From a virus: a stretch of DNA of 29,260 bases. Under the pieces are notes generated by a model that did no database searches, was not told the DNA's origin, and saw nothing but the letters and a program-made list of their open reading frames with translations. Positions 1 to 29,260 of the stretch are shown piece after piece. The translations under genes and the position numbers were made by a program. Every line of letters begins with the position of its first letter. Position 1 is the stretch's first letter. The stretch lies in the IMG/VR virus record IMGVR_UViG_3300036770_002597, positions 1-29,260 of that record; one strand, written 5' to 3'.

Positions 1-404
1 ATGTTCTGAATGAGGCATTCCTTGAACGCTTCTGTGTGACCTTTGAGCAACCTTATCCTGCCTCTACTATTGAGGTTCGCATTCTTCAAGGTGTTGCGAA
101 GCATCTTGGTCTCACTGAGATTGATGAGTTCTGTAAGAGGTTGGCGGATTGGGGGGACGTTATTAGGAAAACGTTCTACGATGGTGGTATTGATGAAATT
201 ATCAGCACCCGTCGTCTGGTTCACATCATCCGTGCTTATAGTATCTTTGGTAACAAAGCAAAGGCAATTCAAGTTTGTATCAATCGTTTTGATGATGAAA
301 CCAAAACTGCTTTCCTTGAACTTTACGATAAGATTGATGCTGATTTCAAGGTTGAGGATGCTACTGAAGCAACCAGCAATCTTGACGAACAGGTAGAAAA
401 CTGA
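1..404 (+). CDS. cobS: CobS-like AAA+ ATPase, C-terminal part (5' end outside window)
   Basis: The frame is open from base 3 with no start codon in the window, so this is the 3' end of a longer gene. The visible residues include VLNEAFLERFCVTFEQPYP, a 'TRRLVHIIRAYSIFGNK' stretch and an acidic tail. I recognise this as the lid/C-terminal region of the CobS-like AAA+ proteins common in T4-like cyanophages. Bacterial CobS is the ATPase subunit of aerobic cobaltochelatase; whether the phage protein serves cobalamin synthesis or another ATP-driven remodelling job is not known. The Walker motifs would lie upstream of the window. The gene ends with TGA just before a strong hairpin (413-438). Confidence 0.8.
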   Translation, partial: VLNEAFLERFCVTFEQPYPASTIEVRILQGVAKHLGLTEIDEFCKRLADWGDVIRKTFYDGGIDEIISTRRLVHIIRAYSIFGNKAKAIQVCINRFDDETKTAFLELYDKIDADFKVEDATEATSNLDEQVEN

Positions 405-412
405 TATAATTT

Positions 413-438
413 GGGGGAAGTTAATATGTTCTTCCCCC
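413..438 (+). promoter_or_regulatory. Hairpin covering the ribosome binding site of the next gene
   Basis: GGGGGAAG (413-420) and CTTCCCCC (431-438) form a perfect 8-bp stem with loop TTAATATGTT. The 5' arm is the only good Shine-Dalgarno-like sequence for the ATG at 426, and that ATG lies in the loop. It could end cobS transcripts, though the following T-tract is poor, or it could control translation of the next gene. The structure is seen; the function is inferred. Confidence 0.6.
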
Positions 439-866
439 TTATTATGTTTGGTCCTGAAGACGAAAGAAATTTAGTTCAATACAACCTCACTATGAATGAA
501 CATAGTGGAATGCTTAATCTCACAAAAACCCCTGCTAATATGGAAACTCCGACTAATCACCTTTGGAAATATAATGAAGACAAAATCCTCAAGGATATTG
601 AATATTATGTGACCAGCACTTATAACAGTCACTACTGCGGTCATAATGAAGATTATAAAGATATTCAAACCATTGACCTGATGGCAGCAAAAGACCTTGC
701 GACACATTTCTGTCAGGCAAACATTCTCAAATACGGTTCTCGTTATGGTGATAAGGATGGTCGTAGTAAGCGTGATTTGCTGAAAGTTATTCACTATGCT
801 ATGCTCCTACTTCACTTTGACGGTCACTACACTCGTCAAGATAACGGTCTAACTGAATTTCGCTGA
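426..866 (+). CDS. Conserved small phage protein, DUF3310-like
   Basis: Protein of 146 residues from the ATG at 426; a TTG at 411 and an ATG at 444 are alternatives. The C-terminal half reads IDLMAAKDLATHFCQANILKYG followed by RYGDKDGRSKRDLLK and a hydrophobic helix. This is the pattern of the DUF3310 (SaV-like) family, found next to nucleotide-metabolism and replication genes in many phages. The biochemical role of that family is not settled. I chose 426 because GGGGG lies about 8 bases upstream, but that SD is inside a hairpin. The gene ends 5 bases before gp45. Confidence 0.65.
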   Translation: MFFPLIMFGPEDERNLVQYNLTMNEHSGMLNLTKTPANMETPTNHLWKYNEDKILKDIEYYVTSTYNSHYCGHNEDYKDIQTIDLMAAKDLATHFCQANILKYGSRYGDKDGRSKRDLLKVIHYAMLLLHFDGHYTRQDNGLTEFR

Positions 867-871
867 TTATT

Positions 872-1537
872 ATGAAAATCTCTGATAAAACTCTAACTCT
901 TCTCAAAAACTTCGCAGGTATCAATCAGTCCATTCTCTTCAAAAAAGGAAATCAACTACGAAGTATTAGTGTGATGAAAAATATACTCGCTGAGGCAACC
1001 GTAGAAGAAGAGTTCCCGAAGGACTTTGGGATTTATGACCTGAACCAGTTTCTAAATGGTATTGGTCTCTATCACAGTCCTGAACTTGACTTTGATAACG
1101 AAGGTTATGTGATGATTAGGGAGGGTAAGTCCCGATCAAAGTATTTCTTTGCCGACCCTAATGTAATCGTAACTCCTCCTGATAAGTCCATCACTCTTCC
1201 AAGTGAGGATGTATGTTTCATTCTGGATACTAAAGAACTTGATAAACTCATCAAGGCATCTTCAATCTATCAACTCCCAGACCTTTCTGTAATCGGTGAG
1301 GCAGGAGTAGTCAAACTTGTCGTTCGTGATAAGAAGAATGATACTTCAAATGAGTTTTCTATTGTTGTTGGAGAAACTGATGAGGTATTTGCCTTCAACT
1401 TCAAGGTAGAAAATGTCAAAATTCTTCCAGGTACTTATGAAGTTGTAATCTCCAAGAAACTTCTTTCCCGTTTTGTCAATACAAACTTTGACGTTAAGTA
1501 TTATATTGCGATGGAACCAGATAGCACTTTTGGGTGA
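872..1537 (+). CDS. 45: Sliding clamp (T4 gp45 type)
   Basis: 221 residues, close to T4 gp45 (228). It starts MKISDKTLTLLKNFAGINQ and contains FPKDFGIYDLNQFLNGIGL and a C-terminal LPGTYEVVISKKLLSRF, all typical of T4-like clamps. The family forms a trimeric ring on DNA that tethers polymerase gp43 and, in T4, also activates late transcription by contacting the late sigma factor and coactivator. It is loaded by gp44/gp62, both encoded nearby. The T4-like late promoters in this window imply that a gp45-dependent late system is in use. The gene ends with TGATAA just before a large inverted repeat. Confidence 0.93.
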   Translation: MKISDKTLTLLKNFAGINQSILFKKGNQLRSISVMKNILAEATVEEEFPKDFGIYDLNQFLNGIGLYHSPELDFDNEGYVMIREGKSRSKYFFADPNVIVTPPDKSITLPSEDVCFILDTKELDKLIKASSIYQLPDLSVIGEAGVVKLVVRDKKNDTSNEFSIVVGETDEVFAFNFKVENVKILPGTYEVVISKKLLSRFVNTNFDVKYYIAMEPDSTFG

Positions 1538-1542
1538 TAATA

Positions 1543-1585
1543 TTTATGAATATCTTTTATAAATAAAATAAAAGATATTCATAAA
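1543..1585 (+). promoter_or_regulatory. 18-bp perfect inverted repeat with late promoter in the loop
   Basis: TTTATGAATATCTTTTAT (1543-1560) and its exact reverse complement (1568-1585) flank a 7-base loop. The T4-type late promoter motif TATAAATA occupies 1558-1565. A late transcript would start near 1571-1572, inside the 3' arm, and would lack the 5' arm. Read-through mRNA from gp45 would carry the complete hairpin. This stands directly upstream of the HNH remnant. The repeat and motif are seen; the regulation is inferred from the T4 e/soc/I-TevI design. Confidence 0.7.
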
Positions 1586-2107
1586 ATAAAAACATTCTTC
1601 TGTCACAAATGTTCTTCTGATGTTATAGAAACTGATTGGTATTATTCAGTCAGAGGTCGTGATGGTATGTGTAAATCCTGTAGAAAAAACTACAGGAAAA
1701 AAGAAAAAAGAGAGCACACTAAAAAATATGTTTCTGAAAGAAAAGAACATTATAAACAACTGATGACTGAATGGAGAAAAAATAATCCAGATTATCAAAA
1801 AAAAAATGGACTAAAAAATGTCCAGAAAGTCAGTTGTTGAGAAGTGCCAGGCAAAGAGTAAAACAAAAAGGTATGGAATGTACAATCACTCAAAATGATA
1901 TTCACATTCCAGAATTGTGTCCAGTATTTAAAGTTCCTCTTGTGAAAAAAAACAGAGTATGCTCCCTCTCTTGATAGAATTGATAATACAAAAGGATATA
2001 TTCCCGAAAATATTGTTGTTGTGTCAAGAAAAGCAAATATTATGAAAAATAACGGTTCTGTTGAGGACTTACGAATGCTGGTAGAATATTATTCAAAGTT
2101 GAGTTGA
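1586..2107 (+). pseudogene. Broken HNH homing endonuclease
   Basis: Three reading-frame segments together make one HNH endonuclease of about 173 residues. Segment one (1586-1806) encodes a zinc-finger-like CHKC...CKSCRKNYRKK region. Segment two (1807-1951) encodes WTKKCPESQLLRSARQRVK...CPVFKVPL. Segment three (1952-2107) encodes APSLDRIDNTKGYIPENIVV and SRKANIMKN, the HNH/DRID signature. The frame changes fall in an A10 run (1797-1806) and an A8 run (1945-1952), and the two shifts cancel. The expected start codon at 1586 is ATA; the first in-frame ATG is at 1667. It is a free-standing homing endonuclease inserted between gp45 and the next replication-region gene. It could be decayed, damaged by homopolymer sequencing errors, or rescued by slippage. 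Confidence 0.8.
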
Positions 2108-2117
2108 GGAACCTCCA

Positions 2118-2627
2118 ATTAATATATTTGTTACATCCCCGTGGCCAGCAGAATGTGCTATTGTACTTCCTGACCGTCATATAACGAAAATGTCCGTTGA
2201 AACCTGCCAGATGCTCTCCATCGTTGCCTCTGAGTGGTATCACGGGTATGGACCCCTCCCTAAGGCAGACGGAACCCCCTACAGCACCGCCAAGGGGGCA
2301 TTCAGGAACCATCCCTGTACCCAGTGGGCAGCAGAGAGCATCCATAATGCCTACTGGTTAATCAAGCACGGAATGAACCTTTGCGATGAGTATCATCTAC
2401 GATACGGAAAGCAACATTCGTGCTATAATACTTTACTTCACGCATATTACCTTTTCCCCAAGGGTAAGATTACTGAAGTAACTCCATTTGCCCGTGCGAT
2501 GCCAGATGAGTTTAAACTGGACACAACTATTGACACTTTTACTGCTTACAAGATGTACATTAAGTCCAAACCTTGGGTTAGCAGTAATTATCTTCGTATG
2601 CCGCAAAGAAAACCTGAATGGATTTAA
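2118..2627 (+). CDS. Conserved phage protein of unknown function, apparent ATT start
   Basis: The frame is open from 2103. The first ATG is at 2190 (145 residues). However, the 24 codons before it read NIFVTSPWPAECAIVLPDRH, which looks like true coding sequence. In relatives as I remember them, this family begins Met-Asn-Ile-Phe-Val. That places the natural start at ATT 2118, with GAGGA (2106-2110) at a good SD distance. The body has VETCQMLSIVASEWYHGYG, a GAFRNHPCTQWAAES segment and a C-terminal PWVSSNYLRMPQRKPEWI. The family is widespread in T4-like cyanophages; no function is known to me. The gene follows the HNH remnant by 10 bases, so the odd start may reflect that insertion. Confidence 0.7.
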   Translation: MNIFVTSPWPAECAIVLPDRHITKMSVETCQMLSIVASEWYHGYGPLPKADGTPYSTAKGAFRNHPCTQWAAESIHNAYWLIKHGMNLCDEYHLRYGKQHSCYNTLLHAYYLFPKGKITEVTPFARAMPDEFKLDTTIDTFTAYKMYIKSKPWVSSNYLRMPQRKPEWI

Positions 2628-2630
2628 GTG

Positions 2631-2846
2631 ATGGATAATAGTCATCCTGTTTGTAATTTATGTGGAGGTAAAGGATGCGAAAAGTGCCATAGTGGTTGGG
2701 AGTGTACTGGAGAAACCTGTAACAAATGTGCTATGGGTTGGAAATTGGGATTAGTTAAATCAACTATTTCTCAAAAGAATTCTGGAACAACTCTTAAAAC
2801 TGTAAATAATTTTGAAAAGTCCGTTCGTGAATTAAATTATGACTAA
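2631..2846 (+). CDS. Small Cys-rich zinc-ribbon-like protein
   Basis: 71 residues from ATG 2631 (a GTG at 2628 is just upstream). The N-terminal half is packed with cysteines, CNLCGGKGCEKC followed by CTGETCNKC, resembling the CxxCxGxG zinc repeats of DnaJ. The C-terminal half is polar with no clear motif. It starts 3 bases after the preceding stop and overlaps the next gene by 8 bases, so it is translated as part of the same operon. A zinc-binding or nucleic-acid-binding role is plausible from the motif, but the protein is not otherwise recognised. Confidence 0.6.
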   Translation: MDNSHPVCNLCGGKGCEKCHSGWECTGETCNKCAMGWKLGLVKSTISQKNSGTTLKTVNNFEKSVRELNYD

Positions 2847-3270
2847 CATAAAAACTTATGCGATTGATGAACTCACCCGAATTGGAATGTATGGTTCTGG
2901 TGATGAGATGAATGATGCGATGTGCGACCATATTCTCAAAATGGTTGATGTATTCGCAGAGGAAGGACACTCTGGATTTTCTGCTGAATATGCGATTGGT
3001 ATTCTTCAAAAACTTCTGCGATATCAACCACTTTCTCCTTTGACTGGTGAGGATGATGAGTGGATGGAAGTTGGAGATGAAGTATTTCAAAATAAAAGGT
3101 GCTCACACATCTTCAAGAAAGGAAAAGACGGGCAAGCATATGATATTCACGGTAAAGTATTTGTAGAACCTGATGGTGTTTCTTATACCAGTCGTGATAG
3201 TCTTGTGTATATTGAGTTTCCTTATGTTCCTAAAACGGAATATGTAAATGTTGAAAAAGAGTTAAATTGA
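2839..3270 (+). CDS. Conserved phage protein of unknown function
   Basis: 143 residues, starting at an ATG that overlaps the previous gene by 8 bases. The N-terminal helical part includes HILKMVDVFAEEGHSGFSA. It is followed by PLTGEDDEWMEVGDEVFQNK, RCSHIFKK and a beta-rich C-terminus (FVEPDGVSYTSRDSLVYI). I recognise the TGEDDEW...NKRC pattern as a conserved phage protein found across many phage groups, without an assigned function. The operon position directly before the clamp loader suggests early/middle expression and a link to replication, but this is context only. Confidence 0.6.
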   Translation: MTNIKTYAIDELTRIGMYGSGDEMNDAMCDHILKMVDVFAEEGHSGFSAEYAIGILQKLLRYQPLSPLTGEDDEWMEVGDEVFQNKRCSHIFKKGKDGQAYDIHGKVFVEPDGVSYTSRDSLVYIEFPYVPKTEYVNVEKELN

Positions 3271-3272
3271 TT

Positions 3273-4217
3273 ATGACAAGTGAATTCTTATTCTGCGAAA
3301 AATACCGTCCTCAAGTCATTGATGACTGTATCCTTCCTGATGATACTAAAAAAACCTTTAAGGAGTTTGTAGAGAAGGGTGAAATTCCAAATCTCCTTCT
3401 TGCTGGACCTCCTGGTATTGGTAAGACCACAATCGCAAAGGCACTCTGTAATGAACTGGGTGCTGACTTTTATTTGATTAACGGTTCTGATGAAGGTCGT
3501 TTCCTAGACACCGTAAGAAATCAGGCAAAGAACTTTGCTTCTACCGTTTCTCTTACTGGTGGTTCAAAGCATAAGGTCATCATTATTGATGAGGCGGACA
3601 ATACTGGTAATGATGTTCAACTTCTGCTTCGCGCAAATATTGAGGCATTCTATAATAATTGTCGTTTCATCTTTACTTGTAACTATAAGAACAAGATTAT
3701 TGAACCACTGCATTCTCGTTGTGCCGTAATTGATTTCACTATCAAGGGCAAACAAAAAGCACAACTTGCTGCGAATTTCTTTCAACGACTTCAGGTAATC
3801 CTAAATACAGAAAAGATTGAGTATGACCCGAAAGTTCTTGTAGAACTTATTTCAAAGCACTTTCCAGATTTTCGTAGAGTTCTCAACGAATGTCAGAGGT
3901 ATTCTACAAGTGGAAAGATTGATTCGGGCATTCTCGCAACGTTCTCAGACATTTCTGTAAATGACCTTATCAAGAATCTTAAGGCAAAGAATTTTACGGA
4001 AGTTCGTAAGTGGGTTGTCTCCAATCTGGATAATGATTCTTCTCTTATCCTACGGAGGGTATATGATGCTCTCTATGATGCTCTGGTCCCAAATTCAATT
4101 CCTGCTGCTGTCCTTATTATTGCTAAGTATCAGTATCAAATTGCTTTCGTTGCTGACCAAGAGATAAATCTGCTTGCCGCTCTTACTGAAATTATGTGTG
4201 AATGTGAATGGAAATGA
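3273..4217 (+). CDS. 44: Clamp loader large subunit, AAA+ ATPase (gp44)
   Basis: 314 residues (T4 gp44 is 319) starting at ATG 3273; the TTG at 3267 is less likely. Walker A is GPPGIGKT (residues 45-52), Walker B is IIIDEAD (DEAD at 106-109), sensor 1 is in FIFTCN, and the arginine-finger SRC motif follows in HSRCAVIDF. A helical collar domain makes up the last third. Four gp44 and one gp62 form the ATP-driven loader that opens and closes the gp45 clamp at primer ends. The stop overlaps the start of the methylase gene. Unusually, the gp62 gene does not follow directly. Confidence 0.93.
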   Translation: MTSEFLFCEKYRPQVIDDCILPDDTKKTFKEFVEKGEIPNLLLAGPPGIGKTTIAKALCNELGADFYLINGSDEGRFLDTVRNQAKNFASTVSLTGGSKHKVIIIDEADNTGNDVQLLLRANIEAFYNNCRFIFTCNYKNKIIEPLHSRCAVIDFTIKGKQKAQLAANFFQRLQVILNTEKIEYDPKVLVELISKHFPDFRRVLNECQRYSTSGKIDSGILATFSDISVNDLIKNLKAKNFTEVRKWVVSNLDNDSSLILRRVYDALYDALVPNSIPAAVLIIAKYQYQIAFVADQEINLLAALTEIMCECEWK

Positions 4218-5068
4218 AATCTCTTAAAACACCAATAAGGTATGCTGGTGGAAAGTCCCGTGCTTGCGTCAAGATGGACCCATACTTTCCAGATTTGCGG
4301 AACTATAATGAGTTCCGTGAACCATTTCTTGGTGGAGGTTCTGTAGCAATTCATATTACTAAAAAGTATCCAGACCTTAGGATTTGGGTAAATGATTTGT
4401 ATGAACCTCTAGTTAATTTTTGGCAGCAACTTCAGATGTTCGGTGATGGATTATCCACTATTCTTGAAGCATATAAAAGTCAATATAATACTCCAGATAA
4501 GGCAAAGGCAGTCTTTTCTGTAATGAAGGATGCTCTGAATGACCCTCAAACTCCTAATCTTCAAAGAGCTGCTGCGTTCTATTTTGTGAACAAGTGCTCT
4601 TTTAGTGGTCTTACCGCAAGTTCTTCTTTTTCTCCACAGGCAAGTAACTCCAACTTTTCTCTTCGTGGTATTCAAAAACTACCTGAGTATTCAAAACTCA
4701 TAGAGAATTGGCGTATAACTAATTATTCCTACGATTATATGATGGATGGAAACAAGAGTGCTTTTATGTATCTTGACCCTCCTTATGATATTAAGGACAA
4801 TCTCTATGGGAACAAAGGATCAATGCACAAAGGATTTGATCACGATAAGTTTGCTGCTGATTGTAATTCCAATAATATGGATATGCTTGTAAGTTATAAT
4901 ACAGACCAACTTGTAAAAGATAGATTTTTAGGTGGAAAATGGAATGCTGTTGAGTTTGATTTGACTTACACGATGCGTTCTGTTGGAGAATATATGCGAG
5001 AGCAAAAACAAAGAAAGGAACTTTTACTTTTTAATTATGGAATTGAAGGATTGGTTGAACTCAATTAA
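4208..5068 (+). CDS. dam: DNA adenine (N6) methylase, D12 class (Dam-like)
   Basis: 286 residues from ATG 4208; the ATG at 4214, which overlaps the gp44 stop as ATGA, is an equally good start. The SAM-binding motif is REPFLGGGSVA (FLGGG at 40-44), preceded by the conserved YAGGK near residues 12-16, and the catalytic motif is DPPY at 190-193. These mark a D12-class N6-adenine methyltransferase like Dam; the target site cannot be read from the sequence. The gene is wedged between the two clamp loader genes with overlaps on both sides, so it is co-translated with them. Likely uses are protecting phage DNA from restriction or marking DNA; both are inference. Confidence 0.88.
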   Translation: MEMKSLKTPIRYAGGKSRACVKMDPYFPDLRNYNEFREPFLGGGSVAIHITKKYPDLRIWVNDLYEPLVNFWQQLQMFGDGLSTILEAYKSQYNTPDKAKAVFSVMKDALNDPQTPNLQRAAAFYFVNKCSFSGLTASSSFSPQASNSNFSLRGIQKLPEYSKLIENWRITNYSYDYMMDGNKSAFMYLDPPYDIKDNLYGNKGSMHKGFDHDKFAADCNSNNMDMLVSYNTDQLVKDRFLGGKWNAVEFDLTYTMRSVGEYMREQKQRKELLLFNYGIEGLVELN

Positions 5069-5417
5069 TTTTACAAAGGAAAATCTTTTAGAAGAAGACC
5101 CGACACTTGTAAAGGAGTATGCTCCTTATATTATAAATCGTTGTTTGTCTGGTCATATTGACTGCATTCTTTTTGCCAATGAAATGAATATGAATCATTC
5201 TTTAGATAAGGATATGCAATATTCATTTTATCTAAATAGTCTGAGGAAAAAAAAGAGATTTTCTCCTTGGATCCGAAAAGATACAATCAAAGACCTTGAT
5301 TATGTCAAACGTTATTATGGTTATAGTAATGAAAAGGCACAACAAGCTTTGAAAATACTAAATAAAGAACAGATAAACTTTATCAAACAAAGACTTGAAA
5401 TTGGTGGAAAAAAATGA
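5037..5417 (+). CDS. 62: Clamp loader small subunit (gp62)
   Basis: 126 residues from ATG 5037 (MELKDWLNSINFTKENLLEE); a TTG at 4983 would add 18 residues that look like out-of-frame methylase sequence. T4 gp62 is 187 residues; cyanophage versions are shorter, like this one. Recognisable parts are EYAPYIINRCLSGHIDCILF, ANEMNMNHSLDKDMQYSFYL, RKKKRFSPW and YYGYSNEKAQQALKIL. It is the non-ATPase subunit of the gp44/62 loader. It overlaps the methylase by 32 bases, has no strong SD of its own, and ends ATGA with regA, so translational coupling is likely. Confidence 0.82.
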   Translation: MELKDWLNSINFTKENLLEEDPTLVKEYAPYIINRCLSGHIDCILFANEMNMNHSLDKDMQYSFYLNSLRKKKRFSPWIRKDTIKDLDYVKRYYGYSNEKAQQALKILNKEQINFIKQRLEIGGKK

Positions 5418-5854
5418 CAAATCAAACGATTGAACCTCAGGTAAATTGGACACCTGATATGATGGTAGAAGTCATTCTGAATGAACCAGATGACTTTCTT
5501 AAAGTTCGTGAAACTTTGACTCGTATTGGAGTTGCATCCAGAAAAGAAAGGAAACTATATCAAAGTGCTCATATTTTACATAAACAAGGTAGATATTACA
5601 TTACGCACTTTAAAGAGTTATTTGCTCTAGATGGAAAGCACGCTAACCTCACAGTAAATGATATTCAAAGAAGAAATAGAATCATTAGACTTCTTGCTGA
5701 CTGGGGACTTATTACCGTAGTTAATCAGGATAAAATACTTGATATTGCTCCTCTTAACCAAATTAAAGTTCTTCCCTACAAAGAAAAGGGTGAATGGGAA
5801 CTTGAACAAAAGTATAATATAGGTAAAAAGGGGAAAGTTCAGGAAACCGAATAA
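5414..5854 (+). CDS. regA: RegA translational repressor
   Basis: 146 residues. From residue 17 it matches the T4 RegA (122 residues) pattern closely: DDFLKVRETLTRIGVASRKE, LYQSAHILHKQGRYYITHFK and LADWGLITVV. RegA binds the initiation regions of several early phage mRNAs, including those of clamp and loader genes in T4, and blocks their translation. The N-terminus is about 17 residues longer than in T4. ATG codons at 5459 and 5462 would give the usual length, but the 5414 start overlaps the gp62 stop (ATGA) and has a GGTGG upstream. Followed by a terminator. Confidence 0.9.
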   Translation: MTNQTIEPQVNWTPDMMVEVILNEPDDFLKVRETLTRIGVASRKERKLYQSAHILHKQGRYYITHFKELFALDGKHANLTVNDIQRRNRIIRLLADWGLITVVNQDKILDIAPLNQIKVLPYKEKGEWELEQKYNIGKKGKVQETE

Positions 5855-5861
5855 TAAAAGT

Positions 5862-5885
5862 AGGGAGTTCAACACTCCCTTTTTT
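5862..5885 (+). terminator. Intrinsic terminator after regA
   Basis: AGGGAGT (5862-5868) pairs with ACTCCCT (5874-5880) around loop TCAAC and is followed by a run of T to 5885. It closes the 45-44-62-regA block. Confidence 0.88.
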
Positions 5886-5899
5886 AATAATTTCTAATA

Positions 5900-5905
5900 T
5901 ATAAT
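5900..5905 (+). promoter_or_regulatory. Sigma70-type -10 element before hsp20
   Basis: TATAAT sits directly after the regA terminator and about 60 bases before hsp20. No good -35 element is seen about 17 bases upstream, since that stretch is the terminator stem. It could be an extended or activator-dependent promoter. Confidence 0.45.
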
Positions 5906-5966
5906 AGTGAAGGATGCCTTTAAGGGTCCTCCTAATTAAAACCTCGCTTATTTAAGGAGAAAATCA

Positions 5967-6410
5967 ATGGAAAATTTAACAACTTGGAAATTAAATTCAT
6001 CTGATCTTCCAACTTTATTTGATAAAATTCAAAAACATGGTTTAGGTTATGATGATTATTTTTTTGATAGATTTTTTAATCTTCATGAAACCACATCAAA
6101 TTATCCTCCATATAATTACATAAAACTAGATAATGTTACGGCAAAACTAGAAATTGCTCTATCTGGTTTTAAGAAATCTGAAGTTTTTGTATATACACAA
6201 GACGGCAAACTTTTTGTTGAAGGGCAAAAAGAAGATAAAGAAACCGATACAGTGTATATTCATAAGGGACTAGCGCAAAGAAGTTTTACGAGAGTGTGGA
6301 CACTTTCTGAAGATACTGAGGTTAGAACCGTTGACTTTGAAGATGGTCTTTTAACTGTTGTTTTAGGTAGAATTGTTCCAGAACATCATCAGAGAAAAGA
6401 TTGGTTCTAA
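5967..6410 (+). CDS. hsp20: Hsp20 / alpha-crystallin family small heat-shock protein
   Basis: 147 residues with a clear SD (AAGGAGA, 5954-5960). An N-terminal variable part (1-46) precedes an alpha-crystallin domain of about 90 residues: KLDNVTAKLEIALSGFKKSE, GKLFVEGQKEDKE, HKGLAQRSFTRVWTLSED and FEDGLLTVVLGR. Small heat-shock proteins hold unfolding proteins without ATP. Hsp20 genes are a recognised trait of T4-like cyanophages and may help capsid assembly or host protein stability during infection (inference). It stands alone between two terminators with its own promoter candidate. Confidence 0.92.
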   Translation: MENLTTWKLNSSDLPTLFDKIQKHGLGYDDYFFDRFFNLHETTSNYPPYNYIKLDNVTAKLEIALSGFKKSEVFVYTQDGKLFVEGQKEDKETDTVYIHKGLAQRSFTRVWTLSEDTEVRTVDFEDGLLTVVLGRIVPEHHQRKDWF

Positions 6411-6434
6411 ATAATTAAGAATATCGTCGGCGCA

Positions 6435-6478
6435 GAGGGAAGACTGGCAAAATCCAGTTGACTTCCCTCATTTTTTTT
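6435..6478 (+). terminator. Intrinsic terminator after hsp20
   Basis: GAGGGAAG (6435-6442) pairs with CTTCCCTC (6462-6469). An inner CTGG/CCAG stem (6444-6447 / 6454-6457) is separated from it by a small internal loop. Eight T follow (6471-6478). Confidence 0.88.
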
Positions 6479-6489
6479 GCTAAAATACT

Positions 6490-6509
6490 ATGAGGTAAAA
6501 TGAGGTAAA
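6490..6509 (+). repeat. Tandem 10-base repeat carrying two SD and two ATG-AGG-TAA units
   Basis: ATGAGGTAAA occurs twice head to tail and is followed at once by the ATG of the next gene. Each copy contains GAGG (SD-like) and also reads as a two-codon minigene, ATG AGG TAA. The first copy gives about 14 bases of spacing to the real start, the second only 4. The repeat is seen; any effect on translation is inference. Confidence 0.6.
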
Positions 6510-6827
6510 ATGTCAATTAAATTGGTCATACTAAAAAGTGGAGAGACTATTATATCCGATATTCGTGAGATGATTTTAGGTGAAGATGAAAGTAAAGCAG
6601 TTATAGGGTATTACCTTTATAATCCTTGCGCTATTGTTTTGGATTCATTAGATGAAACCCAGGAAGTAGATGAAAAGCGGAAAGTGTCAATCAGACTATT
6701 TGATTGGATGCCCCTTGCAAAGGAAAGTAAAATACCAATTGTCGCTGAATGGGTTGTTGGTATAGTTGATCCAGTTGATAGTTTAAAAGAAACTTATAGC
6801 GAATCTTATAAAATTGAGGAAGAATGA
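6510..6827 (+). CDS. Conserved T4-like cyanophage protein, possibly Sm-like
   Basis: 105 residues beginning MSIKLVILKSGETIISDIRE, then GYYLYNPCAIVL, SIRLFDWMPLAKESKIPI and WVVGIVDPVDSLKE. The opening (hydrophobic strand, K-S-G-E-x-I-I-x-D) and the overall beta pattern resemble short Sm-like proteins that often sit before gp43 in cyanophages. No catalytic motif is visible and I do not know a demonstrated function. It ends ATGA into the next gene, which shows some of the same pattern (NPFILL, PWL), so the pair may be diverged paralogues. Confidence 0.6.
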   Translation: MSIKLVILKSGETIISDIREMILGEDESKAVIGYYLYNPCAIVLDSLDETQEVDEKRKVSIRLFDWMPLAKESKIPIVAEWVVGIVDPVDSLKETYSESYKIEEE

Positions 6828-7090
6828 AAATGGATGAAAAGAATATAGTTTTACTTGTATTGAGCACAAAAATCTTACTAATTGCAGATGTAACTCAAGT
6901 TACCTCTGAACTTGGTGATCCTGATCTTCTATTAAAGAATCCATTTATACTACTTGATGATTCTACATTAGTGCCTTGGTTGCATGAGTTTACTAAAGAA
7001 ACTGCTTTTAAAATTCATTCAGACAAGGTGTTGACAATAACGGTGCCAAATCCAATTTTACTTGATAAATATCAGTCTCTTACTAAATGA
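6824..7090 (+). CDS. Conserved small phage protein upstream of DNA polymerase
   Basis: 88 residues from ATG 6824, which overlaps the preceding stop (ATGA); ATG 6830 is an alternative. Recognisable segments are ELGDPDLLLKNPFILL, LVPWLHEFTKETAFKIHSDK and TVPNPILLDKY. The protein is beta-rich with no enzyme signature. Its stop overlaps the start of gp43 (ATGA), so the two are translationally coupled. Function unknown; it resembles the preceding gene in layout. Confidence 0.58.
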   Translation: MKMDEKNIVLLVLSTKILLIADVTQVTSELGDPDLLLKNPFILLDDSTLVPWLHEFTKETAFKIHSDKVLTITVPNPILLDKYQSLTK

Positions 7091-9582
7091 AATTTTACAC
7101 TAATGTACAAATGATTGGGAATCAATTTCTCGTTCGCGGGTATGATAATGGTGAGCATGTCATGTTTAAAGAAGAATACTCACCAACTCTATTTGTAAAA
7201 TCAAATAAACCAACAAAATATAAAACCCTAGAGGATGAATATGTTGAAGCAATTCAACCTGGATCTGTCAAGGAATGTAGGGAATTCTATAAGAAATATG
7301 ATGGTGTAGAAAATTTCAAAATCTATGGAAATGATAGATATGTCTATCAGTACATTTCCGATAAGTATCCTGAAGATGAAATCAAGTTTGATATTAATAA
7401 AATTAAACTAGTTACTTTGGATATTGAAACAACTTCTGAGAATGGATTTCCTGATCCAAAATCTTGTGAAGAAGAAATACTTCTAATCACAATTCAAGAT
7501 TATGCTTCAAAGCAAATTATAACTTGGGGATCCAGGCCATTTAATAATACTCAGAAAAATGTAAAGTATATTGAGTGTGATTCTGAATATTCTTTGTTGA
7601 GTTCTTTTCTATACTATTGGGACAATAATATGCCCGAAGTAGTAACTGGGTGGAACATTCAATTTTTTGATATTCCATATATTTGCGGGCGTCTTTCTCG
7701 GGTTTTGGGTGAGAAAAAAGCAAGAAGTTTTTCTCCTTGGGGACTAGTTTCTATAGAGGAAGTTTTTGTCAATAACAGACAGCAGATTTATATGGATGTT
7801 GGTGGCATTACTCAACTTGATTATCTTGATCTTTATAAGAAGTTTACTTATAAAGCACAGGAATCATATCGTCTTGATTATATTGCCGAAGTTGAACTTG
7901 GTTCTAAGAAACTAGACCACTCTGAGTTTGATACTTTCAAAGACTTCTATACCAAAGGTTGGCAGAAGTTTGTTGAATACAACATCGTTGACGTAGAACT
8001 TGTTGACCGTTTGGAAGACAAGATGAAACTGATTGAACTTGCCATCACGATGGCATATGATGCTAAGGTTAATTATGCCGATGTATTTTATCAAGTAAGA
8101 ATGTGGGATAATATTATCTATAACTACTTGAAAAAAAGAGATATAGTAATTCCACCTAAAGATAGAACTGAAAAGAATGATAAGTATGCAGGTGCTTATG
8201 TAAAAGAACCTGTTCCTGGAGTTTATGATTGGATTGTTAACTTTGACCTTAATAGTCTATATCCTCACCTTATTATGCAATTTAATGTTTCTCCCGAAAC
8301 ATTAATTGAAGAAAGATGCCCAAATGTTTCTGTAGATAAGATTCTAAATCAATCAACTAATTTTGAGTTGTATAAGGATTATGCAGTATGTCCAAACGGT
8401 GCTATGTACCGTAAAGATGTTCGTGGAATTCTTCCTGAACTTATGGAGAAAATGTATAATGAACGTGTCATCTTTAAAAAGAAGATGATTGAGGCAAAGA
8501 AGAAATATGAAAAAACTAAAACTAAGGAATTAGAAAAGGAGATTGCTCGTTGTAATAATATTCAGATGGCAAAGAAAATTTCTTTGAACTCTGCTTATGG
8601 TGCTATTGGCAATAATTATTTCCGTTATTATAAACTTGAGAATGCTGAAGCAATTACTCTTTCGGGACAAGTTGCTATTCGTTGGATTGAAGGAAAACTG
8701 AATAAGTATATGAACAAGGTTCTTAAAACTAATGATGTTGATTATGTTATTGCTTCTGATACTGATTCCATTTATCTTCATATGGGTCCTTTGGTTGAAA
8801 CTATATTCAAAGGAAGAGAAAAAACTACTGAAAGCGTTGTCAATTTCCTTGATAAGATCTGTAAGGTGGAACTTGAAAAATATATTGAAAGTTGCTACCA
8901 AGAATTGGCGGAATATATGAATGCTTATGCACAAAAGATGCAAATGAAGCGGGAGAATATTGCTGACCGTGGAATTTGGACTGCTAAGAAGCGTTACATT
9001 ATGAATGTTTGGGATAGTGAAGGAGTTCGTTATGCTGAACCAAAACTTAAGATTATGGGTATTGAAGCAGTTAAATCTTCAACACCAGCACCTTGCCGTA
9101 AAATGATTAAAGATGCTCTTAAGTTGATGATGAGCGGAACTGAAGATGATGTAATTAGTTTTATTGAACAGTGTAGGAAAGATTTTTATAAACTTTCTCC
9201 AGAAGAAATATCATTCCCTCGTTCGGTTTCTGATGTAGTGAAGCATTATTCATCTTCTTCAATTTATAGCAAAGGAACGCCAATTCATGTTCGTGGTGCG
9301 CTATTATTCAATCATTATATTAAGGAAAATAAGCTTACAAAAAAATATTCCTTAATTCAAAATGGAGAAAAAATTAAATATTGTTATCTCAAAAAACCTA
9401 ATCCAATTTATGAGAATGTAATTTCTTTCATTCAAGATTTTCCAAAAGAACTAGGATTAAATTCATACATTGATTATGATACTCAGTTTGATAAGGGGTT
9501 CTTTGAACCACTCAAAACAATTCTCAATGCAATTGGATGGGATTCTGAAAAAAAAGTAACTCTTGATTCTTTTTTTTCATAA
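7087..9582 (+). CDS. 43: DNA polymerase, family B (gp43)
   Basis: 831 residues; T4 gp43 is 898. The 3'-5' exonuclease motif I is LDIETT (D112, E114), followed by TGWNIQFFDIPY (Exo II) and YNIVDVELVDRL (Exo III). Polymerase motif A is DLNSLYPH (D387), motif B KKISLNSAYGAIGN (496 on), and motif C SDTDS (D558, D560). All catalytic acids are present and there is no intein or split, although family B polymerase genes are frequent targets of mobile elements. It is the replicative polymerase acting with gp45, gp44/62, gp41 and gp61. The C-terminus (VTLDSFFS) keeps the short hydrophobic tail that in T4 binds the clamp. A hairpin and a homing endonuclease follow. Confidence 0.95.
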   Translation: MKFYTNVQMIGNQFLVRGYDNGEHVMFKEEYSPTLFVKSNKPTKYKTLEDEYVEAIQPGSVKECREFYKKYDGVENFKIYGNDRYVYQYISDKYPEDEIKFDINKIKLVTLDIETTSENGFPDPKSCEEEILLITIQDYASKQIITWGSRPFNNTQKNVKYIECDSEYSLLSSFLYYWDNNMPEVVTGWNIQFFDIPYICGRLSRVLGEKKARSFSPWGLVSIEEVFVNNRQQIYMDVGGITQLDYLDLYKKFTYKAQESYRLDYIAEVELGSKKLDHSEFDTFKDFYTKGWQKFVEYNIVDVELVDRLEDKMKLIELAITMAYDAKVNYADVFYQVRMWDNIIYNYLKKRDIVIPPKDRTEKNDKYAGAYVKEPVPGVYDWIVNFDLNSLYPHLIMQFNVSPETLIEERCPNVSVDKILNQSTNFELYKDYAVCPNGAMYRKDVRGILPELMEKMYNERVIFKKKMIEAKKKYEKTKTKELEKEIARCNNIQMAKKISLNSAYGAIGNNYFRYYKLENAEAITLSGQVAIRWIEGKLNKYMNKVLKTNDVDYVIASDTDSIYLHMGPLVETIFKGREKTTESVVNFLDKICKVELEKYIESCYQELAEYMNAYAQKMQMKRENIADRGIWTAKKRYIMNVWDSEGVRYAEPKLKIMGIEAVKSSTPAPCRKMIKDALKLMMSGTEDDVISFIEQCRKDFYKLSPEEISFPRSVSDVVKHYSSSSIYSKGTPIHVRGALLFNHYIKENKLTKKYSLIQNGEKIKYCYLKKPNPIYENVISFIQDFPKELGLNSYIDYDTQFDKGFFEPLKTILNAIGWDSEKKVTLDSFFS

Positions 9583-9600
9583 TGTAATAAATAACATTAC

Positions 9601-9694
9601 CTGACTTGTTCGCACTTTTCAGGAAGAGAAAGGGGGGGCAGAAATGCCCCTCTTTCTTGCATAACTTTTATAAATAGTATTGCGAACAAGTTAG
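9601..9694 (+). promoter_or_regulatory. Nested hairpins with late promoter before the HNH endonuclease gene
   Basis: The outer arms are CTGACTTGTTCGCA (9601-9614) and TGCGAACAAGTTAG (9681-9694), 14 bp with one G-T pair. Inside lies a GC-rich stem (9630-9640 / 9645-9655) with a GAAA tetraloop, likely the gp43 terminator. The late promoter TATAAATA (9669-9676) lies just before the 3' outer arm. A late transcript would begin near 9682 and lack the 5' arm; polymerase read-through mRNA would have both arms, with the 3' arm ending 7 bases before the start codon. Confidence 0.7.
9630..9658 (+). terminator. Probable terminator of gp43
   Basis: The stem 9630-9640 / 9645-9655 contains seven consecutive G and closes on a GAAA loop, with two G-T pairs. 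The downstream tract TTTCTT is only moderately T-rich, so read-through is likely. Confidence 0.65.
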
Positions 9695-9701
9695 AGTTGA
9701 A

Positions 9702-10475
9702 ATGAACTACCTTAAAGTTTATTGTAATCTTATCAGGAAAGCACAGAATAGAAATATTCCTGATGATTATACAGAAAAACATCACATATTTCCTATAAGT
9801 ATTTTTGGAAAGAATGCTAGTGTTGTAGTTCTTACCGCAAGAGAACATTACATAGCACACGCACTATTAGAAAGAATTTGTATTAAGAGATATGGAGTAG
9901 AACACTGGAAAACTAAGAAAATGAATTTCGCACATCTTAGTATGAAGAGTGGTAACAATAGATATCATAATTCTTATCTTTATGAAAGTGCAAGGAATAG
10001 AATATCATTTTATATGAAAAATAGAGTTGTAAGTCAAGAAACTAAAAATAAAATTAGTATAGCAAAAAGTGGAGAGAATCATCCAAATTTTGGAAAAACT
10101 TTAAATAAAGACCATAGAGATAAATTGTTGAATGCTTGGAAAGGTAAAAAACATACTGAAAAATCTAAATCAAAAATGAGTGAAAGTAAAAGGGGTAAAT
10201 TTTTTACTGAAGAACATAGAAAAAAACTTAGTGAATGTAAAAAAGGAGAAAGGCATTTTTTGTATGGAAAAAAAAGAGATAGTGAAGTTGTGAGTAAAAT
10301 AGTAGAGAAAAATAGTAAAGATTTTTCTATTATAAATCCAGAAGGTAAAATAATTTGTGGAAAAAATATAGCAGAATTTTGCAGAGAAAATGGATTAGAC
10401 AAAGCAACTATATGTAATATGCTTAATCATAAAAGGGGAATAAAATCACATAAAGGATATCGTGCTACCTCTTGA
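9702..10475 (+). CDS. HNH homing endonuclease with NUMOD modules
   Basis: 257 residues. The HNH core is at the N-terminus: EKHHIFP (H27, H28) and LTAREHYIAHALLERI (H49, H53). It is followed by NUMOD3-type repeats (FGKTLNKDHRDKL, KKHTEKSKSKMSESKRGK, FTEEHRKKLSECKKGE). A C-terminal helix-turn-helix module is of the NUMOD1/IENR type: INPEGKIICGKNIAEFC...KATICNMLNHKRG...HKGY. This is a free-standing homing endonuclease that would cut endonuclease-free relatives near gene 43 and spread by recombination. It is intact and AT-rich, and its translation start is guarded by a hairpin and late promoter. Its stop codon lies inside a sigma70-type promoter for the next gene. Confidence 0.88.
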   Translation: MNYLKVYCNLIRKAQNRNIPDDYTEKHHIFPISIFGKNASVVVLTAREHYIAHALLERICIKRYGVEHWKTKKMNFAHLSMKSGNNRYHNSYLYESARNRISFYMKNRVVSQETKNKISIAKSGENHPNFGKTLNKDHRDKLLNAWKGKKHTEKSKSKMSESKRGKFFTEEHRKKLSECKKGERHFLYGKKRDSEVVSKIVEKNSKDFSIINPEGKIICGKNIAEFCRENGLDKATICNMLNHKRGIKSHKGYRATS

Positions 10476-10499
10476 CAGTATTTAATTTTGTGGTAGAAT
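10472..10499 (+). promoter_or_regulatory. Sigma70-type early promoter of the uvsX-gp41 operon
   Basis: TTGACA (10472-10477), a 16-base spacer and TAGAAT (10494-10499), 26 bases before the ATG at 10525. The -35 box overlaps the TGA stop of the HNH endonuclease gene. Match to the consensus is very good. Confidence 0.82.
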
Positions 10500-10524
10500 T
10501 TTACAGAAGAAACACATGTAGAAA

Positions 10525-10785
10525 ATGAAATTCAGTGATTTACCCGACAACTCTTGGGAAAAAGAAATGTTTAGGGTTGTAGATTTTATTGGTGGTGATG
10601 CTCCTGCTCTTTGTAATTGGAATGATGAAATCCCAACACCACAGAAAGTAGCAGAATCAATTTTGACCTTAATAGCATACGGAGACAATAGAGACCCAGA
10701 AAAATTTATCAATCTTTTTAATGAATATAGACAAGAAAACAGATATTTTCCAGAAAGTGATTTTAAAGGAGAAACAAATGACTGA
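10525..10785 (+). CDS. Small hypothetical protein before uvsX
   Basis: 86 residues, acidic, beginning MKFSDLPDNSWEKEMFRVVD and containing GGDAPALCNWNDEIPTPQKV and a C-terminal FINLFNEYRQENRYF. I do not recognise a family. It is the first gene behind a strong early-type promoter. It overlaps the real start of uvsX by 8 bases, so uvsX translation is probably coupled to it. Its SD is weak (GTAGAAA). It may be a small early protein; no function can be read from the sequence. Confidence 0.6.
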   Translation: MKFSDLPDNSWEKEMFRVVDFIGGDAPALCNWNDEIPTPQKVAESILTLIAYGDNRDPEKFINLFNEYRQENRYFPESDFKGETND

Positions 10786-11794
10786 TACTAATTTAAGTTT
10801 TTTAAAAAATATTGTAAAAGAAATCGGTGGAGAATATACACAACTCGCTGCTGAGATAGATGAAACTGAAACCTTTGTTGATACCGGCAGTTACATTTTT
10901 AATGCCCTTGTTAGTGGTAGTATTTTTGGTGGGGTTTCTGGTAATAAAATCACTGCAATTGCTGGCGAAACTTCTACTGGAAAAACTTTCTTCAGTCTTG
11001 CCGTCGTTAAAAATTTCCTTGATAATAATCCTACTGGATATTGTCTGTATTTTGATACTGAAGCAGCGATCACAAAATCCCTTTTGGATAGTAGGGGAGT
11101 TGATACAAGTCGTCTAGTGGTTATTAATGTAGTTACGGTAGAAGAGTTTCGTACCAAGACACTCAAAGCAGTTGATATTTACTTAAAGAAAAAAGAGGAT
11201 GAAAGAAACCCTTGTATATTTGTATTAGATTCTCTGGGAATGCTTTCTACTAATAAAGAAATTAATGATGCCTTGGCAGAGAAGGATACAAGAGATATGA
11301 CTAAGGCACAACTTATCAAGGGTGCTTTCCGTATGCTGACTCTCAAACTGGGCCAGGCAAAGATTCCTATGTTAGTGACAAATCACACATATGATAGTAT
11401 GAGTCTTTATGGTACTAAACAAATGTCTGGAGGTTCTGGATTGCAATATGCAGCATCCACAATTATCTATCTTTCTAAGTCAAAGGAAAAGGATGGAACG
11501 GAAGTCATTGGAAACATTATCAGGGCAAAGACTCATAAATCACGATTAAGTAAGGAGAATCAAGATGTTGAAATCCGTTTGTATTATGATGAGAGAGGAC
11601 TGGACAGATATTATGGGTTATTGGAACTTGGAGAAATTGGAGGACTTTGGAAAAACGTTGCAGGACGTTATGAAATGGATGGTAAAAAAATCTATGCTAA
11701 AACAATTCTTGCCAACCCAGAAGAATACTTCACTGAAGAAGTGATGCAGCAACTTGATGAGATTGCTAGAAAGGAATTTTCTTATGGCAATTGA
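10778..11794 (+). CDS. uvsX: UvsX, RecA-like recombinase
   Basis: 338 residues from ATG 10778, chosen because AAAGGAG (10765-10771) precedes it; an upstream ATG at 10721 gives an implausible leader. Walker A is GETSTGKT (63-70), Walker B lies in CIFVLDSLGML, and the L2/sensor region is MLVTNHTYDS followed by QMSGGSGLQYAAST. T4 UvsX (391 residues) coats single-stranded DNA, exchanges strands and drives recombination-dependent replication and repair; it also powers homing of the endonuclease elements seen here. The 3' end overlaps the oxygenase gene by 11 bases. Confidence 0.93.
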   Translation: MTDTNLSFLKNIVKEIGGEYTQLAAEIDETETFVDTGSYIFNALVSGSIFGGVSGNKITAIAGETSTGKTFFSLAVVKNFLDNNPTGYCLYFDTEAAITKSLLDSRGVDTSRLVVINVVTVEEFRTKTLKAVDIYLKKKEDERNPCIFVLDSLGMLSTNKEINDALAEKDTRDMTKAQLIKGAFRMLTLKLGQAKIPMLVTNHTYDSMSLYGTKQMSGGSGLQYAASTIIYLSKSKEKDGTEVIGNIIRAKTHKSRLSKENQDVEIRLYYDERGLDRYYGLLELGEIGGLWKNVAGRYEMDGKKIYAKTILANPEEYFTEEVMQQLDEIARKEFSYGN

Positions 11795-12344
11795 ATTAAA
11801 TGATTTGATAAAAGTTTATGATAATGTATTAGAGTCAAATGTCTGTAATTTCCTTATCAATCTTTTTGAACAAAATGAAGATAAACATGAAAGAGTTGAA
11901 AATGATAGAAGACCAAATTTTACACAATTTAATTTAACTGAAAACTGCAAAATTTCCGAAGAAGTAAACAACGTTCATAATTTTCTTATCTCTAAAGTTT
12001 TTGAGTATAAGAAAAAATATTATGAATATATTGATGATAGATGTTTTCCGAAGGAACATAATTTTGAGCAATTTCGGATCAAAAAATACAATCCAGAATT
12101 GCAGGATCAATTTGATACTCATGTAGATGTGATTGATCATGCTTCTTCTAGAAGATTTTTATCTTTTATGTGGTATTTGAATGATGTTAATGAGGGAGGT
12201 GAAACAGTATTTGAAAATTTGATTATTAGACCAAAACAAGGAAGTATGCTAATATTTCCTCCTCTGTGGACATTTCCTCATAGAGGTAATCCTCCAGAAA
12301 AAACAGCAAAGTATATTATGAGTACATACCTTCACTATAAGTAA
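11784..12344 (+). CDS. 2OG-Fe(II) dioxygenase (prolyl 4-hydroxylase-like)
   Basis: 186 residues from ATG 11784; the upstream ATG at 11754 would add uvsX antisense-frame residues. The double-stranded beta-helix core has the iron ligands H113 and D115 (FDTHVDV) and H166 (WTFPHRGNPP), with a basic residue shortly after for 2-oxoglutarate, in KTAKYIMSTYLHY. FMWYLNDVNEGGETVFENL is the typical P4Hc stretch. Such enzymes are very common in T4-like cyanophages; substrates (protein, nucleic acid or a metabolite) are unknown. The position between uvsX and gp41, with overlaps on both sides, suggests expression with recombination and replication genes. Confidence 0.88.
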   Translation: MAIELNDLIKVYDNVLESNVCNFLINLFEQNEDKHERVENDRRPNFTQFNLTENCKISEEVNNVHNFLISKVFEYKKKYYEYIDDRCFPKEHNFEQFRIKKYNPELQDQFDTHVDVIDHASSRRFLSFMWYLNDVNEGGETVFENLIIRPKQGSMLIFPPLWTFPHRGNPPEKTAKYIMSTYLHYK

Positions 12345-14770
12345 TGGAAAAAATTGAATTTTTAATTCTACGAAATTTAATACACAATGAGGAATACCTA
12401 AGGAAAGTTTTACCTTTTATAAAAGAAGATTATTTTGAAGATCTAGAACAAAAAATTGTATTTGAAGAAATTTCTGAATTTGTTCTTGAATATAATAATA
12501 TTCCAACTAAGGAAGTTCTTTGCATTGAAGTTGAGAAAAGAACAGATGTAAACGAAGATCAATTTAAAAAACTTGTGCATCTTATTTCTCATCTTGAGAA
12601 TGTTCCTTGTGAGCAGAATTGGTTAGTTGATACAACTGAAAAATGGTGTAGGGACCGTGCCATTTATTTGGCACTTATGGAATCAATTCAACTTGCCGAT
12701 GGAAATGGTACTATTAAATCAAGAGATGCAATTCCATCAATTTTACAGGATGCATTAGCAGTTTCTTTTGATAATCATGTAGGACATGATTACCTACTTG
12801 ATTATGAACAAAGATATGAATCTTATCACAAATCAGAGGATAAAATTGAATTTGACCTTGATTACTTTAACAAAATCACGAAAGGTGGTTTGCCTAACAA
12901 AACTCTTAATATTTGTTTAGCTGGAACTGGTTGTCATGGGAAGGGAACAAAAATTCTTTTATATGATGGCACTGTAAAATCTGTTGAAGATATAAATTGC
13001 CAAGATATTTTAGTTGGTGATGATGGATCTCCAAGATTCATTAATTATCTTATTAGAGATAGAGGGCAAATGTATAAAATTAAAATCAATGATACAAATG
13101 ATGAAATTATTATTAATGAAGACCATATTCTTTCTCTAATTAATACTAGCACAAAAAAAATAATCAATATAACCGTAAAAGATTATCTGAGTAAATCTGA
13201 AAAGTTTAAACATCTTCATAAATCTTACTACAATAAAACGCAGGTTCCATTTTCAAAGAAAAATTTATCTGTAGATCCATATTTTATGGGGTTATATCTT
13301 GGAGATGGACATACACACAGTTTATCACTGACTAGTGCTGATTATGAAGTTTTGGATTATGTAAAATCTTATATTTCTGAAAATTTCGATTATATTGATA
13401 TAAAAGAATGCAATAATGGTTCAAGAGCAACTACTCTAAAAATGATTGATAATTGTTATTTTGGTTTTGGTCAGAGAGTAAATAGACTTTCTACAATATT
13501 TAAATCTTATGGTTTGAATATTACTCAACTTGAAGATAGAACAAAATGCGGTGAAAAATTTATTCCTTTTGAATATAAAACTTCATCTATTGATGATAGA
13601 CTTCAATTAATTGCTGGATTGATTGATAGTGATGGATATAAAATTGCTAATGGTTGTTATTCTATAACTACTAAGTCTAAAAAAATGGCAGATGATATCG
13701 TTTTTGTTTCTAGAAGTCTTTGTTTTGGATCTAAAATTACTAAAAAATATATAAAAGATTCTCTATACTACAATATCTTAGTGACTACAACACCAAGTTC
13801 TCCTCAAATTATACCCTGTAAAATAAAAAGAAAACAATCAATTGATGTTTATACAAAAAATAAAAATCCATTACATAAATCATTTACCATTGAAAAATTA
13901 AATGTTGATGATTACTATGGGTTTAATCTAAGTGGAAATAATCTTTATTGTTTAGATAATTTTATTATTACTCATAATACTGGTAAAAGTCTCTTTATGT
14001 GCCACGTAGCAGCATCAGTTCTTCTACAAGGTAAAAATGTATTGTACATTACGCTTGAAATGGCAGAAGAAAAAATTGCTGAGCGAATTGACGCAAACCT
14101 TTTGAATGTAAATATTAAAGATATTATAGATCTTCCAAAATCTATATTTGAAACTAAAGTAAATAATATTGCAAAGAAAACACAAGGATCTTTAATCATT
14201 AAAGAATATCCTACTGCTTCTGCTCATGCTGGACATTTTAAAGGACTTTTAAATGAACTTTCTCTCAAGAAATCATTTAGACCTGATATTATTTTTATTG
14301 ACTACCTTAATATTTGTGCTTCCTCTAGGTATAAAGGAAATAGCAACATCAACTCTTATTCATATATCAAGTCGATTGCTGAAGAACTTCGCGGATTGGC
14401 TGTGGAATTCAATGTTCCCATTGTCAGTGCGACACAAACTACAAGAGGTGGTTTTGGGTCATCTGATCCAGAATTAACAGATACTTCAGAATCCTTTGGT
14501 CTTCCTGCTACTGCTGATCTTATGTTTGCCCTTATTAGCACAGAGGAACTTGAAGAACTAGGACAAATACTTGTGAAGCAACTTAAGAACCGTTACGCAT
14601 CAACTGATAAATATAGAAGGTTTGTATTGGGTATTGACCGCTCTAAGATGAGATTGTATGATGTAGAACAGAGTGCTCAATCCGATATTCAAAAATCTGG
14701 AAATGATTTTGAGTATGAATATCGGGACGAACAAAAACCAAAAAAGACATTTGATGGATTTAAGTTCTAA
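12344..14770 (+). CDS. 41: Replicative DNA helicase gp41 with in-frame intein
   Basis: 808 residues. Without the 349-residue intein (197-545) the product is 459 residues, matching T4 gp41 (475). The N-extein holds the N-terminal domain and ends ICLAGTG; the C-extein resumes TGKSLFMCHVAASVLLQGKN. Together they rebuild the P-loop AGTGTGKS. Later parts include IFIDYLNICASS (Walker B-like), VPIVSATQTTRGGFG and the nucleotide-sensing GIDRSKMRLYDVEQ. gp41 is the hexameric 5'-3' helicase that recruits primase gp61. The unspliced precursor lacks a P-loop and should be inactive. The start overlaps the oxygenase stop by 1 base. Confidence 0.93.
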   Translation: MEKIEFLILRNLIHNEEYLRKVLPFIKEDYFEDLEQKIVFEEISEFVLEYNNIPTKEVLCIEVEKRTDVNEDQFKKLVHLISHLENVPCEQNWLVDTTEKWCRDRAIYLALMESIQLADGNGTIKSRDAIPSILQDALAVSFDNHVGHDYLLDYEQRYESYHKSEDKIEFDLDYFNKITKGGLPNKTLNICLAGTGCHGKGTKILLYDGTVKSVEDINCQDILVGDDGSPRFINYLIRDRGQMYKIKINDTNDEIIINEDHILSLINTSTKKIINITVKDYLSKSEKFKHLHKSYYNKTQVPFSKKNLSVDPYFMGLYLGDGHTHSLSLTSADYEVLDYVKSYISENFDYIDIKECNNGSRATTLKMIDNCYFGFGQRVNRLSTIFKSYGLNITQLEDRTKCGEKFIPFEYKTSSIDDRLQLIAGLIDSDGYKIANGCYSITTKSKKMADDIVFVSRSLCFGSKITKKYIKDSLYYNILVTTTPSSPQIIPCKIKRKQSIDVYTKNKNPLHKSFTIEKLNVDDYYGFNLSGNNLYCLDNFIITHNTGKSLFMCHVAASVLLQGKNVLYITLEMAEEKIAERIDANLLNVNIKDIIDLPKSIFETKVNNIAKKTQGSLIIKEYPTASAHAGHFKGLLNELSLKKSFRPDIIFIDYLNICASSRYKGNSNINSYSYIKSIAEELRGLAVEFNVPIVSATQTTRGGFGSSDPELTDTSESFGLPATADLMFALISTEELEELGQILVKQLKNRYASTDKYRRFVLGIDRSKMRLYDVEQSAQSDIQKSGNDFEYEYRDEQKPKKTFDGFKF
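12932..13978 (+). mobile_element. LAGLIDADG intein in the gp41 Walker A motif
   Basis: 349 codons. The intein begins with Cys (CHGKGTKILLYDGTVKSVED, N-terminal splicing block) and has a block B-like NEDHILSLI. It carries two LAGLIDADG-type motifs, GLYLGDG (316-322 of the precursor) and LIAGLIDSDG (422-431). It ends with block F/G, YYGFNLSGNNLYCLDNF and IITHN. The +1 extein residue is Thr. The insertion lies between G and T of the P-loop, a classic conserved insertion point. The combination predicts self-splicing plus a homing endonuclease. All splicing residues (C1, penultimate H, terminal N, T+1) are present. Confidence 0.9.
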
Positions 14771-14989
14771 TGGGAATTATTTACTGTATTCATAATTTAT
14801 CTACTGGTAAAAAGTACATAGGACAAACTATAGAAAAATTGCAGAGAAGGGTTGTGCGTCATTTTAGAACAATCAATATTTTGTAAAGAAAATGACTTGC
14901 AACAATCTGCATTCGTTATGATTATGAAAGGTGAAAGGACACACCATAAAAATTGGACTATTAAAAAACTTGACTTTATTGCAAACTAA
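14770..14989 (+). pseudogene. Internally deleted GIY-YIG homing endonuclease remnant
   Basis: From ATG 14770, which overlaps the gp41 stop, one frame encodes 38 residues, MGIIYCIHNLSTGKKYIG and on. This is the GIY-YIG N-terminus (Y5, Y16, G18 and a following R-rich strand), stopping at 14886. From about 14879 another frame encodes FCKENDLQQSAFVMIMKGER, then HHKNWTIKKLDFIAN and a stop at 14989. This is the C-terminal helix-turn-helix tail of the same class of enzyme. The middle (catalytic remainder and linker) is missing and the two ends are out of frame. It is a relic of a full element that once sat after gp41. Confidence 0.82.
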
Positions 14990-14998
14990 TTGTAGAAT
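14970..14998 (+). promoter_or_regulatory. Sigma70-type promoter of mazG
   Basis: TTGACT (14970-14975), a 17-base spacer and TAGAAT (14993-14998). The -35 box lies within the last codons of the GIY-YIG remnant, and mazG starts 24 bases after the -10 box. It closely resembles the promoter at 10472. Confidence 0.78.
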
Positions 14999-15021
14999 TA
15001 AAAGGAGATTGAAAAAAAAGT

Positions 15022-15432
15022 ATGACTCAAAAAATTGACACTGAAAAATATGTTGAATTTGTACGCCAAACTACCAGTCCGGCAAGTAGCGATTTTCCTT
15101 CTCTGCTTTCTCGCTTAACTGAACTTGAAGCACAAAATGCTGATGTATGTCGTTTGATGACTGCTGCTTATGGTCTTACTGCCGAGGCAGGTGAGTTCAC
15201 TGAGGTTGTGAAAAAAATCTTCCTTCAAGGTAAACCTTATAATGAAGATAATGTATTTCATATGAAGCGTGAACTTGGTGATATTTGTTGGTATCTCGCA
15301 CAGGCATGTATGGCACTTGGTATTACTTTTGATGAAGTTCTTGAAATGAATTTCCAAAAACTAAGTGCTCGTTATCCAGAAGGAACTTTTAATGTTCATT
15401 ATTCTGAAAATCGTAAAGAAGGCGATCTTTAA
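15022..15432 (+). CDS. mazG: MazG-type nucleotide pyrophosphohydrolase
   Basis: 136 residues. The metal-binding helices are visible: GLTAEAGEFTEVVKKIF (E55, E58, E61) and KRELGDICWYLAQ (E84, D87), the EXXE...EXXD pattern of all-alpha NTP pyrophosphatases. Cyanophage MazG enzymes hydrolyse (d)NTPs to monophosphates; early proposals linked them to (p)ppGpp, and more recent work favours dGTP/dCTP-type substrates. Here it could recycle nucleotides from AT-poor host DNA into an AT-rich phage pool (inference). It has its own promoter and an AAAGGAG SD (15001-15007, rather distant), and is followed by a late promoter. Confidence 0.9.
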   Translation: MTQKIDTEKYVEFVRQTTSPASSDFPSLLSRLTELEAQNADVCRLMTAAYGLTAEAGEFTEVVKKIFLQGKPYNEDNVFHMKRELGDICWYLAQACMALGITFDEVLEMNFQKLSARYPEGTFNVHYSENRKEGDL

Positions 15433-15448
15433 TTGAAATAATTTTTAT

Positions 15449-15470
15449 TATAAATACTTAGAAAGTATTT
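15449..15470 (+). promoter_or_regulatory. T4-type late promoter overlapping a small hairpin
   Basis: TATAAATA (15449-15456) is followed by an AAATACTT (15452-15459) / AAGTATTT (15463-15470) inverted repeat. The 5' arm is part of the promoter, so a late mRNA starting near 15462 cannot form the hairpin. The downstream gene at 15479 is virion-like, fitting late expression. Confidence 0.7.
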
Positions 15471-15478
15471 GTAGAAAA

Positions 15479-16096
15479 ATGAATTCTAAACTTTTCAGAG
15501 AAGCAACTCTTTCTTATTATGCAGTCTATGATCAAGATCTCCGTGAAGAAATGGAAGAACTTGGTATGTTTAATTCTGTAGATGAAGCAAGAGCACCTGG
15601 AGTAAAGCCTTACAGACCTGGACCTACTGGTGCTGAAGTTAGAGCAGATGCTGCTGCTGCTGAGAAAAAAAGAAAAGAATCTGGCAAAGATAAACCAGGA
15701 TATGGTCCTGAGGATAAATTTAAGAGTGATTGGAAACTAAAAGCAACTCCTTCAACTGTAAATAAGAAAGGTCAAACTGTTTCCCAAAGAATGGATTCAG
15801 AAAAGCCTTATGCCAAGAGAATGACTGGACCTCTCGCTAGAAAGCAAGGAAGTCGCACTGCTTCCAATATCACAAGAGCACTTGAGGGTCCCGGTGAACC
15901 TCAAGCAGTAACTCTTCCAAGAAAGAAATCAACTGTATCAAAAGAAATTATCCGTAAGACTAAAAATGAAGAATATGATATTTATGATGTAGTTCTTTCT
16001 CATCTTCTTGATGAAGGTTATGCTTCAACAGTAGAAAATGCTGAAGCAATTATGGCAAATATGAGTGAAGATTGGATCAATAGCATTATTGACTGA
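15479..16096 (+). CDS. Late, probable virion-associated protein
   Basis: 205 residues behind a late promoter. The centre is basic, Pro/Gly/Ala-rich and low in complexity (PGVKPYRPGPTGAEV, AAAAEKKRKESGKDK). The C-terminus EEYDIYDVVLSHLLDEGYAS plus AEAIMANMSEDWINSII is a module I recognise at the ends of several late structural-type proteins of T4-like cyanophages. No enzyme motif is present. It may be a head-internal or scaffold-associated protein; the exact role is unknown. A terminator-like hairpin follows. Confidence 0.62.
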   Translation: MNSKLFREATLSYYAVYDQDLREEMEELGMFNSVDEARAPGVKPYRPGPTGAEVRADAAAAEKKRKESGKDKPGYGPEDKFKSDWKLKATPSTVNKKGQTVSQRMDSEKPYAKRMTGPLARKQGSRTASNITRALEGPGEPQAVTLPRKKSTVSKEIIRKTKNEEYDIYDVVLSHLLDEGYASTVENAEAIMANMSEDWINSIID

Positions 16097-16119
16097 ATAA
16101 TTTAACAAATAAAAAATTA

Positions 16120-16159
16120 ATATCCTCTTTCTAAATAAAGGAAAGAGGATATTTTTTTA
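16120..16159 (+). promoter_or_regulatory. Terminator/hairpin hiding the SD of the next gene, with late motif in the loop
   Basis: ATATCCTCTTTC (16120-16131) pairs perfectly with GAAAGAGGATAT (16141-16152) and is followed by seven T. The loop, with the last base of the 5' arm, spells CTAAATA (16131-16137), the cyanophage form of the T4 late promoter. The only SD for the ATG at 16159 is AGAGG (16144-16148), buried in the 3' arm. A late transcript would start near 16143 and free it. Confidence 0.72.
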
Positions 16160-16848
16160 TGGCTGGACAAAAAGGATTTGCTTATGAAAATATTATATAC
16201 AATGAATTATTGAAAGAAAATTTAACAAATAATAGGTATAGACCTTCTCAATCCGATAATACAAAACCAGATACAGCATTTTTAGTTAATAATACTTATT
16301 ATAATTTGGAAGTTAAATTGGATTTATCTGCCGATTTTGGTCAGGGAACTTTAAGATATAATTTTAATGATAAAAAATGGTTTACATATTCTGAAAGTTC
16401 TAAAATGAAAGAACTTTTGGATTACTATAAAGTTGATGAATTTGCAAATAAAGAGTGGACTAAAGTTCCTAATAAGGTAAATAGAAATGATAAAGGAAGA
16501 ACTCCAACTAATCTTACTCAACAGCAGATTAGGGAAGATAATATAAACTTTCCCGATAAATATTTAACTCTCAGAGGAAGAAATCCAATAGCAGAATATT
16601 ATAATAGTAAAGATGTTTATTATATTCAAATTGGACAACTTTATGGATTCTATTATATGGGCAAAGATAAAGCAAATCTGGGTGTCCCTGAATTTAATCC
16701 AAGAGAGCAAAAAATTAGAATAAGAAGAAAAGGAAGTGGAGGCGGAAATTATAGGTTTACAACTTCACTTATCATCACTACAAATATACCTAGATCAAAT
16801 TATGATATAGATGCAAATTTAAACTTTATTATAAATGCGTCTCGATAA
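16159..16848 (+). CDS. Putative PD-(D/E)XK nuclease-like late protein
   Basis: 229 residues. The N-terminus has GFAYENIIYNELLKE. Then KPDTAFLVNNTYYNLEVKLD gives the proline-aspartate and, 14 residues later, the E-V-K of a PD-(D/E)XK nuclease core, followed by LSADFGQGTLRYNF. An acidic residue in the first helix (E10) also fits. The C-terminal half is beta-rich and basic (REQKIRIRRKGSGGGNYRF) and may bind DNA. Members of this class include Holliday-junction resolvases and restriction or recombination nucleases; the substrate here is unknown. Placed in the late island, it could process packaged or recombining DNA, or act in competition between phages. The assignment rests on motifs only. Confidence 0.55.
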   Translation: MAGQKGFAYENIIYNELLKENLTNNRYRPSQSDNTKPDTAFLVNNTYYNLEVKLDLSADFGQGTLRYNFNDKKWFTYSESSKMKELLDYYKVDEFANKEWTKVPNKVNRNDKGRTPTNLTQQQIREDNINFPDKYLTLRGRNPIAEYYNSKDVYYIQIGQLYGFYYMGKDKANLGVPEFNPREQKIRIRRKGSGGGNYRFTTSLIITTNIPRSNYDIDANLNFIINASR

Positions 16849-16854
16849 TAAATA
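16846..16854 (+). promoter_or_regulatory. Late promoter candidate (TAATAAATA)
   Basis: AATAAATA (16847-16854) differs by one base from TATAAATA and sits 18 bases upstream of the ATG at 16872. It overlaps the stop codon of the preceding gene. Confidence 0.45.
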
Positions 16855-16871
16855 CATATAAACACTATAAT

Positions 16872-18143
16872 ATGAAGAAATTTTCCCACTTTATAATAGA
16901 AGCAAAAGAAACCAGAGCATCTGAACAGGCTAAAAGAGCTGGTTTAGTTGGTAATGGGCATGGAGATTGGTATAATGCTCAGGGAGAATTTGTGGCAAAA
17001 ACCGTAAATGGAATGCTTAAATATTTTAATAAAGGTCAAAGAGTTGGAGAAAGAGATGTTCCTCCAAAACCTGGAATCCCTTCTCCAGCAGTAGTTGCTC
17101 CTCAACAAGCATCTCAGCAAAAACAACCAGTTGCTACTAAAAGGGTAGATGGTAATCAAAAGGAAATGCCAGCAGATGGGGAATATTTAACTGTTGTTTT
17201 AGCTAGATTTAACCCCCCAACAAAAGATCATAATCAATTATTTTCTGCGGCAGATAGAGCATCTATGGGAGGTGAAGTTAGAATATATCCATCAAGAGCA
17301 GAAGATTCTAAAAAGAATCCGTTAAATCCTGATAAAAAAATAAATTACTTAATGAAAATGTTCCCAGAAATTTCTGAGATTATTGTTAATAATCCAGAAA
17401 TAAAAACTGTTTTTGATGTTCTAATTGCTGCAAATGAGGATGGATATACAAATATTAATATTGTAGTTGGATCAGATAGATTATCTGAAATACAAAGTTT
17501 AGCAAATAAACATAATGGACAGTTTTATCAATTTGATAGTATAAATGTAATTCCCACAGGAACCTTTGATTCTGAAAAAACTACTTTAGGAGTTTCTTCA
17601 GGAATGTTAAGAAAAACTGCTGCAGATAATAATTTTAGAGATTTTAAAAGGGGAATGCCTAAAACTATTAAAGATCCTGATGTTAAAAGGTTATTTAATG
17701 ACTTAAGAAAGTCTATGGGATTTTCTCAAACAACAAAAGAAAATTATCATCTATGGGAAATTGCTCCAGATCTTGATTATAAAAATCTAAGAGAAAATTA
17801 TATTCAAAATAAAATTTTTAAAATTAATGATATTATAGAAAATCTTAATACAGGCCTTATTGGTAAAGTTATTCGTAGAGGAACTAATTATTTAATTTGT
17901 GTCACTGAAGATGATGTAATGTTTAAGTCTTGGATAAAAGATGTAATGGAAGTTAAAGATACTGTTAGAAAAGTAACTTTTAAAAAATTAAGAGAAGAAG
18001 TAAAAAGATTTACTGATGTATCTGGTGTTCCTTCTGACCAAAGATTAGTTGGAACAGATCCATATAGGGAATATACTATGAAAATGTCTCATGTTAAAAA
18101 AATTACTAATTTTATAAATAAATATAAGAAAACTCCTAAGTAA
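16872..18143 (+). CDS. Nucleotidyltransferase-domain late protein (NMNAT/cytidylyltransferase-like)
   Basis: 423 residues in three parts. Residues 1-60 form an N-terminal module, MKKFSHFIIEAKETRASEQ then AGLVGNGHGDWYNAQGEFVA, shared by many late cyanophage proteins. Residues 103-285 form a Rossmann-type nucleotidyltransferase: VVLARFNPPTKDHNQLF, where the second His of the HxGH motif is kept (H120), NIVVGSDRLSE and VSSGMLRK (the ISSxxxR-like motif). Residues 310-420 carry LNTGLIGKVIRRGTNYLICV and a GVPSDQRLVGTDPYREYTM tail, a small beta module typical of structural proteins. Related cyanophage genes are annotated as nicotinate/nicotinamide nucleotide adenylyltransferase. The first His of HxGH is replaced by Thr-Lys, so activity is uncertain. 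Confidence 0.68.
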   Translation: MKKFSHFIIEAKETRASEQAKRAGLVGNGHGDWYNAQGEFVAKTVNGMLKYFNKGQRVGERDVPPKPGIPSPAVVAPQQASQQKQPVATKRVDGNQKEMPADGEYLTVVLARFNPPTKDHNQLFSAADRASMGGEVRIYPSRAEDSKKNPLNPDKKINYLMKMFPEISEIIVNNPEIKTVFDVLIAANEDGYTNINIVVGSDRLSEIQSLANKHNGQFYQFDSINVIPTGTFDSEKTTLGVSSGMLRKTAADNNFRDFKRGMPKTIKDPDVKRLFNDLRKSMGFSQTTKENYHLWEIAPDLDYKNLRENYIQNKIFKINDIIENLNTGLIGKVIRRGTNYLICVTEDDVMFKSWIKDVMEVKDTVRKVTFKKLREEVKRFTDVSGVPSDQRLVGTDPYREYTMKMSHVKKITNFINKYKKTPK

Positions 18144-18147
18144 TAAA

Positions 18148-20322
18148 ATGTCAAATTCTATATTAGAAGGTAAGAAAAAGAGTAAGCAAAATCCTTGGTG
18201 GAATGATGATGGTGATGATATTGGATATGAACCAGGAGAAGTTTCAGGAAAGTTTAGAAAAAAGAAAGTAAAAGAAGGATTTTCTAATTGGAGACAAGAT
18301 CTTTTAGAAGCATCTGATGATAAAAATGATACTAAAAAATTTAAAGAAGGAAAGGTAAAGAATAAAATTAAAACAAGTGCTATTGGTTCTGGTATTGAAA
18401 TTGGAGAAGAATTTGGTCAAACTGGAGGAGTAATAGTTGAGGTAAATGAATTTGATGAGATTAATGATGTATTCTCTGAACTAAATGATCATGAAATTTC
18501 ATTTTTAACGGATAATTTAATTGAAAATTCAATAGAAGAAGTTCTTCTGGATTGTCTTGATGAAGATTATGATATTCATCAAGTAGTTGATATTATTATA
18601 GAAAACATTGATGTTAATATTGATATTTTAAATGAAGCAAAAGTTACTTATGGGCATGATACAAAAATCAAAAGTGACAAATTGCAGAAAGTAAAATCTG
18701 CAGTTAAATCTGTTGGGAAAAAACTTGCCCGTGGTGCTGGGTATGCTGCTGGTCTTGCGGTAAGAGGAGCAAAGGCAGCAGGTAGGGAGGCTTCTTCTGG
18801 TTATGAAAGAGGAAGAAAAGGTTCTTCTTCAAGTCAATCAACATCTTCAGGTTCTTCTCCTGGAATTATTTCAAGAATAGGTTCAAAACTTAAGAGGGGA
18901 ATTAAAGGTGTTATTGCAAGAGGGGCAAGATCACTTTCAAGAGGAGCAAGAGATGTTGCTCGTAAAATGGAAGTAGGGCAAACTGAAAAACCAAGTAAAG
19001 TTCATTCAAAATCTGGAACAAGAGAACCTTCTCCTCGTAGTGGAATAGGTGGGGGTAAAAAAGTTGAAGTTGTTGGTTCCCAAACAGATTCTAAAAAAAC
19101 AGAACCAACTTCAGTAGAAACTGCAACTTCTACCAAGAAAAGACCAAAAGCAACTCGTAGAACAACATCAGTTAGTTCAAAGGCATCAAAGGTAAGGAGA
19201 AGTCAAGAACTTCGTAGACAAGCAGATGAAGTCTTAGCATCATTGAGAAATGAGGATTTAGATATGGACTCAAATACTAATCCTCAAGTTTCAAATGCTA
19301 AAAGAGAACTTTCAACTTTAGATTTAAAAAGAACTAAACTATTAACAAAAATAGCACAGCAGAAAAAACAACAAACAGAAGAATATGAATTAGCAGAACG
19401 TGAAATGACTGCTTCTGATAAAGCAAAGGAAAAAAATATAAAATCGAAATATGATGATTCTAATATGAAGAAAAATATGATAGACCAATATGGCAAAGAA
19501 AAGGGAACTCAAATTTATTTCGCCAAGATTAGAAAAATGGCAATGGAAGAAGTTGTTGATGAAGCAAAATTATCAAGAACAGAAAAAAGACAACAAAGTT
19601 CCGATAAAAAGAAAGGAAGATCTAAGACTATGCATTTAGTTGATCTAGATGCTAATGCTATGAAACCTAAGAAAAAAGGTGTCGAAGCAGAAATTGAAGT
19701 TAAAAAGAGTGGTAAAACTGTAAGATCATTAAATCCTCAGCAGTTTAATACTGATAAAAAGAAAGATGATGAAAAATATGACTTTGGACAATTTGCAAGC
19801 AGCAAGGTCTTTAAAAAGACTTTAAAGGGTAACAAGCACGTTAGAAATCTTCATAGAGGAGGTGAAGCATCTGGACTTACTGCCAGAGGTAAAATGGATA
19901 AACCTCGTGAAGTTGTAAAGCATATAAAGAGCACTGGATTTAAAAATCTTAAGGGAGTTCACTTTACTGGTGATGTTCCTGGAAAGGGAACTGATGATAA
20001 AAAGATGAAAGTAATTAAGCATCTTATTAAAACAAAAAAACCAAAGCAAATAAAATTTAGTGATGATCATGCGAAGAACTTGCAAGCTCCTGAAAAATTT
20101 AATAAGGAAGGAGGAAAAGACAAAACTAAAAATAGAGGTTCTTCAATTCCAAAAATTAAAACTTACCTGACCAGAGATGATGGAAGACCAAAGAGATTTG
20201 GTAGTGGTGGAGGTGGAATAAGAAACCCTAAAGCAGTAAGTAAAACATCTTCTCCTCAAGAAAACCAAAAGAGAAGAAAGCAAGCACGTATGGGTGAAGA
20301 ATTTTCTTTAAGTGAAGATTAA
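18148..20322 (+). CDS. Large Lys-rich late structural-type protein with HAD-like domain
   Basis: 724 residues. The start region (EGFSNWRQDLLEASDDKND, KEGKVKNKIKTSAIGSG) is the standard opening of a cyanophage virion-protein family. An acidic stretch follows (about 100-165), then a highly basic Ala/Gly/Ser-rich linker (KSVGKKLARGAGYAAGLAV and on to about 370). QIYFAKIRKMAMEEVVDEAK lies near 450-475. Residues about 490-660 look like a HAD phosphatase fold: MHLVDLDAN (D499, D501), LTARG (577-581), a Lys-rich helix and FSDDHAKNL (D639, D640). The usual Thr after DxD is Asn, so catalysis may be lost or altered. Probably packaged or assembly-associated; no transmembrane segment. Confidence 0.62.
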   Translation: MSNSILEGKKKSKQNPWWNDDGDDIGYEPGEVSGKFRKKKVKEGFSNWRQDLLEASDDKNDTKKFKEGKVKNKIKTSAIGSGIEIGEEFGQTGGVIVEVNEFDEINDVFSELNDHEISFLTDNLIENSIEEVLLDCLDEDYDIHQVVDIIIENIDVNIDILNEAKVTYGHDTKIKSDKLQKVKSAVKSVGKKLARGAGYAAGLAVRGAKAAGREASSGYERGRKGSSSSQSTSSGSSPGIISRIGSKLKRGIKGVIARGARSLSRGARDVARKMEVGQTEKPSKVHSKSGTREPSPRSGIGGGKKVEVVGSQTDSKKTEPTSVETATSTKKRPKATRRTTSVSSKASKVRRSQELRRQADEVLASLRNEDLDMDSNTNPQVSNAKRELSTLDLKRTKLLTKIAQQKKQQTEEYELAEREMTASDKAKEKNIKSKYDDSNMKKNMIDQYGKEKGTQIYFAKIRKMAMEEVVDEAKLSRTEKRQQSSDKKKGRSKTMHLVDLDANAMKPKKKGVEAEIEVKKSGKTVRSLNPQQFNTDKKKDDEKYDFGQFASSKVFKKTLKGNKHVRNLHRGGEASGLTARGKMDKPREVVKHIKSTGFKNLKGVHFTGDVPGKGTDDKKMKVIKHLIKTKKPKQIKFSDDHAKNLQAPEKFNKEGGKDKTKNRGSSIPKIKTYLTRDDGRPKRFGSGGGGIRNPKAVSKTSSPQENQKRRKQARMGEEFSLSED

Positions 20323-20335
20323 ATAATCGATTAAT

Positions 20336-20342
20336 CTAAATA
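20336..20342 (+). promoter_or_regulatory. Late promoter CTAAATA
   Basis: CTAAATA lies 32 bases before the ATG at 20374, in the short gap after the Lys-rich protein gene. Confidence 0.55.
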
Positions 20343-20373
20343 ATTATATACTACCTTATTGGAGGTAAATCAC

Positions 20374-20559
20374 ATGTCAGTAGCAGCACTCTGGGCTTGG
20401 ATTATTGCTAACGAAGCAGCAGTAGCAACTCTTCTACTTGTTGTTTCCGAATTTCTTGGTGCTATCCCGGCATTTAAATCAAACGGTATTGTTTCTTTTG
20501 TTCTTCTTCAGGCAAGAGAATTTGCAAAGAAAAGAGGTGGACAAGATCCAACCCTATGA
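20374..20559 (+). CDS. Small single-span membrane protein
   Basis: 61 residues from ATG 20374, placed 8 bases after GGAGG (20361-20365). Residues 4-33 are hydrophobic (AALWAWIIANEAAVATLLLV, then VSEFLGAI), forming one or two membrane helices. The C-terminus is basic (REFAKKRGGQDP). The family is common in cyanophages next to late genes. Size and topology would suit a holin-like or membrane-anchoring role, but nothing in the sequence proves it. It is flanked by a late promoter and a terminator, so it forms a single-gene late unit. Confidence 0.65.
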   Translation: MSVAALWAWIIANEAAVATLLLVVSEFLGAIPAFKSNGIVSFVLLQAREFAKKRGGQDPTL

Positions 20560-20586
20560 AAATAAAATAAAAATATAATAATTAGG

Positions 20587-20613
20587 GGGGAGATATTAAA
20601 CTCCCCATTTTTT
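20587..20613 (+). terminator. Intrinsic terminator after the small membrane protein gene
   Basis: GGGGAG (20587-20592) and CTCCCC (20601-20606) form the stem, with an 8-base loop and an A followed by a T-run to 20613. The T-run merges directly into the next late promoter. Confidence 0.85.
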
Positions 20614-20620
20614 ATAAATA
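20613..20620 (+). promoter_or_regulatory. T4-type late promoter TATAAATA
   Basis: A perfect T4 late -10 element, immediately after the terminator and 35 bases before the ATG at 20655. Confidence 0.75.
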
Positions 20621-20654
20621 CTTGTAAGAAAAAATTTTAGTAAAGGTAAAAAGA

Positions 20655-21476
20655 ATGGCACTCTGGGGAACTGCAGATAGTCTTTACTCTGTCGGAACTA
20701 TAACAGTAGATTATGCTGCAAAAACAATTACAGGAACTGCAACATCATTCACTGCTTTTGGAATATCTGCTGGGGATGTAATTACTATCGGTGCTGGTGG
20801 AACTTTTGGTTCTGCAGTAATATCTGGAATTACTTCTGACACATTTATTTCTATTGCATCTACACAATATTTAAGTGGAGAAGTTATTTCTGGAGTTGCT
20901 TACTCAATTTCAGAAAAACCAGTATTTACATTAGGTGATTCTTCATACTTATATTCAGCAGATCCTAAGCATGAAGTTTATGGTGTTGATAAGTATGAAA
21001 TTTCAGCATTAGGAGTTTCTACTCAATATGGTGGAATACATGGAGGATGGGTAGGAATACACACTTATGTTGATATGCACGGCACTCTAAGAGTTAAATC
21101 TGAAACTCTTGTTGCTATGTCAGAGATTACTTCAGGAACTTCTGCAAGTTATACAACTACTGGAGATGCTGCTGATGATACAATTCTTGCTGATGCAATC
21201 ATTACAATTACTTCACAACCTGCTTCTGTTGGAGTTGGAACTACAGTAACAGCAACATTTAGTGTAACTGTTTCTGTAACACCTTCTTATGCACCTCTAT
21301 CTTATCAGTGGCAAGAAGATGATGGTGGTGGATTCGCAGATCTTGCTGGAGAAACTGGAACTAGTGTAAGCATTGCAAATACTGATGCAACTAAGAATGG
21401 ATATGAGTATCAAGTAATAGTAACATCTGGAAATACATCAGTAACTTCTGGAATAGCAACAATGACAGTTTCTTGA
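20655..21476 (+). CDS. Virion structural protein, 'MALWG' family with Ig-like C-terminus
   Basis: 273 residues. The opening MALWGTADSLYSVGTITVDY, then SGISAGDVITIGAG-type strands and GGIHGGWVGIHTYVD plus GTLRVKSETLVAMSEIT, is a pattern I recognise from abundant virion proteins of T4-like marine phages. From residue about 185 a beta-sandwich follows: ITSQPASVGVGTTVTATFSV, LSYQWQEDDGGGF and GYEYQVIVTSGN, typical of phage Ig-like domains with the Y-x-W core. Ig-like domains on phage particles often give weak surface binding. Behind a perfect late promoter. The exact place in the particle is not known to me. Confidence 0.78.
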   Translation: MALWGTADSLYSVGTITVDYAAKTITGTATSFTAFGISAGDVITIGAGGTFGSAVISGITSDTFISIASTQYLSGEVISGVAYSISEKPVFTLGDSSYLYSADPKHEVYGVDKYEISALGVSTQYGGIHGGWVGIHTYVDMHGTLRVKSETLVAMSEITSGTSASYTTTGDAADDTILADAIITITSQPASVGVGTTVTATFSVTVSVTPSYAPLSYQWQEDDGGGFADLAGETGTSVSIANTDATKNGYEYQVIVTSGNTSVTSGIATMTVS

Positions 21477-21482
21477 TAATAT

Positions 21483-21875
21483 ATGATTTTTAATGAATTA
21501 AATGAGGACAATTTTTTATTATTTGCAATAAAAAATTATGAGAATCCCCAGGCAGTTACTAAGGAAGACTTTCAAAAGGATTTAAATCATTTTAAATATA
21601 TTAAAAGGTTATTAAAAAGATACAAAAAAACAGGTGAATTAAAAACTCACCTATTAATTAATCATTTTATTGTTCTTTATAATATATTTGGAGAAGCAAC
21701 TACTCCCATGCTTTTCTTTAAAATTGATAGTGATATGTGGTCTCAAGTAAAAACATTTATTTTATTTTTAAATAGATTGCCTCAACATCCAAAAACATAC
21801 ATACATGATATTACCGTTGATTTAAATTGTTTAACTCAACTTCAAAAAATCTATAATAAAAATGAAAAAGATTGA
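21483..21875 (+). CDS. Conserved late protein, DUF7207-like
   Basis: 130 residues, starting MIFNELNEDNFLLFAIKNYE, with FQKDLNHFKYIKRLLKRYKK, TGELKTHLLINHFIVLYNIF and GEATTPMLFFKIDSDMW. This is a helical family conserved in cyanophages and other T4-like phages beside virion genes (I know it as DUF7207). No function is assigned. It starts 6 bases after the MALWG gene and overlaps the next gene by 14 bases, so all three belong to one late transcript. Confidence 0.68.
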   Translation: MIFNELNEDNFLLFAIKNYENPQAVTKEDFQKDLNHFKYIKRLLKRYKKTGELKTHLLINHFIVLYNIFGEATTPMLFFKIDSDMWSQVKTFILFLNRLPQHPKTYIHDITVDLNCLTQLQKIYNKNEKD

Positions 21876-22086
21876 TAAAATAATTAATTATTTTAGAAAT
21901 TTAAAAGAAGAAGGTCCAACTATGTCATCTGGAAATGTTGGGTTTAATGGTTCTTCTAATCCAAAAGGACCAACTGCTGGATTTGATCCTATTTTAGGTA
22001 TGAGAAAAAGAAAAAATAATGAAGTTGATTTAAGAGCAATAGATTCTAAACTCAGAAGATGGGTAAAATCTATAAGAAATAAATAA
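21862..22086 (+). CDS. Small conserved late protein
   Basis: 74 residues. The N-terminus is a basic helix (KKIDKIINYFRNLKEEGPT). It is followed by a low-complexity Gly/Ser/Asn/Pro segment (MSSGNVGFNGSSNPKGPTAG) and a basic tail (RKRKNN, SKLRRWVKSIRNK). Short proteins opening with a helix and 'LKEEGPT' are frequent in cyanophages directly after the DUF7207-type gene, as here. The function is unknown; size and charge would suit a minor virion or assembly component. The start overlaps the previous gene by 14 bases. Confidence 0.58.
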   Translation: MKKIDKIINYFRNLKEEGPTMSSGNVGFNGSSNPKGPTAGFDPILGMRKRKNNEVDLRAIDSKLRRWVKSIRNK

Positions 22087-22104
22087 TAATAACAAATAGA
22101 TGAA

Positions 22105-22569
22105 TTGTGTGACTTTTCTTCAACAGATTTTAAAAAAATGTCACCATTTTCAGTTAGAAGATCTGACCTAGCAAAGTTAGATGTTTTAGAAACAAAGTTT
22201 AATATTTACGAAGATTTATCTAGACAGATGCTTGACAAATTGGAAGCAGCAGTAGATAAAATATCCGAAGCAAACAGTACGATTGCTAATATTCTTACTA
22301 AGCATGATGCAAGAATTGATCAAACATTAATGAATGATCAAATCTTTATGAAAGAAATTGATGAAATGAAGGAGGAAAATAAAAAAGACCATGAAAAAGT
22401 TTATTCTAGAATTGAGAAACTAGAGGCAAAAATAGAAGAATTTGTAAAGTTTCGTTGGATTCTTGTTGGAGCAGTTATTATTATATCCTTTATATTTTCT
22501 CAATCTTCAGTAGTTGTAGATGTCTTGACCCCTGCCGAAGACCCTGCTAGAATTGAGAGAGCAAAATAA
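22105..22569 (+). CDS. Coiled-coil protein with C-terminal membrane anchor
   Basis: 154 residues from TTG 22105, or 143 from ATG 22138; neither has a clear SD. Residues about 25-115 are heptad-rich and charged (KLEAAVDKISEANSTIANIL, RIEKLEAKIEEFVKFR). They are followed by one transmembrane helix (WILVGAVIIISFIF, about 118-131) and a short acidic tail. This helix-plus-anchor layout resembles XhlA-type phage lysis or membrane-associated proteins, and similar genes occur in cyanophages. Lysis involvement is only inferred. The gene is the last before primase and has no visible terminator after it. Confidence 0.6.
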   Translation: MCDFSSTDFKKMSPFSVRRSDLAKLDVLETKFNIYEDLSRQMLDKLEAAVDKISEANSTIANILTKHDARIDQTLMNDQIFMKEIDEMKEENKKDHEKVYSRIEKLEAKIEEFVKFRWILVGAVIIISFIFSQSSVVVDVLTPAEDPARIERAK

Positions 22570-22582
22570 TACCTAATTTATA

Positions 22583-23557
22583 ATGGATTTGATTGACTCC
22601 AAGTATATTGGATTAGTATCTTCTCGTCTTCAAAAATTCAAAAAGGTAAAATCGAATCTCTACACTTTTCGTTGTCCCATTTGTGGTGATTCGCAAAAAA
22701 ACAAGAATAAGACAAGAGGTTATTTTTACTCAGTAAAAAATAACACCAATTTCAAGTGTCATAATTGTGGTGCTAGTCTATCGTTTAATAACTTTTTGAA
22801 GAATGTTGATTCAGCACTTCATCAAGAATATTCAATGGAGAAGTTTAAAGAAGGATTTACTGGAAAGAATTTTGTAGTAGAACAACCAAAGGTTAAATTT
22901 TCCCAACCAAAGTTCAATGAAACAATAAATCTCCCAAAAGCATCGGACAATCAAACAGCAAAAAAGTATTTGGAATCTAGAAAATTAGATCCTGATAAGT
23001 TTTATTACGCAGAAAAATTTAAAGAGTGGACTAATACTAAAATAAAAACATTCGATAATGATTCTTTAAAGTATGAAGAACCTAGAATTGTAATTCCATT
23101 ATATTATGACAAAAAATTGATAGGGTTTCAAGGAAGATCATTGGGTAATAGTATAATTAAGTATATTACTATTATGATCAATGAAGATTCTCCAAAAGTT
23201 TATGGATATGATACAATAGATAAAACCACTCCAGTTTATGTTTTAGAGGGTCCTTTTGATTCTTTTTTCATAAAAAACTCTATTGCTATGTGTGGATCTG
23301 ACCTTGATTTAAAACCTCTAAATATTTCTCACCCGGTATATGTCTATGACAATGAACCAAGAAATAAAGAAATACACTCTAGAATGAGTAAAAAAATAGC
23401 GCAGGGTGATTCTATTGTAATATGGCCTTCTTCAATACAAGAAAAGGACATTAATGACATGATTTTGTCTGGACTTGATGTTCAATCTATGGTAGAATTA
23501 AATACTTGTTCTGGACTAGAAGCAAAACTAAAATTTACCTCTTGGAAGAAAATATGA
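22583..23557 (+). CDS. 61: DNA primase (gp61)
   Basis: 324 residues (T4 gp61 is 342). The N-terminal zinc ribbon uses C31, C34, C59 and C62 (CPICGDSQKNK, FKCHNCGASL). The TOPRIM-like catalytic core includes IVIPLYYDKKLIGFQGRSL, YVLEGPFDSFF (acidic E/D) and YVYDNEPRNKE, with KDINDMILSG near the end. gp61 makes the pentaribonucleotide primers on the lagging strand and works on gp41 helicase, encoded 8 kb upstream here. The stop overlaps the nrdA start as ATGA. Confidence 0.92.
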   Translation: MDLIDSKYIGLVSSRLQKFKKVKSNLYTFRCPICGDSQKNKNKTRGYFYSVKNNTNFKCHNCGASLSFNNFLKNVDSALHQEYSMEKFKEGFTGKNFVVEQPKVKFSQPKFNETINLPKASDNQTAKKYLESRKLDPDKFYYAEKFKEWTNTKIKTFDNDSLKYEEPRIVIPLYYDKKLIGFQGRSLGNSIIKYITIMINEDSPKVYGYDTIDKTTPVYVLEGPFDSFFIKNSIAMCGSDLDLKPLNISHPVYVYDNEPRNKEIHSRMSKKIAQGDSIVIWPSSIQEKDINDMILSGLDVQSMVELNTCSGLEAKLKFTSWKKI

Positions 23558-25860
23558 GCAACGGAATTAAAGTCAAAAAACGCAATGGAACAGTTGAACC
23601 ACTAGATCTTGATAAGATGCATCTTATGGTTGAAGAGGCATGTAAAGGTCTTGCAGGGGTCTCTGCGAGTCAAGTTGAAATGACCTCTGGCATTCAATTT
23701 TATGATGGGATTACTACAAAAGAAATTCAAGAAATTCTTATTCGTAGTGCAAGTGATCTGATCGATTTGGATCACCCAAATTATCAATATGTTGCTGCTA
23801 GACTTCTTCTCTTTTCTGTTCGTAAGCAAATTTATGGACGAATGAAAGAGATGCCTAATCTTGAGGAGCACATTTACAATTGTGTAAATGTTCAAGTTTA
23901 TGATAGCGATATTTACAGCAAATACTCCAGAGAAGAAATTCAAAAGATCAATTCTTATATTGATCATGATCGAGATTATCTGTTTACTTATGCAGGTCTT
24001 CGTCAAGTAGTTGATAAATATCTAGTTCAAGATAGAAGTAGTGGTGGGGTGTATGAAACTCCACAATTCATGTATATAATGATTGCTCTGACTGTTTTTG
24101 CAGAATATCCTAAAGAAACTCGTCTATCTTATATTAAGAGATATTACGATGCAATCTCCAAACACAAAATCAACATCCCAACACCAATCATGGCGGGAGT
24201 TAGAACACCCCTTCGTCAATTTGCATCTTGTGTTCTGGTTGATGTTGATGACACCCTCGATAGTATCTTTAGTAGCGATATGGCTATTGGCAGATATGTC
24301 GCACAAAGGGCTGGTATCGGTATTAATGCGGGTCGAATCCGTGGAATCAACTCTAAAATCAGAGGCGGAGAAGTTCAGCACACTGGCGTTGTTCCTTTCC
24401 TTAAAAAGTTTGAATCAACTGTACGTTGCTGCACACAAAATGGAATTCGTGGCGGATCAGCTACTGTCCATTTTCCCATTTGGCACCAAGAAATAGAAGA
24501 CATTCTTGTTCTAAAAAATAATAAAGGAACAGAAGATAATCGTGTTCGTAAACTGGATTATTCTATTCAATTAAGCAAAATCTTCTATCAAAGGTTTATT
24601 GAGGACAGGAATATTACACTATTTTCTCCAAATGATGTTCCTGGACTTTATGAAGTCTTTGGTCTTCCTGAATTTGATGATCTTTATATCAAATATGAAA
24701 ATGATCCATCAATTAAAAAGAAGACTATTAAGGCACAAGAACTTATTCTTGATCTTCTAAAAGAACGTGCCGAAACTGGTCGTGTTTACATTATGAACAT
24801 TGACCACTGCAATTCTCATAGTTCTTATAAGGATCAAATTACTATGAGTAATCTTTGTCAGGAAATTACTGAACCAACAACTCCAATTCAGCATATTGAT
24901 GATGACAACTATTCAGAAATTGCTACTTGCATTCTATCCGCAATTAATGTGGGTAAAGTTAAATCAGATGAAGAACTAGAAGAACTTTGTGATCTTTCAG
25001 TTCGTACTCTAGATGAAATTATTGATTATCAGCATTATCCAGTAAAGGCAGCAGAGAACTTTACAAAACGTCGTCGTTCTCTTGGAATCGGTTATATTGG
25101 ACTTGCTCACTATCTTGCTAAACTTGGATTCAAGTATGATTCTCAAGAGGCATGGGATGCTGTTCATGGACTTTCTGAAGCATTTCAATATTATCTTTTA
25201 AAAGCATCTAATCAACTTGCCAAAGAAAAGGGTCATTGTGAATATTTTGGACGTACTAAGTATTCTGATGGTATTCTTCCTATTGATACATATAAAAAAG
25301 ACGTTGATGAAATTTCTTCTATTCCATTAGAGCATGATTGGGAATCACTTAGAGCATCCATCCTGGAGCACGGTCTCAGGCACTCAACATTGTCCGCACA
25401 GATGCCATCGGAGAGCAGTTCCGTTGTGTCAAACGCAACCAACGGAATCGAACCACCTAGAGGATACCTGTCCATTAAAAAGTCGAAGAAAGGACCACTT
25501 AAGCAAATTGTTCCGCAGTATCAAACACTTAAGAACAATTATACGCTTCTTTGGGATATGCCTAGCAATACTGGTTATATCAATATTGTTGCTGTTATGC
25601 AAAAATTCTTCGATCAAGCGATTTCTGGAAACTGGTCCTATAATCCGGAGAATTATGCCAATAATGAAGTTCCTGTTAGCATAATGGCACAAGATCTTTT
25701 AACCACATATAAGTATGGTTGGAAAACAAGTTATTATCAAAACACTTATGATATTAAAACTGACGAAATCACCGAAGATAAATTAGATAAGGTGGATTCT
25801 TTAATTAATCAAATTCTTGAATTAGGAAATGAAGAAGACTGTGAGTCTTGTAAAATTTGA
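23554..25860 (+). CDS. nrdA: Ribonucleotide reductase class Ia, large subunit NrdA
   Basis: 768 residues from ATG 23554 (overlapping the gp61 stop); an upstream ATG at 23506 only adds primase-overlap residues. It has an N-terminal ATP-cone (GIKVKKRNGTVEPLDLDKMH) and PIMAGVRTPLRQFASCVLVD, which carries one redox Cys. GIGINAGRIRG, TMSNLCQEI (active-site C and E), RRRSLGIGYIGLAHYLAKLG and SSSVVSNATNGIEPPRG follow. The C-terminal redox pair is in CESCKI. Together with NrdB it reduces ribonucleotides to dNTP precursors. Genes of this kind in T4-like phages are frequent homing targets, but this copy is uninterrupted. Confidence 0.94.
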   Translation: MSNGIKVKKRNGTVEPLDLDKMHLMVEEACKGLAGVSASQVEMTSGIQFYDGITTKEIQEILIRSASDLIDLDHPNYQYVAARLLLFSVRKQIYGRMKEMPNLEEHIYNCVNVQVYDSDIYSKYSREEIQKINSYIDHDRDYLFTYAGLRQVVDKYLVQDRSSGGVYETPQFMYIMIALTVFAEYPKETRLSYIKRYYDAISKHKINIPTPIMAGVRTPLRQFASCVLVDVDDTLDSIFSSDMAIGRYVAQRAGIGINAGRIRGINSKIRGGEVQHTGVVPFLKKFESTVRCCTQNGIRGGSATVHFPIWHQEIEDILVLKNNKGTEDNRVRKLDYSIQLSKIFYQRFIEDRNITLFSPNDVPGLYEVFGLPEFDDLYIKYENDPSIKKKTIKAQELILDLLKERAETGRVYIMNIDHCNSHSSYKDQITMSNLCQEITEPTTPIQHIDDDNYSEIATCILSAINVGKVKSDEELEELCDLSVRTLDEIIDYQHYPVKAAENFTKRRRSLGIGYIGLAHYLAKLGFKYDSQEAWDAVHGLSEAFQYYLLKASNQLAKEKGHCEYFGRTKYSDGILPIDTYKKDVDEISSIPLEHDWESLRASILEHGLRHSTLSAQMPSESSSVVSNATNGIEPPRGYLSIKKSKKGPLKQIVPQYQTLKNNYTLLWDMPSNTGYINIVAVMQKFFDQAISGNWSYNPENYANNEVPVSIMAQDLLTTYKYGWKTSYYQNTYDIKTDEITEDKLDKVDSLINQILELGNEEDCESCKI

Positions 25861-25900
25861 TATTATTTGGTAAATTTTTTAAATCTAGAAGAGAAAAAGT

Positions 25901-27079
25901 ATGCAGTACGATTTTATGGCAACCAAGGAACATGAAACTATTAAAGGAATGACTGTTTTTAACACTGAAGAAGTCAACACAAAAAAACAACCAATGTTCT
26001 TTGGTAAACCATTAGGAGTTCAAAGATATGATACTTATAAGTACCCAATCTTTGATAAACTTACAACTCAACAACTAGGATATTTTTGGAGACCTGAAGA
26101 GGTCTCTCTTCAAAAAGATCGTGGGGATTATCAAACACTTCGCCCCGAACAAAAGCACATTTATACTTCAAATTTGAAGTATCAGATCATGCTTGATTCT
26201 GTTCAAGGGCGTGGGCCTGGAATGGCATTTCTTCCATATTGCTCGCTTCCAGAATTGGAAGCATGTATGACGGTATGGGAATTTATGGAGATGATTCATA
26301 GTCGTTCCTATACATACATCATTAAGAATGTATATTCAGATCCTTCTGATGTATTTGATACCATCATCCACGACGAACGCATTCTAGAACGTGCTGAGAG
26401 CGTTACAGAATCATATAATGACTTTATTAATTCAGCACAGTTTTATGGTACTTCCGAGTCATGGAAGCATAGACTTGAGGGAGTCACTTATGCAAAGGAA
26501 AATCTCAACGAGGTCAAAAGAAAACTCTACCGAGCTATTGCAAACGTTAATATTCTTGAGGGTATTCGTTTCTATGTTAGTTTTGCTTGTAGTTTTGCTT
26601 TTGGTGAACTCAAACTTATGGAAGGATCTGCAAAAATCATATCACTCATCGCAAGAGACGAAAATCAACATCTAGCACTTACTCAGAATATTCTGAATAA
26701 GTGGAGAGAAGGTGATGATCCAGAAATGCAACAAATTGCAAAGGAAGAGGAAGAATGGGTTTATAAGATGTTTGATCGTGCTGTAAATGAAGAAAAAAAA
26801 TGGGCAGATTATCTGTTCAAAGATGGTAGTATGATTGGACTTAATGATAAACTTCTTCAGCAGTATGTTGAGTGGATTGCTAATCGTCGCATGAAAGCAA
26901 TTGGCTTCAAACCTGCTTATGATATTCCTGCAAACAATAACCCACTTCCTTGGACTCAGCACTGGATTTCTTCCAAAGGTCTTCAGGTAAGTCCACAAGA
27001 AACGGAAGTTGAGAGTTATATAGTAGGTGGTATTAAACAGGATGTTGCTGCGAATACATTTGCTGATTTTAAACTTTGA
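25901..27079 (+). CDS. nrdB: Ribonucleotide reductase class Ia, small subunit NrdB
   Basis: 392 residues from ATG 25901 (SD AGAAGAG); ATG 25916 is a possible shorter start. The diiron ligands are all present: D99, E130, H133, E220, E254 and H257 (MLDSVQGR, MEMIHSRSYTY, NILEGIRFYVSF, ARDENQHL). The radical tyrosine is Y137. The C-terminal tail VESYIVGGIKQDVAANTFAD resembles the NrdA-binding end. It forms the radical-storing partner of NrdA. A 19-bp inverted repeat begins 7 bases after the stop and a GIY-YIG endonuclease gene follows. Confidence 0.94.
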   Translation: MQYDFMATKEHETIKGMTVFNTEEVNTKKQPMFFGKPLGVQRYDTYKYPIFDKLTTQQLGYFWRPEEVSLQKDRGDYQTLRPEQKHIYTSNLKYQIMLDSVQGRGPGMAFLPYCSLPELEACMTVWEFMEMIHSRSYTYIIKNVYSDPSDVFDTIIHDERILERAESVTESYNDFINSAQFYGTSESWKHRLEGVTYAKENLNEVKRKLYRAIANVNILEGIRFYVSFACSFAFGELKLMEGSAKIISLIARDENQHLALTQNILNKWREGDDPEMQQIAKEEEEWVYKMFDRAVNEEKKWADYLFKDGSMIGLNDKLLQQYVEWIANRRMKAIGFKPAYDIPANNNPLPWTQHWISSKGLQVSPQETEVESYIVGGIKQDVAANTFADFKL

Positions 27080-27086
27080 CAAATAC

Positions 27087-27139
27087 AACAAACTGAACTC
27101 TAATACTATTTATATAATATTATTAGAGTTCAGTTTGTT
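27087..27139 (+). promoter_or_regulatory. 19-bp perfect inverted repeat between nrdB and GIY-YIG gene
   Basis: AACAAACTGAACTCTAATA (27087-27105) and its exact reverse complement (27121-27139) flank a 15-base AT loop. The 3' arm ends 3 bases before the endonuclease ATG at 27143, so it covers any ribosome site. It may also end nrdB transcripts, though no T-run follows. The loop holds TATTTATA (27107-27114), which is TATAAATA on the - strand; no forward late motif is seen. Confidence 0.65.
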
Positions 27140-27142
27140 AAA

Positions 27143-27886
27143 ATGTATTATGTTTACGAATTAATAGACCCGAGAGTTAATCTTCCTTTCTATGTTGGAA
27201 AGGGTAAAGGTAATCGGGTCTATTTTCATTTATCAGAACAATCAAGGGCAAAATCAGACAACTTTAAAAAGTTTGATAAAATTAAAAAAATAAGAAAGGA
27301 AGGTTATGAACCTGAATTCAAAATAGTTAAATATTTTGAGGAAGAAAATGATGCTTATGATTATGAAGAGGAACTAATCAAAAAATATGGAAAAAGAGAT
27401 ATTGATGAAGGTGGAATATTAACGAATATTTGCGAAAGTTCAAGGCCACCAAGGTTAAATGGTAGAACCTATCAAGAAATATATGGAGATAAGTGGAAGG
27501 AACAAATCCAAAAAAGATTAAAGACCAAAGAAGAAAGGGGAAACTATGGTGGCGTAAGAAAACACACAGAGGAAACTAAAAAGAAAATAAGTGAGAAAGT
27601 ATCTGGTAAGAATAATCCAAGTTATGGAGTTCCTTGTAGTGAAGAAAGAAAAAGAAAAATAAGTGAAAGAGCAAAGGCAAGATTTGCAAATGGGTTTGTA
27701 TCTCCATCAGCAAAAACTTGGATATTAATTTCTCCTCAAGGAGAAGAGTTTATAATAACTGGAAAACTTAAAGAGTTTTGTAAGTTAAAAAATATTTCAT
27801 ATGCAACTATGAGTGCTGCTATTAAGTATGATAGGACTGGACCAAGAAAAAATGGTTGGAGTATCAAGGAACTTATAAATACCTAA
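27143..27886 (+). CDS. GIY-YIG homing endonuclease (Seg-like) with NUMOD modules
   Basis: 247 residues. The GIY-YIG domain is N-terminal: YYVYELIDP (2-10), FYVGKGKGNRVYFHL (16-30, including the catalytic Arg) and AYDYEEELIKKYGKRD (the catalytic Glu region). NUMOD3-type repeats follow (KHTEETKKKISEKVSGKNNP, YGVPCSEERKRKISERAKAR). The C-terminal helix-turn-helix tail is ISPQGEEFIITGKLKEFCKL, then ATMSAAIKYDRTGPRKNGW. An intact free-standing homing endonuclease inserted after nrdB. T4 relatives of this class (SegA-G) cut near their own insertion point. No clear SD is visible, and the region before the start is in a perfect hairpin. The stop codon overlaps a late promoter. Confidence 0.88.
   Translation: MYYVYELIDPRVNLPFYVGKGKGNRVYFHLSEQSRAKSDNFKKFDKIKKIRKEGYEPEFKIVKYFEEENDAYDYEEELIKKYGKRDIDEGGILTNICESSRPPRLNGRTYQEIYGDKWKEQIQKRLKTKEERGNYGGVRKHTEETKKKISEKVSGKNNPSYGVPCSEERKRKISERAKARFANGFVSPSAKTWILISPQGEEFIITGKLKEFCKLKNISYATMSAAIKYDRTGPRKNGWSIKELINT
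27874..27881 (+). promoter_or_regulatory. T4-type late promoter TATAAATA
   Basis: A perfect late motif within the last codons of the GIY-YIG gene, followed by CCTAAAAAGTATTTGTA. The 25-base block from here is almost identical to the late promoter block at 15449. Confidence 0.7.
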
Positions 27887-27900
27887 AAAGTATTTGTAAA

Positions 27901-27933
27901 ATGGACGGTGCCGTTGGAGGAGCATTATTTTGA
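27901..27933 (+). CDS. Ten-residue peptide after a late promoter, possible gene stub
   Basis: ATG 27901 encodes MDGAVGGALF and then TGA. It lies 19 bases after a perfect late promoter, at the distance normal for the late genes of this window. GC content is higher than in the flanking endonuclease genes. It may be the truncated first codons of a late gene displaced by the - strand endonuclease immediately downstream, or a true micropeptide. No SD is clear. Confidence 0.3.
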   Translation: MDGAVGGALF

Positions 27934-27944
27934 AAATGGTTTAT

Positions 27945-28376
27945 CTAAAGAGTTTCTAATAATAAACTCTTTCCAACTAAATTATAAATCCTATCAACTT
28001 CACTACTGAAAAACTTACCTTCAACATTCGTATTATAATAATCTTCTTTGAAGATTACATCTCTTTTGAATTGTTCCATAGTCTCATAAAAACTCATAGA
28101 TTTTTTATGAGGGCATAAGTAAAGTATTTCTCGGAGAAATTTATCTCCTCCTAGATTTTTTACATCTTCAATTAATTCGTCGCAAGATCCAAAGTATTTT
28201 TGCCAATCGCTTTCTTTCGTTTTTCTACGACCTGTCTTACGATCTTTTTGACGAGTCCAAAAATGTTTTTTACCAATATATTTTTTATTATTAGTTAGAT
28301 TTGTAATAATATAAACAAATCCTTCCATATCCTTTGGTGTTTCTGTAAATTCTTGATTGTTATATTTCCAGGACAT
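27945..28376 (-). CDS. GIY-YIG endonuclease on the opposite strand
   Basis: 143 residues from ATG 28376 (MSWKYNNQEFTETPKD); a GTG at 28412 and an ATG at 28388 are alternatives. The GIY-YIG core reads GFVYIITNLTNNKKYIGKKH, then a basic stretch WTRQKDRKTGRRKTKESDWQ and YFGS. SFYETMEQFKRDVI carries the catalytic Glu and NVEGKFFSS is near the end. It belongs to a family of short phage GIY-YIG nucleases often listed as putative homing endonucleases. It has no NUMOD tail, unlike its neighbour. It is the only convincing gene on the - strand, and a + strand late promoter (27874) points into it, so late transcription would run antisense to it. Confidence 0.8.
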   Translation of the reverse strand: MSWKYNNQEFTETPKDMEGFVYIITNLTNNKKYIGKKHFWTRQKDRKTGRRKTKESDWQKYFGSCDELIEDVKNLGGDKFLREILYLCPHKKSMSFYETMEQFKRDVIFKEDYYNTNVEGKFFSSEVDRIYNLVGKSLLLETL

Positions 28377-28428
28377 TAAAACATACATATTGATAGAACT
28401 ATCTATAATCACTTTCTAAACTGTCCAC

Positions 28429-28452
28429 AAGACTCCACAAGGGGTCTTTTTT
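28429..28452 (+). terminator. Intrinsic terminator, + direction
   Basis: AAGACTCC (28429-28436) pairs with GGGGTCTT (28441-28448), with one T-G pair and an ACAA loop, followed by T to 28452. It would stop transcription coming from the late promoter at 27874. Confidence 0.72.
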
Positions 28453-28462
28453 GATATAGAAT
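28434..28462 (+). promoter_or_regulatory. Sigma70-type promoter candidate
   Basis: TCCACA (28434-28439), a 17-base spacer and TAGAAT (28457-28462), 22 bases before the ATG at 28485. The -35 match is 4 of 6. The -10 box is the same TAGAAT found at 10494 and 14993. Confidence 0.55.
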
Positions 28463-28484
28463 ACTCGTATACCCATCTACTATC

Positions 28485-28862
28485 ATGAAATTTTTTAAGG
28501 CACTATTTAAACTTGCTGCTAATCTCGCAAAGGAGGATAGAAGAGTAGTTGTAACTGAAAATTATTCTCAGGCAGAAGAATCAGAACCGGAGGTAGGGCA
28601 ACCAAAAGTAGAAGTCCAATCACATCAAGAGGAAGAAAAAGAGGAAGTGGTGACTATTCATAACCAAGAACTTTCAGATATTCGTAACTGGGCAGTGAAA
28701 AAGATTGAACTTTTGCATGAGGCAGATAGGCATCGCAATGCCCGTGCTCTTGCGGCTGAGTTTGATGAATGGATCAATATTCCTGATGATGTTGATGAAA
28801 TCGATTATATCTCCATTCAAAATCTAGATTGGATTGATGATCATGAAATTGATGTTCATTGA
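28485..28862 (+). CDS. Acidic hypothetical protein
   Basis: 125 residues. It has a short basic-amphipathic N-terminus (MKFFKALFKLAANLAKEDRR), a low-complexity Glu-rich middle (about 30-55) and a more ordered C-terminal half: ELSDIRNWAVKKIELLHEAD, NARALAAEFDEWINIPDDVD and an Asp/Glu-rich end. I recognise no family. The promoter directly upstream and the promoter directly downstream make it a probable single-gene early unit. Small acidic early phage proteins often modify host functions, but that is only an analogy. Confidence 0.6.
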   Translation: MKFFKALFKLAANLAKEDRRVVVTENYSQAEESEPEVGQPKVEVQSHQEEEKEEVVTIHNQELSDIRNWAVKKIELLHEADRHRNARALAAEFDEWINIPDDVDEIDYISIQNLDWIDDHEIDVH

Positions 28863-28891
28863 TTGACAAATCCTAAATAATCACTTATTAT
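28863..28891 (+). promoter_or_regulatory. Overlapping sigma70-type and late promoters
   Basis: TTGACA (28863-28868), a 17-base spacer and TATTAT (28886-28891) form a near-consensus early promoter. CTAAATA (28873-28879), a late motif, lies inside its spacer. The pair could give expression in both phases. Confidence 0.75.
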
Positions 28892-28923
28892 GTAAAATCC
28901 CTGTTATGAGCAGGGTAATCGTT

Positions 28924-29014
28924 ATGAGTCTTTGACGTGACATTTAGAGCCGTGGGTACTGCCCCTGAAAAGGGGAACTTCTCCTTTACCTATACGGATG
29001 TAGAGTTCTATTAA
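28924..29014 (+). CDS. Possible 29-residue peptide gene needing +1 frameshift at CTT-TGA-C
   Basis: ATG 28924 (SD AGGG 28912-28915) reads ATG AGT CTT TGA. Skipping one T at CTT-TGA-C gives GAC GTG ACA and continues VTFRAVGTAPEKGNFSFTY, then TDVEFY and TAA at 29012. CTTTGAC is the same slip heptamer used by bacterial release factor 2 (prfB). A simpler reading is a 25-residue gene starting at GTG 28937. The second half looks coding because its stop lies 5 bases before the next ATG, which has no SD of its own. Too short to prove by composition alone. Confidence 0.35.
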
Positions 29015-29019
29015 AATTA

Positions 29020-29260
29020 ATGCTAAGAAACCTTTCAACTGTAGCCGTATCTCTTTTAGGTGCGGTTGCGACATCAGCGGCAACACTGCCAACACCGAGT
29101 TTTGCTACTTCAAGTACTACTCCACAAATTGCAATTTTGACGGAAGAAGACAAAACTCAGGAGACAGCGACCAAAGAGGTTGCTCCCGAAAAGCCTAAAG
29201 TGAAAAGGCTAGTTTGTAAAGGATGTAATTCAAACGAAACACGTACTCTAGAATTTCTTC
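29020..29260 (+). CDS. Exported protein, 5' part (continues past the window)
   Basis: The frame is open from ATG 29020 to the end of the window (80 codons). The N-terminus MLRNLSTVAVSLLGAVATSA is a clear signal peptide: two basic/polar positions, a hydrophobic core and an AxA-type end. A Thr/Pro/Ser-rich linker follows, then a Lys/Glu-rich stretch and KRLVCKGCNSNETRTLEFL. I associate the C-x-G-C-N...RTL-x-FL motif with cyanophage cell-wall-active proteins, but the defining domain lies outside the window, so lysin identity is a guess. There is no SD at the start, suggesting translational coupling to the upstream short gene. Confidence 0.6.
   Translation, partial: MLRNLSTVAVSLLGAVATSAATLPTPSFATSSTTPQIAILTEEDKTQETATKEVAPEKPKVKRLVCKGCNSNETRTLEFL

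Follow-up and report, generated by a model that had tools for sequence, protein, structure and literature searches.

The late genes e, soc and I-TevI of bacteriophage T4 lie on long early or middle transcripts and are expressed from late RNA in which the RBS-masking hairpin is missing its 5' arm (PMC3014915, PMC2988022). The published late consensus of cyanophages is NATAAATA (PMC2984593), and CTAAATA is the late form of phage Aeh1 (PMC1524935). Here we analyzed a 29,260-base IMG/VR stretch, called the window throughout, which comes from an uncultivated T4-like cyanophage (Kyanoviridae) and matches Synechococcus phages such as S-SRM01. Its gene order is gp43, uvsX, gp41, mazG, cytidylyltransferase, gp61, nrdA and nrdB. 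The genes gp43-uvsX-gp41-mazG are located on the + strand upstream of a variable gene at 16159, which is thus preceded by early/middle genes of its own strand as in the T4-type switch. No report of the sequence cassette in front of this gene, or of the slot in which the gene sits, was found in the open-access literature.

Three further features of the window are recorded here for themselves. The gp41 helicase gene (12344-14770) contains an intein with a LAGLIDADG endonuclease that splits the Walker A motif (Pfam Hom_end_hint, 1.5e-16, residues 197-544), and a SegE-like GIY-YIG endonuclease gene (27945-28412; PF19835, 2.6e-37) lies on the minus strand, while almost every other gene is on the + strand. 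At its N-terminus (MKKFSHFIIEAKETRASEQAKRAGL, 16872-16970) the cytidylyltransferase resembles the capsid-targeting leaders of T4 internal proteins, and by this analogy it might be packaged and injected.

The hairpin in front of gene 16159

Downstream of the stop of gene 15479-16096, the sequence up to and including the ATG at 16159 contains, in this order, AATATCCTCTTTC-TAAATAAAG-GAAAGAGGATATT-TTTTT-ATG. The features of the locus are:

15022-15432, + strand: mazG-like gene, upstream landmark of the slot
15449-15473, + strand: second late-motif palindrome, TATAAATACTTagaAAGTATTTGTA, preceding gene 15479; similar ones occur in relatives
15479-16096, + strand: gene 15479, between mazG and the cassette, product without known function
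16119-16131, + strand: 5' arm of the hairpin, AATATCCTCTTTC (sequence, terminator scan and folding)
16131-16137, + strand: CTAAATA, candidate late-promoter motif of the cyanophage [A/C]TAAATA class (enrichment before starts)
16132-16140, + strand: hairpin loop, TAAATAAAG; an optional U16132-G16140 pair shrinks it to 7 nt
16141-16153, + strand: 3' arm of the hairpin, GAAAGAGGATATT (sequence, folding and covariation in relatives)
16143, + strand: predicted late +1, from the T4 spacing (PMC1524935)
16144-16148, + strand: Shine-Dalgarno (SD) sequence AGAGG, paired in read-through RNA and mostly open in the predicted late RNA
16152-16158, + strand: U7 tract, intrinsic-terminator-like, abutting the ATG; 16152-16153 are shared with the 3' arm
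16159-16848, + strand: slot gene, 229 aa, predicted HhaI-like PD-(D/E)XK nuclease fold; phrog_26930, a family of unknown function
16872-18143, + strand: cytidylyltransferase-like gene (phrog_395), downstream landmark of the slot

The stem consists of 13 Watson-Crick pairs (16119-16131 with 16141-16153) plus the optional closing G-U pair. With a folding z of -4.4 it was matched in stability by 0 of 200 shuffles, and stems of at least 13 Watson-Crick pairs with a loop of 3-12 occur twice in the window and never in 20 dinucleotide shuffles. A terminator scan counted 14 pairs together with the U-tract and reported a terminator. The element indeed has the form of an intrinsic terminator, a stable stem of 13-14 pairs followed immediately by U7, and the G+C content of the stem is only moderate for a terminator. 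The C of CTAAATA is the final paired base of the 5' arm, and AGAGG, 10 nt upstream of the ATG, is the only SD sequence of the gene. In read-through RNA the probability that GAGG is unpaired is about 0.00, which corresponds to the sequestration known from T4-type switches, and in RNA that starts at the third base of the 3' arm (16143) it averages 0.69, so that at the level of sequence the predicted promoter would free the RBS. Sequence and folding therefore confirm what a previous sequence-only reading of this DNA had described, a perfect stem that masks AGAGG and carries CTAAATA at its loop; only the stem length of 12 bp given there has to be corrected. That reading did not contain the terminator shape of the hairpin, its fusion to the ATG and its membership in a conserved one-slot cassette.

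CTAAATA and the conserved cassette

In the window itself CTAAATA is not more frequent than expected by chance (8 found, 9.5 expected), and all eight copies are on the + strand. We counted XTAAATA motifs in front of the predicted genes of four records, P-SSM2, Marine virus AG-345-E02, S-8S53 and P-TIM40, for which the chance expectation per record is about 0.2-2 for ATAAATA/CTAAATA and about 0.2-0.8 for CTAAATA. In this order of records, the sense:antisense counts were 16:0, 5:0, 14:2 and 16:0 for CTAAATA and 35:1, 11:0, 20:0 and 18:0 for ATAAATA, with weak or no enrichment of GTAAATA and TTAAATA. In P-SSM2 the late motif precedes gp8, gp18, gp20 (CTAAATA), gp3 and uvsW (CTAAATA), and it is absent before gp43, uvsX, gp41, mazG, gp61, nrdA and nrdB, all of which were checked. 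As the published consensus is NATAAATA, the case for CTAAATA rests on the present enrichment and on phage Aeh1. Judged by these counts it appears to be a genuine late-type motif in the four cyanophage records, and its place in the cyanophage late-promoter consensus gains support.

Scanning IMG/VR for TCTTTCTAAATAN{1,6}GAAAGA, we found 47 stretches, in 35 of which the gap is exactly 3. When four positions in each arm were left free (CCCCNNNNTCTAAATANNNGANNNNGGGG), the scan gave 45 hits; 43 of these pair at every free position, and in all 45 the ATG of an open reading frame follows 6-10 nt downstream. A loop-scrambled control pattern gave one hit. Both scans are conditioned on CTAAATA. Each of the 12 records checked (the longest 171 kb, some of them fragments) contains a single copy of the core pattern, and a pattern search did not find the cassette in bacterial genomes. 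Among 17 cassettes, which were chosen as distinct variants and are mutually related, two-sided changes were observed in 7 of 13 pairs and 95.9% of the cells are paired, compared with 57-69% in slid controls; with the out-of-register L075 and L249 included, the paired fraction is 91.9%. The 8 nt after the stem contain 6-7 T in 28 of 34 distinct cassettes and fewer than 5 in two. The compensating stem changes around a fixed CTAAATA support the assumption that the cassette stems are under selection. Covariation of the paired bases had been proposed as a check of the sequence-only reading, and in the close cassette family stem changes are compensated, with arms that change without a matching partner mostly missing there.

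A single-protein search for close relatives of the slot gene found none. An alignment-based search yielded 227 relatives, of which 80 loci with 54 distinct upstream contexts were kept, and [ACG]TAAATA is located 10-45 nt before the ATG in 45 of these 54 contexts. In 15 of the 45 motif contexts a helix spans the predicted +1 at p<0.05 (about 2 expected; p-values against shuffles that hold the motif fixed). In the tested genomes such a +1-spanning hairpin (p<0.05) was present in 5/5 family members compared with 15/124 other motif genes, which has a hypergeometric probability of about 6e-5, or about 4e-4 if the near-identical P-SSM2/E02 pair is counted once. In the nearest relatives, L045 (73%), L048 (52%) and L075, the stem is altered but CTAAATA is still at the loop; the arms of L048, for example, are AATCCCCTATTTC/GAAATAGGGGATT. 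In L100 and L124 SD-masking stems without a U-tract follow immediately after TATAAATA, in L047, L114 and L103 a plain terminator is followed by a separate late motif, and in L049 and L051 tRNA 3' ends precede the late motif. Many of the more distant homologues keep the late motif without any hairpin, so the gene does not depend on the lock in every phage. Judging from these upstream sequences, the late promoter would be the constant and the hairpin one recurrent way of insulating the gene.

SD masking differs between the relatives as well. Only 8 of 19 homologues with a recognisable SD sequence clearly gain SD openness on the late RNA, so masking alone is insufficient to explain the family, and some hairpin-bearing relatives lack an SD sequence in the 3' arm, as S-8S53 does, or have no clear one anywhere, so that masking is not the common factor either. 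An inverted repeat could also arise from divergent late promoters; this was rejected at the window locus, where the neighbouring genes are all on the + strand, and it does explain the inverted repeat at S-8S53 44352/45376. In terminators before homologues of gene 15479 (L281, L288, L290, L315, L327, L351) the U-tract enters TATAAATA directly, and the late-motif palindrome comes next.

The slot and its changing genes

The AlphaFold2 model of the 16159 product, built with 48 homologues, reached a pLDDT of 94.5. VIA-align placed HhaI first (PDB 6uke, Z 11.5 over 179 residues), followed by I-Ssp6803I (2ost, Z 7.9 over 121 residues), the Hjc resolvase (7.5) and HinP1I (6.7), and E10, D38, E51 and K53 are invariant in the 48 homologues. 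Both the PD-(D/E)XK fold and the D...ExK active-site residues are therefore present in the prediction. With Foldseek alone no match reached E <= 0.001, the sequence had no significant match among solved structures, and for the window protein Pfam and NCBIfam returned nothing and PHROGs only a family of unknown function. In a non-systematic inspection of the neighbouring genes no partner methylase came to light. On the basis of VIA-align and the invariant residues we take the product as a predicted HhaI-like PD-(D/E)XK nuclease, by which the earlier assignment to PD-(D/E)XK-like proteins is upheld and sharpened, with HhaI as the nearest fold.

The slot has the same flanking genes wherever the contig is long enough, with gp41-mazG and a homologue of gene 15479 upstream and the cytidylyltransferase downstream. 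The occupants comprise several HhaI-like subfamilies (profile-profile probability 94-99.7%), a family of 471-516 aa and four or more others, mostly of unknown function. At least five unrelated slot families carry a D..SxK signature (D..(I/V)SxK), which from sequence may be a PD-(D/E)XK variant. In detail, E97/D198/S247/K249 are invariant in 30 members of family F2, for which the AF2 model (pLDDT 86) had no informative structural match; families F2-F6 had no Pfam family above the cut-off, and the F2 and F4 proteins no match among isolate phages. A survey anchored on the cytidylyltransferase and not on the hairpin showed that the mazG-cytidylyltransferase interval is hypervariable. Of the loci with a sizeable gene other than 15479 in this interval, 65 of 73 carry a late motif on it. 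What S-SRM01 has at this place is a gene of 133 aa together with two tRNAs and a late motif, but no such nuclease; other phages carry different genes there.

It is possible that the mazG-cytidylyltransferase interval is a single nuclease slot, in which unrelated nucleases swap behind a fixed cassette, are made late only and hence are tolerable; the slot would then be a bay for exchangeable weapons or selfish genes when co-infecting phages compete. We put this forward tentatively, because the fold evidence covers one family only. The combination of a conserved cassette and a variable gene offers a handle for finding hitherto unrecognised late nuclease-like genes and lets one ask how phages tolerate and swap DNA-cutting enzymes.

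Hairpins with a late motif are also found elsewhere. Ranked by length, the perfect hairpins of the window are led by those at 27087-27139 (19 bp), 1543-1585 (18 bp) and 16119-16153 (13 bp). On one strand, each of these three has a late motif at its loop, which the two 11-bp hairpins do not have. The 27087-27139 hairpin (z -8.9) abuts the ATG of a GIY-YIG/NUMOD3 endonuclease gene (27143-27886). In most relatives of this gene the loop TATAAATA points at the gene and the arms covary, including a compensated C/G exchange; in the window and in L358 the middle of the hairpin is inverted and the motif points away from the gene, as in a flipped promoter. The 1543-1585 hairpin, with TATAAATA at the loop, precedes an HNH-like frame (1586 to about 2110; HNH call by eye) that has no ATG at its start, is broken by stops and frame changes, and gave no Pfam match for its first 84 codons. 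Judging by its sequence, this frame may be what is left of an endonuclease gene under a switch of this type.

Before uvsW of P-SSM2 (122884-122909, AY939844.2) and of AG-345-E02 (53648), CTAAATA occurs with a 9-bp hairpin over the SD sequence that touches the ATG. A late promoter drives uvsW in T4 (PMC3016281), and the uvsW of these cyanophages may therefore be an example of this switch acting on a gene that encodes no nuclease. CTAAATA in an inverted repeat before the ATG was also observed for P-SSM2 176711 (PSSM2_218) and S-8S53 81456, which are homologues of each other and of the window's SegE-like GIY-YIG protein (about 42% identity); the annotation of PSSM2_218 as NAD synthetase looks wrong. 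The idea that the phage applies the switch to toxic nucleases in general thus stands in so far as several nuclease genes have such hairpins, but uvsW and gene 15479 have them too. The designation of the 16159 protein as non-homing is not supported, as some phages have the gene and others lack it in a slot with changing occupants, and the two other long late-motif hairpins precede homing-type endonuclease genes.

A probable late-only switch and its relation to known systems

Taken together, we consider it probable that the locus is a promoter within a terminator, combined with an SD lock, which restricts expression of the nuclease to the late phase. Transcripts arriving from gp43-uvsX-gp41-mazG and gene 15479 would fold the hairpin and mostly stop in the U7 tract before the ATG, and RNA that reads through would keep AGAGG inside the stem and stay untranslated. 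Late in infection, a gp55-type late RNA polymerase would recognise TCTAAATA at the loop and initiate near 16143. As this RNA would lack the 5' arm, neither the terminator nor the lock could form, and a 16-nt leader would present an open SD sequence for the HhaI-like nuclease, which would be made late only. Computed support comes from the hairpin, the U-tract, the motif enrichment, the compensating stem changes, the fixed position before the ATG, the slot and the fold. The use of CTAAATA, the position of the +1, actual termination, the late-only timing and harm caused by early nuclease are what we infer. The central proposal of the sequence-only reading, a late promoter within an SD-masking hairpin with a 5' end predicted in the 3' arm, agrees with the enriched motif, the covarying arms and the change in SD openness from 0.00 to 0.69.

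The element could also be a plain intrinsic terminator of gene 15479 or the early operon, with CTAAATA at the loop and the nearby ATG being coincidental in an A+T-rich, tightly packed genome. The stem-loop and U-tract do have terminator form, and both the relatives in which a plain terminator precedes a separate late motif and the terminators before homologues of gene 15479 would fit, but chance hardly accounts for 45 of 45 cassette hits with the ATG at 6-10 nt and CTAAATA at a fixed loop position, for the one hit of the scrambled loop, or for the late motif in all three window hairpins of at least 13 bp and in neither of the 11-bp ones; we regard this explanation as unlikely. We give about the same small chance to a purely translational lock of the T4 style, in which the SD sequence is masked on read-through RNA, no termination takes place and the U-run is merely the spacer between SD and ATG. 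T4 e, soc, I-TevI and segB as well as Aeh1 mobE act by RBS sequestration, L048 combines a perfect stem with an interrupted U-tract (GGGGATTATTTTAATG), and the stems of L100 and L124 mask the SD sequence without any U-tract. The T-richness behind the stem in 28 of 34 distinct cassettes speaks against such a spacer, as does S-8S53, where a hairpin with U8 has no SD sequence in the 3' arm and only termination explains the arrangement.

It would finally be conceivable that the palindrome acts as DNA, as a recognition or recombination site, for instance one that the slot nuclease binds as its operator or cleaves, or one where crossovers swap the slot genes. In favour of this, the cassette stays constant in front of changing genes, and I-TevI binds an operator overlapping its own late promoter (PMC2988022). 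A protein or crossover site, however, is expected to conserve the stem letters, and these vary with compensation even before the same gene family while the loop motif and the ATG spacing stay fixed, which makes this explanation very improbable. A swap through homologous recombination in the shared leader is possible and compatible with the promoter-in-terminator switch.

In its promoter placement the switch proposed here resembles T4 e, soc, 49 and I-TevI, whose late RNA escapes an RBS-masking hairpin; it differs from them in that a terminator-like U-tract reaches the ATG, the motif at the loop is CTAAATA, and the element is a conserved one-slot cassette with changing genes. As in Aeh1 mobE and T4 segB, the hairpin masks the start of a free-standing endonuclease gene among early genes, and Aeh1 also uses CTAAATA (PMC1524935) like the window cassette, whereas the gene guarded here encodes a predicted HhaI-like PD-(D/E)XK protein and not an HNH or GIY-YIG enzyme. 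The predicted fold is the one shared with HhaI (6uke) and I-Ssp6803I (2ost). Going by its sequence, we read the element as a variant of the e/soc/I-TevI/mobE switch to which a terminator has been added. This would carry a classic control principle of T4 into the cyanophages, which are among the most abundant virus groups of the ocean, and add a further layer to it, as one hairpin would combine termination of transcription with masking of translation, both undone by the position at which the promoter starts.
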